Assembly (NCBI GenBank): GCA_944363595.1
Contig: CALVUN010000005.1
Coordinates: 1 to 46,312, forward strand
Origin: an uncultured Bacilli bacterium
GTDB taxonomy: Bacteria > Bacillota_I > Bacilli_A > RF39 > UBA660
DNA length: 46,312 nt
Reading direction: 5' to 3'
Shown in pieces: positions 1 through 46,312 of this stretch; within the stretch, counting starts at the first letter, position 1, and every line of letters begins with the position of its first letter. Under the pieces are notes generated by a model, which was not told where the DNA came from, searched no databases, and was given only the letters and a program-made list of their open reading frames with translations. The position numbers and the translations under genes were made by a program.

Positions 1-263
1 ATGAAAAAGAGGCAGAAGAATTTATTATTTATTGGTTACCTAAAATGCAAGATAATAATTATAATTATATTTATTTTATGAATATGGATGAAATTAATGA
101 AATAATGCCTCTTTATATATCGGAAAAGCCTGATACTTTAATTAGAGTTTTTATGCAATTTAAACCGCTTGATAAATATATAAAAGTAAAAGAACAAAAA
201 TTAGAAAAAATAGAAAGAGAAGGCTTTACAGTTGTAGAATGGGGTGGAACTGAGTTACGATGA
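1..263 (+). CDS. C-terminal end of a probable secreted or surface protein (5' truncated by window)
   Basis: The reading frame is open from base 3 to a TGA at 261-263, so the gene begins before the window. The visible part is about 86 residues and starts in the segment AEEFIIYWLPKM, followed by PLYISEKPDTLIRVFM and the end GFTVVEWGGTELR. Tails of this type (a YWLPxM segment, a PDT.IRV strand and a final VEWGG) are familiar to me from secreted Firmicute proteins of undefined function, but I cannot name a family with certainty. The stop overlaps the start of the next gene by four bases (ATGA), indicating translational coupling. An internal ATG at 45 is not a convincing start because it has no ribosome binding site and the frame continues upstream. 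Confidence 0.6.
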   Translation, partial: EKEAEEFIIYWLPKMQDNNYNYIYFMNMDEINEIMPLYISEKPDTLIRVFMQFKPLDKYIKVKEQKLEKIEREGFTVVEWGGTELR

Positions 264-619
264 GAAAGAGTGAAACATTTAGATTAACTTTAAGAAGTTG
301 TGGGATAATGTATTTTGTGGCTATTATAGCTAGTTGTATATCAAAGTCAATAGATTATTTTATATATGATATGGGGTGCTCTCCCATAGAGATTTTTATT
401 GAATCTTTATTTCCTGCTTTTTTTATTACTGGCTTTTTTGCGGGAATATCATTAATGTTTATTATTATTTCAAGAAAAAAGTGGTGGTATAGAAATACTA
501 ATAAGATTAATAATAAAAAAGATGAAGTAACTATTAGTAATAATAATCAAAGTGATATAAACAATAATGAAAAAAAGAATATAGATAATAATCTTCCATT
601 TGATACACAAGTTCATTAA
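260..619 (+). CDS. Small two-helix membrane protein of unknown function
   Basis: A 119-residue protein whose ATG overlaps the stop of the preceding gene, so the two are probably translated together. It has a basic N-terminus (MRKSETFRLTLR), a hydrophobic segment at about 13-32, a second stronger one at about 50-70 (FFITGFFAGISLMFIII), then KKWWYR at the membrane edge. A polar asparagine- and lysine-rich tail of about 45 residues follows, presumably cytoplasmic. I do not recognise a family. The coupling to the upstream surface-protein tail suggests a role in the envelope, which is inference only. Confidence 0.55.
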   Translation: MRKSETFRLTLRSCGIMYFVAIIASCISKSIDYFIYDMGCSPIEIFIESLFPAFFITGFFAGISLMFIIISRKKWWYRNTNKINNKKDEVTISNNNQSDINNNEKKNIDNNLPFDTQVH

Positions 620-634
620 AATATATTTAAAATA

Positions 635-663
635 TTGTCTATTTATTTAGACTATGATATAAT
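635..663 (+). promoter_or_regulatory. Sigma-A promoter for secG-rnr
   Basis: TTGTCT at 635-640 and TATAAT at 658-663 are separated by 17 bp, a near-consensus vegetative promoter. It lies just upstream of secG, whose ribosome binding site GGAGG is at 679-683. Confidence 0.7.
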
Positions 664-690
664 TATATTGTTAGAAATGGAGGCTACATA

Positions 691-903
691 ATGGAAATTG
701 CAGTGATTATTGTATCAATTTTACTTATTGCAATTGTTTTACTACAAAGTGGTAAAGCAGAAGCAGCATCACAAATTATTCAGGGTGGTAATGCTGATTT
801 ATTTGCTAATCGTAAAGAAAGAGGACCACAGTTATTTATTACAAGATTAACGATGTTTTTAGGTTTTGTTTTCTTTATTTTATGTTTAATTATGTCTATA
901 TAG
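691..903 (+). CDS. secG: Preprotein translocase subunit SecG
   Basis: A 70-residue inner-membrane protein with two hydrophobic helices (about 3-19 and 52-69) joined by a short loop containing QSGKAEAASQIIQGG and the family-typical LLQSGK and FLITR/T-like region (here LFITRLTMFLGFVFF). SecG stimulates the SecYEG channel and SecA-driven protein export. Length and topology match Firmicute SecG. A good ribosome binding site (GGAGG) precedes the ATG. The gene order secG-rnr-smpB is the classic Gram-positive arrangement, which supports the call. The stop lies inside the left arm of a terminator hairpin. Confidence 0.93.
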   Translation: MEIAVIIVSILLIAIVLLQSGKAEAASQIIQGGNADLFANRKERGPQLFITRLTMFLGFVFFILCLIMSI

Positions 904-925
904 CTTACTATAAGTAAGCTTTTTT
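902..925 (+). terminator. Intrinsic terminator or attenuator between secG and rnr
   Basis: AGCTTAC (902-908) pairs with GTAAGCT (914-920), followed by a T run. The hairpin begins inside the secG stop codon. Only about 20 bp separate it from rnr, so it probably gives partial read-through. Confidence 0.75.
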
Positions 926-946
926 CTGAATATGAGGGAGGATTAT

Positions 947-3064
947 ATGGAGAAAGAAATTTTATTGATATTAGATAATAAGAATAATCCTAGTTTGGCT
1001 ATTATGGATATTTATGATAAATTAGGACTTAGTACAACGGAAGAATTAACAGAGTTACAGGCTACTTTAAATATGATGGTAGAAAATGGTAGTTTATATT
1101 ATAGTGAAAAAAAGAAAAAATATATGTTGCTTGAAAACAGTCATATGTTAAGGGGTAAATTTATTATGAATCCTAAGGGGTTTGGCTTTGTTGATTTAGG
1201 AAGGGATACTAAGGATATTTATATTGGTTCTGGTAATATTAATGGTGCTAGAAATGGTGATACTGTTTTGATTGAATTAATTGGGGATAAGACTGAAGGT
1301 AAAGTTATTAAAATAGTTAAAAGAGATGTATCATCATTTGTGGGAGAAATATATATAAAAAATAATAAATATTATGTTGATGCTTTGAATAAAGATAGAA
1401 CTATCGATATGGAGATACCTAAAGATAAGTTAAATGGTGCAGTAGAGGGACATAAAGTATTAGTTAAACCTACAAATGGTAGTAAGTATATTGGTGAAGT
1501 AGTAGAAGTTATTGGGCATAAGAATGATGTTGGTATTGATATTTTATCTTTTGTATATGATCATGATTTTAGACCCTATTTTAGTGAAGAAGTTAAAGAA
1601 GAATTAAAGTCAATTCCTAATTATGTCAGTGAAGAAGAAATGGTAGGAAGACTTGATTTAAGAAATGAAGTTATTTTTACGATCGATGGAGCTGATACTA
1701 AAGATATTGATGATGCTGTTTCTATTAAAAAGAATGAAGATGGTACTTATGAATTAGGTGTTCATATTGCTGATGTTTCTCATTATGTTAAAGATGATAC
1801 AGCATTAGGTGAAGAGGCATATAATCGTGGTACTAGTGTTTATTTAGTCGATCGAGTTGTACCTATGCTTCCTCATCAACTTTCTAATGGTATTTGTTCT
1901 TTAAATGAAAATGAAGATAGATTAGCTATGTCTTGTATTATGACTATCGATAATAATGGTAATGTTAAACATTATGATATTAAAAAGAGTGTTATTAGAA
2001 GTAAAAAGAAAATGACTTATGATAGTGTTAATCATTTACTTGAAGATAATATTATTGATGATGGATATCAAGAATTTGCAAGTCATCTTCATTTAATGAA
2101 TGAATTATCTGATATACTTAGAAAAAAGATGATTAAAAGAGGTTATATTGAATTTGAAGATCCAGAAGCTAAGATATTAGTAGATGAGAAGTGTCACCCT
2201 TATGATATTAAATTAAGAGAACAAAGAACGGGTGAAAAGTTAATTGAAAATTTTATGATTGTTGCCAATGAAACGGTAGCTAGTGATATATATTACCGAG
2301 GATTACCTGGTATTTATAGAGTACATGATAAACCCGATATGGAAAGATTACAACGTTTTTTAGATTTTGTTAGTGCTAGAGGATATGTTATTAAGGGTAA
2401 GAGAAATGATAAAATGACCGCTAGGGATTTACAGTATATGTTAGATCAACTTAAAGATAAACCAGAAAGTAGACTCTTGAATGAACTTGCTATTAGAAGT
2501 CAAAAGAAAGCAATTTATTCAGAAAATAATATTGGTCACTTTGGTTTAGGTAGTAAGTGTTATGCTCATTTTACATCGCCAATTAGAAGATTTCCTGATT
2601 TAACATTACATCGTTTAATTAAAGATTATGATGAACATTATTCTTTAGAAGTAATTAAACATTGGGAAGAAGTTTTACCTACAATTGCTTTACATTCTTC
2701 AAAGAAAGAACAAGATTCTGTTGCTTGTGAAAGAGATGTCGATAAGATGAAGAAAGCTGAGTATATGGAAGATCATATTGGAGAGATATATGATGGTATA
2801 ATCAGTGGTGTTATGGAATTTGGTATGTTCGTAGAACTTCCTAATACAGTTGAAGGATTAGTTAAAGCTAGTGATATAGAAGGTGATTATTATGAATATG
2901 ATAGTAAGACTATGTCACTTATTGGGGTAAATTCTAAGAAAAGATATATGTTTGGTGATACAGTTAAAGTAAAAGTTGTGGGGGCATCGAAAGAGACTAT
3001 GAATGTTGATTTTGAATTAGTAAAGGAGTTAAAAAATAATGGCAAAGAAAAGAAGAAAAGTTAA
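947..3064 (+). CDS. rnr: Ribonuclease R
   Basis: A 705-residue 3'-5' exoribonuclease that degrades structured RNA, including rRNA and tmRNA-tagged messages. The start at 947 is preferred over 932 because GAGGGAGG at 934-941 is correctly placed for 947. Visible order: an N-terminal winged-helix region, cold-shock domains (GKFIMNPKGFGFVDL), then the RNB catalytic domain with TIDGADTKDIDDAV, which carries the four metal-binding aspartates, and the YAHFTSPIRRFPD motif. A C-terminal S1 domain follows (GEIYDGIISGVMEFGMFVE). The tail is lysine-rich. The 3' end overlaps the following gene by 26 bp. SmpB is encoded two genes downstream, matching the known functional partnership in trans-translation. 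Confidence 0.97.
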   Translation: MEKEILLILDNKNNPSLAIMDIYDKLGLSTTEELTELQATLNMMVENGSLYYSEKKKKYMLLENSHMLRGKFIMNPKGFGFVDLGRDTKDIYIGSGNINGARNGDTVLIELIGDKTEGKVIKIVKRDVSSFVGEIYIKNNKYYVDALNKDRTIDMEIPKDKLNGAVEGHKVLVKPTNGSKYIGEVVEVIGHKNDVGIDILSFVYDHDFRPYFSEEVKEELKSIPNYVSEEEMVGRLDLRNEVIFTIDGADTKDIDDAVSIKKNEDGTYELGVHIADVSHYVKDDTALGEEAYNRGTSVYLVDRVVPMLPHQLSNGICSLNENEDRLAMSCIMTIDNNGNVKHYDIKKSVIRSKKKMTYDSVNHLLEDNIIDDGYQEFASHLHLMNELSDILRKKMIKRGYIEFEDPEAKILVDEKCHPYDIKLREQRTGEKLIENFMIVANETVASDIYYRGLPGIYRVHDKPDMERLQRFLDFVSARGYVIKGKRNDKMTARDLQYMLDQLKDKPESRLLNELAIRSQKKAIYSENNIGHFGLGSKCYAHFTSPIRRFPDLTLHRLIKDYDEHYSLEVIKHWEEVLPTIALHSSKKEQDSVACERDVDKMKKAEYMEDHIGEIYDGIISGVMEFGMFVELPNTVEGLVKASDIEGDYYEYDSKTMSLIGVNSKKRYMFGDTVKVKVVGASKETMNVDFELVKELKNNGKEKKKS

Positions 3065-4283
3065 GAGAAAACTTAAGGTAGGAAGAATTGTATTAGCACT
3101 TATAATTTTAATTTTAATAGTATTAGGTGTTACTTTTGTAATATCAAAGGTTATTTCAGATGATCCTAAACCTAGTAATGAACATATTGCCGATGATAAT
3201 AAAGAAGAAGTTACATCTTTAAATATGATCATGGTAGGGGATGCTTTAATCCATTCATCTATTTATAATGATGCTTTAGAAAAAACTAATTATAATGGTT
3301 ATGATTTTGCTTCAATGCTAACGTATATTAAAGATATTGTCAGTGATTATGATCTTGCTTATTATAATCAAGAAACTATTTTAGGGGGAGATGAAATAGG
3401 TTTATCAGATTATCCTACTTTTAATTCACCATATGAATTTGGTGATGCTATGTTAGATGCTGGTTTTAATATGGTTAGTTTAGCTACAAATCATACTTTC
3501 GATAGGGGTGAAGAAGGCGTCGAAAATTCTTGTGCTTATTGGAAACAACATGAAGATGATGTCTTATATGCTGGTAGTTATTGTAGTCTAGAAGAACGTA
3601 ATGAAGTTAAGGTTAAAGAAATGAATGGTATTACTTATAGTATGTTATCTTATACTTATGGTACGAATGGGATTTATGTACCAGAAGATGAAGAATATAT
3701 GGTTAATGTATGGCCTACTGATTTGGCTATAAATGATCCTTTAAATGATAGTGAATATCAAGCATATAAAGAACAAGTTAAAAAAGATGTAGAAGCAGTT
3801 AGAGATAAAGTTGATGTTTTGATGGTAGCAATGCATTGGGGAGTTGAATATACGCATACACCAACAGCATATCAAGAAGATATGGCTGATTATTTAGCAA
3901 GTTTAGGTGTCGATATTATCATTGGTAGTCATCCTCATGTTATTCAACCTGTTACATGGATAGATGATACTTTAGTTATTTATTCATTAGGTAATTTTAT
4001 TTCCGCTCAAGAGACAGATATGGATTATGCAAAAATGGTAGGACTTATGCCATCATTGACTATTACTAAAACTACTAAAGGTGATAATGTTGATATTGAA
4101 ATTAGTAATATTAAGAATGATTTAATTTTTACATATTACAGTGGTTGGCGTAATTTTAAAGTTGTTCCTTTTTCTAGTCCTGATATTTATGATTATATAA
4201 GTGATGCAAGTCGTCTATATAATGAATATAGTGTTGTTGTTAAGGATATGGATGAAACAATGGTTGTAAGTGAATTAGGATAG
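3039..4283 (+). CDS. CapA/PgsA family membrane-anchored metallophosphatase-like protein
   Basis: A 414-residue protein with a very basic N-terminus ([16 protein letters not shown]), one transmembrane helix at about 16-36, and an extracytoplasmic CapA-type domain. Recognisable family motifs are MVGDALIH (the GDxxxH-like first block), [33 protein letters not shown] and GSHPHVIQP. CapA/PgsA proteins are linked to poly-gamma-glutamate synthesis or export and belong to the calcineurin-like fold. The start lies within the last 26 bp of rnr with AAGGAG upstream, so the genes are coupled. No pgsB or pgsC genes are in view, so polyglutamate synthesis cannot be claimed. A general envelope-hydrolase role is equally possible. 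Confidence 0.85.
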
Positions 4284-4290
4284 TGATAAG

Positions 4291-4728
4291 ATGGAAATTA
4301 TAAATCGTAAAGCTCGTTTTGATTATGAAATTGAAGATACTTATGAAGCTGGTATGGTTTTAAAAGGAACGGAAATTAAATCAATTAGGCTAGGGAAGGC
4401 TAATATTAAAGATAGTTATGCTATTATTAAGAATAATGAAATATTTCTTCTTAATATGCATATTGCTTTATATAAAGAAGGAAATCAATTTAATCATGAA
4501 GAGACTAGAACAAGAAAATTATTACTTCATAAGAAAGAAATTAGTAAGTTAAAAGATAAAGTTGAAATACAAGGATATACTTTAATTCCTCTTAAAGTAT
4601 ATTTTAAAGATGGTATAGCTAAAGTATTAATCGGAGTAGCTAGAGGTAAAAAAAATTATGATAAACGTGAAACAATTAAAAAAAGAGATATGGAAAGGGA
4701 ACTATTAAAGAATAATAAATATCGTTAG
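4291..4728 (+). CDS. smpB: SsrA-binding protein SmpB
   Basis: A 145-residue RNA-binding protein that delivers tmRNA to stalled ribosomes. Diagnostic stretches are [40 protein letters not shown], the [10 protein letters not shown] segment, the [16 protein letters not shown] block and the C-terminal RDMERE helix. Length is slightly short of the usual 150-160 residues because the basic tail is brief. It begins seven bases after the previous stop. The tmRNA gene itself (ssrA) is not in the window. Confidence 0.96.
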
Positions 4729-4739
4729 GAAGTGTTTTA

Positions 4740-5327
4740 ATGATAGATAATTATGATTTTGTAGAGCGTTATAAATATATAAAAGATAATATTTATAATA
4801 TATTAGGTCCTTATCTTAATATTAAAAAATATGATATAAAGATATTATTTGATTATATTGATATTACTGATAGAAAGTTAATTATTGCTCTTTTATCAAT
4901 TCTTTTTGATGAGGGTAAATTAGATGAATTAAGGGGATATAAATATATTGAAGAGTTAAAAAGTAATAAAGAATATATGAATAAAGTAGATGAAAATATG
5001 TATATTTTTAATGATATGAATACTAGTGAAGAACAGCTTTTAATATATTTATTTAGATATTTACATGTATTTACCTGCTATAACATAGTTTTAGAAGTTA
5101 ATGGAAGAAATATTATTAATTTTTATAATGAAATAGCTAAGATGATAGGTAATATTGATAATGTTAATTATTTATTAAATAATTCAGAACTTAGATATTT
5201 ATTTAATAGAGATAAACATATATTTTTAAATAATATAGCTTTTAACTTTAATCTTAGATATATTTTTGAATTAGATAAAGAAATTAAAAAATGGGATATG
5301 AATAGTGTTAAGAAATTAGTGAAGTGA
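4740..5327 (+). CDS. Conserved-looking protein of unknown function
   Basis: A 195-residue, asparagine- and isoleucine-rich soluble protein that I do not recognise. It contains no obvious transmembrane helix, cysteine cluster or nucleotide-binding motif, and appears largely alpha-helical with repeated hydrophobic heptad-like stretches. It starts 11 bp after smpB (AGGAAGTG upstream) and ends seven bases before the sirtuin gene, so it is probably cotranscribed with both. Codon use matches its neighbours, so there is no sign of recent transfer. Confidence 0.55.
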   Translation: MIDNYDFVERYKYIKDNIYNILGPYLNIKKYDIKILFDYIDITDRKLIIALLSILFDEGKLDELRGYKYIEELKSNKEYMNKVDENMYIFNDMNTSEEQLLIYLFRYLHVFTCYNIVLEVNGRNIINFYNEIAKMIGNIDNVNYLLNNSELRYLFNRDKHIFLNNIAFNFNLRYIFELDKEIKKWDMNSVKKLVK

Positions 5328-5333
5328 TTAAAT

Positions 5334-6053
5334 GTGAATGAAAAAATTTTAAAATTGAAAGAGATTATTGATAATAGTAATAATATTGTTGTAATGACAG
5401 GAGCGGGAGTATCTACATTATCAGGGATACCTGATTTTAGAAGTAAAGATGGATTATATAATATGAAATATAAATATAATCCTGAAGAGATACTTAGTCA
5501 TCATTTTTTTATGAATAAGACATTAGAATTTTATAATTTTTATAAAGATAAGATGAATTCTTTAGATAAAAAGCCTAATATTTTACATGAATATTTATTT
5601 AACTTAGAGAAAATAGGTAAACTTAAAATGATTATTACGCAAAATATTGATGGATTACATACCAAAGCAGGCAATAAGAATGTTATTGAACTTCATGGAA
5701 GTATTTTGCGTAATTATTGTATGAAATGTCATAAATATTATGATGCTAGTTATGTTTTTAATAGTAGTGATATTCCTAAATGTACATGTGGTGGTATTAT
5801 TAAGCCTGATGTTGTATTATATGAAGAAAGTCTTAAAGAAGATGATATTATTAATAGTATTAATATTATTAGAAAGGCAGATACTTTAATTATAATTGGA
5901 ACATCTTTATTAGTATATCCGGCAAATTCTTTGATTAGTTATTTTAGAGGAAAGAATTTAATTATAATTAATAATGAAAAAACAAATTATGATAAGATAG
6001 CTACGTTAGTTATTAATGACGATATTTTTATGGTTACAAAAAAACTTATGTAA
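5334..6053 (+). CDS. SIR2-family NAD-dependent protein deacylase
   Basis: A 239-residue sirtuin. Residues 22-40 hold the NAD-binding motif (MTGAGVSTLSGIPDFRS), followed by TQNIDGLH and the catalytic histidine in IELHGS. Four zinc-type cysteines form the pairs CMKC and CTC, and a late NAD-contact block reads IIGTSLLVYPANSL. The usual VVxFGE motif appears as VVLYEE, so a tyrosine replaces the phenylalanine-glycine step. The enzyme removes acyl groups from lysine using NAD and releases nicotinamide. The start is a GTG with a poor ribosome binding site, chosen because no in-frame ATG precedes the Rossmann motif. The symbol cobB/srtN is possible but not assigned. Confidence 0.9.
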   Translation: MNEKILKLKEIIDNSNNIVVMTGAGVSTLSGIPDFRSKDGLYNMKYKYNPEEILSHHFFMNKTLEFYNFYKDKMNSLDKKPNILHEYLFNLEKIGKLKMIITQNIDGLHTKAGNKNVIELHGSILRNYCMKCHKYYDASYVFNSSDIPKCTCGGIIKPDVVLYEESLKEDDIINSINIIRKADTLIIIGTSLLVYPANSLISYFRGKNLIIINNEKTNYDKIATLVINDDIFMVTKKLM

Positions 6054-6058
6054 AACTA

Positions 6059-6088
6059 TTTACAAATTTAAAAAAAGTGTAGTATAAT
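6059..6088 (+). promoter_or_regulatory. Promoter for tRNA-Leu
   Basis: TTTACA at 6059-6064 and TATAAT at 6083-6088 with an 18-bp spacer, followed by the tRNA at 6106. Confidence 0.65.
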
Positions 6089-6105
6089 TATATTATCTTT
6101 TTTAT

Positions 6106-6191
6106 GCCGGCCTGGCGGAATGGTAGACGCGACAGACTCAAAATCTGTTACTAGCAATAGTGTGAGGGTTCAAGTCCCTTGGCCGGTACCA
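6106..6191 (+). tRNA. tRNA-Leu (anticodon CAA)
   Basis: An 86-nt class II tRNA with an encoded CCA end. The acceptor GCCGGCC pairs with GGCCGGT (one G-U), the anticodon stem ACAGA/TCTGT encloses loop CTCAAAA giving anticodon CAA (reads UUG). A long variable arm follows, then the T arm with GGTTCAAGTCC. It has its own promoter and a terminator at 6233. It stands at the left edge of the decayed accessory zone, but I found no second copy of its 3' end downstream, so use as an integration site is unproven. Confidence 0.96.
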
Positions 6192-6232
6192 TAAGGAAAT
6201 CTGTTCGAATTTATTCGAGTTTTGATAAATGA

Positions 6233-6260
6233 CTAATTCAGAAATGGGTTAGTTTTTTTT
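6233..6260 (+). terminator. Terminator of tRNA-Leu
   Basis: CTAATTC (6233-6239) pairs with GGGTTAG (6246-6252) using two G-U pairs, followed by eight T. Confidence 0.7.
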
Positions 6261-6296
6261 GTTTAGAAAACTATCCTACTAGGAAAGGATGGTACT

Positions 6297-6383
6297 ATGG
6301 TAAATATTATTAAAGAAGAATTATCTATTGAAGAATCGTTAAGTATGAAATTTAGTGGAGTCAAAGATATTAGTTTGAACTAG
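6297..6383 (+). other. Short leader reading frame before the recombinase remnant
   Basis: A possible 28-codon frame begins at ATG 6297, with GGAAAGG just upstream, and reads MVNIIKEELSIEESLSMKFS followed by GVKDISLN. Its last codons lie inside the left arm of the terminator at 6358-6402. It could be a leader peptide or simply chance; I do not recognise it. Confidence 0.25.
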
Positions 6384-6402
6384 TGTTTTGACTCTTTTTT
6401 TA
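6358..6402 (+). terminator. Strong terminator or attenuator
   Basis: GAGTCAAA (6358-6365) pairs perfectly with TTTGACTC (6387-6394), with a further inner AGTT/AACT pairing, followed by eight T. AAGGAG and the recombinase remnant start follow immediately. Confidence 0.75.
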
Positions 6403-6422
6403 AGAAAAGGAGTTGAAGATTT

Positions 6423-6534
6423 ATGAAATATGAAGAAAGAATTTGTGAATTATATTTAAGAGTATTAACTAGAAGATCAAGCAAAAAAAGGATTTAGTTT
6501 ACCAGAACAAAAGGAACGATTAGAGGCACTTTAA
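6423..6534 (+). pseudogene. N-terminal fragment of a serine recombinase (frameshifted and truncated)
   Basis: From the ATG at 6423, preceded by AAAAGGAG, the frame encodes MKYEERICELYLRVLT and then runs into a stop at 6495. Shifting by one base at about 6471 restores EDQAKKGFSLPEQKERLEAL, ending at a TAA at 6532-6534. Together these form the N-terminal signature of large serine recombinases (YLRVSTEDQAxxGxSLPxQxxRLE). The expected catalytic serine position reads leucine in the shifted part. Nothing of the remaining 400 or so residues is visible, so this is a decayed relic of an integrated element. Confidence 0.8.
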
Positions 6535-6649
6535 AACTTCAAAATTTAGTAAAGATAAAAGATGATAAATTAGAACTTTAGCGATAAGATTTTGTGATAA
6601 GTTTTACTAAACTAAGGCTTTATTAAATAAATCAGAGGAAGCATATTTA

Positions 6650-7510
6650 ATGGCTATTGAAATTATTAATAAACCTACTATTAATTATAGAACTGAAGGT
6701 TTTTGCTTTTTTATTTGCAATGCTTGGGAATTATTGCTTAAAGCATACTTGATTAATAAAGCAAAGGATATAAATGCTATAAATTATAAAGATGGTTCAA
6801 ATAGAACTATAGGACTAGATGAATGCGTTGAAAAAGTATTTACTAGTACAACAGATAAAACTAAAACTAATATTTCATTTATAAGAAATATTAGAAATAA
6901 ATCAACGCATTTAATACTTCCTGAATTTGATTTTATGTTAGCTCCTGCTTTTCAGAGATGTTTAATAAATTATAATAAGTTCTTTAAAAAACAATTTCCA
7001 GATTACAACTTAAATGAAAAAGTAATACCATATGTAGCATTAGTAAACCCTGGAGATAATCAAGATGTGTCATCTTTAGTCCTTAATCCGGCTAATTTAA
7101 TATTGTTTGATAAATTAAAAAATGAAATAGATACGGATGAAAGTTTAGTTCAAACTTTAAGATTAGTTTCTACAAAGAAAGAATCAGAAGCAGATATTAA
7201 ATATACTATAGTCAAAGAAGGAGGAGAAAAGGCAAAGTTTATAAATGTACCTAAAAATATTGAAGTCACTCATCCCTATACAACACAAGAAGTTATTAAA
7301 AAAATATGTGAGACTATAGAAATAACATTAGGCCCAAATCATGGATTTACTTCAAATAAATTTCACGATATATGTAAAAGAAAAAATATTAAAGGAAATC
7401 AAGACTATTGTTATCAATTTCCTTATTCTAAAAATAACATTAAAAAATATAGTGATTTAGCCATTGAATATATAAGTCAACTTTACATTGAAGAAAATAA
7501 AAAAAAATGA
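6650..7510 (+). CDS. DUF3644-type protein with HEPN-like RNxxxH motif (N-terminus probably clipped)
   Basis: A 286-residue protein whose opening half (TEGFCFFICNAWELLLKAYLI, then FIRNIRNKSTHLILPEF) matches my knowledge of the DUF3644 family. RNKSTH fits the R-x4-H signature of HEPN domains, many of which are RNases in toxin or defence systems. HEPN assignment is inference. The in-frame sequence upstream of the ATG reads TKALLNKSEEAYL back to a TAA at 6608-6610 and looks like genuine family sequence. The original start is therefore probably lost and the protein may be shortened by about 15-20 residues. No good ribosome binding site precedes 6650. It ends 36 bp before a compact structured RNA and lies in a zone of broken mobile genes. 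Confidence 0.7.
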   Translation: MAIEIINKPTINYRTEGFCFFICNAWELLLKAYLINKAKDINAINYKDGSNRTIGLDECVEKVFTSTTDKTKTNISFIRNIRNKSTHLILPEFDFMLAPAFQRCLINYNKFFKKQFPDYNLNEKVIPYVALVNPGDNQDVSSLVLNPANLILFDKLKNEIDTDESLVQTLRLVSTKKESEADIKYTIVKEGGEKAKFINVPKNIEVTHPYTTQEVIKKICETIEITLGPNHGFTSNKFHDICKRKNIKGNQDYCYQFPYSKNNIKKYSDLAIEYISQLYIEENKKK

Positions 7511-7546
7511 TGAATAATTTAAATCAATATGATATAATATATTTGT

Positions 7547-7646
7547 AGATGGGATACTTGTGAAGGATTAACGATGTGTTGGCAAAGCCAGTAAGCATAT
7601 TTTATATGTGAGCATTCATCTCGCCTGGGGTATCCCATCTTTTTTT
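7547..7646 (+). ncRNA. Compact structured RNA of unknown family, about 100 nt
   Basis: An extended -10 (TATAAT at 7533-7538) precedes a sequence whose ends AGATGGGATAC (7547-7557) and GTATCCCATCT (7630-7640) pair perfectly over 11 bp, followed by seven T, so the closing stem doubles as a terminator. Inside are CGATG paired with CATCTCG (one bulge), a TGGC-AAA-GCCA hairpin and a CATAT-TTT-ATATG hairpin, giving a multi-branch fold. It lacks the GGAAG/GCAGC signature of SRP RNA and does not match tmRNA or RNase P. CGCCTGGG near the 3' end recalls the ZTP riboswitch core, but the 5' half does not fit and no purine gene follows. Confidence 0.65.
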
Positions 7647-7649
7647 GAT

Positions 7650-7678
7650 TTGATATTTTAATTAAAAAGGTCTATAAT
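7650..7678 (+). promoter_or_regulatory. Promoter of the orphan T-box leader
   Basis: TTGATA at 7650-7655 and TATAAT at 7673-7678 with an exact 17-bp spacer. The start point would be near 7685, just before the T-box Stem I. Confidence 0.65.
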
Positions 7679-7684
7679 TTAATT

Positions 7685-7914
7685 ATATTTTATAAGCAAT
7701 GAAGAAGAAGAGTAAAATATTTTCAATGTATAGAGAGTTAATAGTTGGTGTAAATTAACATTTGAGATATTTGAACGAAGCTTTGAAGCAAAATAATGTA
7801 TACAAGTTATTTCGTTAATCGCATTAAGATATAGAGATATATAATTATTAGTTAATTATATAAATTAAAGTGGTACTACGATAGATTCGTCCTTATTGGA
7901 TGAATTTATTTTTT
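7685..7914 (+). promoter_or_regulatory. Orphan T-box riboswitch leader, specifier probably CGA (Arg)
   Basis: Stem I features are visible: AGAAGAGTA at 7706-7714, AGAGAG at 7732-7737 and GTTGGTGTAAA at 7744-7754. Two arms pair over 13 of 14 positions (about 7714-7727 with 7759-7772). The specifier side reads GAA-CGA-AGCTTTGAAGC, putting codon CGA (arginine) at 7776-7778; ACG (threonine) one base earlier is the alternative. The T-box sequence AAAGTGGTACTACG is at 7867-7880 and the terminator ATTCGTCC/GGATGAAT with T run at 7885-7914. No aminoacyl-tRNA synthetase, transporter or biosynthesis gene follows, so the regulated gene has been lost or displaced. Confidence 0.75.
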
Positions 7915-8080
7915 GTGTGTTAGGCATGGCATATAACAGGTGGTGAAAGTCCACTATACACGTAAGTATTTGCGAAGTATTATGGAAAAGCAACGCATTA
8001 ATAGTGATGTTAGGGTTATTGATATTAATACGATTATTAGAGTTGCTATTACAAGTAAATCAATGACTCATGATTTATAC
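7915..8080 (+). mobile_element. Probable 5' remnant of a group II intron
   Basis: Immediately after the T-box terminator T run the sequence reads GTGTG, fitting the GUGYG 5' end of group II introns. It continues GGCATGGCATATAACAGGTG and GTGAAAGTCCACTA, which resembles domain I sequences of bacterial introns. AGCAAC (7989-7994) can pair with GTTGCT further on. Insertion straight after a terminator is the habit of class C introns. No intron-encoded reverse transcriptase and no domain V or VI are visible, so this is at most a fragment. A 33-codon frame from 7982 also exists by chance or as a relic. Confidence 0.4.
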
Positions 8081-8160
8081 TAAATAATGAGTTATTAGGA
8101 GGAGGTTAAATTAAAAATAGAATAAATTTAATCTAAATTATTTCATATAATTAAATATTA

Positions 8161-8206
8161 AAATAAAAATAGTACAAAATGTAAAATAAAAATGGTACAA
8201 AATGTA
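8161..8206 (+). repeat. Two tandem 23-bp repeats upstream of the ATPase gene (operator candidate)
   Basis: Copies at 8161-8183 and 8184-8206 differ at one base (TAGTAC versus TGGTAC). Each contains the inverted repeat TACA-AAA-TGTA. A partial third copy follows (AAATAAGTAC). They end about 30 bp before the -10 TATAAT at 8238-8243, a suitable place for a repressor or activator site. Confidence 0.6.
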
Positions 8207-8264
8207 AAATAAGTACTCGATATTTTTTAAAATATGGTATAATATGGGTAGGAGATGATATGTT

Positions 8265-9527
8265 ATGAAGAAATATTTACCTAGAATTGTAGATGATATT
8301 TTAAAAAATAAGTTAGAATATATGGGTGCTGTTGTAATTGAGGGTCCTAAATGGTGTGGGAAATCCACTACTGCTAAACAATTTTGTAAGAGTGTAATAG
8401 AGTTACAAGATCCAGACATGAAAATTCAATATGATAATATTAGTGAAACGAAACCATCATTATTTTTAGAAGGTGAAAAACCAAGATTATTTGATGAATG
8501 GCAAATGTATCCTGTCATATGGGATTCTATTAGAACTAATGTAGATCGTACTGGAAAAAAAGGTCAATATATATTGACAGGATCGGCAAAACCAGTTGAA
8601 AATGGAATTATGCATACAGGAACTGGAAGAATTTCTAAATTACTTATGAGAACTATGTCATTATATGAATCAGGGGATTCTAATGGCTCTGTTTCTTTAA
8701 AAGATATTATCGATGGAAAGGATATATCAGGTGTATCAACTCTTGAATTTGAAGACATTATAAATGTTATGATAAGAGGTGGATGGCCTGAGTCTTTAAA
8801 TATCAGTGGAGATAATAAGTTTAAAGTATCTAAAGAATATGTACAAAGTTTAATTAATGAAGATGTTAGAACAGTAGATGGTGTAGAAAGAAATAAAATA
8901 AAGATGGAGTCTTTATTAAAAAGTGTAAGTAGAAATGTTTCTAGATCAATAAATAAAAAAACAATAATAAATGATATGTCAGCTATATTTAGAGAAGAGA
9001 TAACAAGACCTACAGTAGATGATTATTTAACTACATTAGAAAAATTATTTGTATTAGAATATGTACCCGCTACTAATTTGAATTTGAGATCATCAATACA
9101 ATTAAGAACTAATCCTAAAATAGAATTGGTAGATCCTTCCATTGTAATTGCATCTTTGGGATTAAAAAAAGAAGATTTAATAAATGACTTAAATTTTACC
9201 GGATTTATATTTGAAAATATGTGTTATAGGGACTTAAAAATATATGCTGATTCTTTGGGAGCTGAATTGTTTTATTATAGAGATAACAAAGATTTTGAAA
9301 TTGATTTTATTTTAAGGTGTGAAAATGGTAAATGGGGAGCTATTGAGGTAAAACTTGGAGCTAAACAAATAGAAGAAGCTGCTAAAAATTTAAAAAAGTT
9401 CAAAGAAAAAGTTAATATTGAAAAAAGTGGTGAACCATCGTTTTTACTTGTTTTAAGTGGGGCAGGATTATCATATGTTCGTGAAGATGGAATATATGTT
9501 GTATCAATAGGAAATCTTAAAAATTAA
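8265..9527 (+). CDS. AAA-type ATPase with DUF4143 C-terminal domain
   Basis: A 420-residue protein. The N-terminal AAA_14 domain has Walker A EGPKWCGKST (about 26-35) and Walker B RLFDEWQ (about 73-79) with the sensor-like YILTGSAKP. The second half carries the DUF4143 region, including FENMCYRDLKIYADSLGAEL, FYYRDNKDFEIDFIL and GAIEVKLGAKQIEEA. The last two blocks resemble a PD-(D/E)xK nuclease fold (D...IEVK). Such ATPases are common accessory genes of uncertain role, often exchanged between strains. The start has AGGAGATG upstream and its own promoter (-10 TATAAT at 8238-8243). Tandem repeats lie just upstream. There is no adjacent partner gene. Confidence 0.88.
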   Translation: MKKYLPRIVDDILKNKLEYMGAVVIEGPKWCGKSTTAKQFCKSVIELQDPDMKIQYDNISETKPSLFLEGEKPRLFDEWQMYPVIWDSIRTNVDRTGKKGQYILTGSAKPVENGIMHTGTGRISKLLMRTMSLYESGDSNGSVSLKDIIDGKDISGVSTLEFEDIINVMIRGGWPESLNISGDNKFKVSKEYVQSLINEDVRTVDGVERNKIKMESLLKSVSRNVSRSINKKTIINDMSAIFREEITRPTVDDYLTTLEKLFVLEYVPATNLNLRSSIQLRTNPKIELVDPSIVIASLGLKKEDLINDLNFTGFIFENMCYRDLKIYADSLGAELFYYRDNKDFEIDFILRCENGKWGAIEVKLGAKQIEEAAKNLKKFKEKVNIEKSGEPSFLLVLSGAGLSYVREDGIYVVSIGNLKN

Positions 9528-9577
9528 TTAATTTTCAATTTTCCAATACTATGTTATACAATTAAATAGTTTTTAAT

Positions 9578-9606
9578 TTGCATATTATCTTAATTTGTGG
9601 TATTAT
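9578..9606 (+). promoter_or_regulatory. Promoter for the zinc-ribbon gene
   Basis: TTGCAT at 9578-9583 and TATTAT at 9601-9606, 17-bp spacer. The implied transcript start near 9613 excludes the upstream in-frame ATG at 9597 and supports 9627. Confidence 0.6.
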
Positions 9607-9626
9607 TTAGTCATGGGAGGTTAAAT

Positions 9627-9974
9627 ATGATTAGATTTTCAATTAGTGATTATATGGAAGTTAAGGGAGGTAAAAAGGATTGTCCACATCCTATTTTAAC
9701 AGATAGTTTAATTAATTATGATAGATTAGGTAGTAGATATCAATGTCTTATATGTGGTAGAACTATAGATAAGAAAATGCCTATTGATAATAGATATGTT
9801 ATTAATATGAGTAAAGAATTGACACCAATTAAATATAATAATTGTAAGAGCTTAATAAGTGATATTATATCTTCTAATATTAATCGTCCTAATGTCGATA
9901 TTATTAGGTTATTAAGAGAATATGATGATGTTTTTGTTTCAAAAGATAGTCATAAGAAAATAAAAAAAAAATAA
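9627..9974 (+). CDS. Small putative zinc-binding protein of unknown function
   Basis: A 115-residue protein starting at 9627 behind GGGAGG. It contains DCPHPILTDSLI at about 19-30 and YQCLICGRTIDKK at about 41-53. The Cys/His pair plus the CxxC resembles a single zinc-binding site. The rest is polar and ends in a lysine-rich tail (SHKKIKKK). I do not recognise the family. It has its own promoter and terminator, so it is a monocistronic unit, and its base composition resembles the core genome more than the decayed region before it. Confidence 0.6.
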   Translation: MIRFSISDYMEVKGGKKDCPHPILTDSLINYDRLGSRYQCLICGRTIDKKMPIDNRYVINMSKELTPIKYNNCKSLISDIISSNINRPNVDIIRLLREYDDVFVSKDSHKKIKKK

Positions 9975-10007
9975 TACTAATTACAACTGTATTATTTTTT
10001 TTTTTTA
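9971..10007 (+). terminator. Terminator after the zinc-ribbon gene
   Basis: ATAATAC (9971-9977) pairs with GTATTAT (9989-9995), followed by about twelve T. It overlaps the stop codon. Confidence 0.7.
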
Positions 10008-10056
10008 ATTTAACTATAAAAGAATTAATTATCTATATTGTTTTTTAAATTCTATA

Positions 10057-10863
10057 TTACATTTTTTCATTATTTTCATTTTTTAATAATTTTAAAAATT
10101 CTTGAGCACTATAACTTAATGATTTATTTTTTAAATAGATAAGACCAATATGACGCTTGTCTAGCTGGGGAACAACATTTAATTCAAATAGTTCACCATT
10201 ATTTAATTCTTTTTTTATGAAGTCTCTTGTAACTAAGCTAATTCCTAAACCTATTTTAGCAAAATAAGTAACTAAAGAGTAACTAGCAAGTTCCATTTCA
10301 GGAATTAAAGTTACATTATGTAATAGGCAGAAATTATCTAAAAAATATCTTGTATTAGAGCCTTTAGCCATTAAAATTAGAGGATAGTCATTTAATTTTT
10401 TTAATGGTATTGTTTTCATTTTTAAGTCATTGTAATTAGAATTTGCTACAAAGCAATCTTGAATTGTTTTTAAATTCTTTATTGTGAAATCACTTGGAAT
10501 TTCATAAGGTAAGTTTAATATTATAAAGTCTATTATACCATTTCGTGCTTTAATAATTAATTCATCAGTAGGGTTAGTATAGATTTTTATTTTTATTTGG
10601 GGATATTTTTTATGAAATTCTTCTATGTATTTTAATAAAAAATTTCTCGTTAAAGTATTACTTATCCCTATGTTTATATATCCATTTGTCATGTTAATCA
10701 TTTCCATCAATTTTTGCTCAGCATTATTAATTAAATCCATGGCATCAGTTAATTTTGAATATAGCATTTTACCTTCTTCTGTTAAGTAAACACCTGATTT
10801 AGTTCGTACAAATAATTGGCAATTTAATTGCTCTTCTAAGCATTTTATTGATTTACTAACACC
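10057..10863 (-). pseudogene. LysR-family regulator, C-terminal part (gene interrupted by IS)
   Basis: Reading leftward from the IS junction at 10863, the frame gives GVSKSIKCLEEQLNCQLF, VRTKSGVYLTEEGKMLY and then the substrate-binding domain (NMTNGYINIGISNTL, LILMAKGSNTRYFLDNF, FAKIGLGISLVTRDF) to the stop at 10057. Joined to the N-terminal piece at 12452-12558 it restores a complete LysR protein of about 300 residues, the usual length. An ATG at 10767 could still start a 236-residue product carrying only the effector-binding domain, but this would lack the DNA-binding helix-turn-helix. The intact gene faced divergently from pnuC and may have controlled it. Confidence 0.9.
10853..10863. repeat. 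Target-site duplication, left copy
   Basis: TTACTAACACC (11 bp) abuts the left end of the IS element and is repeated exactly at 12452-12462. Confidence 0.9.
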
Positions 10864-12451
10864 TTTGAGTTTAGGTAAAATTTAAGTTATGCAAAGAAAA
10901 AGTGAAAATGTGTTATCCACAGTTTCACTTTTTTGTACATAAAATAAGGAAAAAACTTCCATTTTCTGTTATAATTATATTAACATAATAAATTAGCACT
11001 AAACAAAAAATAAGGAGGTTCTTTCCATGAATAATTATACTACAAATACATACGAAATGAAAAGAGAAATTATCAATTTTTCAAAAAAAATTTCTATAGG
11101 ATTAAAAAAGCCAACAGGTAAATTTATATCAGATATGCAATACGGTCTATCTAAGGGTGGTAGCTGTTTAGTATCAGAAACAGCTAGAGCATTAGATGAA
11201 GATATTAAATTAAATTATACAATTGAACGATTATGTGATAATCTAAATAATCTTTCAGATGAAGAAAAGGAAATGGTATGGAATAATTACTTAAGCGAAA
11301 TAGACAAAGTATTAGATAAAGATAATGCTATTGTATTATTTGATGATAGTGATATTAATAAAGAATATAGTAGAAAGTTAGAAGATTTAGATAGAGTAGT
11401 AGATGGTTCAAGCAAAGATAAGAGAATAGTAAATGGATATCATGTTTGCGAAGCAACTGCATTAACTAAAAATGAAAAACAACCTATAAGTATATATAGC
11501 AAAATATATTCTTGTAAAAGTAAAGAATTTGTAAGTAAAAATGATTATACAATGAAAAGCATAAAAACAGCAGAAAATATATTTGGTGAAAATTTTACAG
11601 GAATATTTGATAGAGGTTATGATGATAATAAAATATTTGATTATATGAGTAAAAACCATCATAAATTTGTAGTTAGATTAGATGATGTAAGAACTCTTTT
11701 ATTTAAGGGAAAAAGAAGAAAAGTTGGAGAAGTAGCGGATTCAAGAAAAGGGAAAATAGTAATGAAAGCTTTGTTCGATAATAATGAAGAAAAAGAACTA
11801 TTATTAACTCATACAAAAGCATTATTACCATATAACAAAGAAGAATATACATTAGTAATAGTATATGGATTAAGTGAAGAAAAGCCAATGAAGTTACTAA
11901 CAAATATTGATATTAAAGATAAAAATGATGTAATAAAAGTTGTAAGGTTATATTTATCAAGATGGAGAATTGAAGAACATTTCAGAGGCAAAAAGCAAGA
12001 ATATGATTTTGAAAATATGAGAGTAAGAACATTAAAAGGTATGAATAATTTAAATATGATATTAACAATACATTTAGGACATATAGCTATGTTAGCTGAT
12101 AATATAGATAATAAATTATTAACAATAAAAATAATATATGCGAGTAAATCATTAAAAGAAAATTCAATAGTTTGGTTAAGTCAGATAGCAAGGGGGATAA
12201 AAAAGATACTTTCTTATGCACGTATTGGGATAAAAGAATGGAAGGATATTGAAGTAAGAGAAAAATATAAACAATTAGAGTTAAAACTCTAATATATTAT
12301 TAACTTATACAGTAAAAAAAAGAACATAGATATGTTCTCATTTTGAATGTAAAAAACAAGATAATTAACAATATATTTTGATATGCCATTGCAATTTGAT
12401 ATAAAATTTGTGTTATTTAAATATTTTTGTTGTAAAAAACCTAAACTCAAA
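10864..12451 (+). mobile_element. Complete IS4-family insertion sequence (1588 bp)
   Basis: The element has perfect 13-bp terminal inverted repeats, TTTGAGTTTAGGT at 10864-10876 and its complement at 12439-12451. It is flanked by an 11-bp target duplication and carries one transposase gene with its own ribosome binding site. It sits inside the helix-turn-helix region of a LysR gene. Removing the element plus one copy of the duplication restores the LysR frame exactly. Intact ends and an uninterrupted transposase point to a recent, possibly still active insertion. A hairpin GAACAT/ATGTTC at 12321-12336 follows the transposase gene. Confidence 0.93.
11027..12292 (+). CDS. IS4-family DDE transposase
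   Basis: A 421-residue transposase with DDE_Tnp_1 features: an aspartate in IVLFDDSDINK, the second in GIFDRGYDDNK, and the C-terminal YREK signature in YLSRWRIEEHFRGKK (Y, R+3, E+7, K+14), which is the mark of the IS4 family. The start has AAGGAGG ideally spaced upstream. A weak TATAAT-like promoter lies before it. The frame is full length with no internal stop. IS4 elements move by cut-and-paste and make 9-12 bp duplications, in agreement with the 11 bp seen here. Confidence 0.95.
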   Translation: MNNYTTNTYEMKREIINFSKKISIGLKKPTGKFISDMQYGLSKGGSCLVSETARALDEDIKLNYTIERLCDNLNNLSDEEKEMVWNNYLSEIDKVLDKDNAIVLFDDSDINKEYSRKLEDLDRVVDGSSKDKRIVNGYHVCEATALTKNEKQPISIYSKIYSCKSKEFVSKNDYTMKSIKTAENIFGENFTGIFDRGYDDNKIFDYMSKNHHKFVVRLDDVRTLLFKGKRRKVGEVADSRKGKIVMKALFDNNEEKELLLTHTKALLPYNKEEYTLVIVYGLSEEKPMKLLTNIDIKDKNDVIKVVRLYLSRWRIEEHFRGKKQEYDFENMRVRTLKGMNNLNMILTIHLGHIAMLADNIDNKLLTIKIIYASKSLKENSIVWLSQIARGIKKILSYARIGIKEWKDIEVREKYKQLELKL

Positions 12452-12462
12452 TTACTAACACC
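12452..12462. repeat. Target-site duplication, right copy
   Basis: Exact copy of the 11-bp TTACTAACACC found at 10853-10863, immediately outside the right inverted repeat of the IS. Confidence 0.9.
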
Positions 12463-12558
12463 AGGTTGACTAATCATCAATTTTTTGGCAGCTTTTGTTA
12501 TATTTTTTTGTTCTGCGACAATTAAAAATATTTTATATAATTCTAAATTTATATTCAT
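12452..12558 (-). pseudogene. LysR-family regulator, N-terminal part (gene interrupted by IS)
   Basis: The start at 12558 is preceded on the minus strand by AAGGGGGG. The 35 authentic residues begin NLELYKIFLIVAEQKNITKA and reach the recognition-helix start SQPGVS, where the IS begins. The frame then reads into IS sequence for about 50 more residues before stopping, so any product would be a short useless helix-turn-helix fragment. The other part of the gene is at 10057-10863. Confidence 0.9.
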
Positions 12559-12584
12559 GATTTTCCCCCCTTATAGATTTAATT

Positions 12585-12599
12585 ATAACTTATAGTTAT
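12585..12599. promoter_or_regulatory. Candidate LysR operator
   Basis: ATAACT-TAT-AGTTAT is a perfect 6-bp inverted repeat with a 3-bp centre, and a further ATAACT half site follows at about 12605. It lies between the divergent lysR and pnuC starts, where LysR regulators normally bind. Binding is inference. Confidence 0.4.
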
Positions 12600-12620
12600 G
12601 ATAAGATAACTAATAAGTAT

Positions 12621-12649
12621 TTGTATTATATCATTTTTTAATTTATAAT
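12621..12649 (+). promoter_or_regulatory. Promoter of the pnuC operon
   Basis: TTGTAT at 12621-12626 and TATAAT at 12644-12649 with a 17-bp spacer. The leader of about 64 nt ends in AGGAAGGAG before pnuC. Confidence 0.65.
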
Positions 12650-12719
12650 ACAACACGAAGGGAGGATATATAAGTAATTGTTAAGAAATAATTAAAAAAT
12701 AAGATAGGAAGGAGTCAAA

Positions 12720-13286
12720 ATGAATTTTTTAGAAATAGGTGCTACAGCATTTGGATTATTACAAGGTTACTTAGTAATGATAAATAAAAGAAGTAATTGG
12801 ATAGCATATATTATTCAAATGATGTTGATGTTTGCTTTTTCTCTTAGTGTACATCTATATGGAGATTCTATTAATAATTTATGTTACATTTTTGTGGGAA
12901 TAATAGGATTTATTGTATGGAATAAAAAAGATGAAAAAGATATTAAAGTATGTTCTTTGAAAGAAAGAATTATTTATATAACAACTATGTTATTTGCAAC
13001 GTTTATTTTTTATTTAATATTGAAAGAAACAGATGATCCATTACCTTTGATTGATTCTTTTACTACAGTTTCTTCATTTATAGCTACATATTATATGATC
13101 ATTAAGAAAATTGATACTTGGGTAATATGGTTTGTTAATGATATATTTTATTGTATTACTTATTTGTTACTTCCTAATCAAGCTTTATATTTATTTGCTC
13201 TTAATTTAATATGGACATTTATGGCTATTGGTAGTTTCATTAATTGGAGGAAAATTATGATAAATAATGGAGGTAAAAAAGCATGA
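12720..13286 (+). CDS. pnuC: PnuC-family nicotinamide riboside or related nucleoside transporter
   Basis: A 188-residue integral membrane protein with about seven hydrophobic segments. Late conserved features resemble PnuC: KKIDTWVIWFVNDIFYCI, then LNLIWTFMAIGSFINWRKI, and an earlier GFIVWNKKDE. PnuC proteins facilitate diffusion of nicotinamide riboside or, in other subgroups, thiamine or riboflavin, with trapping by a cytoplasmic kinase. The gene has its own promoter and AGGAAGGAG, and its stop overlaps the next start (ATGA). It leads a four-gene coupled operon whose last protein contains a P-loop kinase domain, suggesting salvage of a nucleoside. The substrate is not determined by the sequence. 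Confidence 0.85.
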   Translation: MNFLEIGATAFGLLQGYLVMINKRSNWIAYIIQMMLMFAFSLSVHLYGDSINNLCYIFVGIIGFIVWNKKDEKDIKVCSLKERIIYITTMLFATFIFYLILKETDDPLPLIDSFTTVSSFIATYYMIIKKIDTWVIWFVNDIFYCITYLLLPNQALYLFALNLIWTFMAIGSFINWRKIMINNGGKKA

Positions 13287-13786
13287 AAAAAATTTATTTA
13301 GCGGGTAAATTTAATTTGATTAAGAATAATAATTTAAGTTTAAGTGAGAAGTTGGTTAATGATTTTAGGGCTATTTTATTAGGTAATGCTCACTTATTAA
13401 CCTTTGCTCAGGATAATTTAAAATTGAATGAAAAGTATATTTATGGTGGACCATTTTATTGTGAACAAGCATCAAATGGTGATTATACTTCGACAGATTG
13501 TAATGTTGTTTTAGAAAATGAATATAAAGCAGTACTTGATTCAGATATCTATGTCGCGGTATTTGGAGAAAAATTTTCAGTAGGTACTATTGTTGAACTT
13601 GATTGGGCTTTGGATAATAATAAAGAAATTATAATTTTATATCAAGAAGAAGATTCTAATTATACTATTAAATCTGATTATTGGTTTGCTATTGCTAATG
13701 CTTTAAAAAGAAATAAGAATATAAAATTATATAAATATAAGAGTATAGATGAGGTTGTTAAATATTTACAAGGAGTGTTAGAATGA
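13283..13786 (+). CDS. Nucleoside 2-deoxyribosyltransferase-like protein
   Basis: A 167-residue soluble protein with the Rossmann-like opening KKIYLAGKFN, a mid-region YTSTDCNVVLENEYKAVLDS and the block FSVGTIVELDWALDNNKEII. The aspartate before the variable loop and the glutamate of GTIVELDWAL occupy the positions of the catalytic residues in the nucleoside 2-deoxyribosyltransferase superfamily. That superfamily also includes DUF4406-type and N-glycosidase relatives such as MilB. Its start overlaps pnuC by four bases and its stop overlaps the radical SAM gene by four, so stoichiometric production is likely. Exact substrate unknown; glycosidic-bond cleavage of an imported nucleoside is a reasonable inference. 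Confidence 0.75.
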   Translation: MKKIYLAGKFNLIKNNNLSLSEKLVNDFRAILLGNAHLLTFAQDNLKLNEKYIYGGPFYCEQASNGDYTSTDCNVVLENEYKAVLDSDIYVAVFGEKFSVGTIVELDWALDNNKEIIILYQEEDSNYTIKSDYWFAIANALKRNKNIKLYKYKSIDEVVKYLQGVLE

Positions 13787-14616
13787 TTAAATATAAGGAA
13801 TTAGAATTAATTTTTTCTTCATTTGAATGTGATAAAAATTGTCCTTATTGTACCGCTAAAATTACTAAGTGGCCAATAAAAGATAATTGTTTAGATAAAC
13901 TTTTGGATAAATTAATTTTATTGAAGAAGAAAAATATTAGATTTAAGTATTTTATAATTTCAGGAAATGGGGAGCCATCTTTAAATAGTTATGATGATTT
14001 AAAAAAGGTTAAAGATATAACTAATTATGTAGATATATTTGATGAAAAGAGATTACAATCAAGCGGTAATATTTTTTATGAAGATGATAAGTTTAAACTA
14101 TTAAAAGATGATTTTATGATAGAAATTACAAGATGTTATTTTGATTCTAAGAAAGATATGGAGATTCTTGGCTATAAAAGAGATTATATTAATACAGAAA
14201 ATTTTAAAAAGGCTAATATTAGACTTAATTATGTAATGATGAAAAATAAGACTTTTGATGAATATTTAGATGAAATAAAGATGTTTATTGATAAATATCC
14301 TAATATTAAAACTGTCAGTTTAAAGACTTTAAATGTTAATACTTTAAATGATGATACTAATAATAAATATTCTAAATGGATACTTGAAAATGGACTTACG
14401 AAGAGGGACTCTGATAAGATAATTAATTATATGTCTAGTAGGGCAATATTTAAGTGTAAAGATGAGAAATTTTTTGATAGGTATGAATGGATTTATCGTG
14501 GTATTCCCATTACTTTTTATGTAAAAAAATTAGATTATGGTTATGCTAATATGGTTTATTATGGTGGTGAATTAGTCGATTATCATTTGCACCATATTTT
14601 ATTTGAGGAGATGTAA
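13783..14616 (+). CDS. Radical SAM protein of unknown specificity
   Basis: A 277-residue protein carrying the [4Fe-4S] motif CDKNCPYC (C-x3-C-x2-C) at about residues 15-22. The next beta strand ends in FIISGNGEPSLN, corresponding to the GGE motif that contacts the SAM amino group. A late segment reads RAIFKCKDEKFFDRYEWI. No auxiliary cluster motif is obvious; single cysteines elsewhere are not grouped. The compact length and lack of extra domains resemble small radical SAM enzymes of the QueE or activase type, but I cannot assign the reaction. It is translationally coupled to the genes on both sides. Confidence 0.85.
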   Translation: MIKYKELELIFSSFECDKNCPYCTAKITKWPIKDNCLDKLLDKLILLKKKNIRFKYFIISGNGEPSLNSYDDLKKVKDITNYVDIFDEKRLQSSGNIFYEDDKFKLLKDDFMIEITRCYFDSKKDMEILGYKRDYINTENFKKANIRLNYVMMKNKTFDEYLDEIKMFIDKYPNIKTVSLKTLNVNTLNDDTNNKYSKWILENGLTKRDSDKIINYMSSRAIFKCKDEKFFDRYEWIYRGIPITFYVKKLDYGYANMVYYGGELVDYHLHHILFEEM

Positions 14617-14618
14617 TT

Positions 14619-15509
14619 ATGGTTAAATTAAGATTAGGAAAAATTAATAATGAAGAAAGAAAATTTATACCGACTAAGATGGAATATTTAGAAAAGTATT
14701 TAAGTGAAATAGAATATAAAGAAGAATATATTTTAACACAAACTTATCTTAATGGTTTTAAATATCGTGAATATAATGATCGTGGTGTTTTTAAATATAC
14801 AAGAAATAATAAGATGAGTAAAATTACTGATGTTAAAGAAATTTCTAGTAGGGAATTTTATGATGTTTTAAAAAATAATGATTATAAATGTGTAAGAAAG
14901 ATTAGAAAATATTATATTGATGGTGATTATGAAATTGATGTTGATTATTTTATTAGCCCTATTAAGATGATTATGGTCGAAGTTTCTTCTTTGAAATCAT
15001 TGGATGATTATATTCCTAAGAAAGGTTTTATAGAGGTATCTAATACTAAGACTTTTGAAAATTATGGAATTTATAATGGTATGGTTAAATCTAATAGTAC
15101 AATAATTGAAGGTACTGATGGTGTTGGTAAAACAGAAACAATAAAAAAATTACTAGAAAATGGAATAATATGCCAGGATCGTTTAATTGATGTTGTATCT
15201 AATAATATGCTTTTTGATATAGATATGGCTGTTCGTAGTAAAAAGATAGAGGATTATTTAATAAATAATGATGATGATATAATTATACTTATTAATAATG
15301 ATAAAGAAGAACTTGAAAGGCGTATTAGTTTGAGAGATGTGTTATCTGAATATGATTTGGATGCATATAGGTATAACCAGCTGTATTTAGATACTTTTAA
15401 TTATATGAAAGAAAATAATATGTTACATAATAAAATGTTTTTAGTTGATTGTACTAATTTATCTATTGATGAACAAGTAAAAGAAGTTAAAAAAATAATT
15501 GAAAGATAA
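14619..15509 (+). CDS. Fusion of a CYTH/triphosphate-tunnel domain and a thymidylate-kinase-like P-loop domain
   Basis: A 296-residue protein with two parts. Residues 1-150 show CYTH superfamily strands in order: NNEERKFI (the ExERK element), ILTQTYLNGFKYREY, VRKIRKYYIDGDYEIDVDYF, IMVEVSSL and IEVSNTKTFENYGIY. From about residue 160 there is a kinase-like domain with Walker A IIEGTDGVGKTETIKKLL, followed by ICQDRLIDVV, and a late ELERRISLRD with LID-like character. CYTH enzymes act on triphosphates or adenylyl groups. The P-loop half resembles thymidylate or nucleoside kinases. It is the last of the coupled pnuC operon genes, two bases after the radical SAM stop, so it could trap or process an imported nucleoside. 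Confidence 0.75.
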   Translation: MVKLRLGKINNEERKFIPTKMEYLEKYLSEIEYKEEYILTQTYLNGFKYREYNDRGVFKYTRNNKMSKITDVKEISSREFYDVLKNNDYKCVRKIRKYYIDGDYEIDVDYFISPIKMIMVEVSSLKSLDDYIPKKGFIEVSNTKTFENYGIYNGMVKSNSTIIEGTDGVGKTETIKKLLENGIICQDRLIDVVSNNMLFDIDMAVRSKKIEDYLINNDDDIIILINNDKEELERRISLRDVLSEYDLDAYRYNQLYLDTFNYMKENNMLHNKMFLVDCTNLSIDEQVKEVKKIIER

Positions 15510-15529
15510 TAATTGTGGAGGTTTTTTAA

Positions 15530-16750
15530 ATGTTTAATATAGGGAAAATAAAATACTCAATAATACATAATATAGCAATTAATATGCTTGCTAAAAAAAG
15601 AAAGATGAAAGAAGATTTTTTAGAACAAATTAAGTATCATGATATGGATAAGGTTTTAAATTATATGGTTAGTAGTGTATTTACTACTCATATTAAACAT
15701 GTAAGTAATTCTAATCATCATTTAGAATCATCTTATAAAAAGAATTATAATGATTTAATAGAAGCAATTATGGATTGGGAAGTAGCTAGATATACTAAAA
15801 GTGATAAACCTCTAAATGCTTATCAGACTTTAGAAAAATATTATCCTTCATATAAAGATATTATTTTACCTATTTTGAAAGAATTTAATTTAGATAATAA
15901 TAATATTGATATGGATATAGAAATAGTTAAAAAGTTAAATAATATTAATTTATCTAATGAAGATATTTTAAATTATGTTATTGATTATATTAATTATTTA
16001 AAAGATAATAAAATAGAAACTTATTATGATTTAGATAATATGATTTTAATGATCTATCAAAGTTTGAGTAAAGATGAACAATTATATTTTAAAAGTCATA
16101 TGAATAGTGATTATTTAAAATCAATTTTAAAGTTTAAAAGAAAGAAAAGAATAGGATTATTTACACATAAAAATGCTTATTATGATGCTATTTCAAGTAC
16201 TATTTCTTTAGCTAATTATATTAGTTGTTTGACTAATGATGAGGATATAGAAGTAATTTTGGTAATTGAAGATATTAAAAAAATAAGTAATAATTTAAAA
16301 GCTTATACGAAAGAAGAAGTGAATGATATTGATTTTGATTTAGTAATTGTTCTAGATGTTAATGAGCAAGATAGGGTTTATGGATTTGATTTAATTAATA
16401 GAGTTTTAATTAATAATAGATATGTAATTGATCATCATGATAAAAATAGAGTTGAAATAGAAGCTTTAAAAACTAATAAAATGATTCTTCCTAGTTATTC
16501 TTCTACTTGTGAAATAATTACGGAGTTACTTGCCTTTAATGGTTTTTTAATTCCTAAAGAGATGGCTTATAATTTATATAAGGGTATTTTAAGTGATACT
16601 TTTTTATTAGAAAGAAATGTAACATTAAATACAGAAAAAATGATAAATTATTTGGGTTTAACAGAACAAGAGAAAATGGACATTCAATGTGATATGAATA
16701 AAATTGATGAAAATAATCTTTTAGATAAAAAAAGAAAATTAACTTTATAA
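15530..16750 (+). CDS. Fusion of a DUF5662-like domain and a DHH phosphoesterase domain
   Basis: A 406-residue protein. The first 125 residues contain YHDMDKVLNYMV, HIKHVSNSNHHLESS and EAIMDWEVARYTKSDKPLNA, a histidine-rich helical pattern I associate with DUF5662. From about residue 215 a DHH-type domain appears: THKNAYYDAISSTISLANYI (first motif, with the leading aspartate pattern partly altered), DLVIVLDVNEQDRVYG, and YVIDHHDKNRVE, the DHH motif. Then SSTCEIITELL and YKGILSDTFLLER follow. The usual C-terminal DHHA1 substrate domain is missing, so specificity is unclear. DHH enzymes cleave short RNA or cyclic dinucleotides. A good GGAGG precedes the start, 20 bp after the kinase fusion gene. 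Confidence 0.75.
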   Translation: MFNIGKIKYSIIHNIAINMLAKKRKMKEDFLEQIKYHDMDKVLNYMVSSVFTTHIKHVSNSNHHLESSYKKNYNDLIEAIMDWEVARYTKSDKPLNAYQTLEKYYPSYKDIILPILKEFNLDNNNIDMDIEIVKKLNNINLSNEDILNYVIDYINYLKDNKIETYYDLDNMILMIYQSLSKDEQLYFKSHMNSDYLKSILKFKRKKRIGLFTHKNAYYDAISSTISLANYISCLTNDEDIEVILVIEDIKKISNNLKAYTKEEVNDIDFDLVIVLDVNEQDRVYGFDLINRVLINNRYVIDHHDKNRVEIEALKTNKMILPSYSSTCEIITELLAFNGFLIPKEMAYNLYKGILSDTFLLERNVTLNTEKMINYLGLTEQEKMDIQCDMNKIDENNLLDKKRKLTL

Positions 16751-16763
16751 TTTATATGTAGAT

Positions 16764-16796
16764 ACAAGAAATATATTTCTTGTGTTTATTTTTTGT
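16764..16796 (+). terminator. Terminator after the DHH fusion gene
   Basis: ACAAGAAA (16764-16771) pairs with TTTCTTGT (16776-16783), followed by a T-rich run. The next promoter (TTGTGT 16780-16785, TACAAT 16803-16808, 17-bp spacer) overlaps its right arm. Confidence 0.65.
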
Positions 16797-16831
16797 TTGT
16801 GTTACAATATACTTCCATCTGGAGGAATATT

Positions 16832-17905
16832 ATGGACAATATTTTATCATTTAAAATTGATAATCTTGAATTTGAAATAAGAAATCTTTTTAATTTATAT
16901 AATGATTTAACAATTAAAGATATAAAAAAATATTTAGATAGGGATAAGAAATTTTATAGTATTAAAGAAATTGAATATGTTGTAAATATATTATCAGTGG
17001 ATTATGGAATAATTATAAGAGATGATTTTTGGAAAAAAGATGCTGTATATCATTATGTTATTAATAAATATTATTGGGATTCTGCTTTTTCTAAGCATTA
17101 TTATTCATTTACTGTCGATGATATTGATAATAAGAAAATTTTATTAATATCTGATACTCATATTGGTAATTTGCAATTTGAAAATTATTCTATGTTACAT
17201 AATATTTATGATTATGCTTTAAAAAAGGGTGTAGATAAATGTTTTCATTTAGGAGATATTTTTTCACGAATAGATTATGATAAAGATTATATTAAGAAAT
17301 TTGAAAATCAATTAGCTTTATTTAGTAAATATTATCCTGATTGTTCTGAAATAAAAACTTATTCATTAATTGGTAATCATGATGAATACTTTAATGGTTT
17401 TTTGACATATGAAAAGATGATGAATATACCTATTAAATATGATTTAAGGCAATTATCTAGATATGTAAGTAATTTTTATGTTATACCTAGAACAGCTTGG
17501 AATATTGATTTTTCTAATGTTAAGATGCATCTTAGTCATAAGTTATATCTTAATTGGATGATTCGTGATAAAAAACTTAATGTATTAGAGGAAATAAATG
17601 ATAATGATTTTTTTGATAAAATGGATTATAATTTATTAATATCAGGTCATTTGCATAAAGGTTTTATTTATAATTATGTAAGTGATAATCAAGATCATCT
17701 TTTTTTAGGAGTACCCTCCACGACTAAATTGAATCAAAATGGGGTAGTAGCATATATTATTTCTTTAAATTATGATGATTTAGGTAATGTAAGTGATATT
17801 GATGTTACACTATTGTTAAGTAATAGTAACAATAAAATATATGAAGATGAAACATTTAACTTTAATTTTCAAGGAAAGAATAAAAGTTTAAAAAGAAGTT
17901 TTTAA
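16832..17905 (+). CDS. Calcineurin-like metallophosphoesterase
   Basis: A 357-residue protein. The start at 16832 follows GGAGG at 16821-16825 and lies downstream of the predicted transcript start, so an earlier in-frame ATG at 16793 is rejected. Metal-binding blocks appear in canonical order: LLISDTHIGN, FHLGDIFSR, LIGNHDEYF, HLSHKL and LISGHLHKG. The first 95 residues are an additional helical, possibly winged-helix region (TIKDIKKYLDRDKKFYSIKE), so this may be a regulator-like or nucleic-acid-handling phosphoesterase rather than a minimal enzyme. Substrate unknown. It is transcribed separately but sits next to another phosphoesterase gene. Confidence 0.88.
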   Translation: MDNILSFKIDNLEFEIRNLFNLYNDLTIKDIKKYLDRDKKFYSIKEIEYVVNILSVDYGIIIRDDFWKKDAVYHYVINKYYWDSAFSKHYYSFTVDDIDNKKILLISDTHIGNLQFENYSMLHNIYDYALKKGVDKCFHLGDIFSRIDYDKDYIKKFENQLALFSKYYPDCSEIKTYSLIGNHDEYFNGFLTYEKMMNIPIKYDLRQLSRYVSNFYVIPRTAWNIDFSNVKMHLSHKLYLNWMIRDKKLNVLEEINDNDFFDKMDYNLLISGHLHKGFIYNYVSDNQDHLFLGVPSTTKLNQNGVVAYIISLNYDDLGNVSDIDVTLLLSNSNNKIYEDETFNFNFQGKNKSLKRSF

Positions 17906-17953
17906 TCTTTTATTCTTTTAATTTTTATTGTATAATTAAAATAGGTGAGCAGT

Positions 17954-18358
17954 ATGAATAATAAAGGTTTTACTTTAATAGAGTTACTTGGAGTAATAAT
18001 TATTATTTCTCTTGTTATGATAATTGGTTTTTCAATAATTAATAATAGTTTAGCTTTGAGTAAGGAAGAAGCTTATAATATTATGAAAAATAATGTTAGT
18101 AATGCCGCGTTAAATTATATTAAGGAATGTGAAGGTAATTTAATTAGTTGTGATAATGAATATGAATGGTATGATAGTAGTAATGGTGAGACTTGTATTG
18201 TTAGAGTTAATTATTTACTTAATCACGGTTATTTTAGGGGAGAAAATATTCTTAGTCCTATCGATAATAGTGATGTTAGTAATTGTATGGTTGTCTATAT
18301 ATATAGAGATAAAAATATGGTTTTATCTACAAGGGTTGATGATAGTGAGTGTAAATAA
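17954..18358 (+). CDS. Type IV pilin-like (pseudopilin/ComG-type) protein
   Basis: A 134-residue protein with a textbook prepilin N-terminus: short basic leader NNKG, cleavage before FTLIELLGV, the glutamate at mature position 5, and a hydrophobic helix to about residue 28. The C-terminal part has four cysteines that could form disulphides (around CEGNLISC and SNCMV with a final SEC). The start at 17954 (AGGTGAGC upstream) is preferred over the GTG at 17945. TATAAT at 17931-17936 serves as -10. No pilus assembly genes are in the window, so the assembly machinery must be encoded elsewhere. Confidence 0.88.
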   Translation: MNNKGFTLIELLGVIIIISLVMIIGFSIINNSLALSKEEAYNIMKNNVSNAALNYIKECEGNLISCDNEYEWYDSSNGETCIVRVNYLLNHGYFRGENILSPIDNSDVSNCMVVYIYRDKNMVLSTRVDDSECK

Positions 18359-18392
18359 AAGAAGTTGTCGAATTATGACAGCTTCTTTTAAT
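18358..18392. terminator. Bidirectional terminator between convergent genes
   Basis: AAGAAGTTGTC pairs with GACAGCTTCTT (one G-U) with T on one side and A on the other, serving the pilin gene and the minus-strand small gene that ends at 18388. Confidence 0.7.
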
Positions 18393-18588
18393 AATAAAAT
18401 GGTCGTGGTGGGTAAGGATATGGATATGGTGGATAAGGCCTTGGATAGAAAGAGGGCGCTAATAAGCCTCCGGTTATACCACCAAGAATAAATGGTCCTA
18501 AAAAGCCACCACCAATAAATCTATTATTATTTATATTAGGTCGTGGACGAGGACGAAATGATGGGTTCATTTGTCTGTTATTATACAT
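18388..18588 (-). CDS. Small proline-, tyrosine- and glycine-rich protein
   Basis: A 66-residue protein. A clear AAAGGAG lies upstream of the ATG on the minus strand, so this is a real gene. The N-terminal part is asparagine/arginine-rich (SFRPRPRPNINNNRF), the middle is a glycine-rich hydrophobic stretch (GGGFLGPFILGGITGGLLAP) and the end is a PYP repeat tail (PYPPYPYPYPPRPFYY). This looks like a small surface or coat-associated protein; the function is unknown. It is encoded against all neighbouring genes, between two plus-strand units. Confidence 0.7.
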   Translation of the reverse strand: MYNNRQMNPSFRPRPRPNINNNRFIGGGFLGPFILGGITGGLLAPSFYPRPYPPYPYPYPPRPFYY

Positions 18589-18644
18589 GGTATCAGGCTC
18601 CTTTCATATTATTATATAAAAAATATATAGAAAAGGTGATAGTT

Positions 18645-19769
18645 ATGGAAAGTAAAATTGTTAAATTAGCTAATATTATTGTTGATTATTCATTAAAGGT
18701 TAAACAGGGAGATAGGGTTTTAATTTCATGTGAAACTTTAGAACCTAAGCCTTTAGTTAAAAAATTAGTAGATTTAATAATGAATCGTAGTGCATATGTA
18801 ATGGTTAAATTTATTGATCCTGATATTAATGGTTTAATTAATGAAAAAATTAATGATAATATATTAGATAGTTTTGTTAAGAGAAAAGAATTTGAAGTAG
18901 ATAATTTTGATTCTTATATTACTATTTGTTATAGTGTCAATGATTATATTGATATTAAAAGAAATAGTAGTGTTATAAGTAAACTTAATAATATGACTAA
19001 AGAGATTGATCATGTTAGAGTTAATAAAAGAAAATGGGTATTAATTAATTATCCTTCTTATTTAGATGCTTATAAGGCCAAGATGAAGAGTGATGAATTT
19101 TATGAATATGCTATAGATACTATGACAATGGATTATGCTAAGATGAATGAACTTATTAAGCCTTTAAAAGATTTGATGGAAAAGACTGATAAAGTTAGAA
19201 TTACAGGGCCTGATACGGATATTAGCTTTAGTATTAAAGGTATGAGAGCAGTTCCATGTACAGGCGAGTTTAATATTCCTGATGGGGAAATATTTACGGC
19301 ACCAATTAAGGATAGTGTCAATGGAATAATTACTTATAATACAAGAAGTGTTTATCATGGGGAGACTTTCGGGAATGTTAGATTAGAATTTAAAGATGGT
19401 AGGATTGTTAAGGTAAGTTCAAAAGAGGGAAATCAAGATAAATTAGATGAAATATTTAATTTAGATGAAGGAGCACGTTATATTGGTGAATTTGCTTTAG
19501 GTTTTAATCCTATGGTTATTAATCCTATGGGGGATATTTTATTTGATGAAAAAATAAAGGGAAGTTTACATTTTACACCAGGACAATGTTATGATGACGC
19601 TAATAATGGTAATAATTCAATGATACATTGGGATTTGGTATTAATTCAAAGAGATGATTATGGGGGAGGAGAAATTTATTTTGATGATGTTTTAATTAGA
19701 AAAGATGGAAAGTTTGTTTTACCAGAACTTATACCTCTTAATTTTGATAATTATGGAAAAGTTAAATAA
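18645..19769 (+). CDS. M29-family metal-dependent aminopeptidase
   Basis: A 374-residue cytosolic aminopeptidase of the AmpS/thermophilic M29 family. The start at 18645 follows AAAGGTGAT, and upstream in-frame codons lie in the promoter of the divergent small gene. Family blocks: VDYSLKVKQGDRVLIS at the N-terminus, GPDTDISFSIKG, CTGEFNIPDGEIFTAPI (metal-binding glutamate region), RYIGEFALGFNP, GSLHFTPGQCYDD and MIHWDLVLIQR (HxD metal ligand pair). Usual length is about 410, so this is a slightly short member. It removes N-terminal residues from peptides. One oddity is that the typical HIALG motif reads HFTPG. Confidence 0.9.
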   Translation: MESKIVKLANIIVDYSLKVKQGDRVLISCETLEPKPLVKKLVDLIMNRSAYVMVKFIDPDINGLINEKINDNILDSFVKRKEFEVDNFDSYITICYSVNDYIDIKRNSSVISKLNNMTKEIDHVRVNKRKWVLINYPSYLDAYKAKMKSDEFYEYAIDTMTMDYAKMNELIKPLKDLMEKTDKVRITGPDTDISFSIKGMRAVPCTGEFNIPDGEIFTAPIKDSVNGIITYNTRSVYHGETFGNVRLEFKDGRIVKVSSKEGNQDKLDEIFNLDEGARYIGEFALGFNPMVINPMGDILFDEKIKGSLHFTPGQCYDDANNGNNSMIHWDLVLIQRDDYGGGEIYFDDVLIRKDGKFVLPELIPLNFDNYGKVK

Positions 19770-19825
19770 ATAACTTTCTTTTTTTTGTATTAATTGGTAT
19801 AATTAATTATGAAAGTAGGTGTGAT

Positions 19826-20551
19826 ATGAGAAATGATGTACCACCAAATGTAATGGAAATGTTATTTAATAATGGTTATGAAGAGCAAATTATAGATATA
19901 GTTATGGATAAACAAGATGATGGTAACTATGAAATAAGTGATATTCCTATTTCACCACTTACGATGCAAAAGGGAAAAGATAAGATTATTATTAGTTTAA
20001 AAGTATATGATATATATAGAAACTTATTAGAAAGAATTAGTAATAGTGAAACTTCATGGGAAATTCCTTTCTTTATATTAGGTAAAAAGAAAGATAATTA
20101 TATTTTATTTGAGGATATTGTATATGATATAACGGAAGCTGAATCTGATTTTCATGTTTGTAATAATATTAATAAATTTAGAGAACTTTTAAATGATAAT
20201 AATTATGATGTTATTTCTATTGGCCATACTCATGGTAAGATTAGTGATGATAAGAAAAAGAATACTTTAACAGAAGAGTTATCTTTAGAATTAAAAGATA
20301 AATATATGATTAGAGATATTGGTTTAAATGTTTCGATTGCAGATATTTGGCAATTAGAGGCATTTAAGGAAATTGCTCATCTTACTAGTAATAAGAGTAT
20401 TTTAGAGACTATTATTATGTATAATGGTGATATGATTGTTATTAGTGATAATGTGGCTAAAATTAATGATATTAGGGCTATATTGGATGATAAAGAAGTA
20501 ATAGTAATTTCAACTGGTGATGTTATAGAAAGTAAAAAAAGTAAAAAATAA
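19826..20551 (+). CDS. JAMM/MPN-like metalloprotease-fold protein
   Basis: A 241-residue protein whose central domain has the elements of a JAMM metal site: a glutamate in SWEIPFFILGKK (E79), the histidine pair in SIGHTHGKIS (H144 and H146), and a later S-x2-D in NVSIADIWQLEAF (S180, D183). The distance between the second histidine and the aspartate is about 37 residues rather than about 10, so an insertion of about 25 charged residues interrupts the usual motif. JAMM proteins cleave isopeptide or peptide bonds, or are inactive scaffolds. No ubiquitin-like partner is nearby. TATAAT at 19798-19803 and GTAGGTG precede the start. Confidence 0.6.
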   Translation: MRNDVPPNVMEMLFNNGYEEQIIDIVMDKQDDGNYEISDIPISPLTMQKGKDKIIISLKVYDIYRNLLERISNSETSWEIPFFILGKKKDNYILFEDIVYDITEAESDFHVCNNINKFRELLNDNNYDVISIGHTHGKISDDKKKNTLTEELSLELKDKYMIRDIGLNVSIADIWQLEAFKEIAHLTSNKSILETIIMYNGDMIVISDNVAKINDIRAILDDKEVIVISTGDVIESKKSKK

Positions 20552-20625
20552 AATGAAAAAATAAAAGAAAGGTATTTTATTTTATTATTTTTTTTGATAT
20601 AATAAGTGAAGAGTAGGTGAAGTAC

Positions 20626-21279
20626 ATGAAAAGGAAACTATTACTACTACTATCTATTTTAATAATATCGGGGTGTACTAATATTAATAATCTTAGTTAT
20701 AGTGAACTTATTAATGAGTCATTAAGCTCTGATTTAGTTTTATTAAATAAAGTATCTACTGGTTATAAGTATTATTTACCTAGAGGGGTAGTTTTAAAGG
20801 AAGATAATGATTTTAATCAGAAATTAAGAGTTATGGATACTTATTTATATATGTATGTCGATATTGTTAGTTATTATTATAAAAATGAGCTTAATTATAA
20901 AGAAACAGAGGATTTTAGTTATTTTTATCAAAATATTATCAAAGATGGTAAAACTGGTTATGTAGGTATTAGACAAGAAGATGATGAATATTTTGTTAAA
21001 ATTGTCTATAATTATGCTAAGATTGAAGCTTATGTAAAAGAAAATCAAATTAGTAGTACGATTAGTTATGCTATGATATTATTAAATAGTATTAGGTATA
21101 ATGATACTTTAATTGATAGAATAGTTAATGATACTTCAGTTAGTTCTTCAGAAATAACTTATGAAATAGATAAACCAAGTGGTTCAGAAAGTAAGTTTTC
21201 TCAGTATTTGAGTGAATATGTCCAAGAAGAAGATAATGACAATGATGTTGTATTACCTGATGAATATGAAAACGAGTAA
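20626..21279 (+). CDS. Lipoprotein of unknown function
   Basis: A 217-residue protein with a lipoprotein signal: basic MKRKLLLLLSI followed by lipobox IISGC at about 14-18, so the mature protein begins at a lipidated cysteine on the outer face of the membrane. The mature part is rich in tyrosine and asparagine (GYKYYLPRGVVLKED) and ends in an acidic tail (VQEEDNDNDVVLPDEYENE). The start at 20626 follows GTAGGTGA; TATAAT is at 20598-20603. The mature part resembles an uncharacterised conserved Firmicute lipoprotein. It heads a five-gene run ending with trpS. Confidence 0.75.
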   Translation: MKRKLLLLLSILIISGCTNINNLSYSELINESLSSDLVLLNKVSTGYKYYLPRGVVLKEDNDFNQKLRVMDTYLYMYVDIVSYYYKNELNYKETEDFSYFYQNIIKDGKTGYVGIRQEDDEYFVKIVYNYAKIEAYVKENQISSTISYAMILLNSIRYNDTLIDRIVNDTSVSSSEITYEIDKPSGSESKFSQYLSEYVQEEDNDNDVVLPDEYENE

Positions 21280-21296
21280 GAAAGAGGTGCTTTTAA

Positions 21297-22328
21297 ATGG
21301 GACTATTAGATAAGTTTAAAGATTTATTTACGGATGTTGAGGAGGTAGAAGAAGAGAAAGTAATCGAGGAAGAAGAAAGTACTCCTCCAGAAGAAAATAA
21401 ACTTCCTACTTTTATGCGTGAGAAGATTGAACGGGAAGAACAAGAAAAAGTTATTCCTTTAGAACAACCTAAAGAAGAGAAAAAAGATAATGAGGAGTTA
21501 ATAAAACCTAATAATAGTTTTCGTTTCCCAATTGATTATGATGATGAGGATGATGTACTTTTAGTTAGAAAAGAACAAAAAGAAGAAAAAATAATGCGAA
21601 GAGAAATAAAACATGAGGATGTTACTCCCAAGTCTAAACCTAAAGTAGAACTTTATAATAAGAGTGCTAAAGAAAAAGAAAAGAATAAAGTTGAAGAAAA
21701 GAGATTTGCTCCTTCGCCAATTATATCACCAGTATATGGTATTTTAGATAAAAATTATCATCAAGATGATGTTAAAGCTAAAGAAGAAGATTCATATGAA
21801 TTACAAAGGCCTTCTAAGAAACTTGATTTTGAGAGTGTTAGAAAGAAAGCTTTTGGTACTTTAAGTGATGATATTAAAGATAATATGATGTGTGAAAATT
21901 GTGAGTTATTGAAGGAATTAAAAGAAAGTACTAAGATTGAAAAAATCAGTGAAGATGATTTGTTATATGAGATGACAGAAGAAGATAAGTCGGATAATAC
22001 TGATGATATTACAATTAATGAAGCTGTTGAAAATTATTATGATTTTGGTGTTGCTTATGAGCCCGATAGTAATGATAAGAAAAATAATAATCAAGATGAA
22101 GTTGTTATTGTTAATCATAATGATGAAGAGTCAAAAGCTTCTAAAATTGAAGTAAAAGAAGATAATGAAACTTTAGATAATGATGATGTTAGTGTTATTA
22201 AAGATGATAATTTAGATAATAATAAAAAAATAGTAGAAGATACACCTCTTGAAGATTTGGAACTTACTGATGATTTATTTAATTTAATTGATTCAATGTA
22301 TATGGAAAAGGATGATAAGAATGATTGA
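21297..22328 (+). CDS. Large acidic, disordered protein with a conserved FAPSPIISPVYGI motif
   Basis: A 343-residue highly charged protein that opens with an amphipathic helix (MGLLDKFKDLF) and is mostly glutamate, lysine and aspartate, so probably disordered. Midway, at about residues 142-158, a single hydrophobic motif stands out: RFAPSPIISPVYGILDKNY, followed later by a CENCELL segment. Short ISPVYG motifs of this kind recur in Firmicute proteins of cell-envelope or division clusters, so it may be a docking site. That is inference. It has good AAGAGGTG upstream and its 3' end overlaps the next membrane protein gene by eight bases. Confidence 0.6.
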   Translation: MGLLDKFKDLFTDVEEVEEEKVIEEEESTPPEENKLPTFMREKIEREEQEKVIPLEQPKEEKKDNEELIKPNNSFRFPIDYDDEDDVLLVRKEQKEEKIMRREIKHEDVTPKSKPKVELYNKSAKEKEKNKVEEKRFAPSPIISPVYGILDKNYHQDDVKAKEEDSYELQRPSKKLDFESVRKKAFGTLSDDIKDNMMCENCELLKELKESTKIEKISEDDLLYEMTEEDKSDNTDDITINEAVENYYDFGVAYEPDSNDKKNNNQDEVVIVNHNDEESKASKIEVKEDNETLDNDDVSVIKDDNLDNNKKIVEDTPLEDLELTDDLFNLIDSMYMEKDDKND

Positions 22329-22611
22329 AACTAATCCCGCACTAGTTGTTTTACCTATTATTTTATATATACTTGGTTCTATTTTACTAGTAGTATTAAT
22401 AATATTAGGTATAAAGTTAATTATTACAATGAATAAAATTGAAAAAGTAGTAGATGATGTTAATGTTAAAGTTAATAAACTTAATAATTTATTTAATATT
22501 ATAGATAATGTAACAGATAAATTTGCATTAATAACAGATAATATTATTGAAGGAATTAGTTTACTTGTTAAAAAGATATTTGGAAAAGGAAAGGATGATA
22601 GTAATGGGTAA
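22321..22611 (+). CDS. Single-pass membrane protein, DUF948-like
   Basis: A 96-residue protein starting at 22321, within the last codons of the acidic-protein gene. A strong transmembrane helix at about 8-32 (VVLPIILYILGSILLVVLII) is followed by a coiled-coil-like helix (KIEKVVDDVNVKVNKLNNLF). This is the layout of DUF948 proteins, which are found beside YtxH proteins in Gram-positive bacteria, as here. It is probably a membrane-anchored scaffold or stress protein. It overlaps the YtxH gene by eight bases. Confidence 0.7.
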   Translation: MIETNPALVVLPIILYILGSILLVVLIILGIKLIITMNKIEKVVDDVNVKVNKLNNLFNIIDNVTDKFALITDNIIEGISLLVKKIFGKGKDDSNG

Positions 22612-23023
22612 GAAAAAAAGTGGTTTAGGTAAGTTTGCTTTAGGTCTTGGAATAGGCGCAGGTTTAGGTATTTTGTTTGCTCCTAAAAAGGGTAGTGAGA
22701 CAAGAAGAGATCTTAAGAAAAAATTAGATGAACTTGTTAATCAAATTAAAGAGATCGATGTTAATGAAGTTAAAGATGAATTCTTTAATAAAGTTGATGA
22801 AATTAAAAAAGAATTAGAAGATTTAGATAAGGAAAAAGTTATTAAGTTAGCAAAGAAAAAAGGTGAAGAGTTAAAAACTAAATGTGGTGAATTAATTGAA
22901 CTTGCTAAAGAAAAAGGAACACCTGTATTAGAAAGTGTTGCTAATGATGTTAGAGAAAAAGCTATTTTAGTTACAAAAGAAGTATTAAATAGATTAGAGA
23001 AGAATGATGAAAAAGTAAAATAA
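22604..23023 (+). CDS. YtxH-domain general stress-like protein
   Basis: A 139-residue protein. The start at 22604 gives MGKKKSGLGKFALGLGIGAG, the glycine-rich membrane-inserting helix of YtxH proteins, followed by LFAPKKGSETRRDLKKKL, which is the family signature. The remainder is a long amphipathic helix with repeated lysine/glutamate pattern. YtxH proteins are small membrane-associated proteins of unclear function, linked to general stress in bacilli. The eight-base overlap with the DUF948-like gene indicates coupling. Confidence 0.85.
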   Translation: MGKKKSGLGKFALGLGIGAGLGILFAPKKGSETRRDLKKKLDELVNQIKEIDVNEVKDEFFNKVDEIKKELEDLDKEKVIKLAKKKGEELKTKCGELIELAKEKGTPVLESVANDVREKAILVTKEVLNRLEKNDEKVK

Positions 23024-23076
23024 TTCTTCTTTTTTATTTGATAATGTGCTATAATAAAATTGAAAGAAGTGATAAG

Positions 23077-24060
23077 ATGAAGAGAATTTTAACTGGTTTA
23101 CAACCTACTGGGGTTATTACTTTAGGTAATTATGTTGGGGCAATTAGAAAGATGAAACAATTACAAGATGAGTATGATTCGTTTATATTTGTCGCAGATA
23201 TGCATGCAATTACAATACCTCAAGATAGTAAAGAGTTACCTAAGAATATTAGGAGTTTAGTAGCATTATATTTAGCTTGTGGTATTGATCCTAAAAAGAA
23301 CACTATATATATTCAATCAGAAAATATTTATCATGCTAATGTTAGTTGGATGCTAGAATGTAACTCTTATTATGGTGAATTATCAAGAATGACCCAATTT
23401 AAAGACAAGAGTAGAAAGAATGCTAATTTTACTGTAGGACTTCTTACTTATCCTGTCTTAATGGCAGCAGATATTATTATTTATGATGCTGATTATGTAC
23501 CTGTTGGTGTTGATCAAAAACAACATGTAGAACTTGCTAGAGATATTGCTATTAGATTTAACAAAAAATATGGAGATACATTTAAAATTCCTGATTTTTA
23601 TTATACAGATACAGAAGTAAAGATTATGGATTTACAAGATCCTACTAAAAAGATGAGTAAATCAGCAGAAAACCCTAAAGGTGTTATAAAATTATTGGAT
23701 GATATTGATGATATAAGAAAGAAGATTATGAAAGCTACAACTGATAGTGAATCTATTGTTAGATTTGATCCGGAAAATAAACCAGGAGTATCTAATTTAA
23801 TGGGTATATATGCATCTTTAACTTATAAAACTATGGATGAAATAGAAGAAGAATTTAAAGGTCAAAATTATGGAACATTTAAGAAAGCAGTCGCAGATGT
23901 TGTATGTAGTGAAATAGAAAAAATACAATCTAGATATTATGAAATATTAAATGGTAGTGAATTAGATAAAATATTAGATGATGGTAGAGAAAAAACTATG
24001 GCAATAGCTAAGGAAAAATATGAGATAATGAAGAAAAAAATTGGATTATATCGTGGATAA
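23077..24060 (+). CDS. trpS: Tryptophanyl-tRNA synthetase
   Basis: A 327-residue class I synthetase. The start at 23077 follows GAAAGAAG; TATAAT at 23050-23055 makes the alternative start at 23038 unlikely. The HIGH-equivalent is in GLQPTGVITLGNYVGAI, the dimer-side FVADMHAIT block follows, then YPVLMAADIIIYDADYVPVG, VGVDQKQHVELARDIA, and the KMSKS loop is PTKKMSKSAENPKG. Length matches bacterial TrpRS. It charges tRNA-Trp with tryptophan. No T-box or trp leader is visible before it. Confidence 0.97.
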   Translation: MKRILTGLQPTGVITLGNYVGAIRKMKQLQDEYDSFIFVADMHAITIPQDSKELPKNIRSLVALYLACGIDPKKNTIYIQSENIYHANVSWMLECNSYYGELSRMTQFKDKSRKNANFTVGLLTYPVLMAADIIIYDADYVPVGVDQKQHVELARDIAIRFNKKYGDTFKIPDFYYTDTEVKIMDLQDPTKKMSKSAENPKGVIKLLDDIDDIRKKIMKATTDSESIVRFDPENKPGVSNLMGIYASLTYKTMDEIEEEFKGQNYGTFKKAVADVVCSEIEKIQSRYYEILNGSELDKILDDGREKTMAIAKEKYEIMKKKIGLYRG

Positions 24061-24130
24061 ATATCTTGATATTAAATTAAAAATATGGTAAGATTAATAC
24101 ATAAGATATAGAAAGGTAGGTGCTCTTCCC

Positions 24131-24187
24131 ATGGATAAAGTATATTATAATAAGTTAACTACAATGATACTAGGGGGGGGGGTATAA
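24131..24187 (+). other. Short frame containing a 10-G tract (possible phase-variable leader peptide)
   Basis: ATG at 24131 begins MDKVYYNKLTTMILGGGV with a stop at 24185-24187. The glycines come from ten consecutive G (24173-24182). With nine or twelve G the frame would extend through a second KLTT segment to about 40 residues, while eleven G gives an early stop. GAAAGGTAGG lies about 14 bp upstream of the ATG. Whether it is translated is unknown; it may be a decayed type I toxin-like peptide. Confidence 0.35.
24173..24182 (+). repeat. Homopolymeric G10 tract in the leader of a surface-protein gene
   Basis: Ten consecutive G in an otherwise very AT-rich region, the longest G or C run I see in the window. 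Runs of this kind are prone to slipped-strand mispairing. It lies 117 bp before the surface-protein start, ahead of a terminator-like hairpin. Confidence 0.7.
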
Positions 24188-24217
24188 ATTAACTACCTTT
24201 AATATAATTAATAGTAT

Positions 24218-24277
24218 AAAACTACAAAGATTTAAGTTTAGTATATAACTAAGCTTGTTTTTTTGTAGTTTTTTTAT
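24218..24277 (+). terminator. Large two-part hairpin with T run (terminator or attenuator)
   Basis: AAACTACAAA (24218-24227) pairs with TTTGTAGTTT (24262-24271), enclosing a second 9-bp stem AAGTTTAGT (24234-24242) with ACTAAGCTT (24248-24256), followed by T. It stands between the G10 tract and the surface-protein ribosome binding site, where it could attenuate that gene. Confidence 0.65.
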
Positions 24278-24299
24278 ATGGAAAGGAAGGAAGTTAAGT

Positions 24300-25862
24300 A
24301 TGAAATATCTAAAAAAATATTACTTATTAATATTACTAATAATATCATTAATTGGCGTATCAGTATATGGAACTTATGCTATGTTTACATCTAGTGTAGA
24401 AACTAATATGGTAAATATAGATACAAGTATGACATATAAATTTAAGATTAATGGTACTCAGGAATTAAAAGTAAGTGCAGGTTCTAAGCTTAGATTTAAT
24501 GCTGTAGTAGAAAATGATATGGATGGTAAAATATCTTATGGTATGTATTATAAAATGATTAGTCCTAGTACATTACCTAGTGGTGTCATAATAGCCCAAG
24601 TATCAGATGATTTAACTATGTTAGCTAAAGGGCAATTAGAAAAAGGAGCTCAAACGACAGTACCAATGGTAATAAAGAATACATCAGATAGTGAGATAAC
24701 TGTAGAAATAGGTGTAAGAACAGGATATGCAACAGATAGTCAAGGAGTAGATGATATTATCTATAATGAAGGAGAAATACCTATAACTAGTTTTCAAACC
24801 AGTGAAGAGGCGGGGAATGATAGCTGTACCGCAACAGTGGAATGTACAACAGATTGTTCAAGTAAACAAGTTGATGGAAAATGGATGGAAGTATGTTATT
24901 GTTATACGGGAAATGAGGGAAGTCCACCACCAATTAGTGGAACAGAATTAGTAGAACAAATAAAATCACAAGTTAATCCTGGAACACCTGATTTTAGCCA
25001 GACGGCCACAACAGATGAAGGAATATATAGTGCGCAAGATAACTATGGAACAAGTTATTATTTTAGAGGAGCCGTAACAAATAACTATGTTAAATTTGCG
25101 GGATATTACTGGCGAATAATTCGAATAAATGGAGATGGAACAATAAGATTAATTTATGATGGAACAAGTGCGCATGCAAATGGCGAAGGTAGTAGTGATA
25201 GACAAATAGGTAGAAGTGTATATAATAATACCGATAGAGATAACGCATATGTAGGATATATGTATGGACAAACAGGAGCTAGTAGTTATAATAACACTCA
25301 TGCAAATACAAATAATAGTACAATAAAAACGACAGTAGATAATTGGTATAAAACAAACATAGTAGATGCAGGTTATAGTGATAAAGTAGCAGATGTAATC
25401 TATTGTAATGATCGAAGTATGAAAAGTGGAACAGGCTATGGAACGACGGAAACATATTATGGTGCTTATCAAAGAATAGAAGATGGAAACAATCCAGTAC
25501 TAACATGTACCAATCAAAATGATAGATTTACGGTAGAAGATACAAGTAAAGGGAATGGAGCATTAACATATCCAGTAGGCTTAATAACAATAGATGAAGT
25601 AGAGATGGCGGGTGTAAATTCGGCAACTACAAGTAGTAATGGAAAATATTATTATTTATACACAGGTAATGGGTATTGGACAATGAGCCCGTCTGGTTTA
25701 TACCGTGGTTACGCGCTCGGGTTTTACGTGCAATATACTAGTCGCATCAGCTACGACAGTGTGGACTACACGTTCGGTGTGCGGCCCGTGCTTTCTCTCA
25801 AATCTGACGTAACATTAATGGGTTCTGGAACCATGAATGACCCTTGGACCGTACAAAATTAA
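24300..25862 (+). CDS. Surface protein with N-terminal TasA/camelysin-like region and variable C-terminal lectin-like domain
   Basis: A 520-residue exported protein. The start at 24300 follows GGAAGGAAG. The signal peptide (KYLKKYYLLILLIISLIGVS) leads into GTYAMFTSSVETN, a pattern seen at the start of TasA/camelysin-like proteins. Then comes a beta-rich region to about 180, a cysteine cluster (CTATVECTTDCSSK, CYCYTG), and from about 235 a conserved domain ([64 protein letters not shown]). The last 60 codons contain GYWTMSP, a hypervariable GC-rich stretch, and [14 protein letters not shown]. This layout matches C-type-lectin-like domains that end in GVRP..L, several of which are targets of diversity-generating retroelements. 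It shares its last 280 residues with the protein ending at 45233. Confidence 0.7.
   Translation: MKYLKKYYLLILLIISLIGVSVYGTYAMFTSSVETNMVNIDTSMTYKFKINGTQELKVSAGSKLRFNAVVENDMDGKISYGMYYKMISPSTLPSGVIIAQVSDDLTMLAKGQLEKGAQTTVPMVIKNTSDSEITVEIGVRTGYATDSQGVDDIIYNEGEIPITSFQTSEEAGNDSCTATVECTTDCSSKQVDGKWMEVCYCYTGNEGSPPPISGTELVEQIKSQVNPGTPDFSQTATTDEGIYSAQDNYGTSYYFRGAVTNNYVKFAGYYWRIIRINGDGTIRLIYDGTSAHANGEGSSDRQIGRSVYNNTDRDNAYVGYMYGQTGASSYNNTHANTNNSTIKTTVDNWYKTNIVDAGYSDKVADVIYCNDRSMKSGTGYGTTETYYGAYQRIEDGNNPVLTCTNQNDRFTVEDTSKGNGALTYPVGLITIDEVEMAGVNSATTSSNGKYYYLYTGNGYWTMSPSGLYRGYALGFYVQYTSRISYDSVDYTFGVRPVLSLKSDVTLMGSGTMNDPWTVQN
25685..25813 (+). repeat. GC-rich hypervariable cassette, copy A
   Basis: 5' flank GAGCCCGTCT (25685-25694), an 81-nt core (25695-25775), then GGT and a 35-nt 3' flank (25779-25813, beginning GTGCGGCCCGTGC). 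By hand count the core is about 49% GC in a region otherwise near 30%. The flanks match copy B (45282-45410) at 10 of 10 and 34 of 35 positions while the cores agree at only about 37 of 81. Most core codons end in C or T. Confidence 0.8.
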
Positions 25863-25871
25863 GAAAACCAA

Positions 25872-25900
25872 TTGACAGTCACTAAATAATCCATTATAAT
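25872..25900 (+). promoter_or_regulatory. Promoter of the aspS T-box transcript
   Basis: Consensus TTGACA at 25872-25877 and TATAAT at 25895-25900 with an exact 17-bp spacer. Confidence 0.85.
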
Positions 25901-25906
25901 ATTCTA

Positions 25907-26049
25907 TGTAATTAATTCCTTGTACTAAGTGACAAAGTACATAAATAAGGAAATCGCTAAATAAGCGTTATCATAAAAAAGAGCACTTAAAGTGAAATAA
26001 GGTGGCACCGCGGATATTAATTCGTCCTTATAGCTTAAGTGTTTTTTTA
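25907..26049 (+). promoter_or_regulatory. Very short T-box riboswitch leader of aspS
   Basis: The T-box sequence AAGGTGGCACCGCGG is at 25999-26013, followed by CGTCCTTAT and a terminator (CACTTAA at 25984-25990 with TTAAGTG at 26035-26041, then T). The 5' half is a single small hairpin: TTCCT (25916-25920) with AGGAA (25948-25952) and TGTACT (25921-25926) with AGTACA (25936-25941), terminal loop AAGTGACAA and internal bulge TAAATA. A second hairpin CGCT/AGCG follows. There is no room for the usual 80-100 nt Stem I. The terminal loop contains GAC (Asp codon, 25931-25933); the bulge contains AAT (Asn). Both would suit this synthetase. Confidence 0.8.
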
Positions 26050-26072
26050 TATAAAAAGAAAGGAAGTAAATT

Positions 26073-27386
26073 ATGAAAAAAACATACATAAATGATTTAA
26101 AAAACCATGGTAATGAAGAAGTAGTAGTAAAAGGATTTGTCGATAAAATAAGAGATTTACAATATGTCCAATTTATTATTTTAAGAGATATAACAGGAAA
26201 AGTACAATTAACAGTAGAAAAAAATGAAGAAAATAAAGAATTGACAGAACTATTTACTAATTTAACTCTAGAAAGTACCATCAGTGCTACTTGTAAAGTA
26301 TTAATTAACGAAAAAGTAAAATTAGGGGGCTTAGAATTAATACCAAGTAAAGTAGAAGTAACAAGTAAATCTTTACCAGAATTACCATTTGACATCAAAA
26401 GTAAAGACAATGCTTTAAGAGAAACAAGATTAGATTATCGTTTCTTAGATCTAAGAAGAGAAGAAAATCAACTACTATTTCAATGTGAAACATATCTAGA
26501 ACATAGTATGCGAGAATTTTGTTTAAATAATAATTTCATTGAAATACATAGTCCCAAAATTTCTGAGGGAACTGCCGAAGGAGGCGCTGAAGTATTCAAA
26601 TTAGATTATTTCGGTAAACAAGCAAGTTTATCACAATCACCCCAATTTTATAAACAAATGGCCATTGCCTCAGGATTTGATAAAGTATTTGAAATAGGAA
26701 CTGTTTTTCGTGCTGAAAATTCCCATACATCATATCATGCAACCGAAATAAATATGGTCGATATCGAAATAGGGGATATAGACAGTGTCGAAGATGTAAT
26801 GGATTTCCAAGAAGCATGGTTAAAATATAGTTTTAACAAGTTAAAAGAAAAATATGGTGAAAAAATAAAAAAACACTTTAACGTTGAAATAAGTAATGTC
26901 GATATTAATTTTCCTCGTATAACATTTAAAGAAGCTAAAGAAATACTAAAAGAAAAATATCACTATATAGGTAGTGCTAAAGAAGACTTCGAACGAAAAG
27001 AAGAAGAATTACTAGGTAAATATGCTAAAGAAAAATATCATAGTGATTTCATCTTTGTAACCAATTACCCTTATAGTGCAAGACCATTTTATAGTATGAA
27101 AAATAATGCTGGTACAACTGAAACCTATGACTTATTATATAAAGGAATAGAGATCACCAGTGGAGCCCAAAGAGAGCATCGTTATGATATTCTAACTAAA
27201 CAAATCAAAGAAAAAGGTATTGACCCTCAAACACTAGATTTTTATATTGAATTTTTCAAATATGGATGTCCTCCTCACGGTGGTTTTGGATTTGGTATGG
27301 CTAGACTATTAATGCGTATTTTTGAAATAGATAACATAAGAGAAGCAACATTTATCTACCGTGGTCCAACAAGATTAAAACCATAA
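26073..27386 (+). CDS. aspS: Aspartyl-tRNA synthetase, archaeal/eukaryotic type (probably non-discriminating Asp/Asn)
   Basis: A 437-residue class IIb synthetase. An N-terminal OB-fold anticodon domain (VVVKGFVDKIRDLQYVQFII) is followed by motif 1 (EIHSPKISEGTAEGGAEVF), YFGKQASLSQSPQFYKQMA, motif 2 (EIGTVFRAENSHTSYHATE) and motif 3 (GGFGFGMARLLMRIF). At about 440 residues without the large GAD insertion, it is the archaeal-type enzyme found in some Firmicutes, which often charges both tRNA-Asp and tRNA-Asn and relies on GatCAB. It is more like AspRS than AsnRS by the QSPQFYKQ block. Controlled by the compact T-box leader upstream. Confidence 0.88.
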   Translation: MKKTYINDLKNHGNEEVVVKGFVDKIRDLQYVQFIILRDITGKVQLTVEKNEENKELTELFTNLTLESTISATCKVLINEKVKLGGLELIPSKVEVTSKSLPELPFDIKSKDNALRETRLDYRFLDLRREENQLLFQCETYLEHSMREFCLNNNFIEIHSPKISEGTAEGGAEVFKLDYFGKQASLSQSPQFYKQMAIASGFDKVFEIGTVFRAENSHTSYHATEINMVDIEIGDIDSVEDVMDFQEAWLKYSFNKLKEKYGEKIKKHFNVEISNVDINFPRITFKEAKEILKEKYHYIGSAKEDFERKEEELLGKYAKEKYHSDFIFVTNYPYSARPFYSMKNNAGTTETYDLLYKGIEITSGAQREHRYDILTKQIKEKGIDPQTLDFYIEFFKYGCPPHGGFGFGMARLLMRIFEIDNIREATFIYRGPTRLKP

Positions 27387-27393
27387 GGAAAAT

Positions 27394-28197
27394 ATGAAAG
27401 AACTAAAAGATATTGAAAAATCCATCATTAAGAAATACCGCAAAGAAATTTATAGTAGATTTATTCGTGCCATAAAAGATTTTAATCTAATTGAACCAAA
27501 TGATCATATTTGTATATGCATAAGTGGAGGTAAAGATTCATTTCTATTAGCCAAATGTATGCAAGAATTAAAAAGACATAACAAATTTCCTTTTAAATTA
27601 ACCTTCCTAGTCATGGATCCAGGATATACTAAAGAAAATCTCAACCAAATAATTAATAATGCCAAATATTTAAACATTCAAATAGAAATATATAAATCAA
27701 ATATCTTCGAAGTAATAAAAGAAACCAAAGGCAAAAGCCCATGTTATCTATGTGCTAGAATGCGTCGTGGATGCTTATATAGTAAAGCCCAAGAACTAGG
27801 TTGTAACAAAATAGCCCTAGGCCATCACTTCAATGACGTTATAGAAACCATTCTCTTAAATCAACTTTACAATGGCCATTTCTCAGGAATGTTACCTATC
27901 CTAGATAGTGATAATTTTAAAGGAATGAAACTAATAAGACCCCTATATTATGTCAAAGAAAAAGATATAATATCCTGGGTAAAAAACAGTGAATTAACAT
28001 TTTTAGATTGTGCTTGTTCTGTAACCAAAAAAGACATAGGTAAAAGAAAAGAAATAAAAAAACTAATAAACTATCTCTTACAAGATAATAAAAATGCTGA
28101 TATTAATATTTTCAATTCCATGTTTAACGTCAATCCCAATACCACGATTGAAAAAGGAGGAAAAAATGCAAGATTTACAAATAAAAACCAATTATAA
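27394..28197 (+). CDS. TtcA/TilS-like PP-loop tRNA thiolation protein
   Basis: A 267-residue protein with the PP-loop SGGKDSFLLAKC at about 43-54, the CxxC pair in PCYLCARMRRGCLYS, GHHFNDVIETILLN, the LIRPLYYVKEKDI block and later DCACSV. These features match the TtcA group, which makes 2-thiocytidine in tRNA and uses an iron-sulphur cluster held by CxxC plus a third cysteine. Length is right. It begins eight bases after aspS with AAGGA upstream, so it is cotranscribed with it, and its 3' end overlaps the next gene by 32 bp. Confidence 0.82.
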   Translation: MKELKDIEKSIIKKYRKEIYSRFIRAIKDFNLIEPNDHICICISGGKDSFLLAKCMQELKRHNKFPFKLTFLVMDPGYTKENLNQIINNAKYLNIQIEIYKSNIFEVIKETKGKSPCYLCARMRRGCLYSKAQELGCNKIALGHHFNDVIETILLNQLYNGHFSGMLPILDSDNFKGMKLIRPLYYVKEKDIISWVKNSELTFLDCACSVTKKDIGKRKEIKKLINYLLQDNKNADINIFNSMFNVNPNTTIEKGGKNARFTNKNQL

Positions 28198-28684
28198 TGA
28201 AAAACTAATAAAAAAATATATGATAGATCATTTCTTTATAAGAACCAAAAAAGTAAAAATAATAATCAATATCATCATTGTCATATGCACTATATTAACA
28301 ATAATTCTAATGACAAACAAAATAACTACTTTTAATATAGTATGTTTAATAATCTATATTCTAGGTTTTATTGAATTCAATACCAGTATATTACCAAAAT
28401 TTAGTTTTAACAAGCTAAAAAAGAGTAGTAAACTATCTATAAATACTAATAATGAATATATACTAAGTAATAAAGAAATAGAAATTAAAAACAATATAGG
28501 TTCTTCTAAAATAAACTATCTTGATATATATCAATGCGTCGAAGTAAAAAATGCCTATTATATATATTTATCAGATAGACAAGCATTCATTATCGATAAA
28601 GAACAATTAACTAAAGAAGAAAACCAAAAATTAGTTAAAATACTAACTACCAAAATTAAAAACTACCAAAAAATAAACAAATAA
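28166..28684 (+). CDS. YcxB-like membrane protein
   Basis: A 172-residue protein starting at 28166 behind AAAGGAGG, inside the end of the ttcA-like gene. Two adjacent hydrophobic helices (about 33-50 and 55-70, including IIVICTILTIILM) separate an N-terminal short segment from a C-terminal beta-rich domain. That domain has ISNNIGS-like SSKINYLDIYQCVEVKNAYY and IYLSDRQAFIIDKEQL, which fit the YcxB C-terminal PH-like domain. The function of the family is unknown. Confidence 0.65.
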   Translation: MQDLQIKTNYNEKLIKKYMIDHFFIRTKKVKIIINIIIVICTILTIILMTNKITTFNIVCLIIYILGFIEFNTSILPKFSFNKLKKSSKLSINTNNEYILSNKEIEIKNNIGSSKINYLDIYQCVEVKNAYYIYLSDRQAFIIDKEQLTKEENQKLVKILTTKIKNYQKINK

Positions 28685-28728
28685 ATTAACTACAAGTTAA
28701 AACACTAGTAATACAATATAAACTATGT

Positions 28729-28734
28729 TATAAT
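28729..28734 (+). promoter_or_regulatory. -10 element of the 6S-like RNA
   Basis: TATAAT at 28729-28734 places the start at about A28741, exactly where the closing helix of the RNA begins. The -35 is poor. Confidence 0.5.
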
Positions 28735-28740
28735 CAAAGT

Positions 28741-28918
28741 ACCTAGAGAGTTCGTTATCTATAGTATAAAACCGACTAAAGATATATATAGGGAATTTAA
28801 TATATATTATGTGTTGAAGACCTACAATGTAGGGATCCTAATTAATATATTGTAATTACCCACCTGTGTGGTTACGCGCGGGTTTTATCTTAAATAGAAC
28901 ACGGCTCTTTGGGTTTTA
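28741..28918 (+). ncRNA. ssrS: Probable 6S RNA
   Basis: A gene-free 260-bp stretch holds a promoter followed by a rod-like RNA of about 178 nt. The closing stem CCTAGAGAGTT pairs with GGCTCTTTGGG (with G-U pairs), the next helix is ATAAAACC with GGTTTTAT, and the far end is the hairpin CCTAC-AAT-GTAGG within AT-rich arms. Between helices lie unpaired stretches consistent with a central bubble. Local motifs ATGTGTTGAAG and GGTTACGCG resemble segments of Bacillus 6S RNA as I remember it. The 3' end runs into TTTTATTTTG. 6S RNA binds RNA polymerase holoenzyme. The call rests on shape, length and short motifs only. Confidence 0.55.
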
Positions 28919-28944
28919 TTTTGTATATTGAAAGAAGGAATAAT

Positions 28945-29403
28945 ATGTTAAAAATAAACACTATTGCCCCCAATTTTACTTTACCAAATGAAAATAAAGA
29001 ACTAATATCCCTAAAAGATTACCTAGGTACTAAGGTTATACTATACTTTTATCCCAAAGATATGACTACTGGTTGTACTAAAGAAGCATGTGATTTTCGT
29101 GATAATTATCAATTATTTAAAGAAAAAAACTATAATATAATAGGTATAAGTAAAGATACATCAAACTCCCATGCCAAATTTAAAAACATGTATAAATTAC
29201 CATTCATCTTACTAGCAGATAAAGATAAAGAAGTATGTAAACTATATGATGTTTTAAAAGAAAAAAGCATGTATGGTAAAAAATACCTAGGTATTTCAAG
29301 ATCAACATACATAATAAATGAAGAAGGAATAATTACCCATGTATTTGAAGATGTGGACTATAAAACACATATTCAAGATATCATTAAAGAAATTGGAGAT
29401 TAA
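28945..29403 (+). CDS. bcp: Thiol peroxidase, BCP/PrxQ-type peroxiredoxin
   Basis: A 152-residue thioredoxin-fold enzyme. APNFTLPNENKELISLKDYL opens the domain, then VILYFYPKDMTTGCTKEACDFRD holds the peroxidatic cysteine and, five residues later, the resolving cysteine typical of PrxQ. SRSTYIINEEGIITHVF closes it. It reduces hydroperoxides with thioredoxin-type donors. The start at 28945 follows GAAAGAAGGA, rather than 28909, which lies in the 6S-like RNA. It is separated from tcdA by two bases. Confidence 0.93.
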   Translation: MLKINTIAPNFTLPNENKELISLKDYLGTKVILYFYPKDMTTGCTKEACDFRDNYQLFKEKNYNIIGISKDTSNSHAKFKNMYKLPFILLADKDKEVCKLYDVLKEKSMYGKKYLGISRSTYIINEEGIITHVFEDVDYKTHIQDIIKEIGD

Positions 29404-29405
29404 AT

Positions 29406-30086
29406 ATGTTTGAAAGAGAAATATCCTTAATAGGACAAGAAAATTTAACTAAAATTCAAAACCAAACTGTTGCTCTAATAGGACTAGGGGGAGTAGGGGG
29501 ATATACCCTAGAAACCCTCGTAAGATGTGGTATAAAAAACATATTAGTAGTGGATTACGATACTATAGAATTAACTAATTTAAACAGACAAATACTAACT
29601 ACTAATAACAATATAGGAGAAAAAAAAGTACTAGAAGCCCAAAAAAGAGCTCTAAGTATTAATCCCAATATTAATATTATTCCCATTGATTTATATATAG
29701 ATAAAGATAATTATCAAGAATTATTCAAATATCATATAGACTATCTTATCGATGCTTGCGATAGCATCAATACCAAAAAATTACTTATTAAAGAATCTCT
29801 TTCTAGAAAAATAAAAATAATTTCCTGTATGGGAACAGGTAATAAATTAGACCCATCATTACTAAAAATAACTACTATTGATAAAACATCATATGACCCA
29901 TTAGCCAAAATAATAAGAAAGTACATAAAAGATAATCACTTATCACCCAAACTTCCTGTTGTATCATCCACTGAAAAACCAATTATCACATCAAACAAAC
30001 AAATAGCATCCATAAGTTATGTCCCTGCCTATGCTGGCTTATTACTAACAAAATACATAATCGATGATATCATAAAAAATAAATAA
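29406..30086 (+). CDS. tcdA: tRNA threonylcarbamoyladenosine dehydratase
   Basis: A 226-residue E1-like ATP-dependent enzyme that cyclises t6A37 in tRNA. The N-terminus FEREISLIGQENLTKIQNQT is followed by the nucleotide-binding ALIGLGGVGGYTLE and the conserved DTIELTNLNRQIL. CMGTGNKLDPS and the late SYVPAYAGLL match TcdA/CsdL rather than ThiF or MoeB, as does the absence of the zinc cysteines. The start directly follows the bcp stop, so the genes are cotranscribed. Confidence 0.93.
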   Translation: MFEREISLIGQENLTKIQNQTVALIGLGGVGGYTLETLVRCGIKNILVVDYDTIELTNLNRQILTTNNNIGEKKVLEAQKRALSINPNINIIPIDLYIDKDNYQELFKYHIDYLIDACDSINTKKLLIKESLSRKIKIISCMGTGNKLDPSLLKITTIDKTSYDPLAKIIRKYIKDNHLSPKLPVVSSTEKPIITSNKQIASISYVPAYAGLLLTKYIIDDIIKNK

Positions 30087-30110
30087 GATACAAGCTACTT
30101 GTATCTTTTA
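30087..30110. terminator. Bidirectional terminator between tcdA and rarA
   Basis: GATACAAG (30087-30094) pairs with CTTGTATC (30098-30105), followed by TTTT. The rarA stop codon lies in the loop and right arm. Confidence 0.75.
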
Positions 30111-31303
30111 AGTTTATCCATAATATCTCTAAATAACCTCTCATTACGATTATTCTTAGGAACATAATACTCTCTATTCTTAATTCTATCAGGTAAATAT
30201 TGCTGTTTAACATAACTATTAGGATAATCATGTGGATACAGATAAGTATCACTAGGATTATGCAAATGCTTAGGAACATTTCCCGTATCAAAAGACCTAA
30301 TATCATTTAAAGCCTTATCAATAGCCATTTCAGCACTATTACTTTTAGGGGATAAAGCAAGTTCAATAACAACCGAACTAAGAATAATTCTAGCTTCCGG
30401 TAATCCCACCCTAAAAGCACAGTTAACCGCCGCATCCACTTTAGGACCCATACTAGAATTAGCAAGTCCAATATCCTCATAAACAATAACCGATAACCTA
30501 CGGCAAATACTATCCAAATCTCCCCCTTCGATTAATCTTGCCAAATAATAAACACTAGCATGAACATCACTTCCTCGAATAGACTTCTGTAAAGCACTGA
30601 GTAAATCATAATAACCATCCCCATCCTTATCATGAAAAATATTCTTTTTACCAGAAACACTTTCAACAACATCACAATTAATCATATGATCATCATTAGC
30701 ATAATAACAAACCTCAAGTAAATTATAAGCATAACGAAGATCACTACCCGCTAAATTAATAATCATATTAATAGCCTCATCATCGATCTTAATATCAGGT
30801 AAAAATTCACTCTTAATAGCCCTATCCATAGCTATTTTCATATCTTCATATAAAATATCTTTAAGTTCAAAAATCTGACATCTACTCCTAATCGCAGGAT
30901 TAATACTATGATAAGGATTAGAAGTAGTCATACCAATAAGAACAATAAGCCCACTTTCCAAATAGGGAAGAAGTAAATCCTGTTTATCCTTATTCATCCT
31001 ATGAATCTCATCTATAATCAAAACCATTCCACCATAAACCTTAGCCTCTTCAATAACAATATCAAAATCCTTCTTATTATTAACAACAGCATTAAGCATT
31101 CTATATTTAACATCAAGCTCATTAACAATACAAAGAGCAATACTAGTCTTACCAATGCCAGGTTTACCATATAAAATCATCGAAAATAACTTCTTATTTT
31201 TAACCATATTAAAAATAATTTTCCCATCACCAATCAAATGCTGCTGTCCAACAATATCATCAAGTTTTTTTGGCCTAAGTTTAATTGCTAATAAATCATT
31301 CAT
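30095..31303 (-). CDS. rarA: Replication-associated recombination protein A (MgsA/RarA)
   Basis: A 402-residue AAA+ ATPase of the RarA/WRNIP1 family. The N-terminal MRPKKLDD-type segment reads IKLRPKKLDDIVGQQHLIG, then Walker A YGKPGIGKTS, Walker B LIIDEIHRMNKDKQD, and sensor GMTTSNPYHSINPAIRSRC. The C-terminal tetramerisation domain has the signature YLYPHDYPNSYVKQQYLPD. It acts at stalled or collapsed replication forks. It is the only minus-strand gene among plus-strand neighbours between 26 and 34 kb, which matches the leading-strand direction in that interval. Confidence 0.95.
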   Translation of the reverse strand: MNDLLAIKLRPKKLDDIVGQQHLIGDGKIIFNMVKNKKLFSMILYGKPGIGKTSIALCIVNELDVKYRMLNAVVNNKKDFDIVIEEAKVYGGMVLIIDEIHRMNKDKQDLLLPYLESGLIVLIGMTTSNPYHSINPAIRSRCQIFELKDILYEDMKIAMDRAIKSEFLPDIKIDDEAINMIINLAGSDLRYAYNLLEVCYYANDDHMINCDVVESVSGKKNIFHDKDGDGYYDLLSALQKSIRGSDVHASVYYLARLIEGGDLDSICRRLSVIVYEDIGLANSSMGPKVDAAVNCAFRVGLPEARIILSSVVIELALSPKSNSAEMAIDKALNDIRSFDTGNVPKHLHNPSDTYLYPHDYPNSYVKQQYLPDRIKNREYYVPKNNRNERLFRDIMDKLKRYK

Positions 31304-31393
31304 CTAAATCACCAATATAATTTTAACAAAGAAAAAAACATAAGTAAATAGCGAAATATATAATTTAACTACCTAAAAAAGCCGATTTTATGC

Positions 31394-31399
31394 TATAAT
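31394..31399 (+). promoter_or_regulatory. -10 element upstream of the membrane protein-xerD unit
   Basis: TGCTATAAT forms an extended -10 (TATAAT at 31394-31399), 26 bp before the ATG at 31425, with ATGGAGGAA as ribosome binding site. Confidence 0.5.
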
Positions 31400-31424
31400 T
31401 AACATAAGATATGGAGGAATATAC

Positions 31425-31898
31425 ATGCATAACATAAATATAAATATAGATAATCCAACTGATATATACAACAAGTATAACAATAATTACCTAAATGATG
31501 ACTTAGATAACTATCTATTAACAAATACCAAATACATCAAAAGAAAAGAAAAAATAACCCTTAATATAAAAGGAAATATAAACAAAGAAGACCAAATCAA
31601 AATTAAAAAAACAATAAATAAACACTATATGAATAAATATAACAGCCTAAAAATTATCGATAAATATGATGATATATATCGTTTCATATTACTAATAATA
31701 GGTATAAGTTTTATAATCATATCCGAAAAACTAATATCATTTATAAGTGAATTATTCCTAATCGCTGGTTGGGTAGTTATCTGGGAAATGATCTATGATA
31801 TACTATTTAATCAATTAAAAAGAAATAAAGACAAAAACCACTACCAAAAATTAGCAAGTGCCAAAATAAAATATCAAGATGAGGAAGATAATCAATGA
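31425..31898 (+). CDS. Membrane protein of unknown function upstream of xerD
   Basis: A 157-residue protein with a polar, asparagine-rich N-terminal domain (about 1-85) and two hydrophobic helices at about 86-104 (FILLIIGISFIIISE) and 108-126 (ISELFLIAGWVVIWEMIYD). A lysine-rich tail follows. No family recognised. Its stop overlaps the xerD-like start by four bases, so it is coupled to the recombinase gene. The context near dif does not by itself reveal a role. Confidence 0.6.
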   Translation: MHNININIDNPTDIYNKYNNNYLNDDLDNYLLTNTKYIKRKEKITLNIKGNINKEDQIKIKKTINKHYMNKYNSLKIIDKYDDIYRFILLIIGISFIIISEKLISFISELFLIAGWVVIWEMIYDILFNQLKRNKDKNHYQKLASAKIKYQDEEDNQ

Positions 31899-32809
31899 TC
31901 GATATTACAAAATTAAAATTAAACAAAATAAATCAATCCCTATTAGAGGAATATCAAGCTTATCTATTAACAAATAAACACTTGCAAGATAATAGTATAA
32001 ATGCATATATTTATGATATCTATCTATATTTATCATATCTAGAAAAAAAACAAATAAATTATCAAAATATCACTAAAGATAACATAATTGACTATCTAAC
32101 CAATTTAGATAAATCAAAACCAAGTATATATACAACAGTAAGAAAAATATCATCTATAAAAACATTTCATAAATATCTAGCCAAAGAATTCAATATAGAA
32201 GATATAAGTACTAAAATAGAACCACCACGTTTCTATCAACATTTACCCAATGTCTTAACATTTGAAGAAGTAAAAGCATTATTAGATATACCATTAAATA
32301 CACCATTTGACTACCGTAATAAAGCTATGATCGAATTAATGTATGCAACAGGCCTTAGAGTAAGTGAATTATGCAATTTAGAACTAAGTGATATTGATTT
32401 TGAACAAAAATATGTAAGATGTTTTGGAAAAGGAAGTAAAGAAAGAATTGTTCCCATTGGGGATATAGCTCTTAAATATGTCCATATCTATATATATGAA
32501 TATCGAGATAGTATGAAAAAAGGTTATCTAACAAATAAAATCTTTTTAAATAATCATGGAAAACCCATGACTAGACAAGGCTTTTTATTTATTTTAAAAA
32601 ATATTGCTGAAAATGTAGGAATAACCAAAAACATAACTCCCCATATGTTAAGGCACTCCTTTGCCACCCATCTATTAAATAATGGAGCGGATTTAAGAAG
32701 TATCCAAATTATGCTAGGACACGAAAACCTATCAACAACAGGTATATATACCAACTTAAGTGATGATACAAAAATTGAAAACTATAAATTATATCACCCC
32801 AGAGGTTAA
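31895..32809 (+). CDS. xerD: Tyrosine recombinase XerC/XerD
   Basis: A 304-residue tyrosine recombinase with an N-terminal SAM-like core-binding domain (about 10-95, LLEEYQAYLLTNKHLQDNS). The catalytic set in order is R in MYATGLRVSEL, K in GKGSKERIVP, H and R in PHMLRHSFATHLL, H in MLGHENLSTTG, and the nucleophile Y in GIYTNLSD. Length and the RSIQIMLGHENL block match chromosomal XerC/XerD dimer-resolution recombinases, not phage integrases. Its substrate dif appears 1.7 kb downstream at 34477-34504. Whether it is XerC or XerD cannot be settled from one sequence; the symbol is provisional. Confidence 0.88.
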   Translation: MIDITKLKLNKINQSLLEEYQAYLLTNKHLQDNSINAYIYDIYLYLSYLEKKQINYQNITKDNIIDYLTNLDKSKPSIYTTVRKISSIKTFHKYLAKEFNIEDISTKIEPPRFYQHLPNVLTFEEVKALLDIPLNTPFDYRNKAMIELMYATGLRVSELCNLELSDIDFEQKYVRCFGKGSKERIVPIGDIALKYVHIYIYEYRDSMKKGYLTNKIFLNNHGKPMTRQGFLFILKNIAENVGITKNITPHMLRHSFATHLLNNGADLRSIQIMLGHENLSTTGIYTNLSDDTKIENYKLYHPRG

Positions 32810-32826
32810 AAGAAAGAAGGATTAAA

Positions 32827-34197
32827 ATGACAAAAATAAATAAATTAATGTTTCGTGAATACGATATAAGAGGAATATATGGTAATGAATTAACTACTGA
32901 AGTTGCCTATTTAATAGGAAGAGCTTTTGCCACCAAATTAACTGAATTAAACAAAAAAGATACACTTGTCGGTTACGATAATCGAACATCTTCAATTCCC
33001 CTTATGAAAGAATTAGTAAGAGGAATAACCGAAGGAGGTATAAATGTCCACTTATTAGGTTTAGTAACTACTCCTATGTATTATTTTTCATGGGATTATC
33101 TAAATATCAAATGTGGAATAATGATTACAGCCTCACATAACCCCAAAGAATACAATGGTTTCAAATTCAGTTACAATGGTATTCATAATACTTATGGCAA
33201 AGATGTTTACGAACTATATGAAATAATCGAAAAAGGGATATTTAGTGAAGGGAAGGGGAGTATTACTCATCACGATGTAAAAGATGCATATATCGATTTA
33301 TTAACTAAAGATATCCATTTAACAAATAGACCCCTAAAAGTAGTATTTGACTGTGGTAATGGAACAACAAGTATTGTAGCTAAAGATATATTTAAAAAAT
33401 TAAATATAACATCAATCCCCCTATTTTCAGAATCAGATCCCACTTTTCCTAATCACCATCCCGATCCCTGCGTCGAAGAAAACCTTAAACAACTAAAAGA
33501 AAAAGTATTAAAAGAAAAAGCTAACGTTGGTGTAGCATATGATGGTGATGGTGATAGAGTAGGGGTAGTAGATGAAAAAGGAAATATGATAGAAACAGAT
33601 AAATTTATGATAATTATCTGGCGAAATATCTATAATAAAGTAGCCAAAAAGAAAGCCTTATACGATGTAAAATGTTCTAAAGCCTTAGAAGATGAATTAA
33701 TCAAATTAGGTATCGAACCACATTGCTTTAGAACAGGAAATTCATATACCAAAGCCGAAGTAGTTCGTGGTGATTATCCTTTCGGAGGCGAATACTCAGG
33801 TCATGTCTATTTCAGAGATCATTTCCCTGGCTATGATGATGGCATATATGCAAGTCTAAGACTAATAGAAATATTATCAAATAGTACTAAAGAAGTATCA
33901 GAATTACTAGAAGGAATAAATAAATACTATTCCACTAAAGAATTAAAATTAGAAGTAAAAGACGAATTAAAACAACAATATATCGACAAAGTAAAAAAAT
34001 ATTGTCTTAATAAAGGATATAAAATACTCACAATAGATGGTGTTAAAGTCTTATTCGATGATGGCTTTGCTTTAATAAGATCATCAAATACAACTCCCAA
34101 TATAACATACCGTTATGAAGGAAAAACAGAAAAAAGATTAAAAGAAATAAGTATAGAATTTAATAGTCTATTAACTAAAATAAAAGAAGGAGAGTAG
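32827..34197 (+). CDS. Phosphomannomutase/phosphoglucomutase
   Basis: A 456-residue alpha-D-phosphohexomutase. Domain 1 begins FREYDIRGIYGNELT and carries the phosphoserine loop MITASHNPKEYNGFK. Domain 2 has the magnesium loop AYDGDGDRVGVVD, domain 3 the sugar-specificity loop GGEYSGHVYF, and domain 4 the phosphate loop RSSNTTPNITYRYE. The EYSGH form suits the bifunctional PMM/PGM (ManB/AlgC-like) group. It interconverts hexose 1- and 6-phosphates for cell-surface glycans. AAAGAAGG precedes the start, 17 bp after xerD. Confidence 0.93.
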   Translation: MTKINKLMFREYDIRGIYGNELTTEVAYLIGRAFATKLTELNKKDTLVGYDNRTSSIPLMKELVRGITEGGINVHLLGLVTTPMYYFSWDYLNIKCGIMITASHNPKEYNGFKFSYNGIHNTYGKDVYELYEIIEKGIFSEGKGSITHHDVKDAYIDLLTKDIHLTNRPLKVVFDCGNGTTSIVAKDIFKKLNITSIPLFSESDPTFPNHHPDPCVEENLKQLKEKVLKEKANVGVAYDGDGDRVGVVDEKGNMIETDKFMIIIWRNIYNKVAKKKALYDVKCSKALEDELIKLGIEPHCFRTGNSYTKAEVVRGDYPFGGEYSGHVYFRDHFPGYDDGIYASLRLIEILSNSTKEVSELLEGINKYYSTKELKLEVKDELKQQYIDKVKKYCLNKGYKILTIDGVKVLFDDGFALIRSSNTTPNITYRYEGKTEKRLKEISIEFNSLLTKIKEGE

Positions 34198-34218
34198 GAG
34201 TTACTCTTCTTCTTCTTT
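34183..34218. terminator. Bidirectional terminator between phosphohexomutase and DUF1540 genes
   Basis: GAAGGAGAGTA pairs with TACTCTTCTTC (one bulge), followed by T-rich sequence on the plus strand. It overlaps both stop codons. Confidence 0.55.
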
Positions 34219-34395
34219 TTCATCTTGATTTTCAAAACTATAACAAATAGTATCATTAGTATTGTCACAGTCATCATTATCACAAGTACAACTAACTTTA
34301 ATTTCATCAAGTTCACACACATCATCATCAACATTATTATATTTACATGTATGAACATCGCACTTAATAACTTGCTTATTATTATCTTTTTCCAT
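34201..34395 (-). CDS. DUF1540-type cysteine-rich small protein
   Basis: A 64-residue acidic protein starting at 34395 behind GGGAGG on the minus strand. The seven cysteines fall in the pattern VIKCDVHTCKYN, DVCELDEIKVSC, TCDNDDC and TICYSF, which fits the DUF1540 domain of Firmicutes, thought to bind a metal. The function is unknown; such proteins are often linked to sporulation or stress in relatives. The tail is EKEEEE. Confidence 0.8.
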   Translation of the reverse strand: MEKDNNKQVIKCDVHTCKYNNVDDDVCELDEIKVSCTCDNDDCDNTNDTICYSFENQDEKEEEE

Positions 34396-34476
34396 ATTTT
34401 TTCCTCCCATAATATTATTAACCCAAAATAAAAAATAATACTAAAAAATAAATATATTTATCTTCTTTTATATAGA

Positions 34477-34504
34477 ACTTAACATAATATATATTATCGG
34501 AAGT
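34477..34504 (-). other. dif: dif site for XerCD chromosome-dimer resolution
   Basis: Read on the minus strand, the 28 bp are ACTTCCGATAA (XerC-type arm), TATATA (spacer) and TTATGTTAAGT (XerD-type arm). Compared with the Bacillus subtilis dif that I recall (ACTTCCTAGAA, TATATA, TTATGTAAACT), 24 of 28 positions agree, including the complete spacer. Supporting context: convergent gene orientation on either side, gene-free AT-rich surroundings and a Xer recombinase gene 1.7 kb away. Confidence 0.85.
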
Positions 34505-34740
34505 AAGATATAATAAATAAATAACAGTAAAATAAACCCTAATATTAATTATAAAATTAATAATTAATCATAAATATTAAACTGAAATTAAACTTTAGAT
34601 GCATAACTGTACACAAAATTAAATCTCAAATTAAATAAAAGCCATATATTTTATTATAATCTATTTATTAAGAACTATCTATTAGTTAATAATATATCCC
34701 TATTAATAAATATATCATAATTATTGATAAAATTATAATT

Positions 34741-34786
34741 AATAAGTCCCCTATTTTTTAACTTTAAAATCAGTAGGGGACTTATT
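34741..34786. repeat. Perfect 13-bp inverted repeat
   Basis: AATAAGTCCCCTA (34741-34753) is complementary to TAGGGGACTTATT (34774-34786) with a 20-nt loop. The paired CCCCTA core recurs in the hairpin at 34982-35011. It has only a weak T run, so its role as a terminator is uncertain. Confidence 0.6.
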
Positions 34787-34981
34787 TACCAAATTTAAGA
34801 ATATAAACTAATAATAAACGATTAATTTTAATTATTAATACATAAAATTATTAATATTAATTATTAATAAAAAAATATAATATTATTATATATTAAAACA
34901 TAAAACTATAATAATAATATATATAATAGATTAAAAAAATATAAATATATCTATATTAAATATAAGATAAAAATAAATAAC

Positions 34982-35011
34982 TCCCCTACTACCAAACAAA
35001 AAAGTAGGGGA
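34982..35011 (-). terminator. Hairpin downstream of the 35023 gene
   Basis: TCCCCTACT (34982-34990) pairs with AGTAGGGGA (35003-35011). On the minus strand it follows the stop at 35023 and leads into a T-rich stretch (GTTATTTATTTTTA), so it probably ends the minus-strand transcript. Confidence 0.55.
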
Positions 35012-35022
35012 TAGATAACATT

Positions 35023-35403
35023 CTATTCCCCTTCTCTATCTTTATCAATAACTCTACAACTTCTAATTTCTCCCGTAAAACGACTTCTCTTAAGTACTTT
35101 AATATGTACTTTTTTAGGTTTTATATGTTTCTTCTTATCACAATTAACAATAGAAGTATATTCACTTTTTCTCTTATAATCATTTAAAAAAGCATAAAAA
35201 GTATCATATTTATCTTTTTTATCAATAATATATTGAAGTATTTCATCCTGATAAATACCATCACGATTAATAATTACCAAATTACTAATCTTATTAGTTC
35301 TAAAAGCAATACCTGTAACAACTTCGATCATCCATTTATTATCCCTTTTAGGAAGAAAATAAACAACTTGACCCTCAATTAAACCTTTAAATATCTTTTT
35401 CAT
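35023..35403 (-). CDS. Small basic protein of unknown function downstream of an XRE regulator
   Basis: A 126-residue basic protein. The start at 35403 (MKKIFKGLIEGQVVYFLPKR) is chosen because GGGGAGAG sits about eight bases upstream; an ATG at 35424 is also possible. The N-terminal half looks beta-rich (KRDNKWMIEVVTGIAF) and the C-terminal part is lysine/arginine-rich (KKKHIKPKKVHIKVLKRSRF), suggesting nucleic acid contact. Not recognised. It follows the XRE gene immediately and is likely in its operon. Confidence 0.55.
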   Translation of the reverse strand: MKKIFKGLIEGQVVYFLPKRDNKWMIEVVTGIAFRTNKISNLVIINRDGIYQDEILQYIIDKKDKYDTFYAFLNDYKRKSEYTSIVNCDKKKHIKPKKVHIKVLKRSRFTGEIRSCRVIDKDREGE

Positions 35404-35427
35404 AACCATCTCTCCCCTACTCATTAT

Positions 35428-36207
35428 CTAAGCAATATTACGACTTTGAATTTCGGCAATCTTATCAAATACTTCACTAGCATTTTGTGTATTAATCTCA
35501 TCGTATCCAAGCTCTCTTAAAGCTTGTACTTTCGCCGTATTAAGTTCTTGTGTCCTACTCATTTTCTCTTCTTTTTTACGTTCCAAATCCTCTTCCCAAC
35601 GACGATGCGATTGTGCTAATTTAGTCCTAGAAGCACCACCATTATTATATAGTGACATTGCAGAAAACATAATACTTTCAAATACAAATTGATGATCCTC
35701 TTCAAAAGCATAATCCGTAGGCTTAACATAACCTGAAGATTTAGCAACATAACCAAGAATATATTTAAGCTCTTTCATAGTCCCCATAGACTGCATAAAA
35801 TGATATAAATAAGTTAAGGTAATATAAGAAGTTTTAGTTTTATCTTCATTAAGTATCTCCTTAATCAAGAAAACAATTTCATTAATTAAATCCTGTTCTT
35901 CTTTTTTTAAACCAGATAAATCAATAATTTCCTCTTTCTTAACAATATTTCTCTTACTATTAAAAATCTTATTACCTACACTTTGAATATAATCATCAGT
36001 AAGTTCCAAATCATTAATCTCTGAAGAATTATTAACTTCAAGCAATTTATACAATAATTGACATTTTTCATTAGGTATTTTAGACAAATCCTCACCATCC
36101 AAATAATTGTAAACCATCTGTCTAGAAACCCCTAAATACTTAGCCAAATTAACTTTTGAAATATTAGCTTTTTTAAGAATCAAATTAATTTTTTCAATTA
36201 TATTCAT
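35428..36207 (-). CDS. XRE-type helix-turn-helix regulator with long C-terminal extension
   Basis: A 259-residue protein. Residues 1-45 form a classic HTH (EKINLILKKANISKVNLAKY, then LGVSRQMVYNYLDGE). The remaining 210 residues are helical, with a central domain (SSYITLTYLYHFMQSMG-like block) and a charged region near the end (HRRWEEDLERKKEEKMSRTQE). The extension is unknown to me and may bind a ligand or a partner. GGAGAGG precedes the start. A perfect palindrome ACGTT-AC-AACGT lies 39 bp upstream and is a likely autoregulatory operator. Confidence 0.75.
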   Translation of the reverse strand: MNIIEKINLILKKANISKVNLAKYLGVSRQMVYNYLDGEDLSKIPNEKCQLLYKLLEVNNSSEINDLELTDDYIQSVGNKIFNSKRNIVKKEEIIDLSGLKKEEQDLINEIVFLIKEILNEDKTKTSYITLTYLYHFMQSMGTMKELKYILGYVAKSSGYVKPTDYAFEEDHQFVFESIMFSAMSLYNNGGASRTKLAQSHRRWEEDLERKKEEKMSRTQELNTAKVQALRELGYDEINTQNASEVFDKIAEIQSRNIA

Positions 36208-36245
36208 ATAAAATCCTCTCCTTATCTAAAGTTGACACACAAAAA

Positions 36246-36257
36246 ACGTTACAACGT
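36246..36257. promoter_or_regulatory. Candidate operator of the XRE regulator
   Basis: ACGTT-AC-AACGT, a perfect 5-bp inverted repeat with 2-bp centre, 39 bp upstream of the regulator start. GC-containing palindromes are rare in these spacers. Confidence 0.45.
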
Positions 36258-36355
36258 CTATCTAACATCTAATATAAGTATAACATTAAAAAAAGAGAAT
36301 ATCAAGAAGTAAGCAAAATAAAATAATATTATATGAATATATTTATATCAAATAA

Positions 36356-37435
36356 TTATTTAACTTCTTTAATAATACCCCCACCAAGACAAAGATCACC
36401 ATCATATAATACACAAAATTGTCCAGGTGTTACCGCTTTTGCTTTATCATATGTAACTTTTAAACAATTATTATCAAGATATTCAACATGACATTTAATA
36501 TCATTTTGTCTATATCTAAATTTACATTGACAATCAGTAATTTTATTATCTGTCAAAAAATTAAAATTTTCAATAATGGCCATATTAGAATACAAGAATT
36601 TATTATCATCGCCATTTGCAACATACAAAATATTATTTTTAAGATCTTTTTTAACGACAAAACTGCGATCATGATTACCACCCAAATGTAAACCACGTCT
36701 TTGACCTAAAGTATAATACATAAGACCAATATGTTCACCGACAACCTCATTAGTATCAATGTTGACAATTTTTCCAGGAATATTAGGTAAATAATTCTCT
36801 AAAAACTTTGTAAAATTACGTTCACCAATAAAACAAATACCCGTAGAATCTTTCTTTTTTGCCGTAACTAAATCATACTTTAAAGCAATCTTTCTAACTT
36901 CCGTTTTTTCAATATCACCAAGAGGAAATAACACATTTTTAAATTTTTCCCTATTAACATATGCTAAAAAATAACTTTGATCCTTATTCTTATCTTTAGC
37001 CTTAAATAACTTACCATCCACCATTTTAGCATAATGACCAGTAGCAATATAATCCGCTCCTAATTCTATAGCCTTATCAATAAAAGCATCAAATTTAATA
37101 TATTTATTACACATAACATCAGGGTTAGGCGTCCTGCCTTTATTAAGTTCATCTAAAAAATAAGTAAAAACATTATCCCAATACTCCTTCACAAAATCAA
37201 CTCGATATAAAGGAATATCCAATTTCTTACAAACCTCTAAAGCATCATTATAATCAACTTCCTGAGGACATATATCATTATTCAAATTAGGATTACCAAG
37301 ATAATCATTATTAATAGTACTGTCCCAGTTGCGCATAAATAAGCCAATAACATTATATCCTTGTTCTTTTAACAAAATAGCCGCAACTGAACTATCAACC
37401 CCTCCAGACATACCAATAACAACCGTTTTTTTCAT
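36356..37435 (-). CDS. mnmA: tRNA-specific 2-thiouridylase MnmA
   Basis: A 359-residue enzyme that installs 2-thiouridine at position 34 of tRNA-Lys, Glu and Gln. The N-terminal PP-loop is GMSGGVDSSVAAILLKEQGY. The first catalytic cysteine is in PNPDVMCNKYIKF and the second in DSTGICFIGERNF. YTLGQRRGLHLGG and CVLYDGDLCLGGGII-type ending complete the pattern. Length is normal. AAAGAGGTGG lies upstream of the start. Confidence 0.97.
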   Translation of the reverse strand: MKKTVVIGMSGGVDSSVAAILLKEQGYNVIGLFMRNWDSTINNDYLGNPNLNNDICPQEVDYNDALEVCKKLDIPLYRVDFVKEYWDNVFTYFLDELNKGRTPNPDVMCNKYIKFDAFIDKAIELGADYIATGHYAKMVDGKLFKAKDKNKDQSYFLAYVNREKFKNVLFPLGDIEKTEVRKIALKYDLVTAKKKDSTGICFIGERNFTKFLENYLPNIPGKIVNIDTNEVVGEHIGLMYYTLGQRRGLHLGGNHDRSFVVKKDLKNNILYVANGDDNKFLYSNMAIIENFNFLTDNKITDCQCKFRYRQNDIKCHVEYLDNNCLKVTYDKAKAVTPGQFCVLYDGDLCLGGGIIKEVK

Positions 37436-37493
37436 CTAAACCACCTCTTTTACTACCAATATTTTATCACAATATAAATAATTTGACAAATAA

Positions 37494-38114
37494 CTAAATA
37501 AATTCACATAATAACTTCATCAAATTAGGAAGTACAAACGCTTCCCAACCACTAGAAAGTGCACTAATAAATAAACAAAAAATAAAAATAATTAAAAATT
37601 TCTTAAACGAATGACCCAAATTTTTACCCATTTTAATTTGCCTAATCATATCCATAGAAAACATAACACTATAAATACCCAAAAGCAAAATAACCAAAAT
37701 ATTTAAAAGTTGACTTGGAAAAATATAAATCAAACTAACTAAAGTTCCTTTCAAACCCAAAGTATATATAATTGAAGCAAGAGAGAATCCTAACACAAAA
37801 CCCTTAATATAAATAATAAAAATATTACATATAAGACCAACAATCGTCATACCTAAAATAAAAAGTAAGCCCCCCAAAATAAAGTTAGTAATTAAACTAT
37901 TCCAAAAAGTAGCAAGCATGTCCAAATCATTACCACTTACTAAAGTCATAAAACCATTAATATTCTCCGTAACTAACTCCTTATCACTATCATTTAAAAT
38001 AGTAATAAATAAACATCCCGAAATAATACCTACCATTAAAACACTAAAAACAAAATAATTAATTCTCTTACTAGGTACAATAATTCTAATTATCTTCTTT
38101 AGTTTCAAATTCAT
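37494..38114 (-). CDS. SpoIIM-like integral membrane protein
   Basis: A 206-residue protein with about five hydrophobic helices. KGFVLGFSLASIIYTLGLKG followed by IYIFPSQLLNILVILLLGIY matches the central region of stage II sporulation protein M, which anchors the SpoIID-SpoIIP peptidoglycan hydrolases at engulfment. Length is near that of Bacillus SpoIIM. The related SpoIIM superfamily also includes non-sporulation proteins, so sporulation should not be assumed. It is downstream of a divergent small gene and upstream of mnmA. Confidence 0.7.
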   Translation of the reverse strand: MNLKLKKIIRIIVPSKRINYFVFSVLMVGIISGCLFITILNDSDKELVTENINGFMTLVSGNDLDMLATFWNSLITNFILGGLLFILGMTIVGLICNIFIIYIKGFVLGFSLASIIYTLGLKGTLVSLIYIFPSQLLNILVILLLGIYSVMFSMDMIRQIKMGKNLGHSFKKFLIIFIFCLFISALSSGWEAFVLPNLMKLLCEFI

Positions 38115-38148
38115 TACCCTATCACCAGTTAAATATATTCTAAATAAC

Positions 38149-38177
38149 TTGCAAATATTCCTAAACTTTAGTATAAT
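38149..38177 (+). promoter_or_regulatory. Promoter of the small membrane protein gene
   Basis: TTGCAA at 38149-38154 and TATAAT at 38172-38177 with a 17-bp spacer. Confidence 0.7.
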
Positions 38178-38195
38178 TATCTAGTGAGGTGTACT

Positions 38196-38348
38196 ATGAG
38201 TAAAGAAAAAAAGCAAGAAAAAGTAAATAAAAAAAAGAAAAAGAACAAAAAAAGCACTAATCTAGCAGCACGTATCTTTGCCGTCTTCATGATAATTATG
38301 ATGCTAGCATCTGTATTTGCTACATGTTTAGCGTATATTATAAGATAA
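38196..38348 (+). CDS. Small 50-residue membrane protein (DUF4044-like)
   Basis: A short gene with promoter, GTGAGGTG ribosome binding site and its own terminator. The product has a lysine-rich N-terminal half (KKQEKVNKKKKKNKKS) and one transmembrane helix (IFAVFMIIMMLASVFATCLA) ending in YIIR. Small lysine-rich single-pass proteins of this shape occur widely in low-GC Gram-positives (DUF4044-like). The family match is tentative but the regulatory signals make the gene convincing. Confidence 0.72.
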   Translation: MSKEKKQEKVNKKKKKNKKSTNLAARIFAVFMIIMMLASVFATCLAYIIR

Positions 38349-38349
38349 T

Positions 38350-38378
38350 AACTAGGATTAATACTTCTAGTTTTTTTT
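38350..38378 (+). terminator. Terminator of the small membrane protein gene
   Basis: AACTAG (38350-38355) pairs with CTAGTT (38367-38372), followed by T. Confidence 0.7.
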
Positions 38379-38434
38379 ATTTTCATTAATTCTTATTTAA
38401 CTAAAAAAATCATATATTTACTAGGTGACTATTA

Positions 38435-39751
38435 ATGAAAAGTAAATTTATCAAATCAACACTTATCCTCTTACTAGGAGGCTTTATTAGTAAAATATTA
38501 GGTATGATTATAAAAATAGTCTTAACTAGAGTTATATCAACTGATGGAATAGGACTATATATGTTAATCTTACCAACATTTAATCTCTTTATAACCTTAT
38601 GTTCTCTAGGTCTACCAACAGCCATATCTAAAATGGTAAGTGAAAGAAAAAACAATAATAAAAAAATAGTCCTATCATTAATAAAACCAATTCTAATCTA
38701 TAATATCATTCTAATAATAATATTATATCTAATAAGTCCTATTCTATCTAATAATTTATTAAAAAATACTGATACCTATTATCCCCTTATAGCAATAGGA
38801 TTAACACTACCTTTTATATGTATATCAGGTATCATAAAAGGCTATTTCTTTGGTAAAGAACGCATGATTCCCCATACTATATCAAATATAACAGAACAAT
38901 TAGTAAGATTAACGCTAACAATACTATATATTCCTAAACTATTACATTTTAGTCTAACTATCGCTGTTACAGGTGTAGTACTAATAAACATTCTAAGTGA
39001 ATTATCATCTATCATTATATTACTATTTTTCTTACCCCCAAATGCAACAATTACCAAAGAAGACTTCCAAGTAAATAAAAATATTACTAAAGATGTCCTA
39101 AATATAAGTATACCTACGACAGGATCTAGACTAATAGGTAGTATTGTCTATTTCTTAGAGCCAATAATCCTTACCTATACCCTAATAAAATCAGGATATA
39201 CAAACAACTTCATAACAACCGAATATGGCATAATAAATGGTTATGTCTTTCCCCTCCTCTTAATGCCATCATTTTTCACAATGGCCATATCCAATGCCCT
39301 TTTACCTACTGTATCCAATTCCTATAGTAATGGTCATTACCAATATACCAAAAATAAAATCAAACAAGCCATCTTTTTTAGCCTATTAATAGGTATACCT
39401 GTAACTATCATTCTATTAATAGTACCAGAAATACCCCTAAAACTAATATATAACACTACTTTAGGTATTGATTATATCAAAGTAATTGCCCCATTTTTTA
39501 TTCTCCATTACATCCAATCACCACTAACAAGTGCTATGCAAGCAATGGGTAAAGCAACCTGTGCCATGGTAGGAACCCTATGTGGCTCTATTCTAAGAAC
39601 CATTATCCTAATCATTACAGGTTACCTAAAAATAGGATTATGGGGTTTAATAATAGCAACCATAACCAATATCATCTTTGTAACCATTCACCACTTATAT
39701 TATGTAAACAAATATCTAAAAAAAAAGAACAATATTAAATTTTCTCATTAA
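38435..39751 (+). CDS. SpoVB/MurJ-like lipid-linked oligosaccharide flippase (MATE-type)
   Basis: A 438-residue membrane protein with about 12-14 helices. It opens with STLILLLGGFISKILGMIIK, followed by YMLILPTFNLFITLCSLGLP, and contains PLLLMPSFFTMAISNALLPT and APFFILHYIQSPLTSAMQAM. These are hallmarks of the SpoVB/polysaccharide biosynthesis branch of the MOP superfamily, which flips lipid-linked precursors of peptidoglycan or surface glycan. The usual length is 500 or more, so this is a short member. It lies on the plus strand against the local leading-strand direction, and its 3' end overlaps the convergent ylbF-like gene by 17 bp. Confidence 0.85.
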   Translation: MKSKFIKSTLILLLGGFISKILGMIIKIVLTRVISTDGIGLYMLILPTFNLFITLCSLGLPTAISKMVSERKNNNKKIVLSLIKPILIYNIILIIILYLISPILSNNLLKNTDTYYPLIAIGLTLPFICISGIIKGYFFGKERMIPHTISNITEQLVRLTLTILYIPKLLHFSLTIAVTGVVLINILSELSSIIILLFFLPPNATITKEDFQVNKNITKDVLNISIPTTGSRLIGSIVYFLEPIILTYTLIKSGYTNNFITTEYGIINGYVFPLLLMPSFFTMAISNALLPTVSNSYSNGHYQYTKNKIKQAIFFSLLIGIPVTIILLIVPEIPLKLIYNTTLGIDYIKVIAPFFILHYIQSPLTSAMQAMGKATCAMVGTLCGSILRTIILIITGYLKIGLWGLIIATITNIIFVTIHHLYYVNKYLKKKNNIKFSH

Positions 39752-40064
39752 CATATTGCTCTAACATTAAAGAAGATGAACTAATAATATCATTAAATTC
39801 TTCCATCTTATGCAAATATTCCTGATATACAGGTTTACTATTAAGTTCTTTAACCTTATCATCAATAATCCTATCAAGTTCCTTATATTTAGGATCATTA
39901 TTATATTCCAAAAAAGTAGCTTCCTGTTGTAAAGACTTAATCTCATTAATTAACCCATTAATAGAACTATCCTTCTTTAAAATATCTCCAATTTTCTTAT
40001 ATTCCTCATACTCTTTAGAATTAAGAATCGTATCAAATAACTCTTCCATCTTATTGTCAATCAT
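39735..40064 (-). CDS. YlbF/YmcA-family protein
   Basis: A 109-residue helical protein with the family pattern LFDTILNSKEYEEYKKIGDI, SSINGLINEIKSLQQEATFL and KPVYQEYLHKMEEFNDII. In Bacillus, YlbF and YmcA form, with YaaT, a complex that assists RNase Y in mRNA maturation. Its start overlaps the end of miaB by eight bases, the same ymcB-ymcA order seen in Bacillus, which supports a YmcA-like (RicA) identity. Confidence 0.88.
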   Translation of the reverse strand: MIDNKMEELFDTILNSKEYEEYKKIGDILKKDSSINGLINEIKSLQQEATFLEYNNDPKYKELDRIIDDKVKELNSKPVYQEYLHKMEEFNDIISSSSLMLEQYVNEKI

Positions 40065-41478
40065 CTACTAATTCCCCTTCCAAAGACCAAGTTTTAACAT
40101 CAGTAATCTTAACAGGAACAATCTCTCCAATAAAATCATCACTAGCTTTAACATTGACAAGTTTCATAGTATCAGTATATCCCATAAGCTTATTTTCCTT
40201 ATCACTGTGTCCCTCTAGCATTACCATAACTGTCTTACCTAAATATTTCTTATTATTATAAAGAGCATAATGATTAACTAAAGAATTAAGTGTAGCAAGT
40301 CTCTTTTTCTTAACTTCCATTGGTGTTAAATCTTCCATCTTAGCCGCAGGAGTTCCCTCTCTTGGAGAATAAATAAAAGTATAAGCAAGATCATATTTTA
40401 ATAATTTAACAATATCCAATGTCTCTTCAAAATCAGCATCACTTTCACCTGGAAAACCAACAATAATATCCGTACTAATACTAACATTAGGTATCATCTC
40501 TTTAATCTTATTAAATAAAGTAATATATTCATCCCTAGTATATTTTCTACCCATTAATTTCAAAATACGATCACTACCAGATTGAATAGGAAGATGAATA
40601 TAAGGCATAATATTATCAAATTTACTAATAACATCGATCATCTCATCTGTAAAATCCCAAGGATGTGAAGTAACAAATCTAATTCTATCAATACCAGTTT
40701 TAGCCACATCGACAAGCAAATTAGCTAAATTATAATTAATATCTAAATCCTTACCATAAGCATTAACATTCTGTCCAAGTAAAGTAACTTCTTTATATCC
40801 CGAATTAACTAAAGAATTAACTTCTAATATAATATCTTCGGGCATTCTACTTCTTTGTTTACCTCTCGTATAAGGAACAATACAATAAGTACAAAACTTA
40901 TCACAACCAAGCATAATATTTACCCATGCTTTATATTTAGAATCCCTCTTAACAGGAATATTCTCATAAATATTACCCTCGATACTATAAACCTCTATAT
41001 CCTGTTTATGACTATCAATAACTTTAGCCAAATATAAAGGCAATTTATGAATATTATGTGTACCAAAAACAATATCTACCCATTTATAATCATTCTTAAG
41101 TTTATTAGCAATTACCTCTTCTTGAGCCATACAACCACAAAAAACCGTAATTAAATTATGTTTCTTAGTTTCTTTCAAATGCTTAATACGTCCTAGCATT
41201 CCCATAACCTTATTATGAGCATTTTCCCTAATTGCACAAGTATTAATAACAATCAAATCAGCTTCATCCATAGAAGAAACTTCATCAAACATCATATCTT
41301 CCAAAATAGCCTTAATATTTTCACTATCATGAACATTCATCTGACAACCATAAGTAAGAATAAAGTATTTCTTACCCTTACCATATTCAGAAACACTAGG
41401 AGGAATAACATAATCATCATAATAAGTTTTAACTTCACTCTTATTTCTAATTTTAGCATCCATTAAATTAGGTAACAT
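40057..41478 (-). CDS. miaB: tRNA-2-methylthio-N6-adenosine methylthiotransferase MiaB
   Basis: A 473-residue radical SAM enzyme. The N-terminal UPF0004 domain holds three cluster cysteines (TYGCQMNVHDS, VINTCAIRENA, FCGCMAQEE). The radical SAM motif is CDKFCTYCIVPYTRGKQRSR, then VTLLGQNVNAYG. The C-terminal TRAM region has VMLEGHSDKENKLMGYTDTMK. It adds a methylthio group to i6A37 of tRNAs reading UNN codons, including tRNA-Leu(CAA) encoded in this window. The family length is about 440-510. Confidence 0.97.
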   Translation of the reverse strand: MLPNLMDAKIRNKSEVKTYYDDYVIPPSVSEYGKGKKYFILTYGCQMNVHDSENIKAILEDMMFDEVSSMDEADLIVINTCAIRENAHNKVMGMLGRIKHLKETKKHNLITVFCGCMAQEEVIANKLKNDYKWVDIVFGTHNIHKLPLYLAKVIDSHKQDIEVYSIEGNIYENIPVKRDSKYKAWVNIMLGCDKFCTYCIVPYTRGKQRSRMPEDIILEVNSLVNSGYKEVTLLGQNVNAYGKDLDINYNLANLLVDVAKTGIDRIRFVTSHPWDFTDEMIDVISKFDNIMPYIHLPIQSGSDRILKLMGRKYTRDEYITLFNKIKEMIPNVSISTDIIVGFPGESDADFEETLDIVKLLKYDLAYTFIYSPREGTPAAKMEDLTPMEVKKKRLATLNSLVNHYALYNNKKYLGKTVMVMLEGHSDKENKLMGYTDTMKLVNVKASDDFIGEIVPVKITDVKTWSLEGELVDD

Positions 41479-41529
41479 AAAACCACCACCATGAAACTAA
41501 TTCTACCATAAAATAAAGAAAAAGTATAG

Positions 41530-43359
41530 CTATTTTCTAATTAACTTCTTACTAGCTAAATAATCATATTCCTGACAAAAAGCATCATTTTGTTTTTTTC
41601 TTTGATTAAGATAAGTACATTGCCTTTTAATAAGTTCTTCCCAATAATAAATATTATCATCACTAATATTCTTATTAATAATCAAATCATGTAAAATATA
41701 TTGTGCCAAACTATCAGCATATCTCCTAGCGGGACTACTAGAATGTGAATAAGCACTATATCCTAATCCATGATGACCAACATTATTAATAGAATAATGA
41801 GCATTCAAATAAGATTTTTCGATCAATTGAAGTAAATTCTGATAATTAAAACTATTCGTATGAAATTTAGTACTAAAATCAAATAACTTTTTAAAATCTA
41901 TATCATTATAATCAATAATATTAGTATGAACCCTATAAATATAAGGTAAATTCCTCTTAAACATATATTCCGCAACTAATCTATTAGCAAGTAACATAAA
42001 TTCATGAACAATATTAGCACTCAAAGAAGTATCAATCAAATTACTTTCATGATGTTCCTTTCTTCTAACCATATTTTCAATATTCCTATAATTATCCTTA
42101 ATCGGATTATCCCTTCTAAGTTTCAAAGATAATCTAGCCATATCCTGAAGCATAATTCTAAAACAAATATCACTATTTCCCTTTTCTAATAACTTATCAA
42201 CCTTATTATAACTAAGTTGATGTTTAACCATAATCTTACCAAGAACTATTTTAAAAGATTTAGGTATCATATTAAAATCACTATCAAAACGCACTTTAAA
42301 AGTAATAGTATTTCTCTTATTATCAATAAGTAAAGATCCCAAATTATTAGCAATAAATGTAGGATACATAGGAAATATCATATCACTAGCATATAAACTT
42401 TCTCCCTGTCTAAAAGCACTCTTTAAAGTATAAGAATTAAAAGGAACAATACTAGGAATATCAATAATATGTAAATATAAAGTATAAGTACCATCTTTAT
42501 TTCTTTCTAAAAAGAACCCATCATCATAACACTTAGTCTCTTCTCCATCGATAGTAATAACATCCTGATACAAAAAACTATATCTAGCCATTGGAATCGT
42601 CGAAAAACCAAGTACTTCATTACTAACCTTATCAAGTCTAGATAACTTAACCTTATATTTCTCTTCAAGTTCACTAATATTAACCTTATAACTATCATCA
42701 AATCTATTAATCATATCCCTAACATGTTTCTTATAACTCTTATTTTTCATCAAAGATAACAAATATAACCTATTACTCTTAATAGAATTAAAATTATTAT
42801 CATTTAAAAACAACATAATAACATAATAAAAATAATTAATATCCTTAATCCTATCCTCATTAAGATTACAATAATAATCAATAATCTTAACAAATAAATT
42901 ACTAATAAAAGTATCATTATCAATACTATTAATATTTTCCCAATGTAATACTTTCCTAATTAAACTAGCATTCTTTAACTCAAAAATAAGAAAATCCAAA
43001 ATCTTAATAACATCATTAGTCTTATAAGTCAAAATCAACTTATCAATTTCTTTAATCGATTTACTTAATCTATGTTTAACATAATCTTCAAGTTTACTAT
43101 CACCCAAATTAAAATACATATTAGAAAAATACTTATAAAAACAATTAGTCTTATCAAAATCATCCAAATCCTCTAAAATACATTCAATTAAAGAACAATA
43201 TAAAGAAACACATTGCCTATCTTTATTCTTAATAAGTAACTTCAAATTACTAAAAATATTACTAATAGTCGTATTAAAATTATTATCTAACATTTCCAAA
43301 AGCAATAACGTATCATTATCATCATACGATAAAACCAATTTATGAATAATTTCTTCCAT
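41530..43359 (-). CDS. Divergent RNase II/R-family (RNB) protein with altered catalytic motif
   Basis: A 609-residue protein. The first 230 residues are a helical region not found in RNase R. From about 262 an RNB domain follows: VITIDGEETKCYDDGFFL, LYLHIIDIPSIVPFNS, the FPMYPTFIANNLGSLLID block and YSAYSHSSSPARRYADSLAQ. Compared with the RNase R of this window (TIDGADTKDIDDAV), aspartates 1, 3 and 4 are kept (D271, D279, D280), but the second is cysteine (C277). Cold-shock and S1 RNA-binding domains are missing. It may be a catalytically weak or purely binding paralogue. GGGGAG precedes the start and the gene lies 12 bp after lepA, so they are cotranscribed. Confidence 0.85.
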   Translation of the reverse strand: MEEIIHKLVLSYDDNDTLLLLEMLDNNFNTTISNIFSNLKLLIKNKDRQCVSLYCSLIECILEDLDDFDKTNCFYKYFSNMYFNLGDSKLEDYVKHRLSKSIKEIDKLILTYKTNDVIKILDFLIFELKNASLIRKVLHWENINSIDNDTFISNLFVKIIDYYCNLNEDRIKDINYFYYVIMLFLNDNNFNSIKSNRLYLLSLMKNKSYKKHVRDMINRFDDSYKVNISELEEKYKVKLSRLDKVSNEVLGFSTIPMARYSFLYQDVITIDGEETKCYDDGFFLERNKDGTYTLYLHIIDIPSIVPFNSYTLKSAFRQGESLYASDMIFPMYPTFIANNLGSLLIDNKRNTITFKVRFDSDFNMIPKSFKIVLGKIMVKHQLSYNKVDKLLEKGNSDICFRIMLQDMARLSLKLRRDNPIKDNYRNIENMVRRKEHHESNLIDTSLSANIVHEFMLLANRLVAEYMFKRNLPYIYRVHTNIIDYNDIDFKKLFDFSTKFHTNSFNYQNLLQLIEKSYLNAHYSINNVGHHGLGYSAYSHSSSPARRYADSLAQYILHDLIINKNISDDNIYYWEELIKRQCTYLNQRKKQNDAFCQEYDYLASKKLIRK

Positions 43360-43371
43360 TACATACTCCCC

Positions 43372-45159
43372 TTACTTTTGATTATCGACCCGCATAATAG
43401 ACAAAAATGCTTCACTAGGTATTTCTACCTTACCAATTTGTTTCATTTTCTTCTTTCCCTCTTTTTGCTTATCAAGTAACTTTCTCTTTCTAGTAATATC
43501 ACCACCATAACACTTAGCCAAAACATTCTTACGCATAGCTTTAATATCACTTCTAGCAATAACCTTACTACCAATAACAGCCTGAATAGGAACTTCAAAT
43601 AACTGCCTTGGAATAATATTCTTAAGATTATCGACAATAATTCTTCCTCTTTCATAAGCAAAATCCTTATGAACAATAACACTTAAAGCATCTACAATCT
43701 CACCATTAAGTAAAATATCCATTTTAACCAAATTACTTTCCTTATAACCAATAAGTTCATAATCAAAAGAAGCATAACCCTTTGTATAAGATTTAAGTTT
43801 ATAAAAAAAATCATATACAATTTCCGCTAAAGGGATCTCATAATGAATATTAACCCTAATATCATCTAGATATTCCATATTAATATAAGTACCCCTTTTG
43901 TTCTGACAAAGTTCCATAATACTACCAATATACTCACTAGGAACAAAAATATTAGTTCTAATATAAGGTTCCTTAATACACTTAATCTTAACCCTATCAG
44001 GAAGTTCACTAGGATTATCAATATATATAGTAGTATTATCCGTTAAATCAATCTCATATATAACAGATGGTGCTGTAGCAATAATATCTACATTAAATTC
44101 CCTTTCCAATCTCTCGACAATAATTTCCATATGAAGTAAGCCAAGAAACCCCGTTCTAAAACCAAATCCCAAAGTAGTAGAAGTTTCAGGTTCAAAAACT
44201 AAAGAAGCATCATTTAATTTAAGTTTCTCTAAAGCTTCCCTTAATAAAGGATATTTCTTAGAATCAATAGGATAAATACCACAATAAACCATAGGTTTCA
44301 TAGGTTTATACCCATGTAGGGGACTATCACAAGGACAATTAGCAAGGGTAATCGTATCACCAACTTTAACATCATCAATATTCTTAATACTAGCAACAAT
44401 AAAACCAACTTCCCCCTCTTGTAAAGAATCACATATAACCTCATTAGGAGTATGATACCCAAGCATAGTAACATCATATGTAGCTTTAGTATTAAACATC
44501 ATAATCTTATCCTTATTACAAAGTTTACCACTAACAACTCTAACAAGAGCAATAACACCTCGATAAGGATCAAAATAACTATCAAAAATCAAACACTTTA
44601 ACTTATCATCATGATGTTTAGGACAAGGAATACGATTAATAATAGCATCAATCACATTATCAATACCATATCCCGTTTTAGCAGATACCAAAATAATCTC
44701 ATCCTCTTTAAAACCAAAAGTATTCATAAGTTCTTTCTTACACTTATCAACATCACTATTAGGTAAATCAATCTTATTCAAAATAGGAATAATCTCAAGA
44801 TCATTTTCCAAAGCCAAATAAACATTAGCCAAAGTTTGAGCTTGAATACCTTGCGTAGCATCCACAACTAATAAAGCACCCTCACATGCCGCTAAACTAC
44901 GCGAAACCTCATAAGTAAAATCAACATGACCTGGAGTATCAATCAAATTAAAAACATAACCATTATAATCAATTCTAACAGCATTAAGTTTAATTGTAAT
45001 ACCCCTTTCCCTTTCAATATCCATATTATCAAGTAATTGATCTCTCATCTCTCTCTTACTAATAGCACCAGTATATTCCAAAATACGATCAGCAAGAGTA
45101 CTCTTACCATGATCAATATGAGCAATAATACTAAAATTACGTATATTATTAATATCCAT
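43372..45159 (-). CDS. lepA: Elongation factor 4 (LepA)
   Basis: A 595-residue translational GTPase that acts on stalled or mistranslocated ribosomes. The start at 45159 gives [20 protein letters not shown]; a TATAAT on the minus strand at 45178-45183 rules out the upstream in-frame ATG at 45249. GTPase motifs: [17 protein letters not shown] and NKIDLPN. Domain II and the EF-G-like domains follow, then the LepA-specific C-terminal domain ([37 protein letters not shown]). Length is standard. Confidence 0.97.
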
Positions 45160-45195
45160 AAAATCACATCCAAAATTATTATAACTTATATTTAA

Positions 45196-45228
45196 GAAAA
45201 AGAAAAGTAACTTAATCAAAGTTACTTT
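45196..45228 (-). terminator. Terminator of the second surface-protein gene
   Basis: AAAGTAAC (45204-45211) pairs with GTTACTTT (45221-45228). On the minus strand the hairpin follows the stop at 45233 and is trailed by a T/C-rich run (TTCTTTTTCTT). Confidence 0.7.
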
Positions 45229-45232
45229 ATAG

Positions 45233-46312
45233 TTAATCAACCACAACATAAGGACTTATCATAGTTCCGTCACCTGACAACGTTACGTCAGATTTGAGAG
45301 AAAGCACGGGTCGCACGCCGTAAGAATAGTCCACGCGGCCAGTACCGACGCCACCACCGCCAATCACGTTCCACACACGCTCAGGGTCTTCAGCGAAATA
45401 AGACGGGCTCAAACTCCAGTAATCATATCCATAGTACAAATAATATTCATAATTCTCAGTAACAGCAGAGCCTCCTGCTGCAATAATTTCATCTAGTATT
45501 ATTAGTCCTACTGGATAAGTTAATGCACCATTTCCTAATGTAGTATCATTTACAGTAAATGCATCATTTTTTTGACTACATGTCATTTTTATTGGATTAA
45601 CCTCTAATGGATCCCAAGTTGTTGAATCAGCTATTCTACTAAATGATTGATAAGCCGTTGTATTATAACCAAATCCATAATTACCATTTCCACCAATTGT
45701 CTGAGACATTACTTCATCAATTGATCGATCATTACAGTAAATTACATCAGCTACCTTATCACTGTATCCTTTATCAACAATCATTTCTTTATACCAACTA
45801 TCAATACCAGCCTTTATTGTACTATCATTGATATTTGCATGAGTATCTTCATAATTATCTGAACCAGGTGTTCCATACATATAACCTACATATGCATTAT
45901 CTCCATTATATTCATTAAATGCAGTATAACCTATTTCTCTATCTTCACTACTTTCCCCATTTTCATGAGGTTCTGTTCCATCATAGATCATTCTAATGCT
46001 TCCATCACCATTTATTCTTATTATTCTCCAGTAGTAATTTGCAAATTTTACATAATTATTTTCTACTGCTCCTCTAAAATAATAAGTTGTGCCATAATCA
46101 TCTTCTGTTTCCCAGATACCTTCATCTGTATTTGCAATTGCTGTTACACTACTCTTTTCACCATTACTGGTTAATCCTAACTTAAATAGTGTTTTTTCAC
46201 TTGCCGTAGGTTCTTCATCTGTTGCATTTGCATTTAATCTAAAATTAAAGTTTTGATTATACATTGTATTAGGATTATCCATATTACCATCTATCCATAT
46301 ATATAATGTATA
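45233..46312 (-). CDS. Surface protein with variable C-terminal lectin-like domain (5' truncated by window)
   Basis: The frame stays open to the window edge; residues before the first ATG read [15 protein letters not shown], so the true start is outside. About 360 residues are visible. They parallel the protein ending at 25862: [55 protein letters not shown] and [12 protein letters not shown]. The final part is YWSLSPS, 27 variable residues and [14 protein letters not shown]. The upstream visible segment [12 protein letters not shown] resembles the end of TasA-like domains. It is encoded in the opposite direction to its paralogue across dif. GC-rich codons appear only in the last 45 or so codons. 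Confidence 0.7.
45282..45410 (-). repeat. GC-rich hypervariable cassette, copy B
   Basis: Minus-strand 5' flank GAGCCCGTCT (45401-45410), an 81-nt core (45320-45400) with about 57% GC by hand count, then GGC and the 35-nt 3' flank (45282-45316, beginning GTGCGACCCGTGC). Length of core and flanks is identical to copy A (25685-25813), with no insertion or deletion between them, although the core bases are largely different. Confidence 0.8.

Follow-up and report, generated by a model that had tools for sequence, protein, structure and literature searches.

Several described diversity-generating retroelements (DGRs) share parts of the organization reported here. In Treponema denticola one DGR serves several scattered surface-protein targets of the TvpA family, as is also the case in our genome; its template and its reverse transcriptase (RT) are both in the core locus, whereas here one template is found on a contig of 14 kb that has no RT match and the RT-linked template slot is damaged (PMC4891356). 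One remote variable region (VR) of T. denticola fits the template of another isolate better than that of its own strain (PMC4891356). The DGR of Bordetella phage BPP-1 (bRT/Avd/Mtd; PMC3240598, PMC12875486) resembles the present system in its RT, in a short 5′ homology and in a spacer RNA after the template repeat (TR); its Avd partner and its target-side 3′ element beyond the TR homology have putative counterparts here. It has been reconstituted in a heterologous host (PMC12875486). At least 8 bp of 5′ homology are enough in BPP-1 (PMC3240598). It differs in having a single local target and no multiple or detached templates (PMC3240598, PMC12875486).

The DGR targets of gut phages, namely tentaclins and the targets of Faecalibacterium prophages (PMC10743442, PMC11792537), carry their variable region in a DUF6273 domain, which the domain found here resembles, and in the Faecalibacterium prophages it is placed at the DUF6273 C-terminus, as in the first gene described below. 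Those targets are phage proteins, whereas ours are dispersed bacterial surface proteins. Remote variable proteins of cyanobacteria and the DGRs of Thiohalocapsa PB-PSB1 (PMC7517822, PMC10907252) show dispersed targets, trans diversification and degenerate loci lacking parts, and multi-TR/VR DGRs have more than one template and several targets (PMC6642488). In the accessible portions of the first two papers we found no arrayed or scattered template modules with a common scaffold, and those of the third do not mention RT-detached templates with a conserved RNA scaffold. Large DGR surveys seek a VR adjoining the RT, and the survey of Roux et al. 2021 states that its approach would miss remote targets (PMC8144416).

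Here we describe a cassette that was read from sequence alone and that led to a genome with three DGRs, scattered targets and a template on a contig lacking an RT match. The window, by which we mean the whole analyzed stretch of 46,312 nt, is contig C5 of genome G000, a metagenome-assembled genome (MAG) of an uncultured Bacilli bacterium (1.25 Mb, 83 contigs, 91.6 % complete). We hold it highly probable that the cassette is a remote VR of a DGR in which an RT with an Avd-like partner, the enzyme of contig C51 being the best candidate, draws on several partly detached templates with the same flanks and serves several targets.

A common 3′ cassette in two surface-protein genes

Genes A and B of the window (Table 1) share a 129-nt 3′ architecture around hypervariable cores. 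Gene A codes for an N-terminal hydrophobic segment, MKYLKKYYLLILLIISLIGVSVYG, and its N-terminal scaffold is that of a target gene on contig C6, which belongs to the DGR of contig C8. As the preliminary description had reported, the 5′ flank GAGCCCGTCT is identical in both copies and the 35-nt 3′ flank occurs twice in the window (25779-25813, plus strand; 45282-45316, minus strand), with 34/35 identity; shuffled sequence gave no match to this flank in 100 shuffles. Recomputation returned the same figure as the earlier hand count between the equal-length cores, 37 identical positions out of 81. The jump in GC content from about 30 to about 50 % is likewise seen in 100-nt windows, with 0.45-0.54 over the cassette and about 0.30-0.39 upstream, core A having 49 % (40/81), and the count of core A codons ending in C or T agrees (20/27). 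The interval of 129 nt was also right, but its listed parts (10, 81 and 35 nt) add up to 126 because the Gly codon of GVRP, GGT or GGC, sits between the core and the flank as they were noted.

Table 1. Features of the window that bear on the two cassettes
Feature	Position	Strand	Basis or remark
Target gene A, secreted or surface protein ending in variable C-type-lectin-like domain (predicted)	24300..25862	+	ORF 24255-25862, first ATG 24300
DUF6273-like C-terminal domain of A, variable region at C-terminus	24984..25859	+	AlphaFold2, Foldseek, weak Pfam match
5′ homology, copy A, GAGCCCGTCT	25685..25694	+	Common to VRs and templates
Hypervariable core, copy A (variable repeat), 81 nt	25695..25775	+	Comparison with copy B and G001-inferred template
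3′ end of TR/VR homology, copy A, GGTGTGCGGCCC	25776..25787	+	Templates have GGCGTGCGGCC(C)
Target-side 3′ element beyond template homology, copy A, codes VLSLKSD	25788..25813	+	Synonymous-site conservation; IMH-like acceptor by analogy
Target gene B, 5′ end lost at contig end	45233..46312	-	ORF
5′ homology, copy B, GAGCCCGTCT	45401..45410	-	Identical to copy A
Hypervariable core, copy B, 81 nt	45320..45400	-	Comparison with C19 template
3′ end of TR/VR homology, copy B, GGCGTGCGACC	45309..45319	-	Flank-site search
Target-side 3′ element, copy B	45282..45308	-	Flank match and codon comparison

With the preceding AT, GAGCCCGTCT makes up 12 nt common to VRs and templates, and both A and B measure 102 nt from GAGCCCGT to GTGCG.CC. 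The 35-nt 3′ flank has turned out to be composite: about the first 11-12 nt, counted from just before the flank into it, are common to the templates, and the remainder is a target-side element. Codon identity in this element is 0.94 among paralogues, many of them close, against 0.72 and 0.57 in comparison blocks, and by analogy with known systems it may act as an IMH-like acceptor. Unlike BPP-1 (PMC3240598, PMC12875486), the G000 copies show by eye no conserved DNA hairpin downstream of the VR, GGTTCTGGAACC being present in copy A alone. Rfam gave no match around the 3′ end of gene A, and the viral contigs searched for the flank gave none either and no sign of phage origin.

Between gene A and an aminoacyl-tRNA-synthetase-like frame (26073-27386), window positions 25925-26060 resemble by eye a T-box leader, with AGGTGGCACCGCGG followed by a T run; Rfam at gathering threshold returned no match for this stretch.

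Modeling of the C-terminus for a C-type lectin fold had been proposed. AlphaFold2 predicted the C-terminal domain of A (292 residues) with pLDDT 90.4 and pTM 0.90 from a 27-sequence alignment; with 11 close homologues only, pLDDT was 34. Foldseek viral matches of this confident model are mainly DUF6273 proteins, and the Pfam DUF6273 match of gene A is weak (E=0.0043). At E<0.001 the only PDB match is 9qa6. The PDB holds no direct C-type lectin match to the model, and the lectin label therefore goes via DUF6273, which has been modeled as a C-type lectin domain with the hypervariable hairpin at the surface (PMC10743442). On this basis the domain is predicted to be C-type-lectin-like.

Reverse transcriptases, templates and targets elsewhere in the genome

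The window was said to contain neither an RT nor a template, and indeed all three RVT_1 matches of G000 and both template sites bearing the flanks are on other contigs. The proposed search for an RT of the DGR clade found these three RVT_1 genes on C26, C51 and C8. Their frames are open, each adjoins an Avd-like gene and, judging by their matches, all three are DGR-type. The C51 RT has as its top PDB match 8ub7 (E=3.5e-29), a chain that we take to be the Bordetella phage enzyme, followed by a group II RT (3.3e-10), and carries the motif KGLPIGNMTSQ; phage tblastn matches of the RT include ANMV-1, crAss-like and Bordetella phages. The Avd-like genes match NCBIfam DivGenRetAVD with E-values of 3.7e-8 (C8), 8.1e-8 (C26) and 1.1e-5 (C51), all below the curated cut-off, and for Pfam bAvd the C8 gene scores 40.2 bits (cut-off 40) and the C26 gene below the cut-off. 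The C26 locus is a complete DGR, and within its repeat every TR/VR difference falls at an A. The C8 template fits the VR on C6, the two differing in length by 3 nt and at a few non-A positions; the C6 protein carries the same N-terminal scaffold as gene A, so that remote targeting is seen in this family of proteins independently of the window.

Two further observations concern these loci. The C51 RT (C51:3583-5373; L009:1258-3048) has a C-terminal extension with a weak match to MutS domain I (24.2 bits, cut-off 20.6), and short frames adjoining Avd in the C8 and C26 DGRs resemble this extension. Contig breaks fall within a ACAACAACAC(AGC) tandem repeat at G000 C26:7130-7174, at C41:1-75 of the sister species G001 and at the end of G001 C19 (L011, L152, L151); the repeat adjoins accessory or target reading frames and probably causes assembly breaks near the DGRs of both genomes.

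More copies of the flank, which the preliminary description suggested looking for, are present on C44, C35 and C22 in relatives of gene A, giving at least five target genes with common flanks in G000 (A, B, C44, C35, C22). The whole assembly contains seven GGNGTGCGNCC sites, all of them VRs (5) or template sites (2), and the distance GAGCCCGTNT...GTGCGNCC is exactly 102 nt in A, B, C35, C44 and C19:7096-7197. The C22 copy has a shortened core, and the protein terminates there. Separately, C51:3056-3104 and C22:757-809 (L012, L016) have 34-nt cores that are identical over 56 nt with the flanks. A defective template may have been written into the C22 gene with no change at adenines, copying may have run the other way, or the assembly may be at fault.

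An adenine-aware scan of the RT contigs with both window copies was empty at the initial threshold; the C26 and C51 template leads emerged once the threshold was lowered and the other VRs were used. The template slot linked to the C51 RT keeps the VR flanks around a core of 34 nt that is out of frame, and with such a core it is no possible source of these VRs. C19:7096-7197 is a non-coding, adenine-rich TR of 102 nt with flanks identical to those of the VRs, which begins AATTTCAATGGTTCTAACGCTAACGTGTGG... and has many AAC/AAT between the VR flanks. Its contig (14.3 kb) carries none of the three RVT_1 matches of G000. The 26 nt upstream of it are identical to the template slot adjoining the C51 RT, and the 160 nt downstream, corresponding to the RNA scaffold, are ~80 % identical to that slot.

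Mismatches to the C19 template were counted separately at template A (n=31) and at other positions (n=50). They concentrate at A in B (24/31 against 14/50, one-sided p=1.5e-5), C44 (23/31 against 9/50, p=5.9e-7) and C35 (21/31 against 15/50, p=9e-4), with the poorest fit in A (19/31 against 20/50, p=0.05; all one-sided). As an exact parent, C19 fits no VR of G000. The proposed search for a template differing from the core only at adenines has yielded a same-flank, adenine-rich template. For A and B, 8-20 non-A differences separate them from every available or inferred template, so that none of these is their exact parent. The assembly is fragmented and 91.6 % complete, so the matching template may simply be unassembled. 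The predicted DGR target is thus accompanied elsewhere in G000 by DGR-type RTs, Avd-like genes, a detached template of identical flanks, an adenine bias and multiple further targets.

These data bear on two explanations without a DGR. Surface proteins often diverge fast, and the paralogues might have diverged in the ordinary way, under diversifying selection and without any dedicated mutator. The cores, however, are free of indels, equal in length and only 37/81 identical beside identical flanks, third codon positions are conserved inside the core, and a non-coding adenine-rich template has the same flanks. Both this template and the adenine-only TR/VR pair of C26 in the same genome contradict this account, to which we assign a negligible probability. 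Cassette shuffling without a retroelement would have cores swapped by homologous recombination among paralogues or with silent copies, in the manner of vlsE or pilin systems. Flanks common to several paralogues are what it would expect, and a relative, G065, does have ~12 short VR cassettes outside long frames near a full-length target. The store of silent cassettes that had been named as an alternative is nevertheless absent from the G000 assembly, where the target-domain frame is open up to the VR in 5/5 copies and silent fragments number 0. With differences placed at template-adenine columns, and with an adenine-rich non-coding copy and DGR RTs in the genome, shuffling is very improbable and a DGR-written cassette is preferred.

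Template versions and template modules in related genomes

Among 193 genomes searched, the flank pair occurs outside G000 only in G001, with nine VRs. Seven of these are of equal length and have column entropies of 0.94, 0.95 and 0.25 by codon position. From the G001 VRs alone a template was inferred by a rule that assigns A to variable columns. Against it, mismatches of A number 22/36 at A and 8/44 elsewhere (p=8.7e-5) and those of C35 24/36 and 3/44 (p=1.1e-8); non-A mismatches are 15/44 for B and 10/44 for C44. Because the rule itself sets A at variable columns, this test shows common variable sites more than adenine, and support for adenine as the mutable base comes from the observed templates. 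Counting non-A mismatches only, B and C44 are at least as close to the C19 version (14 and 9 of 50) as to the G001 version (15 and 10 of 44); A and C35 are clearly closer to the latter (8 and 3 of 44) than to C19 (20 and 15 of 50). This split points to two or more template versions that share one set of flanks, and A and B, which fit different versions, agree with the earlier view that the two copies had separate templates. No assembled template for this VR family was found in G001; a hit on its contig C41 was rejected as unrelated to the family. A target gene at G001 C12:1-1410 (L154) has one in-frame TAG, downstream of which the end of the domain and the VR are otherwise intact.

Around relatives of the C51 RT, 21 of 40 loci contain an A-specific TR/VR pair within the RT locus, and a mutable-base control on the plus strand of 20 loci gave A 12, G 2, C 0 and T 0. 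Four tandem template modules precede a single DGR RT at L064:260-1732 and three at L045:230-1386, with the same flanks and different cores, which is the kind of arrangement needed for two window copies having one flank set and two parents.

In many loci, sequence immediately 5′ of the template could pair with sequence 53-127 nt beyond it in a helix of 10-13 bp enclosing the template, with arms GGGATATGCT/AGTATATTCC in C19, GGGTAGATTT/AAGTCTATCC in C8 and GGGTAGTTTA/TAAACTATCC in C26. Its pattern is GGGnUA.../...UAnUCC, the 3′ arm coming after a GGAAACAAG-like motif. Arms pair better within their own locus than across loci (p=3e-7, for 16 tabulated loci that were chosen because they pair). By energy folding the template RNA showed no stability above expectation (z 0.42 and 1.06), and RNAalifold on the spacer alignment returned 0 consensus pairs, so the argument for the helix is its recurrence across loci. 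The C19 and C51 scaffold copies both retain it. In BPP-1 the RT-Avd complex is recruited by the spacer that follows the TR (PMC12875486), so the kept scaffold suggests that the detached template may be in use.

A further possibility, that A and B were formerly DGR targets and are now frozen, differs from the explanation we prefer only in present activity. The RT-linked C51 template, with its out-of-frame core of 34 nt, and the failure of C19 to be the exact parent of any G000 VR argue for such fossil targets. On the other side, the RT frames are open, the frames of A and B have been kept open, both scaffold copies retain the enclosing helix, and in a MAG of this completeness (91.6 %) a matching template may be unassembled. 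We regard frozen targets as unlikely, though deserving real weight.

In G065, which belongs to another genus of the same family, a sequence model of the spacer located six template modules on five contigs, and the two RTs are on contigs other than these. An adenine-rich template is kept in 5/6 modules. Pooled VR/TR differences are 102/203 at A and 33/567 elsewhere (p=4e-41). A 113-nt VR on C20 of this genome fits the 113-nt template on its C35 (16/25 at A, 2/88 elsewhere) and does not fit a 110-nt template 400 nt away. Four G065 contigs, C20, C35, C10 and C14 (L182, L185, L187, L186), carry ~12 VR cassettes of ~205 bp outside long frames, with a common sharp 5′ boundary TTTGCCACCGG... and interspersed with stand-alone template modules; one full-length target gene, of 698 aa, lies beside short cassettes. 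Most VRs of G065 are in such short cassettes, which may represent a silent bank that the DGR diversifies, or possibly functionless gene fragments. We tentatively propose, at somewhat less than even confidence, that the DGR is split in this family, with stand-alone, dispersed, multicopy templates carrying the scaffold and serving a distant RT in trans for many targets, and that the short cassettes of G065 are a silent, DGR-diversified library around one full-length gene, which could feed the expressed gene by recombination.

Proposed mechanism and significance

In the explanation that we favor, a DGR RT with its Avd-like partner, the best candidate being that of C51, would copy template-repeat RNA and put random bases opposite template adenines. 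The C51 enzyme would reverse-transcribe template RNA from more than one locus, with several same-flank templates, partly detached from the RT, supplying the targets. The cDNA would replace the stretch between the 12-nt 5′ homology and GGYGTGCGGCC in scattered surface-protein genes, probably pinned at one end by this 12-nt homology and at the other by GGYGTGCGGCC together with the target-side element. Rewriting would hit NNC/NNT codons near the C-terminus of the DUF6273/C-type-lectin-like domain, and its outcome would be new loops on a surface lectin-like domain. On this view detached templates would be used in trans, diversification would be ongoing and the variable domain may have a ligand-binding role.

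The mechanism is known, and there are precedents for remote targets (PMC4891356, PMC7517822, PMC10907252) and for several templates (PMC6642488). The dispersed multi-template organization looks like a variant of it. Dispersed template modules and silent cassettes had no precedent in the literature searched, which is weak evidence as most subscription journals lie outside that literature.

Scattered and arrayed templates provide a natural experiment on which portions of the RNA a template requires in order to be used. If detached templates work in trans, both targets and templates are undercounted in DGR catalogues. One enzyme could then diversify a whole family of surface proteins in these small-genome uncultured Bacilli.
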